From Oscillospiraceae bacterium (GTDB lineage Bacteria; Bacillota; Clostridia; UMGS1810): a stretch of 64,000 nt of DNA. The DNA lies in assembly GCA_015068985.1 (NCBI GenBank), contig SVJL01000002.1, positions 1-64,000 of the forward strand, read 5' to 3'. Position 1 is the stretch's first letter. The number at the start of each line of letters is the position of its first letter. The notes under the pieces were generated by a model. It was not told where the DNA came from. It saw only the letters and a list, made by a program, of their open reading frames with translations, and did no database searches. This document shows, piece after piece, positions 1 to 64,000 of this stretch. Position numbers and translations under genes: made by a program.

Positions 1-205
1 TTATCGGTTTTAAAAATCAAATTTTTTGCCGAAAATCAATGCAAGATCAGTTTCCACTTTCTTTGCATTGATTTAAAAAATTCTGTTCGACGGCTGACAG
101 CCGGAGTTAATTTTTGCTCGGCAAAAAATGCAGATTTTTAAAATGCCGTAGGCAAGAGAAGCACAGATGAGCGAAGAAATGCATATGAATGGCGTGTTAT
201 TTTCT
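1..205. repeat. Partial copy (cut by window edge) of a dispersed cloverleaf-like repeat; second copy at about 27894-28088
   Basis: ttatcggttttaaaaatcaaattttttgccgaaaatcaatgcaa...ttgcattgatttaaaaaattctgttcgacggctgacagcc...tcggcaaaaaatgcagatttttaaaatgcc recurs near-identically at 27894 onward, with the same nested inverted repeats. Confidence 0.8.
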
Positions 206-212
206 GTATCAT

Positions 213-239
213 CATCCAACTTAAGGTGGATGTTTTTTT
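213..239 (+). terminator. Rho-independent terminator
   Basis: catcca-acttaagg-tggatg followed by ttttttt. Confidence 0.6.
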
Positions 240-259
240 ATGCTTATTTGTTTTTAGTC

Positions 260-288
260 TTGCAAAATAAAATATAATATGGTATAAT
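260..288 (+). promoter_or_regulatory. Sigma-70-type promoter: -35 TTGCAA (260-265), 17-nt spacer, -10 TATAAT (283-288)
   Basis: Near-consensus hexamers at 17-nt spacing, immediately upstream of a structured leader. Confidence 0.65.
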
Positions 289-293
289 TTACG

Positions 294-444
294 AGTCACA
301 CAATTGCATATTTACCATCCCACGCGGGAAAATACCTTGGTAAAAGGTGTTTTCTCTCTTTCTCGTTCCGTGTGGGTGAGTAATTGTGTGACAACAACGA
401 GGGAATACACTTTTTCGTGCGTTCCTTCGGGGACGCATTTTTTT
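294..444 (+). ncRNA. Candidate structured leader RNA / attenuator ending in an intrinsic terminator
   Basis: Nested stems gtcacacaatt(295-305)/aattgtgtgac(382-392), cccacgc(319-325)/gtgtggg(370-376), gggaaaatacctt(326-338)/aaggtgttttctc(344-356); terminator tgcgttcc-ttcg-gggacgca + T7 at 418-444. Confidence 0.55.
418..444 (+). terminator. Intrinsic terminator of the leader
   Basis: tgcgttcc ttcg gggacgca ttttttt. Confidence 0.75.
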
Positions 445-464
445 ATTTTGGGGGAAAACACGTT

Positions 465-638
465 ATGACCGATTATAAAGAATCTTATTTAAAATTGATT
501 AATGACCTGTCGAAAGAAATTGATAATCTGACAAAAATAAGAAACAACGCTCTTGACGTGTATATTAAAGATGCAATGAGCAGTAAGAAAGATAATGATA
601 TAGATTATGAATACGTGACAAAACCCCGTTCAGGATGA
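465..638 (+). CDS. Small protein (57 aa) of unknown function
   Basis: ATG preceded by gggggaa RBS; MTDYKESYLKLINDLSKEIDNLTKIRNNALDVYIKDAMSSKKDNDIDYEYVTKPRSG; follows the structured leader. Confidence 0.5.
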   Translation: MTDYKESYLKLINDLSKEIDNLTKIRNNALDVYIKDAMSSKKDNDIDYEYVTKPRSG

Positions 639-655
639 ATTGAACGGGGTTTTTA
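620..655 (+). terminator. Terminator overlapping the stop codon of the 57-aa ORF
   Basis: aaaaccccgttca-ggatgaat-tgaacggggtttttt; the TGA stop lies in the loop. Confidence 0.75.
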
Positions 656-669
656 AAAATTATAAAATA

Positions 670-1146
670 TCAATCATTTTTAACAATATCGCACACTGTG
701 GCTCGTGTGTAGGCAAGAAGGTCTTGAACCTTAACCAGAAGCTGACAGCCTTTAACACCTGCACTGACGGTTATTTTTTCTTTGTCGGTGCAAGACCGGC
801 ATATATAGGTTGGAAACTGTTTTTTCATTCCAATTGGCGAACAGCCGCCCCGAATATAGCCGGTTAAACCAAGAAGGTCTTTAACGTGAACCATCTCAAT
901 TTTTTTGTTGCCACTGACCTTTGCCGCTTTTTTCAGGTCAATTTCTTTATCAACAGGTATGCACATTACCACAGGGCCGCTTTTGTCCCCTTTGGCAACT
1001 AAAGTTTTGAACACCTCGTCAAAGCCGAGGCCGACTTGCTTGGCAATGGTAGTTCCGGAAAGGTCGTTTTCGTCAACAACATACTCAAGTGCACTGTAGG
1101 CTATTTTTGCCTTATCGAGCATACGCATAGCATTTGTCTTTTGCAT
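670..1146 (-). CDS. ybaK: Cys-tRNA(Pro)/aminoacyl-tRNA deacylase, YbaK/EbsC family
   Basis: ORF translation with YbaK-type signature (KTLVAKGDKSGPVVMCIPVDKEIDLKKAAKVSGNKKIEMV..GYIRGGCSPIGMKK). Confidence 0.85.
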   Translation of the reverse strand: MQKTNAMRMLDKAKIAYSALEYVVDENDLSGTTIAKQVGLGFDEVFKTLVAKGDKSGPVVMCIPVDKEIDLKKAAKVSGNKKIEMVHVKDLLGLTGYIRGGCSPIGMKKQFPTYICRSCTDKEKITVSAGVKGCQLLVKVQDLLAYTRATVCDIVKND

Positions 1147-1157
1147 ATTGCCCTCTC

Positions 1158-1982
1158 CTACAGATTTTCGATCACGTCGGAAAGAGAATCGAGCCAGTCA
1201 CCATCGAAAAGCTCAATAAGACCCGAGTCGGCACCTGCTGCCAATTTGGGGTTGATAGGCAAACGGCTTATAGAAGAAATGCCGTGTTCTTCAGCTATTG
1301 CGTCGATGTGGCTTTCGCCAAAAACACTGTGTTTTTTGCCGCAATCGGGGCACTCAAAATATGACATATTTTCAACAATGCCAAGAATCGGCACGTTCAT
1401 AAGCTTAGCCATTTTAACTGCTTTGGCAACAATCATCGACACAAGCTCCTGAGGAGATGTGACAATAACGATGCCGTCAACGGGGATTGACTGGAACACT
1501 GTGAGAGGAACGTCGCCTGTTCCGGGAGGCATATCAATAAACATATAGTCACTATCCCAGATAACGTCGGTCCAGAACTGTTTGACAGTGCCGCCAATAA
1601 CGGGACCACGCCACACAACGGGGTCGGTGTCGTTTTCAAGAAGAAGATTGATGCTCATAACGTCGATGCCGGTTTTGGTGGTAACAGGCAAAAGGCCAAA
1701 TTCGTTTGCTTTGGCTTTTTCTTTAAGGCCAAAAGCTTTGGGAATTGAGGGGCCGGTGATATCGGCATCGAGAATTGAAGTTTTGTAGCCTCTTCTTCTC
1801 ATATTTACTGAAAGCATAGAGGTTACCATCGATTTGCCCACGCCGCCTTTACCGCTGACAATGCCAATGGTTTTGCCTATTCTGCTCATTTCGTGGGGGG
1901 CTTCAATAAGGCTTTGCGGTTTATCCTTAGAACTGCAGTTAGCAGAGCAGGTTTCGCAATTATGTGTACATTCTTCGCTCAT
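1158..1982 (-). CDS. mrp: Mrp/NBP35 family P-loop ATP-binding Fe-S carrier
   Basis: GKGGVGKSMVTSMLSVNMRRRGYKTSILDADITGPSIP; N-terminal Cys-rich segment. Confidence 0.9.
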   Translation of the reverse strand: MSEECTHNCETCSANCSSKDKPQSLIEAPHEMSRIGKTIGIVSGKGGVGKSMVTSMLSVNMRRRGYKTSILDADITGPSIPKAFGLKEKAKANEFGLLPVTTKTGIDVMSINLLLENDTDPVVWRGPVIGGTVKQFWTDVIWDSDYMFIDMPPGTGDVPLTVFQSIPVDGIVIVTSPQELVSMIVAKAVKMAKLMNVPILGIVENMSYFECPDCGKKHSVFGESHIDAIAEEHGISSISRLPINPKLAAGADSGLIELFDGDWLDSLSDVIENL

Positions 1983-2111
1983 AACATTAATTCCTTTCTA
2001 TGTTTAGCTGATGTTTTCATATCAGCCAGATTTATTCTTTTAGCCAAAACAGGCTACTTTGTATATTGTAACACAACAACACAAATATATCAACATTCAA
2101 AAGTAACAAAA

Positions 2112-2140
2112 ATGCAGAGGCAACAAAAAAGCCTCTGCAT
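2112..2140 (-). terminator. Terminator for the sigma/anti-sigma operon
   Basis: atgcagaggc aacaaaaaa gcctctgcat. Confidence 0.5.
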
Positions 2141-2220
2141 TATGATTAAAATCATTAACGGTAATCCATTAATGATTGACAAGATTATTATCCCGCCAAT
2201 CATTTAAAATATACACCTGA

Positions 2221-3333
2221 TTATTCTGCTATGGATGAAATAATCAGGTTTACCTCTGTTTCGGAAAGAGTGGAGGTTACAACTGCAACGTTAATGCCGT
2301 CGCCGCTTGAGTGAGCAGCTCCCGGATAGATTGAGCCAAGAGAGCTCTCTTTTGAAACAGCAATAACAACATCGTCGCCATTATCTGACGAAGCGGTCAT
2401 TGTGAGCACATCCGACACAAGCTCATCGCCATCATAGGTAAATTCTACCCCGGCAGGAATATTAAGTGAATAGCCATTGGGCAAATATGCGTTTTGAGAT
2501 ATGTCTTTGCCTATATATGACCAATAGTCTGAGGTTGACACATATTCTGTTCGCTCTCTATTGTTTGACCAAGCAGCCATGGAAGCACCGCCTCCTCCGC
2601 CAACCGAAGCTGAACCGCCTCCGCCAACCGAAGCTGAACTGCCGCCCGAACTTTTGGGCTGTTCAACAGGTGCAGTTGGTTCAACAATTGCCTTAACCGT
2701 CTGACTGTCGGTTTCGTCTGCATTTGTGAATTCTGGCACATCGGATACCGATGCAGATTCGCTATCTGCCAACATATCTGATGATGGCAAAGCTGTTTTG
2801 CCAAGGCTTTCACTCAAAGTCTGACTATTATCGGATTCCAAACTTTGATGAGAATTGGCAGAAATTTCCGGAATAACAACCTCACCAAGAGTAACATTCT
2901 CTTTTTTAACAGATGTGTTCTCGTCAAGCTTTTCGGAAGTGGTTTTTTTGGTGTTCGGTGCGGATTTTTCAGTTGATTTTCCGGTGCGGGGTGCGTCTTT
3001 TTGAGTTTGTTGTTCGTTTAGAGCTTCGCTATTGCCGGAATTTGAAAAATCTTTTTGCAAAGCAGCGGAAGTATTATTATTGTTGGCTTTATCGCTAACG
3101 GCTATTCCCTTTTCTGACGTTATTGAATAGTCATTTATGCCGGTTCTGAAATAGAGAGTTGAAGCTGTGAGCACAAGCATAGCTGCAACTGCTGTGCCAA
3201 AAACCGGTTTAAAGGAAAAATTAAAACGCTTTTTCTTTTCGGCTTCGCCGTTTAATATTGAATGAAGCAGCACTCTGTTGCCGTGAATTTCGTCTGTCAT
3301 TGAATTGTATGCATCTTTAAAATTCATAATCAT
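2221..3333 (-). CDS. Putative membrane-bound anti-sigma factor-like protein
   Basis: Single TM segment (AVAAMLVLTASTLYFRTG) after a short cytosolic N-terminus, low-complexity Ser/Gly linker, overlaps the end of an ECF sigma gene. Confidence 0.55.
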   Translation of the reverse strand: MIMNFKDAYNSMTDEIHGNRVLLHSILNGEAEKKKRFNFSFKPVFGTAVAAMLVLTASTLYFRTGINDYSITSEKGIAVSDKANNNNTSAALQKDFSNSGNSEALNEQQTQKDAPRTGKSTEKSAPNTKKTTSEKLDENTSVKKENVTLGEVVIPEISANSHQSLESDNSQTLSESLGKTALPSSDMLADSESASVSDVPEFTNADETDSQTVKAIVEPTAPVEQPKSSGGSSASVGGGGSASVGGGGGASMAAWSNNRERTEYVSTSDYWSYIGKDISQNAYLPNGYSLNIPAGVEFTYDGDELVSDVLTMTASSDNGDDVVIAVSKESSLGSIYPGAAHSSGDGINVAVVTSTLSETEVNLIISSIAE

Positions 3334-3808
3334 ACCTCCCTCCGAGCAATTCTTTTAGTTGCTGTCTGCCTCTGAAAAGATGGGATTTTACCGTGGATTC
3401 TTTCATACCAAGAAGAGATGCAATTTCGGCAATTGACATATCTTCACGATAATGAAGATGAATAACAGTTGCGTATTTTTTGGGCAGCTTTCTCACCTGA
3501 TCGAACAAATCGCTTTTTTCCGGAGTTGTGAACACAATTTCTTCTGAGAGGGGAACGGTTTTTTGAAACCAGGAATTTGTGAACACACTCTTACTGCAGT
3601 TAATGGTAACTGTTATGAGCCAAGCCTTTATGTGCTGTTCGGATTCAAAGTCTTTGTCGGACTTTATGTAACGAAGAAAAACCTCCTGACAAACATCGTC
3701 GGCAGTTGATTTGTCTTTTGTACGGGCAAGAGCAAGCCTATAGACCATATCAAAATACTTTTCTGTCATTTCCCGTTTAAAAACGTCTGTACACTCCGTT
3801 TTTGACAT
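3317..3808 (-). CDS. ECF-type RNA polymerase sigma factor
   Basis: MTEKYFDMVYRLALARTKDKSTADDVCQEVFLRYIK and region 4 IAEIASLLGMKESTVKSHLFRGRQQLKELL; start chosen at the ATG with gaggaggg RBS. Confidence 0.88.
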   Translation of the reverse strand: MSKTECTDVFKREMTEKYFDMVYRLALARTKDKSTADDVCQEVFLRYIKSDKDFESEQHIKAWLITVTINCSKSVFTNSWFQKTVPLSEEIVFTTPEKSDLFDQVRKLPKKYATVIHLHYREDMSIAEIASLLGMKESTVKSHLFRGRQQLKELLGGRYDYEF

Positions 3809-3942
3809 CGGCAAATTCCCTCCTCTCATATATAATACAAAGTTAAAGCGTGAAAGGTTGCAAAAATATAAAAATAAATGTATATTTTCGTGGCTGCAGC
3901 TTCGGAAAACATACATTTATTTTCTGATAACCTGAAGTTCGA

Positions 3943-4443
3943 CTATAAAATTTTTGACTTTTCCAGAATTTTAACACAATACATTGCACACACACCGGTG
4001 AATGCACCGGTTATGATTGATGCAAGAATCATAAACAAAAAATAATATGCAACAGCAAGCTGAGATGTTATTGCAATTGCAACTATTATCTGCCCCAAAT
4101 TGTGAGCGAAGGCACTGATGATTCCCAATGCCCACATCTGCGAGCGGTCAAGAAGCTTTTGAAAAGCGCACACCGCCCCATAGCACGCAATGCCGCCTGC
4201 AAGGCTAAAAAAGAACGACATCATATGCCCGAACAATAGCGACGAAAGTGCAATGCGTATGATTAGGGTTGCAAAAGCTCCTCTTTTGCCAATTGTGTAG
4301 ACGGCAACCAGAGTCACAACATTGGCCAGACCAAGCTTAACGCCCGGAATTGCCGAGATTGGAGCTATCATACTTTCTAAAACGTATATTCCAAGTGCAA
4401 CAGCCGAAAAAAGAGCTGTGAGCACAATTTTTCGTGTGTTCAT
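3943..4443 (-). CDS. Gx transporter family / heptaprenyl diphosphate synthase component I-like membrane protein
   Basis: Small multi-TM ORF, ISAIPGVKLGLANVVTLVAVYTIGKRGA. Confidence 0.75.
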   Translation of the reverse strand: MNTRKIVLTALFSAVALGIYVLESMIAPISAIPGVKLGLANVVTLVAVYTIGKRGAFATLIIRIALSSLLFGHMMSFFFSLAGGIACYGAVCAFQKLLDRSQMWALGIISAFAHNLGQIIVAIAITSQLAVAYYFLFMILASIITGAFTGVCAMYCVKILEKSKIL

Positions 4444-4450
4444 ATGTTAA

Positions 4451-4819
4451 TCAGGCTCCTGTTACAATGTCGATGTCGGATTCGTCGTCGGTCAGTTTGA
4501 CAACCACGTTGTTTGGCAGGCAAACAATTGGACGGGCGCCGTTTGTGATTGCACCCTGCTTGATGCAGAGCTTGTCGGGGCAATCGGCCTCTATGATTGA
4601 AACCTGCTCCTTTTCGATAAGAATTACGTTGCCAGCAAGTTCAATTGAGTATGGCTTGGAAACCGTTGAAAGGTCAATTTTGTGCAAAAGCTTACCGTCT
4701 TCATATATGCAGGCAAACTTTTTGCCATCATTCTGAACATTGAGATACAAAATGCCTGCTACCGCGGCTATTGCGGCAACAGAAAAACACGCTGCCAGAA
4801 ATTTGGTTGATTTTTTCAT
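4451..4819 (-). CDS. NusG domain II-containing protein
   Basis: N-terminal TM plus small basic/Cys domain (ADCPDKLCIKQGAITNGARPIVCLPNNVVVKL). Confidence 0.8.
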   Translation of the reverse strand: MKKSTKFLAACFSVAAIAAVAGILYLNVQNDGKKFACIYEDGKLLHKIDLSTVSKPYSIELAGNVILIEKEQVSIIEADCPDKLCIKQGAITNGARPIVCLPNNVVVKLTDDESDIDIVTGA

Positions 4820-5799
4820 TATTCATCAGCTCCCTGTGAAAGATATTCAATATATTTGTCTATAATATCATTTAATTCCGAAAGGCTTTCGGTTTTACAC
4901 ACTTCGTTTCTGATAACGCTGCTTGCTTTCATTCCTTTGGTATACCACGCAATGTGTTTGCGTGACTCACGCACACCGGTGCATTCACCCTTGAGAGAGC
5001 AGGCAAGGTCAATATGTTTTTTCATAACCTCAAGTCGGGTAATGTGGTTTGGATGTGTTCTCACTTCGCCAAACCTGCGATACTCTAAAATTTGCGTAAA
5101 CAAGAAAGGATTGCCCTGAGCTCCCCTGCCAATCATTATTGCATCACAGCCTGTTTCATCCAGCATTGCCTTTGCATCTTCGGCACATATAATGTCGCCA
5201 TTGGCAATAACCGGAATCGACACCGCCTGCTTTGCTTTGGCAATCATTGTTCTGTCTGCCTTTCCGCTATAATACATTGCCGCCGTGCGACCGTGAACCG
5301 CTATTGCTGCAGCACCGTTTTGCTCTATGATTCGGCATAGAAGTGCCACATCTATAAACTCTTTTATGCCGCAACGGATTTTGCAGGTTACCGGCACCGA
5401 CACAGCCTTTGAGACGGCACTAACAATGCGGCCAATAAGGTCAAAATCCTTTAAAAGTGAGCTGCCGTCGCCATTGTTGGCAACCTTTGGTGCAGGACAA
5501 CCCATGTTGATATCGATTATCGGGGCACCAAGCGCCTCAACCTTTTTTGCCGATTCTGCCATTATTGCCGGCTCGCTGCCAAAAATCTGAACAGCGAGGG
5601 GTTGCTCTTCACTGCAGGTTTGCATCAGGCTATAGGTTTTTTTGTCTTCATAATGAAGTGCCTTAGCACTGACCATTTCGGAATATACAAGCCCTGCCCC
5701 CCACTCTTTGCACACAAGCCTGAAAGCAAGGTCGGTGATGCCTGCCATGGGGGCAAGAAATATGTTGTTTTCGAGTGTTACATTACCTATTTTTATCAT
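4819..5799 (-). CDS. dusB: tRNA-dihydrouridine synthase
   Basis: LAPMAGITDLAFR, DINMGCPAPKV, IMIGRGAQGNPFLF. Confidence 0.93.
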   Translation of the reverse strand: MIKIGNVTLENNIFLAPMAGITDLAFRLVCKEWGAGLVYSEMVSAKALHYEDKKTYSLMQTCSEEQPLAVQIFGSEPAIMAESAKKVEALGAPIIDINMGCPAPKVANNGDGSSLLKDFDLIGRIVSAVSKAVSVPVTCKIRCGIKEFIDVALLCRIIEQNGAAAIAVHGRTAAMYYSGKADRTMIAKAKQAVSIPVIANGDIICAEDAKAMLDETGCDAIMIGRGAQGNPFLFTQILEYRRFGEVRTHPNHITRLEVMKKHIDLACSLKGECTGVRESRKHIAWYTKGMKASSVIRNEVCKTESLSELNDIIDKYIEYLSQGADE

Positions 5800-5905
5800 A
5801 AATCAATTCTGTATTCCTTTTTGTGTTAACAATCCAAAAAGCGGATTGACTGGTTTAAGTAAAACCGATACACTACGCTTACTTAAAGGTCAATCCGCCA
5901 TTATG

Positions 5906-6361
5906 CTATTTGGAATGGATAAGAGTGCTGAGTTCTTCCATAAAAGTGTTAACGTCTCTGAACTCACGATAAACTGATGCAAAACGCACGTAGGCTATGT
6001 CGTTTATCTTTTTGAGCTTATCCATAACAAGCTCGCCAATTTCGGTGGAAGTTACTTCGCGGTCGAGAGAGTTGTTGAGAACACTTTCTATTTCCAGAAC
6101 CATATTTTCTATCTGCGCAAAACTTACGGGAGTTTTTTCGCAGGCTCTGAGAAGTCCGTTTAAAAGCTTCTGGCGGTTATACACCTGACGCTTACCGTCT
6201 TTTTTGATTATAACAAGGGGTACAGATTCAATCTGCTCATAGGTTGTGAAACGTTTTTCGCATTTCAGACATTCGCGGCGACGACGAATTGATGAACCGT
6301 CATCGATGGGACGTGAATCTATAACCTTGCTTTCAAGATATTCACAGTATGGACATTTCAT
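5906..6361 (-). CDS. nrdR: Transcriptional repressor NrdR
   Basis: [42 protein letters not shown] zinc ribbon plus ATP-cone. Confidence 0.95.
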
Positions 6362-6429
6362 TTGCTGCTCCTCCATTCTAAACAAATATGCTGTACATTA
6401 AAAATATACAGCATATCTGAGCGTTTTTA

Positions 6430-7491
6430 TTATCTTCTATTGAGAAAATCGGGAATTTCAAAACCGCCAACGTCAGCATAGCTGTCGCCTGAGATAAGGT
6501 CGGACATATCTGCCTTGGGAGCTTTGGAATCTTCAAATCCTGTTGCAACAACTGTGATAACAATTTCATCACCGAGAGATTCGTCGATTGATGTACCGAA
6601 GATGATGTTAGCATCGGGATCAACGAGCTGGTGAACAAGCTCGGAAGCCTGCTCGATTTCCATAAGACCGAGGTCGCTTGAGCCTGCAACGTTGAGCACA
6701 ACCTTCTTTGCACCGTCGATTGTGGTTTCGAGAAGGGGACTGTAGATTGCATCTTTAACAGCTTCCTCTGCTCTGTTGTCGCCTGATGCACGACCAATAC
6801 CCATATGAGCAACGCCTGTGTTTCTCATAACGGATGAAATGTCGGCAAAGTCGAGGTTGATGTAGCCGGGGCTTGTGATAAGGTCGGAAATGCCTTTAAC
6901 GCCCTGACTGAGGATTTTGTCTGCCATTTTGAAAGCATCTTTCATAGATGTTTTTCTGTCGCATATATCAAGAAGTTTATTATTAGGGATAACAACGAGA
7001 GCGTCTACGCAGTCTTTGAGCACTTCAATACCTTTTTCAGCACGTTCCATTCTCTGCTTTCCTTCAAAAGCAAAAGGTTTGGTAACAACACCAACTGTGA
7101 GAATGCCCATTTCTTTGGCGATTGATGCAACTGTGGGAGCTGCACCTGTGCCTGTGCCGCCGCCCATGCCTGCAGTAACAAACACCATGTTGGCATCTGC
7201 AAGAGACTGCTTGATTTCGTCGCGGCTTTCTTCTGCTGCTTTCTGTCCGATTTCGGGGTTTGCGCCTGCGCCAAGACCCTTGGTGAGCTTTTCACCAATC
7301 TGAATTTTGCCGTCTGCTTTGGATGCATTTTCACCAAAAAGAACCTGTCTGTCTGTGTTAACTGCTATAAATTCAACGCCGGAAAGTCCGTCTTCGATCA
7401 TACGGTCGAGGGCATTGTTACCGCCACCGCCTACGCCGACAACTTTCATGTTGGCTCCTACTATTTCTCTTTCGTTATCAAATTCAATCAC
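6430..7491 (-). CDS. ftsZ: Cell division protein FtsZ
   Basis: [38 protein letters not shown] tubulin signature. Confidence 0.97.
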
Positions 7492-7619
7492 GGAATTTTC
7501 CTCCTCTATCCCATATTAATGATTAATTATAACATAACATTTGAAATAATGCTATAGTTTTTTTGATGTTTTTATAAATTTGTACAAAATCAACAATTTT
7601 ATCGGTAGATATTGACATT

Positions 7620-8420
7620 CTACGACATTCTGCTGGTCACATTCTCGGTGTCGGCAAGCTCTATAACACCGCCGTTTTGTGATGCAGGCAATTCGGGAAT
7701 TATTGCTCTCAGGTATGCAATTTTGTATTCAATGTTGTTGCCGTCTTCTTCGCCGTCTTCTCCCATATTAACAAGTGTGTCGCCCTGCAGTATCATACGG
7801 ATATTGGAAAGGTCTGAAAGGTCAATTGTTTTGACGTTGGACACAATTCCGCTCACCTTAAGCTCGCTGAGCATTCTTGTTATGAGCGACGAAAGCTCTG
7901 CAGCATTGCCTGCGTCTATTTTCATAAACTGGCCAACCTCTGAATCGACAATCTTTATTCCCTGAATAACCGGAACCGCAGACTCAATGCCCGATGCAGT
8001 TGCAAGAACTCTGCCGTTTTCGTCAATCTGGGTGTAGGTGGCTTTTTCTTTTATGTAGGCACACTCTACCCTTTCGTCAACCCTGATGGTAACCGACGAC
8101 GGGAAAGAACGGGTAACAACAACCGACGCAATTTTGCCAAACTTTGAAAGTCCGGCTTCAACGTCGCTTGCATTAACAGAAAAAATGTTGTCACCCTTTT
8201 TTACTCCCGATGCAACAATTATTTCTTCGGGGGTAATGTTTATGTTGCCTTCAACCAGAATTTCGTCAACTCCGAAAATCGGAGACATAAAAAACAGCAC
8301 AACCGCCACCAGCACAAGACAAAGTATGCCGGCAATTTTTGCACGCATTGCCGATTTTTTGTAGGGGGTTTTTTGTTTTTTTGGTTTTTCGACATTTGTG
8401 TTGTCAGACATATTAATCAA
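7620..8420 (-). CDS. ftsQ: FtsQ/DivIB-type division protein with POTRA domain
   Basis: TM followed by VDEILVEGNINITPEEIIVASGVKKGDNIF; position in dcw cluster. Confidence 0.85.
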   Translation of the reverse strand: MINMSDNTNVEKPKKQKTPYKKSAMRAKIAGILCLVLVAVVLFFMSPIFGVDEILVEGNINITPEEIIVASGVKKGDNIFSVNASDVEAGLSKFGKIASVVVTRSFPSSVTIRVDERVECAYIKEKATYTQIDENGRVLATASGIESAVPVIQGIKIVDSEVGQFMKIDAGNAAELSSLITRMLSELKVSGIVSNVKTIDLSDLSNIRMILQGDTLVNMGEDGEEDGNNIEYKIAYLRAIIPELPASQNGGVIELADTENVTSRMS

Positions 8421-9666
8421 TCCTCTCTGCTTTGGCTCCTATCTTTGCAAGCTCACTCACAAGGTTTTCATAGCCTCGGTCAATATAGTGAGTATTAGAT
8501 ATATACGTTGTGCCTCCGGCTCCAAGTGCTGCAACGGTAAGTGCCGCACCGCACCGCAAATCGCAGGCATCCACATTGGCACCTTTGAGCTTTGGCACTC
8601 CTCTTATGAGTGCTGTGCGTCCTCTTACGGTTACATTGGCTCCCATATCGTTCAGGCGGGAACAATGACCAAAACGGTTTTCAAATATTTTTTCTCTTAC
8701 CGCTCCAAAGCCATAGGCTGTTGTCATTGCGGCAACAAGCATGGGCTGACAATCGGTAGGAAACAAAGGATAAGGGCCTGTGCACACATAGGGAAGATTG
8801 ACAAGCCCCGAATTTTTGCAGATTGTAAAGCCGTTTTTGGTGCAGTTGATCGACATTCCCATACGTCTCATCACTGCAAGAAACGGCGAAAGAAGCCCCG
8901 GTGATATTCCGCATATTTCAACACTTCCCCCTGCCGATGCAACAGCTGAGGCATAGGTTGAAGCAACAATGCGGTCGGGTATGACAGTTACTTCGGCATC
9001 TTTGGGACTCAAAGTGCCTTTTATGTGAATTTCGCTTGTGCCGTCGCCCTTTATATGAGCTCCGACAGAGCGAAGATATTGAGCAAGATTAACAATTTCC
9101 GGCTCCATTGCCGCATTGGTGATGATGGTTGTGGCGGGAGTAAGTGATGAAGCAATCATCAGATTTTCGGTTGCTCCCACCGATGGAAAATCAAGTTCTA
9201 TGCGACAAGCTCTTAAATGCTTTGCTCTGCAAACAATTCCATCGGGCTGAAAGGTGATGTCGGCTCCAAGAGCCTTAAAGCCTTTCAGATGCAGGTCTAT
9301 TGGACGGGCACCTATGTGACAGCCGCCGCTTCCCGGAATGAATGCATAACCATTTCTGGCAAGAAGAGCACCGGCAAATATTGTGGAGCTTCGGGTTTGC
9401 TTCATTGCAAAATGTGGAATTGTGCGGGAGATAAAGGTTGATGAATCAACTGTGACATCTTTGCCCCGACGCTCCACCTTGCAACCAAGATACTTTAGTA
9501 TTTCAATTATACTTGTAATGTCCGACAAATCCGGACAGTTATGTATGATGCTTTTGCGGCCGTTTATTATTGTTGCGGCAAGAATTGGCAATGCGGCATT
9601 TTTTGCTCCGCAAACCTCTGTTTTGCCACGCAAAGGATAGCCGCCTTCTATTTTGTAGCGATTCAT
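8413..9666 (-). CDS. murA: UDP-N-acetylglucosamine 1-carboxyvinyltransferase
   Basis: GGYPLRGKTEVCGAKNAALPILAATI; PGSGGCHIGARPIDLH active-site Cys. Confidence 0.93.
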   Translation of the reverse strand: MNRYKIEGGYPLRGKTEVCGAKNAALPILAATIINGRKSIIHNCPDLSDITSIIEILKYLGCKVERRGKDVTVDSSTFISRTIPHFAMKQTRSSTIFAGALLARNGYAFIPGSGGCHIGARPIDLHLKGFKALGADITFQPDGIVCRAKHLRACRIELDFPSVGATENLMIASSLTPATTIITNAAMEPEIVNLAQYLRSVGAHIKGDGTSEIHIKGTLSPKDAEVTVIPDRIVASTYASAVASAGGSVEICGISPGLLSPFLAVMRRMGMSINCTKNGFTICKNSGLVNLPYVCTGPYPLFPTDCQPMLVAAMTTAYGFGAVREKIFENRFGHCSRLNDMGANVTVRGRTALIRGVPKLKGANVDACDLRCGAALTVAALGAGGTTYISNTHYIDRGYENLVSELAKIGAKAERID

Positions 9667-9742
9667 ACAAGCACCTCCGCGCTGTTATAAATATGCTATT
9701 ATCATATGCGAAGGAGTGCGTGTTTGTTACGTTTTATCAAAT

Positions 9743-9795
9743 TTGTAAGCTCCGCAAATTGGTAGGTAGGCAGTAGGAGGTTGCGGAGCTTACAA
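9743..9795. repeat. Perfect 15-bp inverted repeat with G-rich loop between murG and murA
   Basis: ttgtaagctccgcaa(9743-9757)...ttgcggagcttacaa(9781-9795); loop contains ggtaggtaggcagtaggagg. Confidence 0.85.
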
Positions 9796-9812
9796 GGATT
9801 AAATCGGCAAGG

Positions 9813-10916
9813 TTAGTTTTTTGCAAGCTCAGTCAGCGTTGAATGGATAATGTTGAGAGCACTTGTGGTGCCGACTTTTGAAGACTGGATTTGCATTTGC
9901 TCCAGTTTGGAATCGTCGGTTAAAATTGAGTTGAGAGCTGTTTTAAGGCTCACAAAATTAAAATCTTTTTCAAGAATTGTTATTGCCGCACCGCTATCGG
10001 AAAGAGCACGGGCATTATATTCCTGATGATTGTTGGTAACGTTTGGAGAAGGAACAAATATCGCCGGCTTTGACAGTGCGCACAATTCCGACACAGTTAT
10101 TGCACCCGAACGGCACACTGCAACATCGGCGGCATTCATAGCTTCATCCATGTTGTGAATATAGGGGACGATTTGAGCAAAGGGGAGATTTTCGAGTTTC
10201 ATAGATTTTGCTTTGTTTATCACATCATCGTAGTTGCGTTGGCCTGTGGCAAACAAAACTCTTACGCCATCTGAGACAGACAGGGATTTTATGTATTCAA
10301 GTGCCACCGAATTTATGGCATCTGCACCAAGGCTTCCGCCAAAAATGAGAACCAGCTTCTCATTTGTTATTCCATAGCTTTGGCGTGCTTTTTCTCTGTT
10401 GCACGAAAGAATTTCGGGGCGGATGGGATTGCCTGTGAAAAGTATGTTTTTGGCATCTTTAAGGTATGCCCGGCTGTCGTCGAAGCTGATGGCTGTTACG
10501 GTTGACTTTTTTGACAAAAGCTTTATGGCACTTCCGGGAAAAACATTCTGCTCGTGAATGAGAGTTGGAATGTCCAGGCTGTTTGCCGCCATAACTGCCG
10601 GTGCACAAACATATCCGCCTGTGCCCACAACAACATCGGGTCTGAATTCTTTAATGATTTTTTTGCATTTGCCTTTGGCTGTTACCATATTGTAAAAAGA
10701 CTTTATATTATCAAGGGTGAGCTTTTTGCTAAGCCCCTGAACGTTAACGTATTTTATATCGTATCCGGCTTCGGGCACCAGTGTGCTTTCGAGGCCGCGT
10801 TTTGTGCCAACAAAAAGAATTTTTGTGTTTTTATCTTTGGAAACTGCATAGTTTGCAATGGCAAGAGCAGGATTTATGTGACCTGCGGTGCCGCCGCCTG
10901 CAAGGAGTATTCTCAT
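9813..10916 (-). CDS. murG: UDP-N-acetylglucosamine--undecaprenyl-PP-MurNAc-pentapeptide transferase
   Basis: MRILLAGGGTAGHINPALAIA; GGSLGADAIN. Confidence 0.95.
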   Translation of the reverse strand: MRILLAGGGTAGHINPALAIANYAVSKDKNTKILFVGTKRGLESTLVPEAGYDIKYVNVQGLSKKLTLDNIKSFYNMVTAKGKCKKIIKEFRPDVVVGTGGYVCAPAVMAANSLDIPTLIHEQNVFPGSAIKLLSKKSTVTAISFDDSRAYLKDAKNILFTGNPIRPEILSCNREKARQSYGITNEKLVLIFGGSLGADAINSVALEYIKSLSVSDGVRVLFATGQRNYDDVINKAKSMKLENLPFAQIVPYIHNMDEAMNAADVAVCRSGAITVSELCALSKPAIFVPSPNVTNNHQEYNARALSDSGAAITILEKDFNFVSLKTALNSILTDDSKLEQMQIQSSKVGTTSALNIIHSTLTELAKN

Positions 10917-10933
10917 AATGCATACCTCCGGAT

Positions 10934-12052
10934 TTATTTTTCGCACTCTCTCGATATGGAGAGTATCACTCCCATTTCGGCGAGAATAAACACAAGAGAT
11001 GTGCCGCCGTAGCTAAAGAACGGAAGTGGCATTCCTGTTGCGGGAATAGATGAGGTTACAACTGCGATATTTATAACAACCTGAACGGCAATAAGACCTA
11101 TAATGCCAATAACAAGCAGTTTTGAAAATCTGTCGGGTGCACTGACTGCAATTTTTATGCCTTTCCACAAAAGAAGAGCAAAAAGTACAACAACCAAAGC
11201 CGCACCAATAAAGCCAAGCTCTTCGCAGATAACAGAAAATATGAAGTCGTTCTGAGCTTCAGGTAAATACAGATATTTTTGACGGCTCTGACCAAGACCA
11301 AGACCAAAAAATCCGCCACTGCCTATGGCATAGAGAGACTGTACAATCTGGAAGCCGTCACCTGTGACATCTTTAAACGGGTCGAAAAACGAGGTTACTC
11401 GTGCCATACGGTAAGGAGCACTTATCATTGCCACAACAACAACTGCAACCGCCGGAATACCGATTGCCACAAAATGAGCAAGCTTTGCGCCTGCTGCCCA
11501 CAAAACAATGAATCCGGTGAGTGCTATGACCATTGCACCGCTAAGATGAGGCTCAATGAATACCAAAAGTGCCAGAAGACCGATTATGCACACATAGGGC
11601 AAAAAACCCTTGACAAAGGTTTTGAGAGCTTCGTTGTTAACACAAAGGCTCCTTGCCAGAAAAACTATTATTGCAAATTTTGCAACCTCAGATGGCTGAA
11701 AGCTGAAAGAACCAAATCCAATCCATCTTTTTGCACCCTTAACCTCAATGCCGATTAAAGGAACGAGTATTAAAAGAATTATGCTTACAACCATAAGATG
11801 AAGAGCATATTTATAGATTGTTTTGTAAGACACTCTTGACACTGCAAGCATTATTATAAAACCAATTATCGCCCATGCGAACTGCCTTTTGATAAAATAG
11901 TAGGCATCTCCGAACTGATAGTGTGCCGATGCACTGCTTGCACTGAAAACCATAATAAGACCGTAGCAAAGAAGCATAACTACAACCAAAAGAAAAGATG
12001 TATCCAATTTTTTTTGAGGTTTTAAAGCATAGCTTATTTGCTTATTTGCCAA
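10934..12052 (-). CDS. ftsW: FtsW/RodA/SpoVE family SEDS glycosyltransferase
   Basis: Multi-TM; GATGMPLPFFSYGGTSL-type motif, VKGAKRWIGFGSFSFQPSE. Confidence 0.93.
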   Translation of the reverse strand: MANKQISYALKPQKKLDTSFLLVVVMLLCYGLIMVFSASSASAHYQFGDAYYFIKRQFAWAIIGFIIMLAVSRVSYKTIYKYALHLMVVSIILLILVPLIGIEVKGAKRWIGFGSFSFQPSEVAKFAIIVFLARSLCVNNEALKTFVKGFLPYVCIIGLLALLVFIEPHLSGAMVIALTGFIVLWAAGAKLAHFVAIGIPAVAVVVVAMISAPYRMARVTSFFDPFKDVTGDGFQIVQSLYAIGSGGFFGLGLGQSRQKYLYLPEAQNDFIFSVICEELGFIGAALVVVLFALLLWKGIKIAVSAPDRFSKLLVIGIIGLIAVQVVINIAVVTSSIPATGMPLPFFSYGGTSLVFILAEMGVILSISRECEK

Positions 12053-12073
12053 TTTGGTTTCCTCCCGTCAGAA

Positions 12074-13033
12074 TCAGATGCTTGCAAAATACGATACAAC
12101 GCAAAGTGCCATAGTTACGAGTGATGCAACTGTCACAATTTTAACTTCGCTCCATCCGCACATCTCAAAATGATGGTGAATGGGACTCATTTTGAATATT
12201 CTTTTGCCGGTCATCTTGAAGGATGCAACCTGCAAAATAACAGACAGTGTTTCGATAACATACACCCCTCCGGCAACAATCAGAATGAGGGGGTTTTTCA
12301 TCAAAAGTGCATTGGAGCACACAAGACCTCCCAGAAAAAGCGAGCCTGTGTCGCCCATAAACACCTTTGCAGGATGACGATTAAAAATAAGAAAGCCTGC
12401 AAGAGAAGCCGCACTTATGATGTTTACGGCTGCAATGTCATACATCTGGCAACCAAATGCGTATATGGCAAAGAAAACTGCTACCACAACCGTTACAGAC
12501 GCCGCCAAGCCGTCGACTCCGTCGGTCAGATTAACGCTGTTGGTTGTGCCGATTAAAACAAAAAGTGCAAGAGGTATGTAGAACCACGAAAAGTCAATTT
12601 CGGTCTTTGCAAACGGAATGAAGATTTTTGTGTCGATAAGCTCAAGCCAATAAAGACTTATGCATATGAACAAAACAGAAAACAAAAGCTGCATAAGAAA
12701 TTTTTGCTTTTCGGTGAGGCCAAGATTTCTTTTTTTAACAACCTTAATGTAGTCATCGATAAATCCGACAACACCAAAGCTCAGTGCAAACAACACAAGT
12801 GCTGTTGCTGTTGAAGTGCGGATAAAGGCTAAGGTACAAACCAGAATGGGAATGATGAAAATAAAACCGCCCATGGTTGGTGTGCCGCTTTTTTTCTGAT
12901 GCCAGCTTGGGCCTATCTCGCGTATTTCCTGACCAAATTTGAGCCTGTGAAGAACAGGAATCAGAATCGGACCGCAAACAGCTGCTATCACAAATGAAAT
13001 CACAGCCGAGATTATCAGTATATCGTTGTTCAA
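12074..13033 (-). CDS. mraY: Phospho-N-acetylmuramoyl-pentapeptide-transferase
   Basis: KKSGTPTMGGF; NLTDGVDGLA; FMGDTGSLFLGG; PIHHHFE. Confidence 0.96.
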   Translation of the reverse strand: MNNDILIISAVISFVIAAVCGPILIPVLHRLKFGQEIREIGPSWHQKKSGTPTMGGFIFIIPILVCTLAFIRTSTATALVLFALSFGVVGFIDDYIKVVKKRNLGLTEKQKFLMQLLFSVLFICISLYWLELIDTKIFIPFAKTEIDFSWFYIPLALFVLIGTTNSVNLTDGVDGLAASVTVVVAVFFAIYAFGCQMYDIAAVNIISAASLAGFLIFNRHPAKVFMGDTGSLFLGGLVCSNALLMKNPLILIVAGGVYVIETLSVILQVASFKMTGKRIFKMSPIHHHFEMCGWSEVKIVTVASLVTMALCVVSYFASI

Positions 13034-13056
13034 TTAAAACGCCACCTTATGAGTAT

Positions 13057-14412
13057 TTATAATAATTTTTCGCTTATTACTTCAAGCCCCATGCATCTTG
13101 AGCCTTTAATCAAAACCGCATCGTCATCGCGGCAATAGCCTTTCAAAAATTCTGCCGCATCAGATGCCGTGGCAAACGAGTGACATTCTTTGCCGCCTGC
13201 CTCCGACATAATGTGCTTTGAAAGCTCTCCCACAGTTACAAGAACATCTGCCGACGATGCGGCAAATTCTTTGCCCACCATACGGTGAAGCTCCTGAGCC
13301 TTTGAGCCAAGCTCTGCCATATCACCAAGCACTGCTATGCGGCGTTTTGCTCCCACTGTGCAAAGCACACCAAGAGCCGCAATTGCCGACTGAGGACTTG
13401 AGTTGTAGCAATCGTTTATGATTTTATAGCCATTTGCCAAAATGATGTTCTGACGGATGCCGTGAGCATGATAAGATGCAAGGCCTTTTGCTATCTGACT
13501 GCCTGACAAGCCAAGCATTTTGCCAACTGCTATGGCAGAAAGAGCATTGTAGACATTATGAACTCCGGGAAGATTGATAAAATATTTTTCTCCGTCACAT
13601 TCAAATTCTGTGCCCCTCTCACCGGACACAACATTTGTTGCAACAAGGTCGGAGTCTGTGTTTGTGATGCCAACGTAGCACACTTCTCTGCCCTCAAGGC
13701 TGTTTTTGAGCGACAAAAGATAAGGATCGTCACCGTTTAGCACAACCTTGCCATCGGATGAGAGACCTTCAAATATTTCACTCTTAGCCTTTAGTATGCC
13801 CTCCTGAGAGCCAAGAAATTCTATGTGAGACGTGCCGATGTTAGTAATAACTGCAATGTTTGGTGCGGCACAGAGCGACAAAGCTTCAATTTCACCAAAA
13901 TTGCTCATTCCCATTTCGATAACTGCCACTTCGTGATCTTTTTCAAGACCAAAAAGTGTGTAGGGAACGCCAATGTTGTTGTTAAAATTGCCCTTTGTGG
14001 CATGAACATTATATTTTTGAGCCAACACCGAAGCTATGAGCTCTTTGGTGGTTGTTTTTCCAACACTGCCCGTGAGCCCCACAAAAGGAATGTTAAAAAG
14101 TGTTCTATAGTATGCCGCAAGGTCTAAAAGAGCCTTGGCGGTGTCGTCTACCAAAATTGCAAACGGCGAGGAGCTATCTGACTTATTATGACTGAAAACA
14201 TACCCCCCTATCCCCTCTTTGCACACATTTTCCAAAAATGAATGACCGTCAAACCTTTCGCCTATGAGTGGCACAAAAAGAGTGTCGGGTGATATGGTGC
14301 GGCTATCGCAGCTGACAGACGATACAATCTCGTTGCCGCTTCCGCAAACGAGCTTTCCGCCAACAGCTTTTGCTATTGCAGATGATGTCAGGGGTTGAAT
14401 GGGATAAATCAT
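13057..14412 (-). CDS. murF: UDP-MurNAc-tripeptide--D-Ala-D-Ala ligase
   Basis: GLTGSVGKTTTKELIASVL; Mur ligase domains. Confidence 0.93.
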   Translation of the reverse strand: MIYPIQPLTSSAIAKAVGGKLVCGSGNEIVSSVSCDSRTISPDTLFVPLIGERFDGHSFLENVCKEGIGGYVFSHNKSDSSSPFAILVDDTAKALLDLAAYYRTLFNIPFVGLTGSVGKTTTKELIASVLAQKYNVHATKGNFNNNIGVPYTLFGLEKDHEVAVIEMGMSNFGEIEALSLCAAPNIAVITNIGTSHIEFLGSQEGILKAKSEIFEGLSSDGKVVLNGDDPYLLSLKNSLEGREVCYVGITNTDSDLVATNVVSGERGTEFECDGEKYFINLPGVHNVYNALSAIAVGKMLGLSGSQIAKGLASYHAHGIRQNIILANGYKIINDCYNSSPQSAIAALGVLCTVGAKRRIAVLGDMAELGSKAQELHRMVGKEFAASSADVLVTVGELSKHIMSEAGGKECHSFATASDAAEFLKGYCRDDDAVLIKGSRCMGLEVISEKLL

Positions 14413-14439
14413 TATAATAACCTTCTTACAAATATGGTG

Positions 14440-15870
14440 TTATTGGCCGAGAATTTCTCTCACAACCTCACGTTCGTCAAAATGAATTGTGCCGGTCTTA
14501 AGCATCTGATAAGTTTCGTGGCCTTTTCCGGCAAGAACAATGCAATCACCCTTTTGGGCATTGTCCAGTGCATATTTTATGGCATCTCTGCGGCTTTCAA
14601 TAACAACATAGTCGCCGCCGGAACGTTTGACGCCCTCCTCAACCATAGATATGATTCTGAGAGGATCTTCGGTGCGGGGGTTATCGCTGGTGACAACGCA
14701 AAAATCTGCCATTTTGCCTGCAATTTCGCCCATTATGGGGCGTTTTGTATTGTCACGGTCGCCTCCGCATCCAAAAACTATAACAACCCTGCCCTCAGCA
14801 AAACCACGAACAGCCGAAAGAATGTTTTCTATCCCGTCGGGAGTGTGGGCATAGTCTATGATAACAGTGTAGTCGGTGTTGGTGGGCACAACCTCTGCCC
14901 TGCCCTTAACACCCGAAGCACTTGCCAGTGCGTCTGCAATTTTTTCATCATCTATTCCTATAGCCTTTGCAATACCTATGGCACAAAGGGCGTTGTAGAC
15001 CGAAAATTCACCGGGAATCGGAAGAGAATAGCTCACACCCGAGGCACTGAACTTCACACCCTTTGAGCTTAAATCTACATCTGATGCAAAAAGCTTTGAG
15101 GCGGAATTGTTTTTGCTGTAAGAAATGCACCGACACTTGCATTTGTCGCACATTTCCTTGCCATATGAATCGTCTGTGTTTATAACTGCCTTGTCTGATA
15201 TTTCCATCAGCTTATATTTTGCAGCTGCGTAGTTTTCCATTGTTATATGAAAATCAAGATGGTCCTGTGTGAGATTGGTGAATGCACCAACATCATAGGT
15301 GCAGCCATACACTCGGTCGAGCTCCAATGCGTGAGACGAAACCTCCATCACACAATAGTCTATGGATGCATCTGCCATTTTTGCAAATATTTCCTGAAGT
15401 TCTATGGAATCGGGAGTTGTGCGGCCGGTTTCAAGAACAGTGCTGCCAATAATGTTCTGATTGGTGCCTATGAGACCAACTTTGTGGCCACAGCTCTCGA
15501 GTATGTGGCGAACAAGATATGTTACGGTTGTTTTGCCGTTTGTGCCTGTTACACCTATTAGCTTAAACTTTTTAGACGGATTACCATAAAAATTGGCTGC
15601 AGCAATCGCCTCGCTTCTGCGGCTGTTGGCAACAACAATCTGGGTGGCATCAATACCGGGAAAGTGTTCTTCGCAAAGAACTGCACTTGCACCGAGCTCA
15701 ACTGCCGATGCAATATATTTGTGACCGTCGGTCTGAAACCCACGCACTGCCACAAACAAAGTGCCCGGGGCACATTTTCGTGAATCGTTGGTTATTGATG
15801 TTATTTCTATGTCTTCGTTGCCGCAAGTGGTGAGCACCGGCAACCCAGAGAGAATTTGTTTAAGCTTCAA
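14440..15870 (-). CDS. murE: UDP-MurNAc-dipeptide--diaminopimelate/lysine ligase
   Basis: GVTGTNGKTTVTYLVRHIL; SDNPRTEDP (meso-DAP-type DNPR motif). Confidence 0.93.
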   Translation of the reverse strand: MKLKQILSGLPVLTTCGNEDIEITSITNDSRKCAPGTLFVAVRGFQTDGHKYIASAVELGASAVLCEEHFPGIDATQIVVANSRRSEAIAAANFYGNPSKKFKLIGVTGTNGKTTVTYLVRHILESCGHKVGLIGTNQNIIGSTVLETGRTTPDSIELQEIFAKMADASIDYCVMEVSSHALELDRVYGCTYDVGAFTNLTQDHLDFHITMENYAAAKYKLMEISDKAVINTDDSYGKEMCDKCKCRCISYSKNNSASKLFASDVDLSSKGVKFSASGVSYSLPIPGEFSVYNALCAIGIAKAIGIDDEKIADALASASGVKGRAEVVPTNTDYTVIIDYAHTPDGIENILSAVRGFAEGRVVIVFGCGGDRDNTKRPIMGEIAGKMADFCVVTSDNPRTEDPLRIISMVEEGVKRSGGDYVVIESRRDAIKYALDNAQKGDCIVLAGKGHETYQMLKTGTIHFDEREVVREILGQ

Positions 15871-15888
15871 GATTAAACATCTCCTTTA

Positions 15889-18060
15889 TTAATGCACATT
15901 TGTTGTGTAGTTATACTCTACGGTTACAACGCTTCCTCTGGGCACCTCTGTGCCTGCGGGAGGATCCTGAGTTCCAACAAGAACTGAGGAGCTGACCATA
16001 TATGCTCCGCCAACCTTAATGTTGAGTCCGGCATTAACAAGCAGCTGATTTGCATCGGATGCATAGTAGCCGTTGAGGTCAGGCACAACAACGTAATCTT
16101 CGGCGACGGGTTCTGTGTAGACAACAACAATGGCATTATCACCAAGAGCCGTTCCCACTGCGGGACTCTGGGATACAACCGAGGTACCCTCACCCATAAC
16201 AACACTTTTGAATCCGGCTGCCGTAAGAGAATTTTTGGCTTCTTCAAGGGTCTGACCTGTGATATTGGGAACAAAATTGTATTTTGGTGAGCTATCGCTC
16301 TTGATTTGCATATATACCAAAACATCCGACATAATCTCTTTGAACGTTGGAGCGGCAATAGCACCACCCATATATGACGAACCCATTGGCTCGTCAAGCA
16401 TTATGAGACAAATAAGCTCGGGGTCGTCGGCAGGAGCAAAGCCAACAAAGGATGCAACATATTTGCCGTTGCCACGGGGAGTTTTTTCACTGGTGCCGGT
16501 TTTGCCGGCAATGTGATAACCCTCAATATAGGCGTTTTTACTTGTGCCGTCGGAGGCAACGCCCTCCAGAATCTGACACACTGTGTCGGCTGTTTCTTTG
16601 CTGACAACCTGACGTATTTTTTCGGGTTCAAAGTTTTCTATCACGTTTCCGTCGTCATCTACCAAAGATTTTATGAGACGGGGTTTAACCATGTAGCCAT
16701 CGTTGGTTATTGCCGAATATGCCGTTACAAGCTGAAGAGGAGTTACCGTAAAACCCTGACCAAATGATGCGGTTGCAAGCTCAACCTCGTTGAACCTGTC
16801 CATAGAATGGAAAACACCGGGAGCTTCGCCGGGGAGGTCAAAGCCGGTTGTTGAACCAAAACCAAAGGATTTGTAGTATTTATAGAAATTTGTTGCACCA
16901 AGGCGTGAACCAATAGACATAAACACGGGGTTGCAGGAATTATATACGCCCTGAACAAAGGTTTCTGTTCCGTGACCGCTTCTGTTCCAGCAACCGATGT
17001 TGTAGTTTGCAACCTGAACAGAACCTGAGCAAACAAAGTTTTCGTTAAGATTAACAAGATTTTCTTCAAGTGCCATTGCGGCAACCATAGCTTTAAACGT
17101 TGAGCCGGGTTCGTAAGAATCCACAACGGCTTTGTTACGCCACTGCCTGTTGAGCTCGTCAGATGTTGCCTGAGAGCGTTGTTTTTCGTTTTCTATCTGT
17201 TCAATCTGAGCTTTTTTCTCTTCGTTCATTATAGTAAAGGGAGTGTTAAGGTCAAAGGTCGGATAGGTTGCCATTGCAAGAACTTCGCCGGTTTTTGCCC
17301 CCATAATTATGCAGGCGGCTCCGTTTTGTACATTATATTTTTCAACCGCTTTTTGAAGTGAATCTTCTGCCTTTCGCTGAATAACCTCATCTATTGTGAG
17401 AACAATGTTAACACCGTTTTGAGGGTCAATGTATTTTTCATATTTATAGGGCATATCGCTTCCGGCGGCATTTTTGGCTGTGATAATTCTGCCCGGCAGA
17501 CCCTTGAGATAGTTTTCGTATATCATTTCGATGCCGGCAAGCCCCTGATTGTCGGTTCCAACAAAGCCTATAACATGGGAAGCAAGAGTTCCGCCGGGAT
17601 AGTATCTTTTAAAATCCTCCACAAGCACCACACCCGGATAGGATTCTTTGCGTATGGCATCGGCCTGGTCTTTGTCGATTTTTCGTTTAACAACCTCGTA
17701 GGAGCTGTCTTTGGCAAGAGTTGCATACACCTTGTCTTTGTCCATTTTGAGGATGGCTGCAAGACCTGATGCAATGTCATTTATTTTGCCGCTTTCCTTT
17801 ATTTCACGAGGGCTGACGGTTACTGTTTCGGACGAAGCACTTTTGGCAAGCTCATTCATGTTGCGGTCATAAATAGTGCCTCTTTTTGAGCTTATGACAA
17901 TGTCTTTTGTTTGCTGAAGTGCCGCATTTTTGCTGTATTCCTCACCGTTTATGACCTGAATCCAGGCAACACGTATAAGAAGCAATCCAAGTAAAACAAT
18001 TGCTCCAACAAGAATTGTTATGCTCCTTTTTTGAATACCGACACCGGTAAGAGTTTTCAT
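15889..18060 (-). CDS. Penicillin-binding protein 2 (SpoVD/FtsI type) with C-terminal PASTA domains
   Basis: EPGSTFKAM active site, SCN, KTGTS; two PASTA repeats at the C-terminus. Confidence 0.93.
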   Translation of the reverse strand: MKTLTGVGIQKRSITILVGAIVLLGLLLIRVAWIQVINGEEYSKNAALQQTKDIVISSKRGTIYDRNMNELAKSASSETVTVSPREIKESGKINDIASGLAAILKMDKDKVYATLAKDSSYEVVKRKIDKDQADAIRKESYPGVVLVEDFKRYYPGGTLASHVIGFVGTDNQGLAGIEMIYENYLKGLPGRIITAKNAAGSDMPYKYEKYIDPQNGVNIVLTIDEVIQRKAEDSLQKAVEKYNVQNGAACIIMGAKTGEVLAMATYPTFDLNTPFTIMNEEKKAQIEQIENEKQRSQATSDELNRQWRNKAVVDSYEPGSTFKAMVAAMALEENLVNLNENFVCSGSVQVANYNIGCWNRSGHGTETFVQGVYNSCNPVFMSIGSRLGATNFYKYYKSFGFGSTTGFDLPGEAPGVFHSMDRFNEVELATASFGQGFTVTPLQLVTAYSAITNDGYMVKPRLIKSLVDDDGNVIENFEPEKIRQVVSKETADTVCQILEGVASDGTSKNAYIEGYHIAGKTGTSEKTPRGNGKYVASFVGFAPADDPELICLIMLDEPMGSSYMGGAIAAPTFKEIMSDVLVYMQIKSDSSPKYNFVPNITGQTLEEAKNSLTAAGFKSVVMGEGTSVVSQSPAVGTALGDNAIVVVYTEPVAEDYVVVPDLNGYYASDANQLLVNAGLNIKVGGAYMVSSSVLVGTQDPPAGTEVPRGSVVTVEYNYTTNVH

Positions 18061-18247
18061 AACTTCAGCCTATCCTTTCACAACTCAAACAATAATTGTG
18101 ATAAAATCGAAAAAAATCGAATTTTGTTTTTTATCTGATGAAAAAGCAAGCCTTTTTGGCTGTAGCTCAAAAAGGCAGGACTAACTTTTACACAAATTCC
18201 ATTATGTAAGAAAACAATTTAAACTGTATATAATATCATATGGAATT

Positions 18248-18733
18248 TTATCCAATATATGACAAAAATGATTTCAGACTGGAAATTATTCCGTCAAGTG
18301 CACCCTTTTCGGATTTGGGTGCCGAAAAAGTTTCTGCATAGTCGCTCTGAACAACATCAACATAAACATTCTGGTGACTTTCGGGTTGCTGCATTCCAAA
18401 CTCATTTTTGGCTTTAGCCTCAACAGCTGCCAGGTCTATGCCGGATGCAATTTCAAAAGAAAGCTGAGTGTTTCTTACGCGGATATCTTCAAGCTCCTTT
18501 GCTTTGGCATCGCACGTTGCTGCCGTCTGGATTAGAACAACATTCATAAACAGAAAGAGTGCTGCAACTGCAAAAACCGAGCTGGCAACCATAATAAATC
18601 TTTTGCGATTAAGAGCAGCTTTTTTTGCCACGGTCTTTTTGTTTTGCTGCCTTTTTTCTTCGGCCTTGTGAGTATAATTATAGTATTCTTCAATTTTATA
18701 AGCGGACGTGCCGTCGTATAATCTTGAGTACAA
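18248..18733 (-). CDS. ftsL: FtsL-like septum formation protein
   Basis: Small single-TM coiled-coil protein between rsmH and PBP in the dcw cluster. Confidence 0.7.
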   Translation of the reverse strand: MYSRLYDGTSAYKIEEYYNYTHKAEEKRQQNKKTVAKKAALNRKRFIMVASSVFAVAALFLFMNVVLIQTAATCDAKAKELEDIRVRNTQLSFEIASGIDLAAVEAKAKNEFGMQQPESHQNVYVDVVQSDYAETFSAPKSEKGALDGIISSLKSFLSYIG

Positions 18734-18746
18734 TTATTTCACCTCA

Positions 18747-19679
18747 TTACAATTTTTCGCATATGCGCAATTTTGCGCTTTTGGATCTTTTATTAAATTC
18801 CATTTCGTCATCGCTTGGAAGTATGGGCTTTGTTGTTATCACTTTGCCTCTGGGTTTGTTGCCACACACACAAATAGGAAAATCTTTTGGACAGGTGCAA
18901 CCTTTTGCAAATGAAGCAAATGTTTGCTTTACTATGCGGTCTTCAAGTGAATGAAAGGTTATGACGCAAAGTCTGCCCCCCGGAGACAGCACATCGAAGA
19001 AGTCGGTTAAAGCATCTTTCAGAGGCTCAAGCTCGGAGTTGACCTCGATGCGTATTGCCTGAAAAACACGCTTTGCAGGGTGAGAACCCTTTTGGCGAAG
19101 CTTTTCGGGTATTGCTTTTTTTATGATTTCTACAAGCTCAAGAGTGGTAGACACCGGAGCAGCTTTTCTGGCTTCAACAATTAATGATGCAACTCTTTTG
19201 GAAAAACGCTCCTCGCCATACTCAAAAAATATGCGGGTGAGCTCTTGCTCTGAGTAGGAATTAACAACATCATATGCACTGAAATCTGCCTCTTTATCCA
19301 TTCTCATATCGAGAGGGGCATCTTCCATATATGAAAACCCTCTTTCGGCACAATCCAGCTGATAAGACGACACGCCCAAATCAATGACCGCGCCGTCTAT
19401 TGCCGGAATATGTTTTACGGAGAGTATGTTTTTTATGTCTGAGAAATTTGAATGAACATAGGTGACGTTGGAGAAAGGCTCTAATCTTTTTTTTGCAGCA
19501 GCTAAAGCCTCAAGGTCACGGTCGATGCCGATTAACTTGCCATTTGGCGAAAGCCTCGATGCTATTTCAAAACTATGACCTCCGCCGCCGAGCGTGCCAT
19601 CGGCATATATGCCGTCGGGCTTGATGCACAAGCCGTCCACCGACTCATTCAGAAGAACCGAAACGTGCTTAAATTCCAC
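18747..19679 (-). CDS. rsmH: 16S rRNA (cytosine-N4)-methyltransferase RsmH
   Basis: [32 protein letters not shown]. Confidence 0.96.
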
Positions 19680-19692
19680 GGGCCTGTCCTCC

Positions 19693-20133
19693 TTATATCA
19701 TTATGCCAAGTTCACACAGGCTATCGGCAATCTCATCGGTGTCGATGCTGTTTATGTAATCATTCCAGTTTTCTGTGCTCCAGATTTCGAGCTTGTTGCC
19801 GTTGCCGATAACGGTAACGTCTTTGACAAGTGAAGCATATTCTTTAAGTGGTTGAGTGATGAGGATTCTGCCCTGCTTATCGGTTTCACATTCGATAGCA
19901 CCGGCAAGGAAAAGACGCGAAAATCCACGGGAGTTTTTGTTGGACAATGGAAGCGTGCTCAGTTTTTCGTAGAAGCTTTGCCATTCTTCGTTGCTGAAAA
20001 CAAGGAGGTTATGGTCGAGGCCTTTTGTTACAACAAAGCTATCGCCCAGAGCTTCACGAAATTTGACCGGCATAATTATTCTGCCTTTGGCATCAATCGT
20101 GTGCTGATATTCTCCACTGAACACATCTTTCAC
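19693..20133 (-). CDS. mraZ: Division/cell wall cluster regulator MraZ
   Basis: [23 protein letters not shown]. Confidence 0.95.
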
Positions 20134-20250
20134 TTCCTTTCTTTGGATGAATTGCTAAAATCCACCACTTTTTTACCACAGAGAACCACTTTTCTCCACT
20201 TTTTATTGATTATATACCATTTTTAAGGATTTTGCAAGGGTTTTTGAATA

Positions 20251-20287
20251 AAAAAAACGCCGATTTCTGCGATATCGGCGTTTTTTT
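20251..20287 (-). terminator. Intrinsic terminator downstream of the ABC substrate-binding protein gene
   Basis: aaaaaaacgccgat ttctgcg atatcggcgttttttt. Confidence 0.8.
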
Positions 20288-20347
20288 AAAATTTCGTTAA
20301 ATTTGCACAATTCTCAAATCAAGTCTTTGTGCAAGTTTTTGTTGGTG

Positions 20348-21928
20348 TTATTCAGTTTTAGTGCTTTCCAAATACAGATTTTCAAATCCGTACAGCAAGG
20401 TTGAAATGTTTGGAACAAGCTTTCCGCTTATGCGTTTATTCACATAGGCCTCACCGTTGGTAAAATACAATGGCACCTGAAAACATTCGTCGTTATAGTA
20501 TTTTTTGAAATTCACCCATGCGACACCTTTGTTTTCTTTGCCCGACATTCGGTTCAAGTTTGAAACAAGGGTTGATAGCTCGCTTGTGTAGAATGTGCAA
20601 ACATTTTGAAGATTTCTCTCTTCTCCGAACATAAAGCTTAGGTTTGCACAATTGTCGATGCTCACCTCACCAACATACAGATCATATTCGCATCCGGCAA
20701 CCTTTGCCAGATACGCCTCATAAGGCTGAGGGTCAAGAGTGCACGGATAGCCTGCCGTGTCGAGGCGGTGTTTTATTGCAAGGGCAAGCCTTTCTTTTGT
20801 TTTGCTTGAAGAATTATAGAGCAAATATAGCTCGGTGACCTGATCTCCACTTGCCTCTGTGCTATAGGAAACAGTTGCATACGCATTATCCGGTGTTGTT
20901 TCGTCCTCTGCTGACGGAGACTGATTTTGCTCGTTAAAATACACATTATCACGAACAGGAGAGCTTGCGGCAACTGCACTGCCAAGCATAATGTCGTCAC
21001 AAAGAGTTTTTGAATCTATATGTGATGAAAATGCTACCCTCTCCTCCTTAGTGTCGAATGCAGCAGCTCCGGTGTTGATGCCGAGGAATGTGAATCTGTT
21101 TTGCTCGGTTTTGTAGGTGTTATAAAGGTCTGAGGTCAAATTAATTTCGGCAGGGTTCTGCCATGAGGTGGTAAGCACATCCACGGCACCTGCATCAAAC
21201 GCAGAAACAACCGTCGAATCGTCAGAGAGTATTTCAATATCTACCTTGTCAATATGAGGTCGGTTGTTGCCGGAGTGCCAGTTTGTGTTGGCTTTAAGAT
21301 ATATGTTTTTGTATTCGAGGGTACCGTCATATATATACATTCCCGTGCCAACAGGATAAAACGTCGGGCATGGGTTAAGAAAATCGGCATATCCCAGTCC
21401 TGCAGGAAGTATGGGGAAATCGAAGCTGTTCATAAAATCTGAAACAGGTGATTTGAGTATTATGGTGACAGTATGGCTTGACGGTGCATCACAGCCAAGG
21501 ATTTTTTCGACAACGGGATAGTAGTTGCCGCCGTAAGACGAGATGTAGCCAATTGTGGCAACAACGTCTTCGGCAGAAAACTCTTTGCCGTTGTGGAATT
21601 TTACCCCCTCTTTGAGCTTGATGGTATACACCGTATTATCCTCTGAAACTGCATATTCTGTTGCAAGCACACCTTCGGTTGTAAGATCGGGCAGGGTTAC
21701 AAAAAGTCCCTCATAAACCAAAGACAAAAAATCACTTATTGACGAGTGTTGTGTGATTAAAGGATTTAAAGTGTCAACGGGAACGCACGCCATTTTAACT
21801 GTGCCTCCGTTTTTTTTGCTTTCTGTTTCTTCTGCGGTCGTTGCGGGGTTTGTTTTTTGCGATGAGCAGCCGCACAAAAGAAGAGAAGCAGCAACCAAAA
21901 CAGACATAAGCTTTGTTAATGCTTTCAT
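20348..21928 (-). CDS. Extracellular peptide-type ABC transporter substrate-binding lipoprotein (SBP family 5)
   Basis: Lipobox LLLCGCSS; YTIKLKEGVKFHNGKEFSAEDVVATI. Confidence 0.88.
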   Translation of the reverse strand: MKALTKLMSVLVAASLLLCGCSSQKTNPATTAEETESKKNGGTVKMACVPVDTLNPLITQHSSISDFLSLVYEGLFVTLPDLTTEGVLATEYAVSEDNTVYTIKLKEGVKFHNGKEFSAEDVVATIGYISSYGGNYYPVVEKILGCDAPSSHTVTIILKSPVSDFMNSFDFPILPAGLGYADFLNPCPTFYPVGTGMYIYDGTLEYKNIYLKANTNWHSGNNRPHIDKVDIEILSDDSTVVSAFDAGAVDVLTTSWQNPAEINLTSDLYNTYKTEQNRFTFLGINTGAAAFDTKEERVAFSSHIDSKTLCDDIMLGSAVAASSPVRDNVYFNEQNQSPSAEDETTPDNAYATVSYSTEASGDQVTELYLLYNSSSKTKERLALAIKHRLDTAGYPCTLDPQPYEAYLAKVAGCEYDLYVGEVSIDNCANLSFMFGEERNLQNVCTFYTSELSTLVSNLNRMSGKENKGVAWVNFKKYYNDECFQVPLYFTNGEAYVNKRISGKLVPNISTLLYGFENLYLESTKTE

Positions 21929-21936
21929 ACACTCAC

Positions 21937-22710
21937 CTACCTTATGTTTATTCTCTTAACTGCAGTGCATCTGTGAGTTGTGTCGTCAATTACAAACACC
22001 GCTCCGCTAAGCACCGCTCGCCCCGATGCGTATTCAAACTTTTGTGGAACACCGGTAACAAAACGCTTGATTATAATTTCTTTTTTGACACCAAGAATCG
22101 ACTCCTCGGCACCTGTCATTCCGAGGTCTGTTATATAACCGCACCCCTTTCCGGTTACGGTTTCATCGCCGGTCTGAACGTGGGTGTGGGTGCCAAAAAG
22201 AACACTGACCTTTCCGTCCAGATGATACATCATTGCCTTTTTTTCGCTGGTTGCTTCGGCATGAAAATCCACAATTATAAAATCACATAGGTCTTTTATG
22301 GCATCAATTTCACGGTTGGCAGCTTCAAAGGGACAATCAAGAGAAATGTCGATGCCAACACGTCCCATAAGATTTATTATGCCAATTTTCTTGCCTCTGC
22401 AACTAATTATTGTGCTACCCTTACCGGGAGCCGCCAAAGGATAGTTGGCAGGACGTATAACATTGTGTTGTGTTTCAAAAATTTTAAGAATGTCTTTTTT
22501 GCCGAAGGTGTGATTGCCCATTGTGAAGGCATCAACGCCTGCATCGGTAAGGCAGTCGTAGTCGTGCAAGGTCATACCGGTTCCGGCAGTATTCTCGGCA
22601 TTAGCCACGCAAAAATCTATATTTTCTTCAGTCAGAATGCTCCTGAGGACCATTGAGGTGTGGTCTACTCCGCACTGACCAAAAATATCGCCAATGGCAA
22701 GTATATTCAC
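21937..22710 (-). CDS. ymdB: YmdB-family metallophosphoesterase
   Basis: GDIFGQCG, GNHTFGKKDI, FHAEATSEKKAM; GTG start with aggag RBS; adjacent to rny. Confidence 0.88.
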   Translation of the reverse strand: MNILAIGDIFGQCGVDHTSMVLRSILTEENIDFCVANAENTAGTGMTLHDYDCLTDAGVDAFTMGNHTFGKKDILKIFETQHNVIRPANYPLAAPGKGSTIISCRGKKIGIINLMGRVGIDISLDCPFEAANREIDAIKDLCDFIIVDFHAEATSEKKAMMYHLDGKVSVLFGTHTHVQTGDETVTGKGCGYITDLGMTGAEESILGVKKEIIIKRFVTGVPQKFEYASGRAVLSGAVFVIDDTTHRCTAVKRINIR

Positions 22711-22730
22711 AATTATTCTCCTAACTGACA

Positions 22731-22809
22731 GAAGCAGGCTACTGCCCGACCAATACGCACCGGAATCTGTTTTCAGAATCTATGCTTACCGCCGGGTTTT
22801 GCCCGCTTC
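22731..22809 (-). ncRNA. Long imperfect hairpin between rny and ymdB
   Basis: Minus-strand stem gaagcgggc/gcctgcttc, internal cccggc/gtcggg and apical gattctg-aaaa-cagattc; directly upstream of the ymdB RBS. Confidence 0.4.
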
Positions 22810-22862
22810 CTCAAATTCATCATATATTGTAGTTATATATGGTCACACTTTAAAAGTGCATT

Positions 22863-24413
22863 TTACTTCGCATAATCAACAGAGCGAGTTTCCCTGATAA
22901 CATTAACTTTTATCTGACCGGGATATTCAAGCTCATTTTCAATTTTCTTAACAATGTCGCGGGCTATGAGAACTGTATCTTCGTCTTTAACATCCTCGGG
23001 CTTAACCATAATTCTGATTTCGCGTCCCGCCTGAATTGCATATGATTTTTCAACTCCGCTGAAGGAATTTGCAATTTCTTCAAGCTTTTCGAGTCGTTTT
23101 ATGTATGTTTCAAGATTTTCTCTTCTTGCACCGGGTCTTGCTGCACTTATTGCATCACAAGCCTGAACAATGCACGCTATAACTGTTTGAGCTTCAACGT
23201 CACCGTGGTGAGCTGCAATAGCGTGAATAACGTCGTTTGACTCACGATACTTTTTGGCAAGATCAATACCGATGTCAACGTGTGAACCTTCGATTTCGTG
23301 ATCGACCGATTTGCCTATGTCATGAAGAAGACCTGCTCTTTTAGCAGTTTTGATATCAACGCCAAGCTCAGCTGCCATAATGCCGGCAAGGTGAGCAACC
23401 TCGGTGGAGTGCTTAAGCACATTCTGACCATAGCTTGTGCGGTAGCGCATCCTTCCGAGAAGTTTGATGAGTTCGGGATGCAAGCCATGTACCCCCGTTT
23501 CGAAGGTGGCCTGCTCGCCCTCCTGTTTGATGATGGCTTCGATTTCTTTTTTTGATTTTTCTACAGTTTCTTCAATTCTTGCCGGATGAATACGTCCGTC
23601 AACTATAAGCTTTTCGAGAGACATTCTTGCAATTTCTCTCTTAATCGGATCAAATCCTGACAACACAACTGCTTCAGGTGTATCGTCAATAATTAAATCT
23701 ATACCGGTTAATGTTTCGAGGGTTCTGATGTTTCTTCCCTCTCTACCGATAATTCGTCCCTTCATTTCATCGTTTGGCAATGCAACAACCGAAACGGTTG
23801 TTTCTGCCACATGATCAGCAGCACATTTCTGAATTGCAGCACTGATAATGTTTTTCGCTTTCTTGTCGGCATCTTCTTTAGCCTGAGTTTCAATTTCTTT
23901 AATCATCATTGCTGTCTCATGCTTGATTTCTGCCTCAACATTTTTGAGAAGATATGCTTTTGCTTCTTCTACAGAAAGTCCGGAAATTCTTTCCAGAATT
24001 TCAAGCTGTGCACTCTTAACCTTAGCTGTCTCTTCTTTGAGAGCATCAACATCTTTAATTTTCTTGTTGAGCGTTTCGTCTTTCTTTTCGAGAGCATCGG
24101 TCTTTTTGTCGAGCGCTTCTTCTTTTTGTTGAATTCGTCTTTCCTGACGATTGATTTCTGCTCGTCTTTCTTTGAGCTCTTTTTCGAGTTCGTGTCTGCT
24201 CTTATGAATTTCATCTTTCGCTTCGAGCAGTGCTTCTTTTTTCTTTGTTTCGGCGGTCTTAACAGCTTCGTCTATGATAGATTTTGCTTTTTGCTCTGCT
24301 CCGCCGATTTCTGCTTCAGCAATCTTTTTTCTGTAGGTTGTACCAACAAAAAAGCCAATGATAAGTGCTACGATTGCAGAAGCTATTGGAATTATTATGT
24401 CCATCTTTATCAA
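22863..24413 (-). CDS. rny: Ribonuclease Y
   Basis: N-terminal TM, coiled coil, KH ([38 protein letters not shown]), HD domain. Confidence 0.96.
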
Positions 24414-24606
24414 CTCCTTTCTTTATTAAATTTTCAATGTTCGAAATACCTTTCAGCATTCTCACAGTAGCCTGTAGGCTAACAGATATACAAAGACAAT
24501 ATACCCCTGTATATCAAAATTTGAAACATACATACATATATATTTTATAACAAAATAATATTTATGTCAATACATATTTTCGGATTTTTAATCTCAATCT
24601 GGCAAA

Positions 24607-24646
24607 ACAAAACCCGTATGCAAGAAACTAATCCGATACGGGTTTA
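24607..24646 (-). terminator. Terminator downstream of MBL-fold gene
   Basis: aaacccgtat...atacgggttt. Confidence 0.5.
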
Positions 24647-25426
24647 AATAATACATATTTCACTTTTTTGAGCAACTTTTAACACAACATCACTTCCAAC
24701 CCTATACCCCTCCGACTCAAGCAAGTGCTTTGATGCCTCGTAGGCTTTGTCGGGTGTGTTGTTTTGTTCGCTTAGATGACCAAGAGCAATTCGTTTGGTA
24801 CCCCATATTGCCAGCTGGGTTGCAAGCCAGGCACATTTTTCGTTGGAAAGATGACCCGAATCCGACAAAATTCTTTTTTTGAGTGCATAAGGATAGGGAC
24901 CGTTTTTAAGCATTGCTTCGTCGTGATTGGATTCAATCAAAACAGCTTCACACCCTGCAAGGTTGGTGAGCATTGCTTTTGTTATGGTGCCGGTGTCGGT
25001 TGCAATACCATACTTTTTACCCTCTGCCTCAACAACATAGCCAAAAGATGCAGCCGAATCGTGAGGCGTTGAAAAGGCTTTTATGTTCATTGACCTTATG
25101 GTAAATGACGATTGACCCGATATCACATGCACATTTGACAAAGCAACGTCGGGAGCAGAAATCAAAACGTGCTCCATTGTTGCCTTGTTGGCATATATGG
25201 GTGTGTTGTATTTTCGCGAAAACACTCTGAGACCGCAAATGTGGTCACTGTGCTCGTGAGTAACTAAAAGTGCGTCTATCTCACCAGGGCTTATGTTTAA
25301 CTGATCTAATGCTGCAACAATTTTTGACGCACTGATTCCGGCGTCGATTAAAATGTTTGTGTCGCCATCGGAAATGAGCGTGCAATTGCCTGAGCTTGAA
25401 CTGTAAAGTGCAACAAATTTAACCAT
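24644..25426 (-). CDS. MBL-fold metallohydrolase (YycJ/WalJ-like)
   Basis: YSSSSGNCTLI; LLVTHEHSDHICGLRVFSRKY. Confidence 0.85.
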   Translation of the reverse strand: MVKFVALYSSSSGNCTLISDGDTNILIDAGISASKIVAALDQLNISPGEIDALLVTHEHSDHICGLRVFSRKYNTPIYANKATMEHVLISAPDVALSNVHVISGQSSFTIRSMNIKAFSTPHDSAASFGYVVEAEGKKYGIATDTGTITKAMLTNLAGCEAVLIESNHDEAMLKNGPYPYALKKRILSDSGHLSNEKCAWLATQLAIWGTKRIALGHLSEQNNTPDKAYEASKHLLESEGYRVGSDVVLKVAQKSEICII

Positions 25427-26678
25427 TTATTCTTTCAATATCCGCACCAAGGGCTTTTAGTTTGTCTACAATATGTTCATAACCTCTGTCAATATGACGA
25501 AGCTGAGATATCTCTGTTTCACCATTGCAGGCAAGGGCAGCAATGACCATGCTTGCTCCGGCTCTCAAATCTGTAGCACAAACACTTGCCGCCTTGAGTG
25601 GATTCCCTCCTTCGATGGTAGCAACTGTGCCGTTAACGCTAACCTTTACTCCCATTTTTTCGAGTTCTGTTATGTATTGAAAACGTGAATCCCAAACACC
25701 CTCAGTAACAACGCTTACACCGTTCACGGTTGAAAGCAAAACAACCATCGGCGGCTGAAGATCGGTTGGAAAACCCGGATAAGGCAAGGTTTTTACTCTT
25801 ATGTTTTTAAGAGGTTTATCGTTTGCCTTAACTCTTATTTCCTCGTCATATTCTTCAACAGTAACACCCATTTCAACAAATTTTGCTGTTATGGAGTCAA
25901 GGTGCTTTGGAATGATATTTTTAATGAGCACATCACCCCTTGTGGCAGCGGCAGCCGCCATATAGGTGCCTGCTTCAATCTGATCGGGAATTATGGAATA
26001 GGTGCCCCCTCTTAACGACTCAACACCATTTATTTTAATAACATCTGTTCCGGCACCGCGAATGTTTGCTCCCATAGAGTTAAGAAAGTTTGCAAGATCA
26101 ACAACGTGAGGCTCTTTTGCACAGTTTTCAAGAACTGTTTTGCCCGGTGCCAAAGTTGCAGCCAAAACGGCATTTATGGTTGCCCCAACACTTACAATGT
26201 CAAAATATACATCACTGCCGCATAGGGCTTCGGCATCTATGTTAACAAAAGTATCGTCGAGTTCTATAGTGCATCCTAATGATTCAAAGCTTTTGAGATG
26301 CTGGTCAATTGGTCTTGTGCCAAAATTGCATCCGCCCGGTGGTGGAACATGAGCTTCGCCAAATCTGCCAATGAGAGCTCCCATAAGATAATAGGAGGCA
26401 CGCATTTTTGCTGCAAGTTCGGGGTCGGCAGTGCAGCAGGTCAGGGTTGTGGCATCGATAGAAACCGTGTTGCAATCGAGCTTTTTAACCTTTGCACCAA
26501 GAGATTGTATCATACTGAGAATGCTGTCTACATCGCTTATATCCGGAATATTTTCTATTACACACTCTCCCTCAACAAGAAGAGCAGCGGGTATTATTGC
26601 AACAGCGGCATTTTTTGCACCGCTGATATGTACTTCGCCGCAAAGCGGCTTACCGCCTTTTATCAGAAATTTGTCCAC
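25419..26678 (-). CDS. murA: UDP-N-acetylglucosamine 1-carboxyvinyltransferase (second paralogue)
   Basis: GGKPLCGEVHISGAKNAAVAIIPA; PPPGGCNFGTRPIDQH. Confidence 0.93.
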   Translation of the reverse strand: MDKFLIKGGKPLCGEVHISGAKNAAVAIIPAALLVEGECVIENIPDISDVDSILSMIQSLGAKVKKLDCNTVSIDATTLTCCTADPELAAKMRASYYLMGALIGRFGEAHVPPPGGCNFGTRPIDQHLKSFESLGCTIELDDTFVNIDAEALCGSDVYFDIVSVGATINAVLAATLAPGKTVLENCAKEPHVVDLANFLNSMGANIRGAGTDVIKINGVESLRGGTYSIIPDQIEAGTYMAAAAATRGDVLIKNIIPKHLDSITAKFVEMGVTVEEYDEEIRVKANDKPLKNIRVKTLPYPGFPTDLQPPMVVLLSTVNGVSVVTEGVWDSRFQYITELEKMGVKVSVNGTVATIEGGNPLKAASVCATDLRAGASMVIAALACNGETEISQLRHIDRGYEHIVDKLKALGADIERING

Positions 26679-26708
26679 TTCAAATCCTCCTGATTTGTTT
26701 TCTGTGTA

Positions 26709-27440
26709 TTATTCAGCTTCTTCCCAGTTGTGGTAAATGTTTTGAACATCATCGTTGTCTTCAAGATGTTCGATGAGTTTTTCCATCATAAGAATGTCGT
26801 GTTCGTCGGTGAGCTGGATAGTGTTTTGAGGAATCATTTCAAGCTCTGCAGAAGCAAAGGTGTAGCCCTTGGCTTCAAGTGCATCTCTCACATCACGGAA
26901 CATTTCGGGAGATGTGGCGATTTCGTAAAATTCGTCCTCTGCCGCAAAATCGTCGGCACCGGCATCGAGAGCATCCATAGTTAGCTCGTCTTCGTCTATG
27001 GAATCTGCTTTATTGATTATGATAATACCCTTTTGGTCAAACATCCATGCAACAGAACCGTTGGTGCCAAGGTTGCCGCCAAATTTGTCGAAATAGTGAC
27101 GAAGATCGCCGGCAGTGCGGTTACGGTTGTCGGTAAGAGTTTCAACAATAAGAGCAACACCGCTTGGACCGTAGCCTTCGTAGCTGATGTCTTCGTAATT
27201 GTCCATATTCTGTTCGCCGGCTGCTTTTTTGATTACGCGGGCGATATTATCGTTGGGCATATTAAAAGAACGGGCTTTAGCAATAGCATCTTTGAGTCTG
27301 CCGTTAACCTCAGGATCCGGACCGCCTGATTTTGCGGCAACTGCAATTTCTCTGCCCATTTTGGTGAAAATTTTCGCTTTCTGAGCATCTGATTTTTCTT
27401 TTTTATGCTTAATATTGTTCCATTTGGAATGACCGGACAT
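26709..27440 (-). CDS. yebC: YebC/PmpR family DNA-binding regulatory protein
   Basis: [37 protein letters not shown]. Confidence 0.96.
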
Positions 27441-27578
27441 ATTTTTAACCTCCGTATATATAATTAATTTTAGTTCAGCACATAAAATCGTACAGTATAT
27501 TATATATCACAACAACGTGCTTTGTCAATGACTTTTTGTCCAAAATAAAAATATTGCGTGGCAACATCAAAATAGGAT

Positions 27579-28128
27579 AGGTTCTGTGAAAGAATAATTT
27601 AATATTTGTCATTCAAGGTTCGTTTAGATTCTTTACGCAACTGGATGAGTCCTTCCTGTTTAAAAATCACTTTTTTCTTTCAATACCGCCGCACACTCAT
27701 TACTCAAATGAAGTGCGGCTTGCACCTTGCAACCGGCAGCGGTGATTGATGTTGCAAGGTGCATATTGGAAAAAAGTAATTTTTAAACCGTACTCATAGG
27801 TTGCTTCAAGAACCCAAACAAACTTTGAGCTTGTGCGAAACATTTAATTCGAGCACTAATCCGCCAACCATATACTTTTTGAAACGGTATTGCTTATCGG
27901 TTTTAAAAAGCAAATTTTTTGCCGAAAATCAATGCAAAATCGATTTTAATTTTGCATTGATTTAAAAAATTCTGTCCGACGGCTGAAAGCCTAGTTTAAT
28001 TTTTGATCGGCAAAAAATGCAGATTTTTAAAATGCCAAAGGCAAGATAAGCACAAATAAGTGGAAAAAAGCATATGGTTGGCGGATTGTTGCAAAACGAT
28101 ATTAAATTATTCCTTCATAACACCTGTG
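27579..28128. repeat. Nested palindromic intergenic element, about 550 bp
   Basis: Outer arms aggttctgtgaaagaataatttaatatt / gatattaaattattccttcataacacct; two internal multi-branch inverted-repeat units (about 27613-27830 and 27850-28092), the second also found at 1-205. Confidence 0.7.
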
Positions 28129-28154
28129 ATATAACAATATTGACACACAATATT

Positions 28155-28931
28155 TTATTTACTTTCATTTTCTTTAGCAATAATGTTTTCCAGACGTTCT
28201 TTGCAGGAATTTAAGAATTTGAGCCAAAGGGATGAATCTAAAAACAGATTTTCGCCTGTTTTTAAAAGATGTTTGCCTTTACCCTCGGTGTCATTATTCC
28301 AAGTGTGATTACCAATGAATATGTCGACCTTTTCTTTTGAGAGCTTTTCAAGCGATGCAAAATATGCCTCACGGCAACCTTCAAAATCGTAACGTGCAGG
28401 AACAAGAGTGTTGGCTCCTGCTCCGCCAAATGAACCCACTCTATACACATTGGAACCAATATTTGAATCGAAGAAGAAAGAAATTGTTCCGGCTGTGTGA
28501 CCCGGTGTAAGCATAAAGTCTATTTTGGTGTTGCCAAGAGAAAGAGAGTCGCCATCCTTTATGAGAATATCGGCTTCAAAATGTTTTTTTGCATTTTCAT
28601 AATCGGGCTCACCAATAAGAGTTTTGGCACCGGAAAGCCCTGCCAACGGAGCTGTTGCAGCAGCGTGGTCGCCGTGCCAGTGGGTGTTGATTATGTATTT
28701 AATGTCTTTTGGATCAAACCCCAAAGCACGAATCGAATCTACCACAAGATAAAGGGTTTCGGCATAGCCTGTGTCGATAAGAATGAGGCCGTCGCCTGTG
28801 TCTATCAGGTGCGATGATGCCTGATATGTGCCAACAAAATACAAATTGTCGGTTATGGCAAAGGGTTCTACCCTGCCGTCCCACACATTTTTTATTTCTC
28901 TGGATGCAGTTTGTCTGAACATTTTCATCAT
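28155..28931 (-). CDS. MBL-fold metallo-hydrolase
   Basis: GDGLILIDTGYAETL; INTHWHGDHAAATAPL; TPGHTAGTISF. Confidence 0.85.
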   Translation of the reverse strand: MMKMFRQTASREIKNVWDGRVEPFAITDNLYFVGTYQASSHLIDTGDGLILIDTGYAETLYLVVDSIRALGFDPKDIKYIINTHWHGDHAAATAPLAGLSGAKTLIGEPDYENAKKHFEADILIKDGDSLSLGNTKIDFMLTPGHTAGTISFFFDSNIGSNVYRVGSFGGAGANTLVPARYDFEGCREAYFASLEKLSKEKVDIFIGNHTWNNDTEGKGKHLLKTGENLFLDSSLWLKFLNSCKERLENIIAKENESK

Positions 28932-28991
28932 CCTTTCAAGTTTTTCAATGGCTATATTTTACCACAAAAAAAGTCTTGATTCAACAGTATA

Positions 28992-30371
28992 TTATATCAT
29001 TTTATATGGATTTAGAAGCACGTCAAGTTCTTCGTCTGAAACAAGATTCTCAGAAATAATAATATCACGGATTTTCTTTCCCTCTTTAAGAGCTCTTTTT
29101 GCAATGTTTGAAGCTTCGGTATAACCAATGCTTGGACATAGAGCTGTTATGATGCCAATGCTGCGTTCAACATCATCCTGACACTTTCCAATATTTACCG
29201 TAATACCATCTATACATCCGCTTATAAATCCGCGGATACCGTTGGTGAGAGTGTCGAGTGATTGAAAAAGACAATAGAAAATTACCGGTTCAAATGCATT
29301 GAGTTCAAGCTGGCCCGCCTCTGCTGCGTGGGTTATGGTGGTGTCGTTACCAATAACATTGAATGCAATCTGATTCATAACCTCCGGTATAACCGGATTG
29401 ATTTTGCCGGGCATAATTGATGAACCGTTTTGCATGGCGGGTATATTTATTTCATTAAATCCTGTTCGTGGCCCCGATGACATAAGTCTTATGTCATTAG
29501 ATATTTTTGAAACTGTTGTGGCACAGGATTTTATTATGCCCGACACGTACACAAAAGAGTCGAGATTTTGAGTTGCGTCAACGAGGTCTTTTGCCTGATG
29601 AAGTTTTAGTCCGGTGATTTTGGATATCTGAGGAACAATCTGCTTTATATAGGTCTGATCGGCGTTAATGCCTGTGCCTATCGCAGTACCGCCCATATTG
29701 AGCTTAGACATTTCATCTATTGCAATTTTAAAGCGATTTATGTCTCTCTCAACAGCCGAAGCATAGGCTCCGAAAAGCTGACCGAAGCTTATGGGAACTG
29801 CATCCTGCATCTCTGTGCGTCCCATTTTTATTATATCATTAAATTGCTCCGACTTCTTTACAAATGCAGTGTGCAAATCGTGCAGAACACCCATAGCATT
29901 TTTCAGCAAGCGTATTAATGCAATTTTGCCCGCACTTGGATAAACATCATTGGTGGACTGACCGCAATTAACGTGGTCGTTGGGGTGAACAACAGTGTAG
30001 TTGCCCTTTTGCCCGCCAAGGATTTCGATTGCACGGTTTGCAATAACTTCGTTTGCATTCATATTAAGAGATGTGCCGGCACCGCCCTGAAGAGCATCAA
30101 CAATAAATGAGTCGCTATAGTCTCCGTCTAATATTTCTTTACAAGCCTCTATTATGGCATCGGCAACAGAAGAGTCAATCACGCCCGCATCCCGATTGGT
30201 TATGGCAGCTGCAAGCTTAATTTCAACAATGCTTTTCACAAACTCAGGATGAGTTTTTTCACGCGTAATCTTAAAATTTTCTGACGCACGGAGAGTCTGA
30301 ACGCCATAATACGCATCTGCCGGAACCTGTTTTTTTCCAATTGAATCTTGTTCTTCTCTGTAGTTTATCAT
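28992..30371 (-). CDS. aspA: Aspartate ammonia-lyase
   Basis: Fumarase/aspartase signature SSIMPGKINPVIPE; start set at MINYREEQDSIG. Confidence 0.9.
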   Translation of the reverse strand: MINYREEQDSIGKKQVPADAYYGVQTLRASENFKITREKTHPEFVKSIVEIKLAAAITNRDAGVIDSSVADAIIEACKEILDGDYSDSFIVDALQGGAGTSLNMNANEVIANRAIEILGGQKGNYTVVHPNDHVNCGQSTNDVYPSAGKIALIRLLKNAMGVLHDLHTAFVKKSEQFNDIIKMGRTEMQDAVPISFGQLFGAYASAVERDINRFKIAIDEMSKLNMGGTAIGTGINADQTYIKQIVPQISKITGLKLHQAKDLVDATQNLDSFVYVSGIIKSCATTVSKISNDIRLMSSGPRTGFNEINIPAMQNGSSIMPGKINPVIPEVMNQIAFNVIGNDTTITHAAEAGQLELNAFEPVIFYCLFQSLDTLTNGIRGFISGCIDGITVNIGKCQDDVERSIGIITALCPSIGYTEASNIAKRALKEGKKIRDIIISENLVSDEELDVLLNPYKMI

Positions 30372-30490
30372 ACTTTTGCGCCTCCAAAACAATATTTTTT
30401 CTGACAGCTTGATTATATAGCACATTAGTGATATAATCAAATACATATTACAATATAAATATCATAGTTTCAGAGTTATAGGAGGGACAA

Positions 30491-31423
30491 ATGTTTACCA
30501 ACAAAGAATATGTTTTAGCTATATATAGAGAAGGCAGCTTCTCAAAAGCTGCCCAAAGACTATATATATCTCAGCCATCACTGAGTGCATCAATAAAACG
30601 AATAGAGAGCAAATTAACCATGCCAATTTTCAATCGTGCTACTACTCCCGTGTCTCTCACTCCCATAGGAGAAGAATATGTTAAATACGCATTAGACATA
30701 GAAGAAAAAGAAAGAGACTTTGAAAGATATCTCTCAGACCGTACCTCTCTCCTTTCCGGCAATATCACAATTGGCGGAAGCAGTTTGTTTTCTTCATTTC
30801 TCTTGCCACAGCTTATTTCTGATTTCAATAAAAAATATCCTAAAATAAACTTTGAGATTTCTGAGGGTAACACCAAGGATTTGATGAACAAAATCACAGA
30901 CGGCAGTCTTGACCTTATAATCGACAACGCCATAATCGATGACGATTCTCTTACCTCTGCCGTATACACATCAGAAATAATGCTGATTGCAGTGCCCGAG
31001 AATTTTAAAATCAACAAAAGGCTTGCTCCCTGGAGCCTCAGTGCAAGGGATATCAAAAACGAAATGCATTATTCTAAAAAATACAACGTTGCGTTGGAAC
31101 TATTCAAAGACGAGCCTTTTATATTCTTAAATCCCGAAAACGACACCGGCAGACGTGCGGAGCTACTCTTTAAAAAACACGGCATATCTCCGGATGTTAA
31201 GTTCTATCTGGATCAGCAGGTTACAGCATACAACATATCGGGTTCGGGAATGGGCATCTCGTTTGTGAGTGACACTTTAATAAAATATATTGATGCCGAA
31301 CCTTCTCTTTGCTACTATCGGCTTTCTGACGAAGAGATTACACGAAAAATATATTTTTACAGAAAAAATCAACACTATTTTTCACTTGCGTGCCAAAAAT
31401 TCATTGAACACAGCATTAATTAG
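30491..31423 (+). CDS. LysR-family transcriptional regulator
   Basis: N-terminal HTH (SFSKAAQRLYISQPSLSASIKRIESKL); divergent from aspA. Confidence 0.92.
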   Translation: MFTNKEYVLAIYREGSFSKAAQRLYISQPSLSASIKRIESKLTMPIFNRATTPVSLTPIGEEYVKYALDIEEKERDFERYLSDRTSLLSGNITIGGSSLFSSFLLPQLISDFNKKYPKINFEISEGNTKDLMNKITDGSLDLIIDNAIIDDDSLTSAVYTSEIMLIAVPENFKINKRLAPWSLSARDIKNEMHYSKKYNVALELFKDEPFIFLNPENDTGRRAELLFKKHGISPDVKFYLDQQVTAYNISGSGMGISFVSDTLIKYIDAEPSLCYYRLSDEEITRKIYFYRKNQHYFSLACQKFIEHSIN

Positions 31424-32147
31424 CATCATACATAGTGCCGGAAGTTTTTTGCTTAACTTCATCGTCATCTTTGAATATTATCTCAAACAGACTGTTTGCA
31501 AAAAGCTCGTGCATTTCTTTTATTGGGTGGTTCACTCTGTTTGCCAAAAGCTTTGTTGTGTCGGTTGTTTTGCTTAGTTCTTTCCATTTCAAATAGCAAT
31601 CAGCGACCGAAACGCCCATCTCTTTTGCAAGCTCAACTGCCGACTTCATATACAAATCCATTTTCCCATCATTCTGATAAGCGGCAGTTGTGGCAGCGTA
31701 TTCTTTGTGGATTTCGGCAGTGTCTTCCGCAACATACGTATTGAGCATATTTGGCGTCATAAATATAACATCTGTTCCAAAATCTATACATTTTTGAAAA
31801 ATAATGCGTAGAGAAGACAAATATTCTTCAAGCTCTCGATTAACATCATTAAGACCAAAACACACAATAACAAGGTCGGGATTATGAGCAAAAACGTGTT
31901 TGTCCATTCTGTCAAGAGAGGCAAACGCAGTGATGCCTCCAATTCCGGCATTAATCACATTAACGGGCACATAGCTCCTTTTTGCGTTGATTTTTTGCTT
32001 GAGGAGATTCCAGAACACCGTTTCATAGTTAATTTCTCCTGAAGCAAGGGCACCATGGGTAACACTGTCGCCAAAGGCAACAATCGTGATTGGGCCGTTT
32101 TCAACAAGACCGTCATAATCCAAATTAATTTTATCTTTGATGTGCAT
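31416..32147 (-). CDS. SGNH/GDSL-type esterase/lipase
   Basis: IVAFGDSVTHG block I; GLNDVN. Confidence 0.88.
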   Translation of the reverse strand: MHIKDKINLDYDGLVENGPITIVAFGDSVTHGALASGEINYETVFWNLLKQKINAKRSYVPVNVINAGIGGITAFASLDRMDKHVFAHNPDLVIVCFGLNDVNRELEEYLSSLRIIFQKCIDFGTDVIFMTPNMLNTYVAEDTAEIHKEYAATTAAYQNDGKMDLYMKSAVELAKEMGVSVADCYLKWKELSKTTDTTKLLANRVNHPIKEMHELFANSLFEIIFKDDDEVKQKTSGTMYDAN

Positions 32148-32373
32148 ATAATTATCCTCCCGAAAGTGGTCATTTTCAACATATTATATCACAAATTTTC
32201 ACACGGGGCAATGTGATTTGATGCCGAATAACAGATTAATGCAAAATATCAAAAATCTCAACAGAGATTTATATCAATAAAAAAAGCAGGCTGAGCCTAC
32301 ACCCTTGTCGCGAGCCGAATTTGATTAACACCCATTCTCGCGAACTAAATTCAGTGCAAATTCCTATACAGTG

Positions 32374-32413
32374 AAAAAAGACATTTTTTCATTGTCGAAA
32401 AATGTCTTTTTTT
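32374..32413 (-). terminator. Terminator downstream of tRNA-Arg
   Basis: aaaaaagacatttttt cattgtcg aaaaaatgtctttttt. Confidence 0.65.
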
Positions 32414-32414
32414 A

Positions 32415-32488
32415 TACGCTTGATGCGATTCGAACGCACGGCCTTCAGAGTCGGAGTCTGACGCTCTATCCAACTGAGCTACAAGCGC
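32415..32488 (-). tRNA. tRNA-Arg (anticodon CCG)
   Basis: Reverse complement gcgcttgtagctcagttggatagagcgtcagactccgactctgaaggccgtgcgttcgaatcgcatcaagcgta folds as a cloverleaf; anticodon loop CTCCGAC. Confidence 0.95.
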
Positions 32489-32526
32489 AAATGTAATATT
32501 CAAAAAGTTTTATGTTTGATAAAAGG

Positions 32527-32665
32527 TAAATTATTGTTTGATGACGAATTGTTAAAGAGGCTTGTAGGGAATGACCTATGTGTCATTCCGAAACGGAACG
32601 CCACGTAGGGCGTTCCCTACAACGCATTTACAAAATTCCATCTCACCTATAAACAATAATTTATA
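32527..32665. mobile_element. MITE-like element, family ATAAATTATTGTTTA
   Basis: Ends taaattattgttt / aaacaataatttata; internal hairpins ggaatgac/gtcattcc and ggaacgcc/ggcgttcc within tgtaggg...ccctaca. Confidence 0.65.
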
Positions 32666-32688
32666 ATATTTGGATTATGTAATAGTGT

Positions 32689-33372
32689 TTAATCAATGAT
32701 TTGCTTAACATTTTCTATGATTTCATCAGATATATCATCAATTGAACGCACAACACCGTCTTTTGCACAATGAACTATGTTCCACTTATATTTTTCTGCC
32801 ACGAAAACAGCATTGTTATATGACTGACGAAGATATTCTTCATTACTTTCGTGAATATCTTTAACGTCGGAATTGTTAATTTTGTTTGCCCTGTTTGCCA
32901 TGAGCTGACGGGCATTTTCGACAGGCATATCAAGAAATACAACCATATCAGGCTCAGGGAGCGACAGTTTGGTGTATTCAAGGTCGTAGAGCCAATCGAG
33001 AAACTCCGATTTCTGGTTCAGATCCGATATTTTAGATGCCTGATGCACCATGTTGGAAGTTGTGTAGCGATCGGCAATAACAACATTTCCATTAGAAAAA
33101 AGCTCTTTCCACGTGGCTTTGACCGAAGCAAAGCGATCAACAGCAAAAAGCATCGATGCAGCATAGGGGCTTACTGCATTTGGATCGGTTCCAAAGTCAC
33201 CATTCAAATACATTTTCACAACAGAAGAGCTTTCGCTGCCATAGTTCGGAAACTCAACCGACACAACTTTTTTGCCCATAGAACCAAGCCTTTTTTTCAA
33301 AAGCTCAGACTGAGTTGCCTTTCCGCTTGAATCAACACCCTCTATAACAATAAGCTTAAAATCTTTGTTCAT
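32689..33372 (-). CDS. tmk: Thymidylate kinase
   Basis: IVIEGVDSSGKATQSELL; DRFASVKATW; VIADRYTTSN. Confidence 0.88.
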   Translation of the reverse strand: MNKDFKLIVIEGVDSSGKATQSELLKKRLGSMGKKVVSVEFPNYGSESSSVVKMYLNGDFGTDPNAVSPYAASMLFAVDRFASVKATWKELFSNGNVVIADRYTTSNMVHQASKISDLNQKSEFLDWLYDLEYTKLSLPEPDMVVFLDMPVENARQLMANRANKINNSDVKDIHESNEEYLRQSYNNAVFVAEKYKWNIVHCAKDGVVRSIDDISDEIIENVKQIID

Positions 33373-33378
33373 AATAAA

Positions 33379-34137
33379 TCAACTCTCAAGAAATATTTTT
33401 CTTTTCTCCTGCATTTTTCCGCAAGACATTTTCCCCTCGGGGCACGGACCGCTCACGCATCTTGGGCCTGTAACTCTGAAAATGGTGGGGCAAACCTCTT
33501 TTACCAAACGAAGCATCTCGCAGGCGAGGTCTCTAATTTCCCACTGTGCTCTTTCGCAACAACGGTGATGAAAGAAATTGATAAGACTACGTGCATTAAA
33601 GGTTGCAATCATTTTTGTTTCGCAAGCGTTGGGCAAAACATAGCGTGCATCTTCAATGGCTTTTTTCTCTGCCTGAGTTTTTGCCTTTTTCTCGTCCATT
33701 CCATCTGCCAAAAAAGCTTTATAGTGTTTTTCTTGCAAAATTGCTGTGAGCTCGTTATAGGTTTTTTCGTCATCTTCCATAGCTTTAACAAAAATAGCCT
33801 TGGCTTTTTCGTCGGCTTCAATTTCTTTTGGGATTATGTATTCAAACTGTCCTTCATTAACATAACGCTGAGATTTCACGCTATAGGAAGCAATGCGGTG
33901 ACGAGTGATCTGAGCAAGCAGGCTTCTGGATACACCTTCTATACCAAAGGTGAAAATGATGTGCTCAATAGGACTTTCGTGACCAAGACTCATAAGACGG
34001 TCGATAAAGCTGATTGTTTTTTCACGGTCGAGGCCATTTAAGATGCCGTCAATTTCGGACGAAGAGTAACAAAGCTTGGCCGCTGCCGCAACTATTTTTT
34101 CACAATCGGGATTGTATTGAAGCAATTCAACATTCAT
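33379..34137 (-). CDS. thyX: Flavin-dependent thymidylate synthase
   Basis: RHRIASYSVKSQRYV (RHR...S ThyX motif). Confidence 0.95.
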   Translation of the reverse strand: MNVELLQYNPDCEKIVAAAAKLCYSSSEIDGILNGLDREKTISFIDRLMSLGHESPIEHIIFTFGIEGVSRSLLAQITRHRIASYSVKSQRYVNEGQFEYIIPKEIEADEKAKAIFVKAMEDDEKTYNELTAILQEKHYKAFLADGMDEKKAKTQAEKKAIEDARYVLPNACETKMIATFNARSLINFFHHRCCERAQWEIRDLACEMLRLVKEVCPTIFRVTGPRCVSGPCPEGKMSCGKMQEKRKIFLES

Positions 34138-34180
34138 AATTACATTATCCTTTCGTTTATATATTTCGAGAGCGAACTAT

Positions 34181-34426
34181 TATAAATTATTGTTTATAGG
34201 TGAGATGGAACTAGGCTAATGTGTTGTAGGGACCGGCCTCTGGACGGTCCGTAAGAAATGCAGGCGGTCCGTCGAGGACGCCGGACCCTACAAACGATGG
34301 GCTTAATTTGTGAGTTGTAGGGGTCGATGCCCACATCGACCCGTTTGATGACATAATGGCGGGCGGATGTGGGCATCCGCCCCTACAAATCCAATAGCCT
34401 AGGCTCTTCGCTAAACAATAATTTAT
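34181..34426. mobile_element. MITE-like element, family ATAAATTATTGTTTA
   Basis: Ends tataaattattgttta / taaacaataatttat; internal tgtagggaccgg...ccggaccctaca and gggcggatgtgggcatccgccc modules. Confidence 0.7.
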
Positions 34427-34466
34427 CTTGTAATTAAAGCTCAAGTTCTGATTACTCTTTCGGCTA

Positions 34467-35207
34467 TTACTGAGGAAAACTTCTGCCTTTCAAAAGCACC
34501 TTGAATCCAAATCGGGGCAAATCGAGCATACGCACAAAACGCGACGGTTGTTTAAGCAAACGGTAGAGCCACTCAATTCCGTGTTTGGTAAAAAACTCCG
34601 GTGCACGTTTAACTGTGCCGGCAAACACATCGATGCTGCCTCCGATTCCGAGGCAAACCTTTGCTTTGAGCTCAGCTTTATGGGCAGCAATCCACTTTTC
34701 CTGCTTAGGAGCACCAAGACACACAAACAGCAAATCGGGAGCATAGCGATTGATGTTGGCAATTATGGTTTTTTCTTTTTCTTCATTAAAATAGCCATCA
34801 CTATAGCCAACAACTTTCACTCCGGGATATTTTTTCATTATATTTGCTCCGGCTGTTTCGGCAACGCCGGGTTTTGAGCCAAACAAATAAAGTGTGCCTC
34901 CCTTTTCGGAAAGCTTTTCGAGGGTGCGGCAGGCAATGTCGTAACCGGCAGCTCTCTCGCCTATTGGGTTTTTAACAATTTTTGAAGCATACACAACGCC
35001 GATTCCATCGGCGGTGAGAATGTCGGAGCTGTTGAGGAGCTTACAAAACTCGGGGTCTCTGTATGCCATCATAATAATTTCGGAATTGGGCGTGAAAACA
35101 CTGCGGACACAGTTGGTTGAATCTACAAATTCCATTATTTTATCTGATGCCTGTTCAACATTGATTTTATCAACTTTTACGCCTAATATATTAACCTTTT
35201 CAGACAT
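34467..35207 (-). CDS. WecG/TagA/CpsF family glycosyltransferase
   Basis: TPNSEIIMMAYRDPEF; LLFVCLGAPKQEKWI; GIGGSIDVFAGTVKRAPEF. Confidence 0.92.
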   Translation of the reverse strand: MSEKVNILGVKVDKINVEQASDKIMEFVDSTNCVRSVFTPNSEIIMMAYRDPEFCKLLNSSDILTADGIGVVYASKIVKNPIGERAAGYDIACRTLEKLSEKGGTLYLFGSKPGVAETAGANIMKKYPGVKVVGYSDGYFNEEKEKTIIANINRYAPDLLFVCLGAPKQEKWIAAHKAELKAKVCLGIGGSIDVFAGTVKRAPEFFTKHGIEWLYRLLKQPSRFVRMLDLPRFGFKVLLKGRSFPQ

Positions 35208-35272
35208 ACCAAAACCTCCTGAATCATTCAGACTAACTTATTTATTATACAATAAAATTATAACTGTGTCAA

Positions 35273-35812
35273 TCACAAGGAGCGAAGCTTTTCAAACAGT
35301 TCTAAAAATTCGGCCGCCACTTCCCCAAATTCTCTGAACTCAAAAACAGGAGACGAGTATATAACCGGTTTTTCGGAAAGCTCAATTTGCATATAGTGAT
35401 AGAACTCATAGTATAGAATTTCTTTGTCTATACGGGCAACAATTCTTTTTTCTTTCTCGTCAATGTTGCCAACAAATTTTTTATACACAAGGTCAATCAG
35501 ATTCTTTTCATATTTTTGATAGTCTTCAAGCTTTGTTTTAACAGGAGTTGTCACATCCGACATATATGCCTCTGACGCATCGTGGAGGAGGCAGGCAAGG
35601 CAGATTTTTGGCGGAAGCTTTCGTGCTATAGCCTCGTTTGCACATTCTATTGAGTGCTGAGCAACTGAGTGAAAAAACGGAAAGTGACCGTTGGCTCGGG
35701 CGAGCATAGACAAAGCGTGAGCAATGTCTTTAATGTCGATATCGTCAATGTTGGGACTTAAGGGATAAAATTTCTTTTTGGATACGGTATAGATGTAATC
35801 TGCCATAATCAA
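35273..35812 (-). CDS. HD-domain phosphohydrolase (YfbR-like)
   Basis: HSVAQHSIECA; CLLHDASEAYMSD. Confidence 0.8.
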   Translation of the reverse strand: MIMADYIYTVSKKKFYPLSPNIDDIDIKDIAHALSMLARANGHFPFFHSVAQHSIECANEAIARKLPPKICLACLLHDASEAYMSDVTTPVKTKLEDYQKYEKNLIDLVYKKFVGNIDEKEKRIVARIDKEILYYEFYHYMQIELSEKPVIYSSPVFEFREFGEVAAEFLELFEKLRSL

Positions 35813-36351
35813 TACCCCAAAATTTCGAGACGCATGGTAACACCAAGCTGGAAGAACGCCGCAAGTGTTTTGGAAATATAGTCATTGGCTCCGGTGACTT
35901 TGAAATAATCTTTGAGCTCAACAACCCATTTTTCGTACATCTCAATCATAAAATTCTGAAAATCTTTTTTGTCGTTATCGTTTGTCATTTCAAGCAAAAC
36001 AAACACATTGTTCCAAACACCGCCGTCGTAGATTTCGTCATATTTTATTGAAGAAAGACGATCACCACCGTCTGCCCACGCATCGGCCATTTCAAGACCT
36101 CCGCAAAAACAATTTACACAAAGGCCAAGATAGTAGCCAACCATATTGCCCTTAAATGTGGAATAAAACTCAGAGTCGGCAAGCCAGTCGAGAGAATATT
36201 TGAAGCCGAGTTCCACAAGCTCTTCAACCATTATTGCATCTTTGAATATATAATCTTTGGCAAGTGCCGCCTTATGAATATCAACGAGAATTTGCCTGTA
36301 TAGCTCACTGCTTGTTTTCTGATTAGTGTTCATCATACATACCTCACACAA
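35809..36351 (-). CDS. Hypothetical protein
   Basis: Intact ORF overlapping neighbours on both sides by a few bp (translationally coupled arrangement). Confidence 0.7.
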   Translation of the reverse strand: MCEVCMMNTNQKTSSELYRQILVDIHKAALAKDYIFKDAIMVEELVELGFKYSLDWLADSEFYSTFKGNMVGYYLGLCVNCFCGGLEMADAWADGGDRLSSIKYDEIYDGGVWNNVFVLLEMTNDNDKKDFQNFMIEMYEKWVVELKDYFKVTGANDYISKTLAAFFQLGVTMRLEILGY

Positions 36352-36919
36352 ATTTGGTGTCGCTTATAGAAAGATTTTTTGCTTCGTAATTATGAAGATA
36401 GTCAAGAATTTTATCATCATCCGACATAACTTCATAAAGCCCCATAGAAACATCTGACACAAAATTTTCTTTGACAGCCACCTCCATAAACTCCTGAAGC
36501 TTATCATAGTAGCCAAAAATGTTGTATATTATCATCGGTTTTGAATGGCGGGCAAGCTGCTTGAGGGTGAGAATTTCAAAAAATTCATCAAAGGTGCCAA
36601 CACCGCCGGGCACAATTACAAACGCATCAGCGTGATCTTCCATAATTTCTTTTCTTTCTCTCATTGTATCGGTTCTGATTAGTTCATCGCACTTATCGTA
36701 GAGCATACCATCGGCATTAAAGAAAAGCGGAGCAACGCCTATTATGTGACCTCTGCCCTTAGAAAAACCTCTTGCAGCCGCACCCATCAACCCGTTGGCA
36801 CCTGCTCCATAAACCAGATTGTGACCGTTTTTTGCAAAGGTTTCGCAAAGGTTTTCAACTGCCTTTATATATTTGGTATCTGTTTTAACGCTGGATGCAC
36901 CATAAACGCATATTCTCAT
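36344..36919 (-). CDS. LOG family protein (TIGR00730-like)
   Basis: NLVYGAGANGLMGAAARG; VPGGVGTFDEFFE. Confidence 0.92.
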   Translation of the reverse strand: MRICVYGASSVKTDTKYIKAVENLCETFAKNGHNLVYGAGANGLMGAAARGFSKGRGHIIGVAPLFFNADGMLYDKCDELIRTDTMRERKEIMEDHADAFVIVPGGVGTFDEFFEILTLKQLARHSKPMIIYNIFGYYDKLQEFMEVAVKENFVSDVSMGLYEVMSDDDKILDYLHNYEAKNLSISDTKFV

Positions 36920-37040
36920 ATGATTCAGTCCTTTCTGTTATTATTCCTTTATATATTATGAAAATAATTATTGTTTAATTTCATTGATTTACATTATAAC
37001 ACAAAACCTTTTCAAACGCAAACACAAAAAATTGCAAAAA

Positions 37041-37078
37041 AAATCCCCGTCCCATTGGGACGAGGATCAAAAAACACG
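37041..37078 (-). terminator. HU gene terminator
   Basis: atccccgtcccattgggacgaggat flanked by A/T runs. Confidence 0.65.
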
Positions 37079-37080
37079 AA

Positions 37081-37353
37081 TTATTTTACAGCGTCTTTTA
37101 AAGCTTTACCAACTTTGAAAGCAGGAACTGTTGTTGCAGGAATGTTGATTTCTGCACCAGTCTGGGGGTTCTTACCTTTTCTTGCTGCACGTTTTTTAGT
37201 TTCGAAAGAACCAAAACCTACGAGAACAACTTTATCACCTGCTACGAGAGCATCTGTAACGCTGTCTACGAATGCGTTTAAAGCTTTTTCAGCATCTTTT
37301 TTTGATAATTCTGATTTTTCTGCTATTTTAGCAATTAATTCACTTTTGTTCAT
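37081..37353 (-). CDS. HU-family DNA-binding protein
   Basis: [57 protein letters not shown]. Confidence 0.97.
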
Positions 37354-37491
37354 TTTAACCTACTACCTCCTAGAAATTTTGAACTACAATCATTATAACA
37401 GATAATTCCAATTGTTGCAAGTGGAATTATTAACAAATTCATAGTCAAATTGCATAAACTTATTGCCGTCAAATTGTTGCAAATGCTGAAT

Positions 37492-38139
37492 TTACAGCAA
37501 TTCCGGCGGAATCATATCCTCATCGAACATATTATCTCTGATATATTCACTGTCGTTTCGTCTGCAGGCAATAAATATGAACAGAAGCACCGCATCGGAA
37601 ATAATGTTAAGCTTTATGCTGCCAACAACATCATAATATTCCCACTGATACAAAATGTGATTATATTCAAGAGGAAAACTGCAAAATAGTGCATACAATG
37701 ATATTGCCATAACAGCAAAGGTTATAATCTCAAAAAACAGCGGTCCGAATTCAGGGGCTCCGGGTTTGCGGAGTGGGATAACATTACATTTTAGATACAA
37801 TGCATTCAAAAAGTTTATTGCGGCAACAAGAGCAAAATAGAATATATAGCCTTTGGTTCTGTCGTAGACAAGTATGCCCATAAAGACGACATTTAGCAGA
37901 ATAAGAATTCCTGTTGTTATTTTGATAAAAACTCCATAGAATGGCTTGGTGAAGAACAAGCAATAAAAAGCCAACATAAGAAGAGTTGCAATTACCTGAG
38001 GAAGAAACTGATAGTAGTCATCATAATAAATATCGCCGCGACCGTACAGAATGAATACATACATAACGCCATCCACAAGCAGCTTCATAGCATATGAAAT
38101 TATGGCAAACAAAACAAACAAGTTAGGCAACTTTTTCAT
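37492..38139 (-). CDS. Hypothetical multi-TM membrane protein
   Basis: Several hydrophobic segments; no recognised motif. Confidence 0.65.
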   Translation of the reverse strand: MKKLPNLFVLFAIISYAMKLLVDGVMYVFILYGRGDIYYDDYYQFLPQVIATLLMLAFYCLFFTKPFYGVFIKITTGILILLNVVFMGILVYDRTKGYIFYFALVAAINFLNALYLKCNVIPLRKPGAPEFGPLFFEIITFAVMAISLYALFCSFPLEYNHILYQWEYYDVVGSIKLNIISDAVLLFIFIACRRNDSEYIRDNMFDEDMIPPELL

Positions 38140-38163
38140 AACATTACCTCATTTTGAGTACAA

Positions 38164-39771
38164 TTAAATAATCTGGTTTACAAATACGTTTTCAAAGGGG
38201 AATGTGACATCATTAAACGGTTTTCCGGTGTTAACATCAAGCCAGAGCTCTGTGCCATCGGCTATTGCTACAGAACCAATTGTTTCATCAGCACATTTAA
38301 TAATATCGGCAAGCTTGGTTGCATCACCTGCATCAACAACTTTAAGGTTAACGCGGAAGCTATAGCCTGTTGAGCAAGAAGCTGAGAGAACCGGTGATGA
38401 CATTATGGATATTTCAACACCTTTTGATTTTGCGTTAGCATACCACTGAGTGAAAATGCCGTTGAAAATACCGTCAAAGGGATTTGTAATATTATATGCT
38501 GCAACAGGTGCATTAAGAGCATCAATAAATGGTGTTTCATAAACTTTTGAGGGGATGCCGCTAAGAATTATACGATAGCTGGTTGATGTTGATGGATATG
38601 CACCAATGTTTGTGTTGATTTTAAAATCTTTTGGAATTGAGGCTTTTGCGGTTGTTACAAAAGTTGTAAAGCCCGAAAAGCCGTCGAACTCGAGAAGAAG
38701 TGCAGAAAATTCTTTAAGCGTGATTTCTTTATCTAAATCCATAACCATAGAGTCGGATAAGGTAATACCATTCTGATATGCTGCACGCAAAAATTTGGCT
38801 TCGTTTTCGTTTACGGTTCCGGCGTTTTCGTAAAGTGCACCATTTGCATCATATTTGATGGGTGTGTATGATGAACGGAGAGTTGAAAAAGTGAGAGCCA
38901 TAATTGCTTCTTTTACGGTTGCATTTTTGTCGGCATACTCAGCAGTGTCTTTTTCTGCTCCAAGATAATAGCGTGTGAGCATATTTAGGGGTTGAGCATA
39001 TTTGTGTTCAAAGCTTATTGTTGCCGAAACACCGGGGTAATCGGGATTATCCTGATCAGAAATTATGCGTGCTGCAGCCATAGCAAGCTCACCATTGGTG
39101 AGAGTTGCATTTTCGTCATATGCTTTATCCACAAGCTTGAATGAATTGTAGGCAGTTTCCAAAACCTTGGGGTCAACTGCGGTAAAGAAATTAGTTTTTT
39201 TGGTAGAAGCACCAACGCTGCGTGAACGAATGATAAGAGCAGCAGCTTCTGCTCTGGTGAGAGTGTCGGAAAGGCGAAGGTCAATATTATCGTCACCTGT
39301 CATGATGCTGTTGGAATATACCCAGCTTATTGCATCATAGTTAGTGCCCTGACGGTGAATAATAGGTGGAACAGTCACACCGGCAGGTGAACCGGCTCTC
39401 TTCCACAAAAGCACTGCTACCTCACCTCTTGTGATGGGCTGAGATGGCATAAATGTGTTGTCATAGACCGGATCGAGACCGGAGGTCATTATGTATTCAT
39501 ATGCCCAGTGAGATGAGGGAACATCATCAAAGTCTTTTTCGAATCTTGTTGATCCATTGCCAATCATTTTAACAAATTCTGCTCTTGTTACAGTGCCTGC
39601 AGGGCGGAATGAACCGTCTTCGAAACCGTTGATTGTGCCCTCAGCCACAAGAGCATTAACATAAGATGCTGCCCAGTGTGAATCGTCAAAATCGGTGAAG
39701 GCAGCAAAAGCTGTGAGCGAAAGTGAGAGGAAAAGTGAAAGTGCTAATAATATTGATATTATTTTTCTCAT
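38164..39771 (-). CDS. S-layer homology (SLH) domain secreted protein
   Basis: Signal peptide; SLH repeats (FTDFDDSHWAASYVNALVAEGTINGFEDGSFRPAGTVTRAEFVKMI). Confidence 0.9.
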   Translation of the reverse strand: MRKIISILLALSLFLSLSLTAFAAFTDFDDSHWAASYVNALVAEGTINGFEDGSFRPAGTVTRAEFVKMIGNGSTRFEKDFDDVPSSHWAYEYIMTSGLDPVYDNTFMPSQPITRGEVAVLLWKRAGSPAGVTVPPIIHRQGTNYDAISWVYSNSIMTGDDNIDLRLSDTLTRAEAAALIIRSRSVGASTKKTNFFTAVDPKVLETAYNSFKLVDKAYDENATLTNGELAMAAARIISDQDNPDYPGVSATISFEHKYAQPLNMLTRYYLGAEKDTAEYADKNATVKEAIMALTFSTLRSSYTPIKYDANGALYENAGTVNENEAKFLRAAYQNGITLSDSMVMDLDKEITLKEFSALLLEFDGFSGFTTFVTTAKASIPKDFKINTNIGAYPSTSTSYRIILSGIPSKVYETPFIDALNAPVAAYNITNPFDGIFNGIFTQWYANAKSKGVEISIMSSPVLSASCSTGYSFRVNLKVVDAGDATKLADIIKCADETIGSVAIADGTELWLDVNTGKPFNDVTFPFENVFVNQII

Positions 39772-39801
39772 ATTATTTCTCCTTTTTTGTGTTTATTTGG
39801 T

Positions 39802-39939
39802 TAAATTATTGTTTAGCGTGACGGAAGGAGAGATAGCGTATTATAGGGTTTTAATATCTCTCCCTCAGTCAGCTTCGCTGACAGCTCCCTCGTCAGAGGG
39901 AGCCTTTCTCGCGCATCATACACCTCTAAACAATAATTA
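39802..39939. mobile_element. MITE-like element, family ATAAATTATTGTTTA
   Basis: Ends taaattattgttta / taaacaataatta; internal gagagat...atatctctc and cagtcagcttcgctgac hairpins. Confidence 0.65.
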
Positions 39940-39966
39940 ATTTCATCTGATTACTAAATGTTCATA

Positions 39967-40833
39967 TCATAAGAAAACCGCATTGCGTGCAACGTGAGCC
40001 GCTTCCGGGTCCATATTGCAAGAAAGCACATACATTGGAACAGAGGAATATATGCTATTAAAGGTTGATACATATTCGGCATACATTCTCGGGTTCAATG
40101 GAGGAATTACTGCTTCAAAAAACAATTTTATCGTTTCTTTATCTGTTACACGGCGAATAGAATTCGTTTTTGAGCGTTCAATAAAAACAATCGCCTTTAG
40201 CGGTACAACCTTATTCAGATTAATGCCGGTTGTGCCTGCCCATGGCGTTCCGCACAGGTCAACACCACCGGTCCGGTTAAGCTTTATTATGGGAGTATCG
40301 TCATTGATAATCTGTGCATCGTCAAACTCAGAGAGCCACAGGGCTGTGTGGGTTGATTTGCCTGTTCCTGACTCTGCAGAAAAAAGCACACCGCCATCGG
40401 AACAACAAAGAGACGAAGAGTGAAAAACAAAGCCCGAATGCATTGCGGCAACATGATGCATGCTGTTGCCCATAAGATTGTGATTAAAGTTGCGGGTACT
40501 GATGTCATAATCATTGGTAACATCGTAGGATGTTATTTCAACAGCTGTGAAATTGTGATTATATTTTGTTAGTGCTATTATCTTCCCAGCAACGGGGTCA
40601 TAATTTATTATAGCATCATTTCCGTCAACTTTGCAATAGTATTTGTCGGGAGAAATGTTGACCAGATTTTTGAAATCAACTTCAATTTTTTCTCCGGTTC
40701 TTTTTATCACATAAGTAATGTGTGGTTGTGAGCTAAAATTATTTTCGTATTGCGAGAGCATTTGCTCAAAATAATCATCAGAATCAATATTTACCGCTAT
40801 ATTAAAATCTGCAATTGTGTAGTTCTTAATCAT
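39967..40833 (-). CDS. HPr kinase-like P-loop protein
   Basis: Walker A GVLFSAESGTGKSTHTALWLSEF, IINDDTPIIKL, HprK-like layout as seen next to PqqD/RiPP genes. Confidence 0.7.
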   Translation of the reverse strand: MIKNYTIADFNIAVNIDSDDYFEQMLSQYENNFSSQPHITYVIKRTGEKIEVDFKNLVNISPDKYYCKVDGNDAIINYDPVAGKIIALTKYNHNFTAVEITSYDVTNDYDISTRNFNHNLMGNSMHHVAAMHSGFVFHSSSLCCSDGGVLFSAESGTGKSTHTALWLSEFDDAQIINDDTPIIKLNRTGGVDLCGTPWAGTTGINLNKVVPLKAIVFIERSKTNSIRRVTDKETIKLFFEAVIPPLNPRMYAEYVSTFNSIYSSVPMYVLSCNMDPEAAHVARNAVFL

Positions 40834-40870
40834 ATATTTTACCTAATACTCAGTTTAAACCGTATGATTC

Positions 40871-40905
40871 AAAAAAAAGGCTGACAAATAAGTCAACCTT
40901 TTTTT
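40871..40905 (-). terminator. Intercistronic terminator between the small peptide gene and the kinase-like gene
   Basis: aaaaaaaaggctgac aaataa gtcaaccttttttt, symmetric A/T runs. Confidence 0.7.
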
Positions 40906-40932
40906 GAATTATTAATAGTAATTAGTCGTTAA

Positions 40933-41118
40933 TTAACCATTAGCTTTTGCTGATGTGTTTGTAGCTGTGAGATCATATACTGTTGTTGTATAATTTGTAA
41001 CAGTAGTACCACCCAAGGAACCAGTGTAAGAACCCTGAACAGCTGCAGGAAGATCAGCCATAGTCTCTTTAACAGAAAGTTCAACGACATCTACTGTGGG
41101 TTTTGTATACATTTTCAT
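40933..41118 (-). CDS. Putative RiPP-like precursor peptide (61 aa)
   Basis: MKMYTKPTVDVVELSVKETMADLPAAVQGSYTGSLGGTTVTNYTTTVYDLTATNTSAKANG; leader YxxPxVxxxExxxxxT resembles the lasso leader motif YxxPxLxxxGxxxxxT; good RBS (gaggagata). Confidence 0.6.
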   Translation of the reverse strand: MKMYTKPTVDVVELSVKETMADLPAAVQGSYTGSLGGTTVTNYTTTVYDLTATNTSAKANG

Positions 41119-41142
41119 AATAAATATCTCCTCTCTGCTAAA

Positions 41143-41976
41143 TTACTCAGCGTATGCTGTAATATTGGTAATGATTTCGCCATCAGCTACAAGCTGAACA
41201 ATTGCATAACCATCGTTTTTGTCTGTATCAAATACAGATTTATATTTCTGACCATTGTATTCAACGCCAACTTCTGTAGGATTACCAACAAATTTGATGA
41301 TTGTTGTGTTCATCTTTTTGCCTTCGCCGTATGTTGCAACATCAGCATCATCAGCAGATTTTACAACTTCTCCCTGTGTAACACCAGGAGCAACATAAGC
41401 ATCTTTAAGTACTACTGTAACAGCAGCAAGTTCACCATCTACAACAGGAACTTCAACAGCATTAGGGGTAGCTGTGTAGTCTGTTTCACCAACTGTGATG
41501 GACTCAATTTCTTTTGTGTCATCTGTAACTGCTACAACAGCTGTAACAGATTTGTCACCTGCTGCATAAGCAGGGTATGTAATGGTATAACCAGTCTCTT
41601 CAACGGTAGCACCTGCTGTAAGAGCAATTGCCTGACCTGAGAAAGTATCTTCACCATTTGAACCCATTGTTACATTCATTGCATAGTTACCGATTTTAGC
41701 TTTATCTACTTTGTAAGTGAAAGTAGCTGCACCATTATCGGCTGTCTGCTGATCAATGTACACGATACCATCGGCAACACCTGTGCCATCTGTTTCTACG
41801 AGATATGTAATCTCGCTACCATTTGCGTCAGCAACAACTGCTGTTACTTCTACCTTGTCGGTATCATCGTATGTAGTAGTTGTGGTGACTGTTGCTGCAA
41901 AACCTGTCATTGCAGTAGCAAGTACTGCGAGAGCAGATACAGCTGCTAATACAGCTTTAAGTTTTCTGCTTTTCAT
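41143..41976 (-). CDS. Secreted Thr/Val-rich protein of unknown function
   Basis: Signal peptide MKSRKLKAVLAAVSALAVLATAMTGFAA; beta-rich composition. Confidence 0.75.
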   Translation of the reverse strand: MKSRKLKAVLAAVSALAVLATAMTGFAATVTTTTTYDDTDKVEVTAVVADANGSEITYLVETDGTGVADGIVYIDQQTADNGAATFTYKVDKAKIGNYAMNVTMGSNGEDTFSGQAIALTAGATVEETGYTITYPAYAAGDKSVTAVVAVTDDTKEIESITVGETDYTATPNAVEVPVVDGELAAVTVVLKDAYVAPGVTQGEVVKSADDADVATYGEGKKMNTTIIKFVGNPTEVGVEYNGQKYKSVFDTDKNDGYAIVQLVADGEIITNITAYAE

Positions 41977-42015
41977 TAGACATACATCTCCTTATCTATG
42001 TTTTTCGTTATAGTC

Positions 42016-42044
42016 ATTTTAACAAATTAGAGCGAATATGTCAA
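42016..42044 (-). promoter_or_regulatory. Sigma-70-type promoter for the secreted protein/peptide genes
   Basis: Minus strand TTGACA (42044-42039), 17-nt spacer, TAAAAT (42021-42016). Confidence 0.65.
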
Positions 42045-42202
42045 TAGTTTTTTTAAATTTTTCTGTGTAATTTATGCACAATTCTAAAAGAGATTTATTG
42101 TACATTTTTAACAACTTGATGATTCACTATCCGAAAGCGGAACGAGCAAGCCCGTTCCCTACAAAGCTCAAATTAGTTTTTAGCTAAAGGCTGTGCCCCA
42201 TG

Positions 42203-43873
42203 CTATTCGGAATATATCTTCCCATCTTTGATGGTGATTGTCATATCGCTCATTTCAAGTGCACATTCCTTGTGGGAAATGATGATGCAGGTGCGGTCTT
42301 TGAGGTCTCTGATGTTTTGTAGCATCTGTTTTTCGGTTGTTTCATCAAGGGCAGATGTGGCTTCATCAAGCAGCAGTATGGGAGCACCCGAGCATATTGC
42401 CCTTGCAACTGCAAGACGTTGAAGCTGTCCTTCAGAAAGTCCTGCCCCACCTTCGCCAAGCTTTGAATCGAAGCCATCGGGCAGCTCGGCAATCACATCA
42501 TATATGCACGCAATTTTTGCTGCCTCGCATATTTGTTCATTGGTGGCGGAATCTGACATAAAGCTGATGTTGTCACGAATTGTGCCCGAGAGTATCATAT
42601 TGCCCTGAGGCACATATGCAAAGAGAGGTCTCAGGGATGCATCGGCAAGGTAGCTTGAACCGTCTGTGCAATTTACGTTCACGTTTCCGGAGTTCGGTTC
42701 GAGTATGCCAAGCATAAGCTTCATAAGTGTGCTCTTTCCTATGCCGGAAATTCCGGAAATTGCAACGAGCGAATTTTTTGGTATGGATACCGAGGCAGAA
42801 CTTAAAATTGCTTCGTTGCCGTAAGCGAAAGAAACATTATTCACAAAAATTTCTTTCATATTATTATATATGCTTTCACAATCGATATCAGAATATCTTC
42901 TTTCTTCGTCGGGGAGATTTTCTATTTCTATAACTCTCTCTGCCGATGCTATCATTGCATAAACCTGAGGAATAACAGATGCAAGCTCTTTGAAAGGAGT
43001 CTGAACCTGACCGACCAACTGAACAATTGCGGTAAAGGTGCCAACTGTCATGAGGCCAACAGATATTTTGTAGGCACACCAGCCAACGGCAAAATAGTAG
43101 CCAATGGTGAGAGATACAAAAAAGAGAATGTTGGCTATGATGCTTAAGTATCCTCTTTTCATAATAACTTTCATATGACTTTTTTGAAGAGATTTTGCAA
43201 TTGATATGATGCGGTCGTATACGCCAAAGGATTTTATGACAAGAATGTTTTGCATGGATTCCAGCATAAACGACTGGGTTTTGCCCTGACGGTTCTGGCA
43301 CTCCTTATGAAGGGGTTTTACCTTTTTGCTGTAGATTCTGGCAACTATCATCACAAAGGGGCCCACAATAAGGAAAATCAGAGCAAAGCTCGGATCAAGA
43401 ATATAGAGGGCACCAAAGCCAAGAACAATTCGCGAAAGAAACGATACCACATTAGGCACAATCGACATTACATTGGTTGTTATTATGCCAACGTCGCCGT
43501 TAAGACGGTTAAGAAGCTCACCGGAATGAAAGGCAGAGAGTGACGACCATTTTTTTTGCATAATTGCAGAAAAGATGCCACGCTGCAATTTGTTTTTGAG
43601 GGTGGTTTCTGTGTGGAGGTGGATTAGCGTGTAGGCTATTTGCAATGCAAGCTGCAAGCCTACAAGAAGTGCAAGGCTTTTTACAGCTCCCCAGATTTGT
43701 CCGCCCGATGTGGCAACATCAAGGAGTTCTTTTGAAACAAGAGCAAAACGTACGGATATGTAGGACACGCCAACAGCACAAAGGGAAAGAATTATTATTC
43801 TCCACAGGGCAAAGCGTGTGTTTTTGAAAATCCATCTGAGCGATTTGGGATTTTTAGTTTTAATGGTTATCAC
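42203..43873 (-). CDS. ABC transporter, fused permease/ATP-binding (exporter type)
   Basis: GISGIGKSTLMKLML Walker A; LSEGQLQRLAVARAICSGAPILLLDEATSALD; no N-terminal C39 peptidase domain. Confidence 0.92.
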   Translation of the reverse strand: MITIKTKNPKSLRWIFKNTRFALWRIIILSLCAVGVSYISVRFALVSKELLDVATSGGQIWGAVKSLALLVGLQLALQIAYTLIHLHTETTLKNKLQRGIFSAIMQKKWSSLSAFHSGELLNRLNGDVGIITTNVMSIVPNVVSFLSRIVLGFGALYILDPSFALIFLIVGPFVMIVARIYSKKVKPLHKECQNRQGKTQSFMLESMQNILVIKSFGVYDRIISIAKSLQKSHMKVIMKRGYLSIIANILFFVSLTIGYYFAVGWCAYKISVGLMTVGTFTAIVQLVGQVQTPFKELASVIPQVYAMIASAERVIEIENLPDEERRYSDIDCESIYNNMKEIFVNNVSFAYGNEAILSSASVSIPKNSLVAISGISGIGKSTLMKLMLGILEPNSGNVNVNCTDGSSYLADASLRPLFAYVPQGNMILSGTIRDNISFMSDSATNEQICEAAKIACIYDVIAELPDGFDSKLGEGGAGLSEGQLQRLAVARAICSGAPILLLDEATSALDETTEKQMLQNIRDLKDRTCIIISHKECALEMSDMTITIKDGKIYSE

Positions 43874-43891
43874 CTCCCGGGTTGTGATATT

Positions 43892-44124
43892 TATAAATTA
43901 TTGTTTATTGCTGAAAGCAATAAACAATAATTAGCTAAATTTGCCTTGCGGCAAGCTAAATTGACCATAGGTCAGCTAAATTGCCCTCGGCAGCTAAATT
44001 GTGCTTCGCACAGCTAATAGGCAAATTTTATTTAGCTGCACTTTAGTGCTATTTAGCTATTGAGCATAGCGAAATAATTTAGCTTTGAGCGTTAGCTCAA
44101 AATTTAGCTAAACAATAAATTTAT
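43892..44124. repeat. Micro-hairpin array: AGCTAAATT units separated by different perfect palindromes, bounded by MITE-family termini
   Basis: agctaaatt at 43933, 43954, 43974, 43992 and agctaa at 44012, with spacers tgccttgcggca, gaccataggtc, gccctcggc, gtgcttcgcac; right half carries inverted units (tttagct); ends tataaattattgttta / taaacaataaatttat. Confidence 0.9.
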
Positions 44125-44159
44125 CAAACACAAAATATAGCATTAATATGACATAAACC

Positions 44160-44636
44160 TTATTTTTTCAAAAGGTAAGCACGCAATTTTGCAAGTGCTC
44201 CCAAAACCTTACCCATTGGGCGGCGAAGAGGGAAAAACCACACCCATAGGCGGGAATAAACAACATACCACCAGGTGCGGGTTGAATTCATCTTGTCAAA
44301 ACGTTCAAAAGCCACCATTTTGCCTATGCAGCAATCTGTGCTGATACCGCATTCTTTAACAGTTTCATTATCGCCTGCAATAACCAAAGAATCGCCCTTT
44401 ACTTTCAGAATCCGGTGAAACACATATCTCCCGTTTGGTCGGCGATAGAGAACAACGTCATACTTTTTGCAGAGTTCACATTTATCTATAATGACATTGT
44501 CTGTGCAATCACGAAGAAGCGGATACATACTCATTCCAGTGACTGTAAGCTTCACTTTCTTGCCATCGTCGAGACTATCTTTGATAAATGGCGCTATTTC
44601 GTTTATGCTTGGTCGAATTTTATTTGCCAACATCAA
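44160..44636 (-). CDS. S24/S26 (signal peptidase-like) serine peptidase, Ser-His type
   Basis: TGMSMYPLLRD and YVFHRILKVKGDSLVIAGDN; adjacent to PqqD. Confidence 0.75.
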   Translation of the reverse strand: MMLANKIRPSINEIAPFIKDSLDDGKKVKLTVTGMSMYPLLRDCTDNVIIDKCELCKKYDVVLYRRPNGRYVFHRILKVKGDSLVIAGDNETVKECGISTDCCIGKMVAFERFDKMNSTRTWWYVVYSRLWVWFFPLRRPMGKVLGALAKLRAYLLKK

Positions 44637-44639
44637 AAA

Positions 44640-44906
44640 TTACTCCAAAATATTATTTTCTTTTAAAAGTGATACAAACTGAGCCACATCAGCTGCAAAC
44701 TCTTCGTCGGATGCACCCTCATATTCAGATTTCAGGCAATCAACAAGCTGCTGCTCAGTTTTGTGTTCGCTAAGGCAGTTCCACAAAAAGGCACCGGTCT
44801 CATTGATGGTTATCATAAGGCTGAAATCCACAAGGTCCTCTCCCACCGGCACAACAACGTAGCTTCCGGCAATTTCTTTTAAAATAAAACCTTCTCTTAT
44901 TTTCAT
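44640..44906 (-). CDS. PqqD family protein (RiPP recognition element)
   Basis: 88 aa, YVVVPVGEDLVDFSLMITINETGAFLWNCLSEHKTEQQLVDCLKSEY. Confidence 0.88.
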   Translation of the reverse strand: MKIREGFILKEIAGSYVVVPVGEDLVDFSLMITINETGAFLWNCLSEHKTEQQLVDCLKSEYEGASDEEFAADVAQFVSLLKENNILE

Positions 44907-44991
44907 AGCGTTTTTTCCTTTCTACTATTATATATTCCTGCAGGAACAGATACCCACCCCTGCCGTTACGGGCCGATGTGGGCATCGACTC

Positions 44992-46035
44992 CTACTTTAT
45001 ATCAACACTGACAACTAATGGTATGTCCATTTTATTCAAATCACGCTGGCGAAGCTTTGATGAACGAACGGTCTTTTTGAGCGAAAGTGCCGATTCATTA
45101 AAGGCAAAAGCTTCCACCGCTTCATAAAAGGTGAGATATTTAATGTCGGTTGCACGTTCGAGATTGCCCGACACTTCAAAAAGCTCCGCCAGTGCGGTTA
45201 TACGCATCACGGCCTCTGCCACGCAAAAGGCAACCTCACGAAAAAAGCTTCGATAACCCGACTTGTGTTTGATTGAAGAGGCAAATTCCAAAATGGTCTT
45301 CTTTTGGCAATCACGCTTCAGATTCACAATGAAGCTATGAGCATTGCCATCAAAACGAGCCGGAGGGATGCCGTTATTTTCAAGTGCTTTTATTACAGAT
45401 TTATATGATGCTTTTGCCTGCTTCAACTTTTTGGCAGGCTGCAAAGCCGGATGTTTTATTTGTGTCAACGACATAAATTCGTCGCCCAAAAGCTTTGTCA
45501 TAACATCTGCAATTTCTGTGCTGCAAAACACCGAATTGAAGCAACTGCAAAACGGGGATGAAGCGTGGATGCCACACATGAGAAGCAAGTTGTTCATCAC
45601 ATCACAAAACAGAGATGCTTCAAGAGGATAGGGAACCGATTTGAAAACGTATTCTGTTATATTAACGCTTGGGTGCTCGCATTTGCTGTTTAACGCAGGG
45701 AGCGGCAACCATACACCATCCAGAGGTGAGGCTGAAACAAGCATCGGTTTTCTGCCATCGTGCATACTCCAGCGAATACGCATGGCACGCATACATTTGA
45801 GTTCCTCTGTGATAAGCATTGCAGCAACCTTGACAAGCGACATATACGGCGGATTGATTTTGCCATCATCAGGCTCCAATTTTGAAACACGCTCGAGCCT
45901 GCGGTCAACCAAGTATGTCTCTTTGTGGCAGCCATAATCTTCAAAGGCAAAGTCGTCGGCATCAAGAACGGTTATTATGATTTTGTTGCAATTGCCGCTT
46001 TTGTCGGCAGAAGATGCATAACCTATCATCGCCAC
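44992..46035 (-). CDS. Uncharacterised protein (347 aa) adjacent to PqqD/S26 genes
   Basis: Intact ORF, same orientation as the downstream cluster; no motif recognised. Confidence 0.65.
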   Translation of the reverse strand: MAMIGYASSADKSGNCNKIIITVLDADDFAFEDYGCHKETYLVDRRLERVSKLEPDDGKINPPYMSLVKVAAMLITEELKCMRAMRIRWSMHDGRKPMLVSASPLDGVWLPLPALNSKCEHPSVNITEYVFKSVPYPLEASLFCDVMNNLLLMCGIHASSPFCSCFNSVFCSTEIADVMTKLLGDEFMSLTQIKHPALQPAKKLKQAKASYKSVIKALENNGIPPARFDGNAHSFIVNLKRDCQKKTILEFASSIKHKSGYRSFFREVAFCVAEAVMRITALAELFEVSGNLERATDIKYLTFYEAVEAFAFNESALSLKKTVRSSKLRQRDLNKMDIPLVVSVDIK

Positions 46036-46131
46036 ACTTCTCCTTAATTAACATTAAGAACATTGTATCATCAACGGTTCATAAAAGCAAGAGTAAATTT
46101 TAGTTGGATATTGGAGGATTATTAGAACTAT

Positions 46132-46379
46132 TATAAATTATTGTTTAGAAGTGAGCCTTCCCCTCGAGGGGAAGGGGGACCGCGTTAGCGTGACGGAAGG
46201 AGAGATTACGAATTAACAGGGTTTTAATTTCTCTCTCTCAGTCACTTCGTGACAGCTCCCTCATCAGAGGGAGCCATTCGGAACGAGCAAGCCCGTATAC
46301 ATTCACAAACTCTGCGGGCGATTCGTGAATCGCCCCTACAAATCCAATAATTCAAACAGTGCTCTAAACAATAATTTAT
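46132..46379. mobile_element. MITE-like element, family ATAAATTATTGTTTA
   Basis: Ends tataaattattgttta / taaacaataatttat; shares its 5' portion with the copy at 47433. Confidence 0.75.
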
Positions 46380-46418
46380 CTTATTATTAAAGTTTAAGTT
46401 CAAATTACTCTCTTTTGG

Positions 46419-46790
46419 CTAAACATCAAAAGCATTTTTAATAACATTGATTTCGGAAACTGCAAAGCCGCCGGGCATCATTTCGCCATACACTTCCACA
46501 ACATCGAAGCGAAACCGGCTATACTGAGGATGAGAAACAATGTAGCTCTCGGCTCCCAAAACCATCTTATGCTGTTTTGCCCCGTTAACCCATTCTCCCC
46601 CGCTTCCAAATTCTTTGTTTTTGCGGGTTTTGACTTCAACAAAGCAAAGGCAACCGTCGTTTTCGGCTATAATGTCTATTTCGGCAATTTTTGTTTTATA
46701 ATTTCTGCAAATAATTCTATAGCCATTTTGCTCGAGATGCTTTGCAGCATACATTTCTCCAAATTTGCCCGATATATTTTTGGCTATCAT
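46419..46790 (-). CDS. yraN: YraN family (UPF0102) endonuclease-like protein
   Basis: GKFGEMYAAKHLEQNGYRIICRNYKTKIAEIDIIAENDGCLCFVEVKTRK. Confidence 0.9.
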   Translation of the reverse strand: MIAKNISGKFGEMYAAKHLEQNGYRIICRNYKTKIAEIDIIAENDGCLCFVEVKTRKNKEFGSGGEWVNGAKQHKMVLGAESYIVSHPQYSRFRFDVVEVYGEMMPGGFAVSEINVIKNAFDV

Positions 46791-47398
46791 TTTACGTGCT
46801 CCCTCACTCCACCAAAGGTCAGGCGGTGAATTGGGCAAGGGCCGTATTTGGCAATTGCCTCAAGGTGAGCCTTGGTGCCATAGCCTTTGTGAGCGGCAAA
46901 GCCATACTCGGGATAAAGCTTATCTGCCTCTTCGATATAGCGGTCTCTTGCAACCTTTGCAAGAATGGATGCAGCGGCAATAGAAAAGCTAAGGCTATCA
47001 CCCTTGACAATGGTCTCGTGGGGTATTTCGATTCCCTTTGATCGATTTCCGTCTATGAGACAATAGTCCGGCGGCGGATTGAGTCCGTTTATGGCTCCCT
47101 GAAACGCCCGGTAGGTTGCTTCGAGAATATTAATCTCATCAATTACTTTTTCATCAACAGAATATATACACCAAGCTCTTGCTTTTGAAATTATTTCATC
47201 ATAGAGTGCATCTCTCTTTTTTGGAGTGAGCTTTTTGGAATCGTTAACCCCTTCAATATATACACCCTCATCAAATATGACGGCAGCGGCATAAACCGCA
47301 CCGGCAAGTGGCCCTCTGCCTGCTTCATCTACTCCGGCTATGAGATTGTAGCCCTTTGTACGGCATTTATTTTCATATTCAAAAAATTCATTATTCAT
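46787..47398 (-). CDS. rnhB: Ribonuclease HII
   Basis: IAGVDEAGRGPLAGAVYAAAVIF; SIAAASILAKVARDR. Confidence 0.96.
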   Translation of the reverse strand: MNNEFFEYENKCRTKGYNLIAGVDEAGRGPLAGAVYAAAVIFDEGVYIEGVNDSKKLTPKKRDALYDEIISKARAWCIYSVDEKVIDEINILEATYRAFQGAINGLNPPPDYCLIDGNRSKGIEIPHETIVKGDSLSFSIAAASILAKVARDRYIEEADKLYPEYGFAAHKGYGTKAHLEAIAKYGPCPIHRLTFGGVREHVK

Positions 47399-47432
47399 AT
47401 TTTTATCTTCCCGTGATTTTATTTTTGTTTGT

Positions 47433-47771
47433 TATAAATTATTGTTTAGAAGTGAGCCTTCCTCTGACGAGGAAGGTGGCACGCGTTAGCGTGACGGAAG
47501 GAGAGATTACGAATTAACAGGGTTTTAATTTCTCTCCCTCAGTCACTTCGTGACAGCTCCCTCATCAGAGGGAGCCATTCGGAATGAGCAAGCCCGTATA
47601 CATTCATAACCTCTGCGGGCGGATGTGGGCATCCGCCCCTACAACGTACAATTTAAATTCATCAATTGTAGGGTTCGGCGATTCTCGACGAACCGCTTTT
47701 CGGCACATCCTAAAGGCTATGCCCTACACCGCATTTACAATGTTTCATCTCACCTATAAACAACAATTTAT
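47433..47771. mobile_element. MITE-like element, family ATAAATTATTGTTTA (long copy)
   Basis: Ends tataaattattgttta / tataaacaacaatttat; multiple internal palindromic modules. Confidence 0.75.
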
Positions 47772-47792
47772 CTTTCAATTAAAGTTTTCTGT

Positions 47793-48638
47793 TTACGGTT
47801 TTTCCAATGTGATATTACCAAGGCGTGCACCTCGAAATTCATCAAGAAGAATGTGAGCGGCACGCTCGGTATCTATCTCACCGCCGGATACAACAAAGCC
47901 ACGCTTTTTGCCGAGAAGCTCCAAAAGTTCATATCCCTCAAGGGTGTCGAAATCAGTCATTTTGTATCTTGCAGACAAAGATTCAGGATAGTTGTTTTTG
48001 AGAAAAACAAGCAAATGACAGGCAAGCTCTTCAACATCCATTATCTCGTCTTTAACAGCTCCCGTGTAGGCAAGCTTTAAGCCAACATCATCATCATCAA
48101 ATTTGGGCCACAAAATGCCGGGGGTGTCGAGCAGTTCAAAATTATTCTTCAGACGAATCCATTGCTTACCCTTGGTCACGCCGGGGCGGTCACCTGTTAT
48201 GGCACTTTTTTTGCCGGAAAGCTTGTTGATAAAGGATGATTTGCCAACGTTTGGCACACCGCAAACCATAATTTTTATGCTACGGTTAACAATGCCCTTT
48301 TCTTTTTCTCTTTGAATTTTATCTGCCAAAAGCTCCCTGCACTTATCGAACACAAAGTTAAGGTTTTTGCCCGATGTTGAGCTAACCGATGCTGCAGCAA
48401 TACCTTTGGAAACAAAATATTTTTCCCACTCTGAGGTGAGAGAGGTGTCGGCAATGTCGGATTTGTTGAGCAATATGAGGTGAGCCTTATCTCCGACAAG
48501 TTTGTCTATTTCGGGGTTACGGCTGCTAAGGGGCAGGCGTGCATCAACAAGCTCAACCACAACGTCTATGAGGCGGAGATTTTCTTGCATCATACGTATT
48601 GCTTTGGTCATATGACCCGGGAACCATTGTATATTCAT
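47793..48638 (-). CDS. ylqF: Ribosome biogenesis GTPase YlqF/RbgA
   Basis: Circularly permuted GTPase: LLNKSDIAD before GVPNVGKSSFINKL; NIQWFPGHMTKA. Confidence 0.94.
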   Translation of the reverse strand: MNIQWFPGHMTKAIRMMQENLRLIDVVVELVDARLPLSSRNPEIDKLVGDKAHLILLNKSDIADTSLTSEWEKYFVSKGIAAASVSSTSGKNLNFVFDKCRELLADKIQREKEKGIVNRSIKIMVCGVPNVGKSSFINKLSGKKSAITGDRPGVTKGKQWIRLKNNFELLDTPGILWPKFDDDDVGLKLAYTGAVKDEIMDVEELACHLLVFLKNNYPESLSARYKMTDFDTLEGYELLELLGKKRGFVVSGGEIDTERAAHILLDEFRGARLGNITLEKP

Positions 48639-48745
48639 ATTATTCCTCCACTATATCCTACAACAAATATAGGGACCGGCCTCCGCTCTGTACGCATATT
48701 GCAGACAGTCGGGGACGCCTGTCCCTACAAAGTCAATTAAACAAA

Positions 48746-49486
48746 TTAATATAATCCGCCAAACTCAGAAAGAGGCCACCATCTGAAAGATGCCTTTCCA
48801 ATAACGGAATCAACGTGAACCTGACCAACTGCATTGCCGCCAATGTCGTTGCGGCTGTCGTTGGAATGGTTTCGGTTATCACCCATAACAAAAATGTGGT
48901 CTTCTTCTATGAGAAGTCCCTCTTCGCCGCTATTGTCGGATATACGCTGAGCAATGTTGGGAATTGCACTGTTGTATTGACCGTTAGTGGCATAAGGAGC
49001 TGAAGATTCGTAGGTAATATAGTTTTCTTCAATAATTTCCCACTCATCGGTTCCCGCTTTTTTCAGGTGAACATCGCCGTTTGATTCGTCTATCCAGATG
49101 CGGTCGCCCTCGGTTGCAATAACTCTTTTAACATAGGCAACATCGGGGTTAGACTTAGGATTGAAAATGATAATGTCGCCACGCTCGGGGGTGTAGCCTA
49201 TGATGCGGGCAAAAAGACGTTCGTTATTTTGAAGTGTGGGGCACATTGACCTTCCGTCTACTCTGACAACAGTGAACACATAGGTTCTTAAGGTGAGAGC
49301 AATCACGAGAGCCACGGCAATGCACATAATCCAACTGCCGATTTCTTTGAGAACATATTTGGCACCGGAAGCCTTTGCAGCAGTTTCGACAACTTCTTCA
49401 ACAGATGCTGCCTGAGCGGTTTCGGGCTGAATGTTAACAGATTCATTTTCTTTTGACGGTTCAAAATGTTCGCTCATTTTTATCAT
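48746..49486 (-). CDS. lepB: Signal peptidase I
   Basis: VDGRSMCPTL; VKRVIATEGDRI; VMGDNRNHSNDSR. Confidence 0.94.
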   Translation of the reverse strand: MIKMSEHFEPSKENESVNIQPETAQAASVEEVVETAAKASGAKYVLKEIGSWIMCIAVALVIALTLRTYVFTVVRVDGRSMCPTLQNNERLFARIIGYTPERGDIIIFNPKSNPDVAYVKRVIATEGDRIWIDESNGDVHLKKAGTDEWEIIEENYITYESSAPYATNGQYNSAIPNIAQRISDNSGEEGLLIEEDHIFVMGDNRNHSNDSRNDIGGNAVGQVHVDSVIGKASFRWWPLSEFGGLY

Positions 49487-49512
49487 CCTTTCAGATTAAG
49501 CAGTGATAGAAC

Positions 49513-49546
49513 AATCGGAAGGTTTTGTGTAAAAACCTTCCGATCA
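49513..49546 (-). terminator. Terminator after rplS
   Basis: atcggaaggtttt gtgtaa aaaaccttccgat. Confidence 0.6.
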
Positions 49547-49564
49547 GCATACCTAAATGAAAAA

Positions 49565-49906
49565 TTATTTCTTTTCTTTAACTTTTGTTGCTTTACCAAC
49601 TCTGTCACGGAGGTAGTAGAGTTTAGCTCTTCTAACTTTACCGCGTCTGGTAATTTCGATTTTAGCAATTTTGGGAGAGTTCACAGGGAAGGTTCTTTCA
49701 ACACCTACGCCATAAGAAATACGTCTTACGGTAAATGTTTCCTGAATGCCACCGTGCTTTTTGCAGATAACAGTGCCTTCAAAAACCTGGATTCTTTCTC
49801 TGTTACCTTCTTTGATTTTAACGTGAACTTTGATGGTGTCACCAACGTTAAACTGGGGAAGGTCGGTTCTGATCTGATCGCTTGTTAAGCTTTCGATAAT
49901 GTTCAT
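49565..49906 (-). CDS. rplS: 50S ribosomal protein L19
   Basis: [36 protein letters not shown]. Confidence 0.97.
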
Positions 49907-50063
49907 TATATTTTTCTCCTCTCTTAAAGACGTTCTTGCAAACTATATAGTAAGGTTTAAAAACCCGAATCCGCAGAGGACCGCCCATATACGATATACA
50001 TCTTATCACAAATAATTTGCAAATGCAAGTATTTTTTTATATTTTTTGTATTTTTGTGAAATC

Positions 50064-50801
50064 TTACCTTTTTCGCCCGGCTTTTGGCAAGGGATTAAGT
50101 TCACTTTCATAAACATCGGCGTTTTTTTCGTACATATCGGGGCGTTTTTCCTTGGTTATAAGGAGCGATTGACGTCTTCTCCACGCTTCGATTTTGGCAT
50201 GGTCACCCGAAAGAAGAACATCGGGAACTGCCATTGCGTGAAACACGGGGGGACGGGTGAAATGAGGATATTCCAAAAGACCGTCGAAATGAGATTCATC
50301 GGTGAAGCTTTCTTCGTTGGAAAGCACGCCGTCTATCATCCTGCTGACCGAATCGATAACAACCATTGCAGGAATTTCGCCACCGGTGAGAACATAATCA
50401 CCAATAGAGATTTCTTCGTCTACTATCTCGTCGAGAACTCTCTGGTCAATGCCCTCGTAGTGACCACAAAGCAAAATAATATCCTCTTTTTTTGAAAGCT
50501 CGATTGCCTTTTGCTGAGTGAAATTGTGACCCTTGGGCGACATATATATGACGTGAGGCTTTTTTTCAAGCTTTGAGGCAACGCTCTCGTAGGCGTCATA
50601 CACAGGCGGAGCCTGCATAACCATGCCTCTGCCTCCGCCATAGGGAGCATCGTCAACACGGTTGTGTTTGTTGCCGCTAAAGTCACGTATATTTATAAGA
50701 TTAAAGCTCAGAATCCCCTTTTCCTCCGCTCTGCCAAGCATACTTGAGTGAAGCACGCCGGAAAACATTTCGGGAAAAAGAGTCAGAACGTGAAAATTCA
50801 T
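50064..50801 (-). CDS. trmD: tRNA (guanine-N1)-methyltransferase
   Basis: NFHVLTLFPEMF; DDAPYGGGRGMVMQ; EISIGDYVLTGGE. Confidence 0.96.
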   Translation of the reverse strand: MNFHVLTLFPEMFSGVLHSSMLGRAEEKGILSFNLINIRDFSGNKHNRVDDAPYGGGRGMVMQAPPVYDAYESVASKLEKKPHVIYMSPKGHNFTQQKAIELSKKEDIILLCGHYEGIDQRVLDEIVDEEISIGDYVLTGGEIPAMVVIDSVSRMIDGVLSNEESFTDESHFDGLLEYPHFTRPPVFHAMAVPDVLLSGDHAKIEAWRRRQSLLITKEKRPDMYEKNADVYESELNPLPKAGRKR

Positions 50802-50803
50802 AA

Positions 50804-51301
50804 TTAATCAAGCAACCCTTCAGGAAGTTCAACAAGCATATATTTTTCATTAATGTTAACTTCCTTTATAACATTTTTGAGTGCAGGCACATAAATCGGC
50901 GACGAGCCTTTTGCCTCTACGGTGTACACATCGTTACTGCCGGTCTGAAACACATCGGTGATGAACCCATAGGAACGATTCTCATCTTTTACTTCAAGAC
51001 CGATTATGTCGGCAACCAGATATGTGCCATCGGGGAGCGAATCAAAATAGCTCCTTTGAGTGTAGAGAATCTTTTGACGCATGGCATCTGCTTCTTCCAC
51101 AGAATTTATACCTTTGAGCTTAAGAATAACCGATGATTTGTGATATTTTATGCCGGTTATTTTATGGTAGGTGCCGTCATCGGTATATACGCCGCTTATT
51201 TCTTCAAAAAATTCGGGATAGTCGGTGCGGGGAGTAACCTTAACCTCACCACGAAGACCGTGGGTGTTGACTATCTGACCTATATCTATCATATTTTCCA
51301 T
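50804..51301 (-). CDS. rimM: Ribosome maturation factor RimM
   Basis: IGQIVNTHGLRGEVKVTPRTDYPE; start placed at MENMIDIG because the longer ORF runs into repeat DNA. Confidence 0.93.
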   Translation of the reverse strand: MENMIDIGQIVNTHGLRGEVKVTPRTDYPEFFEEISGVYTDDGTYHKITGIKYHKSSVILKLKGINSVEEADAMRQKILYTQRSYFDSLPDGTYLVADIIGLEVKDENRSYGFITDVFQTGSNDVYTVEAKGSSPIYVPALKNVIKEVNINEKYMLVELPEGLLD

Positions 51302-51396
51302 GGCTTGTCTCCTTGAACAATCAATGATTAATTCACATATTGTAGTATGCGGCGGTTTCTGACGCGGCACATCCTGAAGCTGTGCCCTACAATGTA

Positions 51397-51667
51397 GCCG
51401 TCGGGGAGTCGAACTAAGTACGGTTTTTGCAGTAAATTCCACGCAATACTGTGTCAAAATGCTCGATAATACGTCAGTATTATCTGCGCTTTTTTCTTGT
51501 CTTGCTGTGAATTTAGTGCAAAAACTTCTCCGAACTATCCAAGTGTGAAAAAGAGTGGATTTTTGGTGCGGAAAGCGAAGTTGGGCTGACGCCCTACAAG
51601 CTTGACAATCCAAAAAGACGTGTTTTTTCACACTTGCAGAGCGTGCTCAGTTCGAATCTCCGACGGC
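51397..51667. mobile_element. 271-bp TA-flanked inverted-repeat (MITE-like) element, copy A
   Basis: gccgtcggggagtcgaact ... agttcgaatctccgacggc termini, flanked by TA on both sides. Confidence 0.8.
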
Positions 51668-51669
51668 TA

Positions 51670-51940
51670 GCCGTCGGGGAGTCGAACTATGTACGGTTTT
51701 TGCAGTAAATTCCACGCAATACTGTGTCAAAATGCTCGATAATACGTCAGTATTATCTGCGCTTTTTTCTTGTCTTGCCGTGAATTTAGTGCAAAAACTT
51801 CTCCGAACTATCCAAGTGTGAAAAAGAGTGGATTTTTGGTGCGGAAAGCGAAGTTGGGCTGACGCCCTACAAGCTTGACAATCCAAAAAGACGTGTTTTT
51901 TCACACTTGCAGAGCGTGCTCAGTTCGAATCTCCGACGGC
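51670..51940. mobile_element. 271-bp TA-flanked inverted-repeat (MITE-like) element, copy B
   Basis: Near-identical to copy A (differences noticed at actaag/actatg and cttgctg/cttgccg), separated from it by TA only. Confidence 0.8.
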
Positions 51941-51987
51941 TAAGCGAAGAGGTTTTAAATCTGACCGATTTAAAACCTCTGTGACCA

Positions 51988-52218
51988 TTACTGTACTATT
52001 TCTACAATAACCTTTTTGTTTTCTCTGCTTGCACAAGCTTTAACAACGGCACGAATTGACTTTGCAATTCTGCCCTGTTTGCCTATTACTTTGCCCATAT
52101 CGCCTTCGTTAACATGAAGCTCCAAAACAGTTGAAGAACCGCTTTCGGATTCTGTTACATAAACGTCATCGGGAAAGTCTACGAGAGATTTTGCAATAAA
52201 TTCCAGTAATTCTTTCAT
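51988..52218 (-). CDS. khpA: KH-domain RNA-binding protein KhpA/YlqC
   Basis: EGDMGKVIGKQGRIAKSIRAVVKA. Confidence 0.93.
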   Translation of the reverse strand: MKELLEFIAKSLVDFPDDVYVTESESGSSTVLELHVNEGDMGKVIGKQGRIAKSIRAVVKACASRENKKVIVEIVQ

Positions 52219-52239
52219 TTGCTTTACCTCCCGGTAAAA

Positions 52240-52482
52240 TTACTTTATAGCTCCACTGATTTTGAGAATCTCTTTTACAGTATCTGTGGGCTGTGCACCC
52301 TGGCTGAGCCATTTTGCAGCTTTTTCGTTGTCTACATTGATTGTAGAGGGATCTGTAAGAGGATTGTATGTGCCAATCTGTTCAATGAATCTGCCATCTC
52401 TGGGATATCTTGAATCAGCAACTACGATTCTGTAGAAAGGAGTTTTCTTAGCACCCATTCTTTTTAAACGAATTTTTACCAT
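52240..52482 (-). CDS. rpsP: 30S ribosomal protein S16
   Basis: [41 protein letters not shown]. Confidence 0.97.
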
Positions 52483-52550
52483 TTTAATTTCACCTCCGTG
52501 TTTTTTTAAAATAAGTGCCGTTGACGACTCGGACTGAGTACGGCGACGAC

Positions 52551-53891
52551 CTATCTGAAAAGATTACCAAAGCCGCCTGTGAGGCGTTTCATCTTTTTCG
52601 GATTACTGAATTGTTTCATCATTTTTTGCATCTGGTCAAACTGTTTTAAAAACATATTGACATCCTGCACCTTTGTGCCGCTGCCATCTGCAATACGCTT
52701 TTTGCGGCTTGAATTGATGATTGACGGATTGTTGCGTTCTTTTTTGGTCATTGAGGTTATCATTGCTTCAATGCGACCAAGCTTTCTTTCATCAATATTG
52801 GCAGATGAAAGAGCTTTTGCATCAACACCCGGAACCATTTTTAAAATATCCTGAAGCGGTCCCATTTTTTTCATCTGCTGCATCTGAGCAAGATAATCAT
52901 CAAGGGTGAACTGCTGCTTCAATATTTTTTGTTCAAGCTCTGCGGCCTGCTTTTCGTCAAAGGCTTGCTGAGCTTTGTCGATTAGTGTCAGCACATCGCC
53001 CATACCAAGAATTCTGGAAGCCATACGGTCGGGGTAGAACCAGTCCATATCGGTAAGTTTTTCGCCCTGACCTATGAGCTTTATGGGCTTGCCTGTTACT
53101 GCTCTGACCGAAAGAGCCGCACCGCCTCGGGTGTCACCGTCGAGCTTGGTGAGAACAACGCCGGTAACGTCGAGCTTTTCGTCGAAGCTGGAAGCAACGT
53201 TAACCGCATCCTGACCGGTCATTGCATCGAGAACAAGTAGAATTTCGGTTGGAGCAACATCTTCTTTGATACGAAGAAGCTCATCCATAAGCTCTTCGTT
53301 AAGGTGAAGACGACCTGCTGTATCTATGATAACAACATCGTTGCCGTGACGTTTTGCGTGTTCAACCGACTGAGCTGCAATGTGAACGGCATCGTTGGAA
53401 TCATCTATGGAAAAAACGGGAATATCGAGCTGAGAGCCAACAACCTGAAGCTGTTTTCTGGCTGCGGGACGGTATACGTCACAAGCGGCAAGAAGAGGGC
53501 GTTTGCCTTGTTTTTTTAAGAGTCCGCCAATTTTGGCAGAGGTTGTTGTTTTACCGGCACCCTGAAGACCGACCATCATTATAACAGTGGGCGATTTGGA
53601 CGAAAAGGTTATTTTTTTTGCCTCGGAGCCCATCAAAGCTGTGAGCTCTTCGTTAACAATTTTGATGACCTGCTGACCGGGTGTGAGACTTTCGAGCACG
53701 TTGGAACCGAGAGCCTTTTCGGAAACAGAATTTATAAAATCTTTAACAACCTTAAAGTTAACATCGGCCTCTAAAAGAGCAAGCTTAACTTCACGCATGG
53801 CTGCTTTGAGGTCTGCTTCGTTGATTTTGCCCTTGCCTCTGAGCTTTTTGAAGGTTTGCTGAAGTTTGTCTGCAAGATTTTCAAAAGCCAT
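52551..53891 (-). CDS. ffh: Signal recognition particle protein Ffh
   Basis: [35 protein letters not shown]-terminal Met-rich M domain. Confidence 0.97.
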
Positions 53892-53926
53892 GGTGTTTGC
53901 TCCTTTCTGAATTAATATTTTCTGAT

Positions 53927-54253
53927 TTATATTTTTGAACGAATGTCGGCAAGATGAGAATATATCTTTTCATCGGATACTGACTTTTCTTTTAAAATTT
54001 CTTCGATTGAATCAAGGGATTTTGAAATTTCAAAAAATCTGTCCATCAGGCGAAGCCGTGATTCAAGCGACAATATTTCTTTTTCGCCGCGTTTGATGTT
54101 GTCATATACGCCCTGGCGCGTGATGCCAACATCTGAAGCTATTTCGGAAAGAGACATATCTTCCTGATAATACATTTCGAGAATTTCACGCTGTTTGTCA
54201 CCAAAAAGGTTGCCGTAAAAATCGAGAAGGTATGCAACCTGCAGATTTTTCAC
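53927..54253 (-). CDS. ylxM: YlxM-family putative helix-turn-helix protein
   Basis: YYQEDMSLSEIASDVGITRQGVYDNIKRGEKEI; upstream of ffh. Confidence 0.92.
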   Translation of the reverse strand: MKNLQVAYLLDFYGNLFGDKQREILEMYYQEDMSLSEIASDVGITRQGVYDNIKRGEKEILSLESRLRLMDRFFEISKSLDSIEEILKEKSVSDEKIYSHLADIRSKI

Positions 54254-54531
54254 AGAATCGCCCCTTTCATAAAAGCCTCAATACGCTGTAAAGCATTTTG
54301 CTTTACACATATAATAATATATTTTTGCGTGTTTGTCAACTAAAAATGCCTTAATTTTAAAAGTTGGAGCATATTGTTTAAAAATAATATGGTACAGGAA
54401 GGTTTTTTGGCTATTTTTTCACAATCCAAAAAATTATATTAATAAATTATTGTTTAGTGAAGAGATTAGGCTGTATAAACCAGATGCCACTCTTCCTTGC
54501 TGGCAGTCCATAAAAAGTTAGCACAAAAAAC

Positions 54532-54909
54532 TTATTTTTTGAATTTATTTATCCAATTTAAAATATCATTATATTTCATATTGCCCGATGCAACAGATAA
54601 ACCCAAATCAACAACATCTGCATTTGTACAATTCATTTTTATACCCTCTGCCTCCAAAAATGTCAGCATAACATACACGCCTATTCTCTTGTTACCATCT
54701 ACGAAGGCATGATTTGATATTAAAGAAAAACCAAGACTTGCTGCTTTTTCTTCCTTTGTTTTATAAAGTTCTTCTCCACCAAATGTAGCATATGCATTAT
54801 TAAGGGCACTTTCTAAAAGTCCAACATCTCTTACACCAACACTACCACCCGTTTCTTCTGCTATTAACTGATGTAAAAGCAAAACCTTTTCTTTGCTCAA
54901 TTTAATCAT
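54532..54909 (-). CDS. doc: Doc-type (Fic fold) toxin
   Basis: NHAFVDGNKRIGVYVMLTFLE (Fic motif HxFxxGNKR). Confidence 0.9.
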   Translation of the reverse strand: MIKLSKEKVLLLHQLIAEETGGSVGVRDVGLLESALNNAYATFGGEELYKTKEEKAASLGFSLISNHAFVDGNKRIGVYVMLTFLEAEGIKMNCTNADVVDLGLSVASGNMKYNDILNWINKFKK

Positions 54910-55148
54910 TTTGCCAACTCCTCAAATGCAGGTTTAAATCTGTTCATGATTCTTTTTGCTGCCACATCTATTTTTTCATCATCAGTAATATCAAAGTAGA
55001 AGTCCGAATCAATATCAATAAGCAAGAATTTAGGTTTATTGTTTTTGAAGATAACTGCTTGACCATTTTTTTCAGCCACCTTTGCTACCTTTGAAAAATT
55101 TTGATTTGCTTCTGTCATAGTAGTAATTGTTTCAGTATTTATATTCAT
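54906..55148 (-). CDS. phd: Phd/YefM-type antitoxin
   Basis: Small ORF (TITTMTEANQNFSKVAKVAEKNGQAVIFKNNKPKFLLID) overlapping doc by 4 bp. Confidence 0.88.
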   Translation of the reverse strand: MNINTETITTMTEANQNFSKVAKVAEKNGQAVIFKNNKPKFLLIDIDSDFYFDITDDEKIDVAAKRIMNRFKPAFEELAK

Positions 55149-55179
55149 AGCTACCTCCTATTATTTATACAACAAATAT

Positions 55180-55222
55180 ATCCTACAATTTATATTATAT
55201 ACAAATTGCAGGATATTGTCAA
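55180..55222 (-). promoter_or_regulatory. phd-doc promoter with overlapping palindromic operator
   Basis: Minus strand TTGACA (55222-55217), 17-nt spacer, TATAAT (55199-55194); inverted repeat atcctacaattt (55180-55191)/aaattgcaggat (55203-55214) spans the -10. Confidence 0.75.
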
Positions 55223-55299
55223 CTCATTTATTTTTCTACAAAATCATATATCTAAGAAATCCTCTGATATATGATTTTTGTGTTTATTCAATTATTATT

Positions 55300-56535
55300 T
55301 TATTCAAAAAGTGCTTTTGCAAAATCTTCGGGTGCAAAATTCTGGAGGTCGTCTATTCCCTCGCCCACGCCGATAAGCTTTACGGGAATGCTCTGTTCGT
55401 GAGATATTGCCAAAACAATACCGCCCTTTGCACTGCCGTCGAGCTTGGTGAGAATGATACCGCTTATTGCAGCCGCTTCGGAGAATAGCTTTGCCTGATT
55501 AACCGCATTTTGACCGGTGGTTGCATCGAGAACCAGCAACGTTTCAACCGATGCTCCGGGAAGCTCACGCTCGATTACTCTTGCAATTTTGCTGAGTTCG
55601 TCCATAAGGTTCTTTTTGTTGTGAAGCCTGCCGGCTGTGTCTAAAATAATTATGTCGGAACCACGTGACTTGGCAGCAGCGATTGTGTCGAACACAACCG
55701 ACGCCGGATCGGAGCCTTCCTGATGCTTAACAATTTCGACACCGGAGCGGTCAGCCCAAATTTGAAGCTGGTCGATGGCGGCAGCACGGAACGTGTCGGC
55801 TGCACCGAGGATAACATTTTTGCCCTCTTGCTTATACCTGGAAGCAAGCTTACCGATTGATGTTGTTTTGCCAACGCCATTTACGCCGATAACCATTATG
55901 ACTGCAGGCTTTGAAGACACATTAAGGCTGTTGTCGTTTTCGCAAAGAAGCTCTGCGATAATTTCTTCAATGGCACCCTTGACCTGTTCGGGCTCGGAGA
56001 TTTTGTTTTCTTTAACTCTTTTTCGGAGCTGGTCAATGATATATAAAGAGGTGTCAACACCAACGTCTGCCATGATGAGAGCCTCTTCAAGCTCTTCAAA
56101 AAGCTCTTCGTCAACCTTTTTGAATGCCGAAATAACGCTGTCGAGCTTAGAATTAAAAGAGTCGCGGGTTTTGGAAAGACCTGCTTTGAGCTTTGCAAAA
56201 AAGCCTTTTTTGGGTGCTTCTTCGATTTTTTCTTCCAAAACCTCTTCTTTTTCTTCTGCAACTTCTTCTGCATTATCGGTTGTTTCTTCAAAAGCATCCT
56301 CATCAGATAATTCTTCCGAATCAGACAACTGAGTATCTTGTGCAAAGGGTTGAGCCTCGTTATCTGCGATGTCTGCCTGAGCAATTTCTTCTGTTGGTAA
56401 TTCAACATCATCGGCGGCAGTGTTTGCCTCTATTGATTCTTCAGGAGCCTTTTCAACCTTTTCTTCCAAAACTGTATCTTCTGCTTCAGATTTTCCAAAG
56501 CCGAAAAATTTTCCGAATTTACTTTTAAATGCCAT
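55300..56535 (-). CDS. ftsY: Signal recognition particle receptor FtsY
   Basis: Acidic N-terminus; GVNGVGKTTSIGKLASRY; LDTAGRLHNKKNLMDEL. Confidence 0.96.
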   Translation of the reverse strand: MAFKSKFGKFFGFGKSEAEDTVLEEKVEKAPEESIEANTAADDVELPTEEIAQADIADNEAQPFAQDTQLSDSEELSDEDAFEETTDNAEEVAEEKEEVLEEKIEEAPKKGFFAKLKAGLSKTRDSFNSKLDSVISAFKKVDEELFEELEEALIMADVGVDTSLYIIDQLRKRVKENKISEPEQVKGAIEEIIAELLCENDNSLNVSSKPAVIMVIGVNGVGKTTSIGKLASRYKQEGKNVILGAADTFRAAAIDQLQIWADRSGVEIVKHQEGSDPASVVFDTIAAAKSRGSDIIILDTAGRLHNKKNLMDELSKIARVIERELPGASVETLLVLDATTGQNAVNQAKLFSEAAAISGIILTKLDGSAKGGIVLAISHEQSIPVKLIGVGEGIDDLQNFAPEDFAKALFE

Positions 56536-59500
56536 TAGTTATAGTCCTCCAAATCTTCAAATTTTAGCTTAAGAAGCTTTGATACGCCTTTTTCCTGCAT
56601 TGTGACACCATACATAATATCGGCGGCTTCCATGGTGCCTCTACGGTGAGTAACAACGATGAACTGAGTCTTTTCGCTGTATTTTTTGATGTAGTCTGCA
56701 AAACGATAAACGTTGTTATCGTCGAGTGCAGCTTCAACCTCGTCGAGAATGCAGAACGGTGTGGCTCTTACTTCAAGAACCGAGAAAAGAAGGGCAATTG
56801 CAGAAAGTGCCCTTTCACCGCCCGAGAGTGCCATCATATTCTGCAGCTTTTTACCGGGAGGCTGAACGTCTATTTCAATGCCGCATTCAAGCACATTGTC
56901 GGGGTCGGTGAGCGAAAGTATGCCGGTGCCGCCGCCAAACAGAGCTTTAAACACAACATCAAAATGAGTTTTTATGATTTCAAAGCTTTCTTTAAACTGA
57001 CGCACCATAATTGACTGCATATCGTTTATGATGCCTTCAAGCTTTTTCTTGGTTTCGTCAAGGTCTTCTTTCTGGGCAGAAAGAAAATCGAAACGTTCTT
57101 TAACTTCCTTATATTGCTCGATGGAGTCAATGTTGATGTTGCCGAGAGCTTTAATTTGTGCTCTGAGAGATGCCGCCTCTTTCTGAGACGTGGTCATATT
57201 AAAATCTTCCCTTTTGTAGGCAAGGGCGGCGTTATAGGTGAGCTCATATTCGTCCCAGAGCTTGGTGGTAACGTGCTCGGTTTCCATTTCGAGCTTGGAA
57301 TTCTGATTTTCAATACGTGAAACCTCAAGCTGAAGAACATAGATTGTTTCGTTCTGCTCTTTGAGCTGTTTTTGACCGTCAACAAGCTGTTTTGAAGCTT
57401 TTTCGTATGCCTCGGTGTTGTCGGCAATAATTTTGTTGAGTTCTTCATTGCTTGCCGCCGCAGTGCTGATGTCACGGCGAATTTCTTCAATCTGGGCACT
57501 GACTGCCTCGTTTTCGGCAATAAGCTTAGATTTTTCTTGTGATTTTTCGATGCTATCCACTGCTGCAGACTGTTTTTCACGGGAAAGAAGCTCTATTCTT
57601 TCATTATAAACAACAATGTCTTTTTCTATGTTGGCAAAGGCAATCTTGTCGTCGGTTGCAGAATTGGCAAGATTTTCTCTTTTATCGGTGAGCTCTGCCC
57701 CCTCTGCCTGAGCTTTTTCAAGCTCGAGCTTAACAAGACGTGCTTTTTCTTCGTTTTCGGCAATGGAAGAACGAAGATTTTCTTTTTGTTTGTCAACATC
57801 GGCTATTTCTTCAATCACATTGCCGCTTTCGTTGGTTATGAGGCTGATGTTTCTTTCCAGCTCACGTATGATGCGTTTGTTATTTTCGGCGGCAGAAGTG
57901 AGTTTGACTTTTTCGTGCTCACAGGAGTTGAGCTCGGAGTCAAGAATTTCTTTTTTCTCTGCCATTTTTTTGACTTCCTGACGATAATCATTGATTTTGT
58001 CGTCGTTGTCGTCAATTATTTCTCGCAGCTCTTCAATCTGTTTGCCCAAATCTTCAATATCTTTTCCACGGCTGAGCAGGCTCTGAGTTTTGTTGACACT
58101 ACCGCCGGTAAGAGAACCGCCGGGGCTTAGAAGCTGACCGTCGAGGGTTACAATTTTATATTTGTAGCCGGTTTTTTTCTCAAGGGCAATGGCGTTGTCG
58201 ATATTATCCATAACAACGCTGTGGCCAATTAAACTGCGGATTATGCTTTCGTATTTTGAATCGTAGCTCACAAGCTCGGAAGCAAGGCCTATGTAGCCTT
58301 TTTCCTTAACGGGAGGCTTATCTAAAAGAGTGCCTTTGACAGAAGTGAGAGGCAAAAAAGTTGCACGGCCGAGGCGATTGTCTTTGAGATAGGTGATGCA
58401 ATCTTTGGCAGAATTTTCGTTTTCTACAACAATGTTCTGAAGTGCTCCGCCAAGGGCAATTTCGACGGCGGTAACATATTTGGCATCAACCTCAATGAGC
58501 TTTGACACAACACCCTCAACACCTTTTATGCCTGCGGTGAGAATGTTTTTAACACTTTTTGAATAGCCTTCGTAGCCACGCTCCAAATCTTCAAGAACAT
58601 TTTTTCGTGACTGCAAATCGTTACACTTTGCAACAATTTTGTTTTGCTCTTCTTTGGCTTTGTTCATTTCGTCGGTGAGGGCAAAATATTCATTTTTGAG
58701 CTTTTCGAGACCTTCTACTGCCGCCTGACGTCTTTTCTTTAAAGCTTCGGTGTCTTTTTCGATTGCTTCGGCCTCTGCGTTTGCTTTTTCGAGAGCATCC
58801 TTTTTAACATCGAGGTCGTCTTTGAGGCTTGCTTTACGGTCGTCGAAGTTTTTGAGAAGCACATCAAGGCTGGAAATTTTTGCTTTATGAGCCGAGTTTT
58901 CGTTCAAATAGGCTACGATTTTGTCTTTGATGGCTTCTGTTTCGGCAAGCTTTGCGGCAATTTCAGCATCTACTGCCTCCATTGCTTCATCGTGGCCTGC
59001 TACACGCTTTTCAAGCTCTGTCTTTTCAGAGAGCTTTTTGTCTATAAGATTTTTGATTTCTTCGGTTTCTTTGTCGCCCGAGGTGATTTTGTCGGTTAAA
59101 GCTTTGATTTCTTCATCTATGCGGGCACAGTTTTTGAGGTTGTTTTCGATGTTGGTGTTAAGGATATCGATGCGGTGAGAAAGGTCGCCGCTGCTTTTTT
59201 CAATGTCGAAGCTTTGCTGACGAAGCTCGGTTATTTTTTCGTTGAGACCGGAGAGCTTTGCAGTTTCGGTTTCGATAAGGTTTTCTATATGGGATAGCTT
59301 TGCCTTTTCGGCATTGAGCTGATTGAAAGCAATGGTGAATTTTTGCTGACCTTCTCTGAGAGCTTCTTTCTGCTTGTCGATATTACGGATTGAAATGTTG
59401 ATATCGAGGCCTTTGAGCACTTCTCTGAGATCAAGATATTTTCGTGCTTTCTGCGACTGAATCTCCAAGGGACCAACCTGAGATTCCAGCTCCGACAAAA

Positions 59501-60095
59501 GGTCTTTTATTCTTACGAGGTTTTCGTCGGTCTGCAAAAGCTTTTTTTCGGATTCTGCCTTACGGTATTTGTATTTGGTGATACCGGAAGCTTCTTCAAA
59601 AATGTTGCGGCGCTCTTCTGCCTTATTGGAAAGAATCTGGTCAATCTTACCCTGACCCACAACCGAATAGCCCTCTCTGCCGAGGCCGGTGTCCATAAAG
59701 AGCTCGTGAATGTCTTTCAGACGACATTCTTTGTCGTTGATAAGATAGTTGCTTTCGCCGCTTCGATGAACACGACGTGTTACCTTAACGGTGTCGTAGT
59801 CTATATTAAAAATATTGTCTTTGTTGTCGAGAACAATCGACACCTGAGCAAACCCGAGAGGACTTCTCTTCTGAGTGCCGGCAAAAATAACGTCTTCCAT
59901 TTTGCCGCCACGAAGGCTCTTGGCACTCTGCTCACCCATAACCCAGCGGATAGCATCGGAAATGTTGCTCTTTCCGCTGCCGTTGGGGCCAACTATGGTG
60001 GTGATGCCCTGACCAAATTCAAGATTTATTTTGTCGGCAAAAGACTTAAAGCCCTGCACTTCGATTCCTTTTAGATACAATTGGATACACCTCAA
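56535..60095 (-). CDS. smc: Chromosome segregation protein SMC
   Basis: [49 protein letters not shown]; hinge; [16 protein letters not shown]. True start may be a few codons downstream. Confidence 0.97.
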
Positions 60096-60286
60096 AAATT
60101 CTTTTGTATGATTCTTATTATGCTGAACGCATAAAACACCTTTTATATAATATCATAAGAACGAAAAATTTGCAAGAAAAAAGGGATATAAAAATCCCTT
60201 TTTAATCTGAAACCTTTATTTGATGACCTTGTACGATTTTATATCATCACACAACCCTATTATATAATCAGCCGATACCTTATATA

Positions 60287-60730
60287 TTGATGTTTGGTAT
60301 TGTATGTCTAATTATAAAAATCAAAGACATAAAACATTCTATTGCAAGAAAAAACCTATATAAAAGCTTAAACAAAGGCAGATGTTCGGTAAATTCCACA
60401 GAACATCTGAAGCGAATTTTCGTTTTATCCCCAAAGGAAATATTAAAGGGCGAGAAAATTGTTGGAATTAGCGGAAATGAATTAAGAAAAATATCAAGCA
60501 TAAAAGACGGGCCAACAAGACTGGCGGCAGAAAACAATGCTGAACTTTCTTTTTCAATTGATATAACAAACGGAAACGTGTATAAAGTGTTAAACTTTAG
60601 AGAAAATGAAGAAAAATATTATTATAGAATTGATTTTCCTGAATTGAACCGCTATTTAGAAATGAACGAATCCGCATATAGCAAATATAAATCTATCAAT
60701 TCATCAAATTGGCAGAATTTTTGCTTATGA
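60287..60730 (+). CDS. Hypothetical protein
   Basis: 147-aa ORF in a region with no competing minus-strand gene; no motif recognised. Confidence 0.45.
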   Translation: MMFGIVCLIIKIKDIKHSIARKNLYKSLNKGRCSVNSTEHLKRIFVLSPKEILKGEKIVGISGNELRKISSIKDGPTRLAAENNAELSFSIDITNGNVYKVLNFRENEEKYYYRIDFPELNRYLEMNESAYSKYKSINSSNWQNFCL

Positions 60731-60782
60731 TTACTTTTGCAGAATTATTAAGAAAACAGCAAACCTCACAATAAAAACACAA

Positions 60783-60826
60783 GCCCATAAAATTGCGGTA
60801 AACAATTTTTATGGGTTTGTTTTATA
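60783..60826 (+). terminator. Terminator after the hypothetical ORF
   Basis: caagcccataaaattg...caatttttatgggtttgtttt. Confidence 0.6.
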
Positions 60827-60981
60827 ATATTAATTTAAACGCATAAAATTATTTGTAAATTATATAATATGTATTAAATAAAGCGTATTTAATTGTAAGG
60901 TTTATTAAATGAATTCAACAAACTTGACAAAATAGTAGAATTTTGTTATAATTACCTCACAAACTTCCCGGAGGTGGTTTT

Positions 60982-62172
60982 ATGATACCCAGAGATAACT
61001 ATCTGGAGCTACTGAAGTCTTTTAAGAATAAAGAACTAATAAAAGTTGTCACCGGTATTCGCAGGTGTGGCAAGTCAACACTTTATGAAATATACAGAAA
61101 CTATCTTATGGAATCCGGAATATCTGAGCAGCAAATTATATCAATAAATCTTGAAGACCCTGATTTTGCTGAATTAAGAGAAAGCCAAAAGCTCTACGCT
61201 TATATCAATGAAAGGCTTATTCCTGATAAAATAAACTATGTGTTTCTTGATGAGGTACAAAAGGTTAAAGATTTCCAAGAAGCCTGCGACGGACTGTATA
61301 TAAAGAAGAATGTTGACCTCTATATAACCGGGTCAAATGCCGGAATTTTATCAGGTGAGCTTGCCACTCTCCTTTCGGGCAGATATGTTGAAATTAAAAT
61401 GCTGCCTCTTTCTTTCAAAGAATATGTAAGCACTATCGGAGACAAAACAGATTTGTCTCGTAAGTATCGTGAATATATTGAAAATGGTTCATTTCCTTAT
61501 ATAACTGAGCTTGAGGGTAAAAAAGCAAAATCAATATATCTTGAGAGCATATATAATTCTGTTGTTCTTAAAGATATTATATCACGCAAAAAGATTCTTG
61601 ATGTTTCCACTCTGGAAAATGTTATTCGCTTTATTTTTGATAATATTGGAAATCCCACATCTGCAACAAAAATAGCTAATGCACTAACATCTTCGGGTAA
61701 TAAAACAACTGTAAATACAGTGGAATCATATCTCAGAGCATTGCAGGAAAGCTTTATAATCTACAAAGCAGAGCGATATGATATTAAAGGCAAGCAATTG
61801 CTTGAAACAGGCGGAAAATATTATGTTGCGGATATTGGTCTCAGATATTATCTTCTCGGAACAAAAAAAGCCGACAGAGGGCATATCCTTGAAAACATTA
61901 TATATTTGGAGCTTTTAAGGCGTGGTTATGAGGTGTATGTTGGAAAAGCAGGAACTACAGAAGTTGATTTTATTGCTATAAACAACGAAGGAACCGAATA
62001 TTATCAAGTTGCTTATACCGTAGCTGATGATTCAGTTCTTGAGAGAGAACTAAAACCTATAAACAATATAACAGATCATAATCCGAAATATTTGCTCACA
62101 ATGGATGACGAGCCTATAGTGTCTCATAATGGCATAAAGCAAATTAATGCTCTTGATTGGCTCTTAGCCTGA
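60982..62172 (+). CDS. AAA-family ATPase with DUF4143-type C-terminus
   Basis: VVTGIRRCGKSTLYEIYR; YVFLDEVQKV; YITGSNAGILSGELATLLSGRYVEIKMLPLSFKEY; ...VDFI nuclease-like C-terminus. Confidence 0.9.
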   Translation: MIPRDNYLELLKSFKNKELIKVVTGIRRCGKSTLYEIYRNYLMESGISEQQIISINLEDPDFAELRESQKLYAYINERLIPDKINYVFLDEVQKVKDFQEACDGLYIKKNVDLYITGSNAGILSGELATLLSGRYVEIKMLPLSFKEYVSTIGDKTDLSRKYREYIENGSFPYITELEGKKAKSIYLESIYNSVVLKDIISRKKILDVSTLENVIRFIFDNIGNPTSATKIANALTSSGNKTTVNTVESYLRALQESFIIYKAERYDIKGKQLLETGGKYYVADIGLRYYLLGTKKADRGHILENIIYLELLRRGYEVYVGKAGTTEVDFIAINNEGTEYYQVAYTVADDSVLERELKPINNITDHNPKYLLTMDDEPIVSHNGIKQINALDWLLA

Positions 62173-62192
62173 CAGTAGCTGTCAGGCTAAAA

Positions 62193-62228
62193 TGAAAAAA
62201 ATCCTCCCCGTATGGGAAGGATTTTTTA
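62193..62228 (-). terminator. Terminator after fba
   Basis: aaaaaaatcctccccgtatgggaaggatttttt. Confidence 0.6.
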
Positions 62229-62236
62229 GTATCTGA

Positions 62237-63178
62237 TTATTTATTAAGATATTTTGCAACTTCTGCTGCAACGAGCTTTGTGAGCTCTTCAATGTTTGCT
62301 CCGCCATATGCAGGAGCTGCACCTGCTTTGCCGTCGCTGGAGAAAAGTTTCATTTTCTTCATACTTTCCTGTTTAACAGCTTCAACTGCAGCAGGGATAA
62401 GGTCGATAAGACCTTTGTCCATACTCTGGAATTTCTTAAATTCAGCCTCTACAGCTGCAACGTTAATATCGGTGAAGATGTTAACCTTGCTGATACCTTC
62501 CTGAATTGCCTGACGGAAGTCGTTGTCGGTAAGACCGGAACCACCGTGAAGAACAAGAGGAACGTCAACTGTTTTGGCAATGGTGCGGATTCTCTCAAAG
62601 TCGAGTTTGGGAGGAAGCTTATATGCACCGTGAGCATTGCCGACAGCAATAGCAAGAGCATCGACGCCTGTTTTGTCTACAAAGTCTTTAGCAAGCTTGG
62701 GATCGGTGAAGAATTTGGAGGGGTCTTCGAGATGGTCGCTGCCCTCTGCAGAGCCTTCATTATCGCCAACGTGACCAAGCTCACCTTCGATGGTTGCACC
62801 ATAGGAATGAGCAAGATCTGCCATTTCTTTAACCTTGCGGACATTTTCTTCATAAGAATCGGTTGAGCAGTCATACATAACTGAGCTGAAACCAAGCTTA
62901 AGAGCCTGAACGCAAGTGTCGTAGGTAAGACCATGGTCAAGATGAACAACAACGGGAACATTTGCTTTCTTAGCCATGGGGATTAAGTAATAAGAAACTT
63001 CTTCGAGGGGACCATAAGGAAGAAGAACCTCGGCTGTGCCCATGATAACCGGTGAACGTGTGCATTCTGCAGCATTAAGAATACCGCGGGCAAGCTCTAA
63101 GTTTACTGCGTTAAACAAACCGACAGCATATTTGCCCTGTTTAGCCGGTCTGAGAACTTCATTCATATTAACTAACAT
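62237..63178 (-). CDS. fba: Class II fructose-bisphosphate aldolase
   Basis: VPVVVHLDHGLTYDTC; EGELGHVGDNEG; VLHGGSGL. Confidence 0.93.
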   Translation of the reverse strand: MLVNMNEVLRPAKQGKYAVGLFNAVNLELARGILNAAECTRSPVIMGTAEVLLPYGPLEEVSYYLIPMAKKANVPVVVHLDHGLTYDTCVQALKLGFSSVMYDCSTDSYEENVRKVKEMADLAHSYGATIEGELGHVGDNEGSAEGSDHLEDPSKFFTDPKLAKDFVDKTGVDALAIAVGNAHGAYKLPPKLDFERIRTIAKTVDVPLVLHGGSGLTDNDFRQAIQEGISKVNIFTDINVAAVEAEFKKFQSMDKGLIDLIPAAVEAVKQESMKKMKLFSSDGKAGAAPAYGGANIEELTKLVAAEVAKYLNK

Positions 63179-63357
63179 ATTTTTATCTCCTTATTCGGCA
63201 ATGCCGAAAGTATTTTTTGAAAACACGTTTAATGACTCTTTGGCACAGAGAAAAACGGATTTCTTTAATACATATATAATTATACACTATTTTTGCTACA
63301 AGTCAAGAGATTTTTTTGATTTTTGTTGATTTTTTTTGATTTGTTTGTGTTTTAATG

Positions 63358-64000
63358 TTAGTTTTTGTGGTTTAGCTTTAGATTTATATTGTATTTTTCC
63401 TTAAAATACATCAGATTCTCTTTTTTGTGCCCGACAATCTGCGAAATCTTATCCTTTGGTGCATCAATTTCAAGAGTTGTGTTTTTAATTGATCGAGATA
63501 CAATGTGATTTTCAATTTTTTTACGTATGATTCTGCCATACACAAGCTCTGCAAAAGCGTTGTGATACGGCCCGATAACCGTGGCCGAATTAACTCCGTC
63601 GGTAGTTTGGAGACCAATGCGGAGAATTGTTATGTTTTTTTCTTCAAAAATCTCAACAAGCTCTGCGGCAAGCTCAACGGCGTCGTCAAGCTTTTGGGGT
63701 AGGTATTTGCCTCTTTGATACATTTCAAAAAGATGAGTGCCTTCCATAACAAGCGTTGGGTATATTCTCACACATTGCGGATTCAATGCAGCAATCTGAC
63801 GTGCAGTAAAAACAGATTTTTCTTTTGTGTCGCCGGGGAGACCTGTCATCATCTGGAGACCAAGCTCTATGCCACGCTCTTTGATGAGCTCAGATGCTTT
63901 TTTTACGTCTTCAAAGCTATGACCTCTGTTTGAAGCCAGAAGCACCTCTTCATCTGTCGATTGAACTCCAAGCTCTATGGCGGTCATACCATAGGCTTTG
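63358..64000 (-). CDS. Radical SAM (Elp3/YhcC-like) protein, partial; continues beyond window
   Basis: TAIELGVQSTDEEVLLASNRGH; LGLQMMTGLPGDTKE. Confidence 0.8.
   Translation of the reverse strand, partial: KAYGMTAIELGVQSTDEEVLLASNRGHSFEDVKKASELIKERGIELGLQMMTGLPGDTKEKSVFTARQIAALNPQCVRIYPTLVMEGTHLFEMYQRGKYLPQKLDDAVELAAELVEIFEEKNITILRIGLQTTDGVNSATVIGPYHNAFAELVYGRIIRKKIENHIVSRSIKNTTLEIDAPKDKISQIVGHKKENLMYFKEKYNINLKLNHKN

Follow-up and report, generated by a model that had tools for sequence, protein, structure and literature searches.

A hairpin tree in an Oscillospiraceae genome as the putative recognition module of small, often S23-encoding, mobile DNA elements

Locus and anatomy of the hairpin array

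The window, i.e. the whole 64,000-nt stretch of DNA analysed here (Oscillospiraceae bacterium, assembly GCA_015068985.1, contig SVJL01000002.1), carries at positions 43933-44112 a tree built from nested repeats and seven hairpins. The tree lies between two genes on the reverse strand, encoding an ABC transporter (42203-43873) and an S24/S26-like peptidase (44160-44636), both assigned to families by reading their translations. The first-pass annotation had placed the array between an S26 peptidase and an ABC transporter gene, which is correct, and all of the repeats and hairpins it listed were found where it had put them. Three congeners have the same two flanking genes without an insert, and the insertion at this locus is thus, judged by these genomes, lineage-specific.

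The left half of the tree, read on the forward strand like all features below, consists of four copies of the word AGCTAAATT, named R1 (43933-43941), R2 (43954-43962), R3 (43974-43982) and R4 (43992-44000), each followed by a hairpin: hairpin 1, TGCC-ttgc-GGCA (43942-43953), hairpin 2, GACC-ata-GGTC (43963-43973), hairpin 3, GCC-ctc-GGC (43983-43991), and hairpin 4, GTGC-ttc-GCAC (44001-44011). The centre, AGCTAATAGGCAAATTT (44012-44028), starts with a partial repeat at 44012, and GGCAAATTT within it is complementary to 43937-43945, giving the 5' arm of hairpin 1 an alternative partner at 44020-44028. The right half holds the inverted repeats R1' (TATTTAGCT, 44029-44037), R2' (ATTTAGCT, 44051-44058), R3' (AATTTAGCT, 44076-44084) and R4' (AATTTAGCT, 44101-44109), the last of which closes the tree. 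Between them lie hairpin 5, GCAC-ttta-GTGC (44038-44049), hairpin 6 with internal GA/GA positions (ATTGAGCATAGCGAAAT, 44059-44075), and hairpin 7, TTGAGC-gtta-GCTCAA (44085-44100). An end hairpin, H0 (AATTATTGTTTATTGC-TGAAA-GCAATAAACAATAATT, 43896-43932), adjoins the tree. The tree is a full-length match to the covariance model R1 (192 bits), in which the words pair as R1:R4', R2:R3', R3:R2' and R4:R1' to form a central stem with hairpins branching off on both sides, i.e. a predicted stack of four-way junctions. The predicted fold of the array reached -55 kcal/mol, compared to -29.9 +/- 3.5 kcal/mol for shuffled sequences (z = -7.2), and none of 200 shuffles was as low. Exact AGCTAAATT words occur 66 times in the genome, versus 10 for the reversed control.

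The array had also been described as bounded by TATAAATTATTGTTTA and TAAACAATAAATTTAT. These sequences are indeed present, but they constitute a separate feature, the terminal inverted repeat (TIR) of a MITE family, whose 14-mer has 108 exact matches genome-wide and none for the reversed control. The left TIR, TAAATTATTGTTTA (43894-43907), is overlapped by the 5' arm of H0, and the right TIR, TAAACAATAAATTTA (44109-44123), has one extra A. Other MITEs with these TIRs in the same genome have unrelated contents, and trees in other genomes lack the TIRs. Since it lies between 14-bp TIRs shared with MITEs of unrelated content, the window tree appears, as far as sequence comparison goes, to have been captured by a MITE and to have spread with it in this genome. 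More MITEs with the TIR pair TAAATTATTGTTTA/TAAACAATAATTTA and different, strongly palindromic contents were seen in the window at 34183-34425 and 46134-46378, along with single MITE ends at 32650, 39802, 47435 and 54443. The hairpin arm found at both ends of the window tree was considered as a 12-bp target duplication, a reading that was dropped as the feature is absent in other copies.

Distribution and conserved pairing of the trees

The genome harbouring the window contains approximately ten tree copies, two of which share 97-99% identity with the window copy over more than 230 bp at unrelated sites. Diverged copies were found in 11 of 40 related genomes, across several families. Searches with the R1 model detected trees in 47 of the 291 genomes of the class, several of them with at least 9 copies, but in only 2 of 399 genomes of a phylum-wide sample. 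Scanning named genomes for the pattern yielded 104 stretches, and the matches listed among these were all from uncultured Clostridia, Ruminococcus, Oscillospiraceae and similarly named MAGs; the hosts of the tree elements are uncultured gut and rumen bacteria. Absence of the array from every other genome, which would have refuted its first description, can consequently be discarded. No match to the tree was obtained among the phages, plasmids and viral contigs searched, and a phage or plasmid origin was rejected on that basis. Two structural variants were observed among the copies: one contig carries two tree elements in tandem, with an end hairpin on each (L042/L049, G022:C16), and in two trees (L012, G000:C90:21945-22218; L032, G000:C37) the loop of hairpin 7 is interrupted by an element of approximately 272 bp with inverted ends (TTTAGCAGTTGCGT...ACGCAACTGCTTAGGC).

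The pairing of the trees is conserved while their sequences change. When 18 trees were aligned without regard to structure, 91.7% of the cells were paired, versus 26-43% with slid partners; 38 of 64 pairs had two-sided changes, and none of 500 shuffles reached the score. When 86 distinct trees were fitted to the R1 model, 93.8% of cells were paired, two-sided changes were found at 57 of 63 pairs, and the covariation score was 0.431 compared to at most 0.070 in slid controls, an at least 6-fold difference, and none of 500 shuffles reached it; as this alignment was made by fitting to the model, it leans towards the structure. The two-sided changes bear out the initial suggestion that hairpins whose sequence varies while their pairing is conserved are either under selection or the product of a generating mechanism. 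Between subfamilies, the repeat words are replaced wholesale (AGCTAAATT; AGTTATATT/AGTGATATT; TGAAATA in L085, L087 and L088; GATATA in L089), and UGAAAU, GCGATATA and TCGATAT represent further word classes besides those of the R1 model. The topology is constant throughout, with four hairpins on the left, three on the right, and a centre complementary to the 5' arm of hairpin 1, and hairpins are exchanged between positions or lost as whole units.

An RNA under selection is expected to depart from Watson-Crick pairing by G-U far more often than by A-C. The trees contained 63 G-U and 57 A-C departures, whereas 62 and 3 were counted in the control, the acceptor and T stems of 67 tRNAs located at these loci (Fisher 2e-10), a result that was stable after redundancy thinning to 50, 14 and 11 sequences. 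tRNA detection tolerates G-U and the control therefore leans in that direction, but the equality within the trees does not depend on the control. Because G-U is no commoner than A-C, maintenance of the pairing in DNA is favoured over maintenance in RNA, and with it the earlier idea of a DNA structure or a recombinase. The inference rests on substitution patterns, and equal departures could also stem from a palindrome-making copying process such as template switching, without any binding.

The same trees bear on the Rfam family Gut-1 (RF01706), which is listed solely for the human gut and is known solely from environmental sequences (PMC2864571). The Gut-1 model matches the left part of TGAAAT-word trees with 72.9 (L087), 72.0 (L088) and 59.6 bits (L085), the gathering cut-off being 50 bits; the window copy scores 24 bits, which makes it a relative and not a member by score. 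The Gut-1 consensus comprises UGAAAU words with three hairpins between them. Both strands match the Gut-1 and R1 models, because the element is nearly self-complementary, and membership by RNA function, i.e. strand-specific pairing, is not met given the G-U and A-C counts. On these grounds we read the Gut-1 'RNA' as a fragment of the tree element family, which would re-assign this Rfam entry to a piece of a DNA element.

Insertion sites and complete elements

Among the 93 trees with enough upstream sequence, 84 were adjoined by an end hairpin with 6 or more pairs, 21 were located directly behind an annotated tRNA and 9 more behind CCA and an A-run. Insertions of type T are precise and directly 3' of the CCA of a tRNA gene, and those of type P are directly 3' of a promoter -10 box. 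Within L252, one tRNA 3' region is present in both an empty and a filled copy. In the genus to which G074 belongs, G125 and G230 have no insert at the tRNA-Lys site, which is occupied in G074 and, by a different element with S23, in G210; a tRNA-Met site is unoccupied in G230 and occupied in G074. A promoter site that is empty in G125 and G170 has a AGCTAAATT tree in G074 and a AGCGATATA tree at the same base in G210. The compared sequences show that different elements took the same site independently. Short motifs (CCA, TATAAT) are present on both sides of the elements, and the -10 box is not always identical at the two ends (TAGAAT/TATAAT), which leaves target-site duplication and element-encoded ends indistinguishable. 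The possibility that the left hairpin is the terminator of the tRNA itself was rejected, since the same hairpin is found at different tRNAs and since empty sites show a different native terminator, which is situated beyond the element when the site is filled.

Complete relatives are built in a common order: the end hairpin H0 comes first, then the tree, in many cases an S23/IVP (PF05635) gene, in some a passenger gene, and finally a right end (G/T)GCATCTAAA. Their S23 ORFs score above the cut-offs of PF05635 and TIGR02436, the 23S rRNA intervening-sequence family, and in 16 cases the ORF starts 19-70 nt from the tree end on the same strand. The block common to different loci extends from the end hairpin through the end of the S23 ORF. 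S23 genes were found in 41 of 47 genomes with trees, versus 49 of 244 others (p = 1.3e-18, without phylogenetic correction). The latter 49 genomes thus have S23 without a detected tree, and six have trees without a detected S23; the R1 model may miss trees built from other repeat words, and most of the genomes are incomplete MAGs. Of 29 S23 genes of relatives, 13 have a tRNA or tmRNA gene on their own strand no more than 500 nt upstream. T-type S23 elements have a promoter-like sequence, as seen in the sequences, between the tree and the S23 ORF, and the tree is therefore probably, if that sequence is a promoter, absent from the S23 mRNA.

The passenger genes vary. An element from the window's own genome (L019), complete with a 121-aa S23, carries a methyltransferase, L045 a pyrophosphatase-like protein just under the Pfam cut-off, and L102 and L104 small proteins without family assignment. 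L040 has a NUDIX gene after S23, although no right end was identified there, and L060 has a NUDIX ORF joined to the start of S23. The right end consists of (G/T)GCATCTAAA and a target-specific part, which is ...CGTTCACTGATTCTATAAT in the -10 type and ...TGTTCTGCCTTGCCA and similar in the tRNA type; two more promoter types of right end exist besides ...CGTTCACTGATTCTATAAT. The window copy has neither S23 nor a (G/T)GCATCTAAA right end, the place of the latter being occupied by the right TIR.

Some further arrangements were observed. Two elements (L251, L261) combine the left end of one target type with the right end of another, suggesting, from sequence, exchange between element types. L111 and L218 have no tree but contain the right-end motif in palindromic form (GCGAACAATTTAGATG-..-CATCTAAATTGTTCGC). 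No tree was detected at the S23 genes of L066, L068 and L069 either; these genes lie between inverted arrays of short words (GCAGAATGCAAAATG; TTGAAAATGGAAAGTTG), which may be a different route to a stem around S23.

Interpretation and comparison with known systems

On balance, we consider it probable that a small mobile DNA element, here called an 'S23-tree element', has the array as its tree module and is recognised as folded DNA together with an S23 partner. Sequence comparison suffices to establish mobility, insertion sites, architecture, DNA-level pairing and linkage to S23. Binding of the tree by S23 and a role of the tree as recognition signal are inferred, without any experiment and without direct evidence that S23 binds or moves anything. 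The tree would be recognised during movement as a DNA structure, either single-stranded or cruciform, and S23, being the only protein regularly encoded by the elements, would bind it in cis, or in trans for tree-only copies. For cutting and joining, an as yet unidentified enzyme would be needed, and a resident reverse transcriptase or Y1 transposase cannot fill this role in every host. In the genome of the window, the captured tree was probably spread secondarily by the transposase acting on the TIRs.

The window copy taken alone resembles an ordinary MITE, a non-autonomous TIR element moved by a DDE transposase with the hairpins as incidental cargo: the copies here end in 14-bp TIRs with TA outermost that are common to MITEs with other contents. 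As an account of the array we find this unlikely, and it is already insufficient for the whole family, as trees of the same architecture elsewhere are without the TIRs, end differently and are inserted at tRNA CCA or -10 boxes, and since pairing kept through a complete change of repeat words is unexpected for passive cargo. Single-strand DNA transposition of the IS200/IS605 or REP-RAYT type, in which a Y1 transposase supplied in trans would act on the hairpins, would accommodate the hairpin near the left end, the target sequence that flanks the left end and has a similar counterpart ending the right end, and the lack of a clear target duplication; Y1_Tnp is also weakly enriched in genomes with trees (35 of 47 versus 137 of 244). 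Such a mechanism nevertheless seems quite unlikely, because CCA and TATAAT are not one short target word and because Y1_Tnp was not found in the draft genomes G000, G100 (98% complete) and G293 (93%), among others, despite several trees. Taken singly, the absence of an enzyme from a draft genome is weak evidence.

A structured non-coding RNA (Gut-1), or an RNA-based retroelement in which S23 acts like its DGR relative Avd, is in our view decidedly improbable. The Gut-1 matches to the left part of the tree (up to 72.9 bits), the resemblance of S23 to Avd, the partner of a reverse transcriptase (PMC10053308), and the location of P-type trees downstream of promoters would all fit, but the trees lack a G-U preference, the models match both strands, and RVT_1, the reverse transcriptase that a group II intron, DGR or retron would require in its host, was absent from 7 of the 10 tree-bearing genomes searched, among them G148 and G293, each more than 90% complete and with several copies. 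Chance or an assembly artefact, for which it can be said that the genome is a draft MAG and that several copies lie at contig ends, has a negligible probability and is already refuted by the recurrence of the architecture in dozens of independent assemblies and by orthologous sites that are both empty and filled.

For the S23-tree element, a broader claim would be that of a mobile element class without a recognised transposase or reverse transcriptase, whose signal is a purely pairing-constrained hairpin DNA tree and which has S23 as partner, tRNA CCA and -10 boxes as targets, and passenger genes; on this the sequence data leave us evenly divided. If true, the class would explain both the orphan S23/IVP family and the orphan Gut-1 'RNA'. 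S23/IVP proteins have been without an assigned function since their discovery in rRNA intervening sequences, and are here part of elements that insert with base precision. We know of no other element in which a multi-hairpin tree is conserved at the DNA level while its words change. No such elements were described in the open-access literature on S23 mobility, repeats and tRNA insertion (subscription papers were outside the scope). The S23 protein and the single traits are known, whereas the combination, the DNA-level tree and the targets are undescribed in the open-access literature searched, and it is about a toss-up whether the full reading is correct.

Each of the known systems shares part of these traits. 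The UGAAAU words and three hairpins of Gut-1 correspond to the left part of UGAAAU-word trees, but Gut-1 spans only 77 of approximately 180 positions, without the right half, S23 or insertion logic, and was proposed as an RNA (PMC2864571). With TA-flanked TIR MITEs, the window copy has its 14-bp TIRs in common, a sequence present 108 times in the genome, whereas complete relatives lack such TIRs and their tree is under a pairing constraint. IS200/IS605 and REP/RAYT elements are similar in their hairpin ends, target-like right end and unclear duplication, but the tree elements encode no Y1 transposase and possess a multi-hairpin tree and S23. The DGR accessory protein Avd is a structural relative of S23/PF05635 (PMC10053308), but neither a reverse transcriptase nor a template or variable repeat was observed with the trees, and RVT_1 is absent from most hosts tested. 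The intervening sequences (IVS) of 23S rRNA, e.g. in Coxiella burnetii, are selfish elements that carry S23 and whose function and origin are unclear (PMC4990558). Like the tree elements, they are small and transposase-free, encode the S23/IVP four-helix bundle, reside at a stable-RNA locus, and have inverted repeats at their ends and an unknown mechanism of movement (PMC4990558). Of the traits defining an IVS, an encoded S23 is met by the complete relatives and not by the window copy, and location in 23S rRNA is not met. IVS are located within hairpins of the 23S rRNA, from which RNase III excises them, whereas the tree elements are found 3' of tRNA CCA or -10 boxes, with a seven-hairpin DNA tree in front of the S23 gene and passenger genes.
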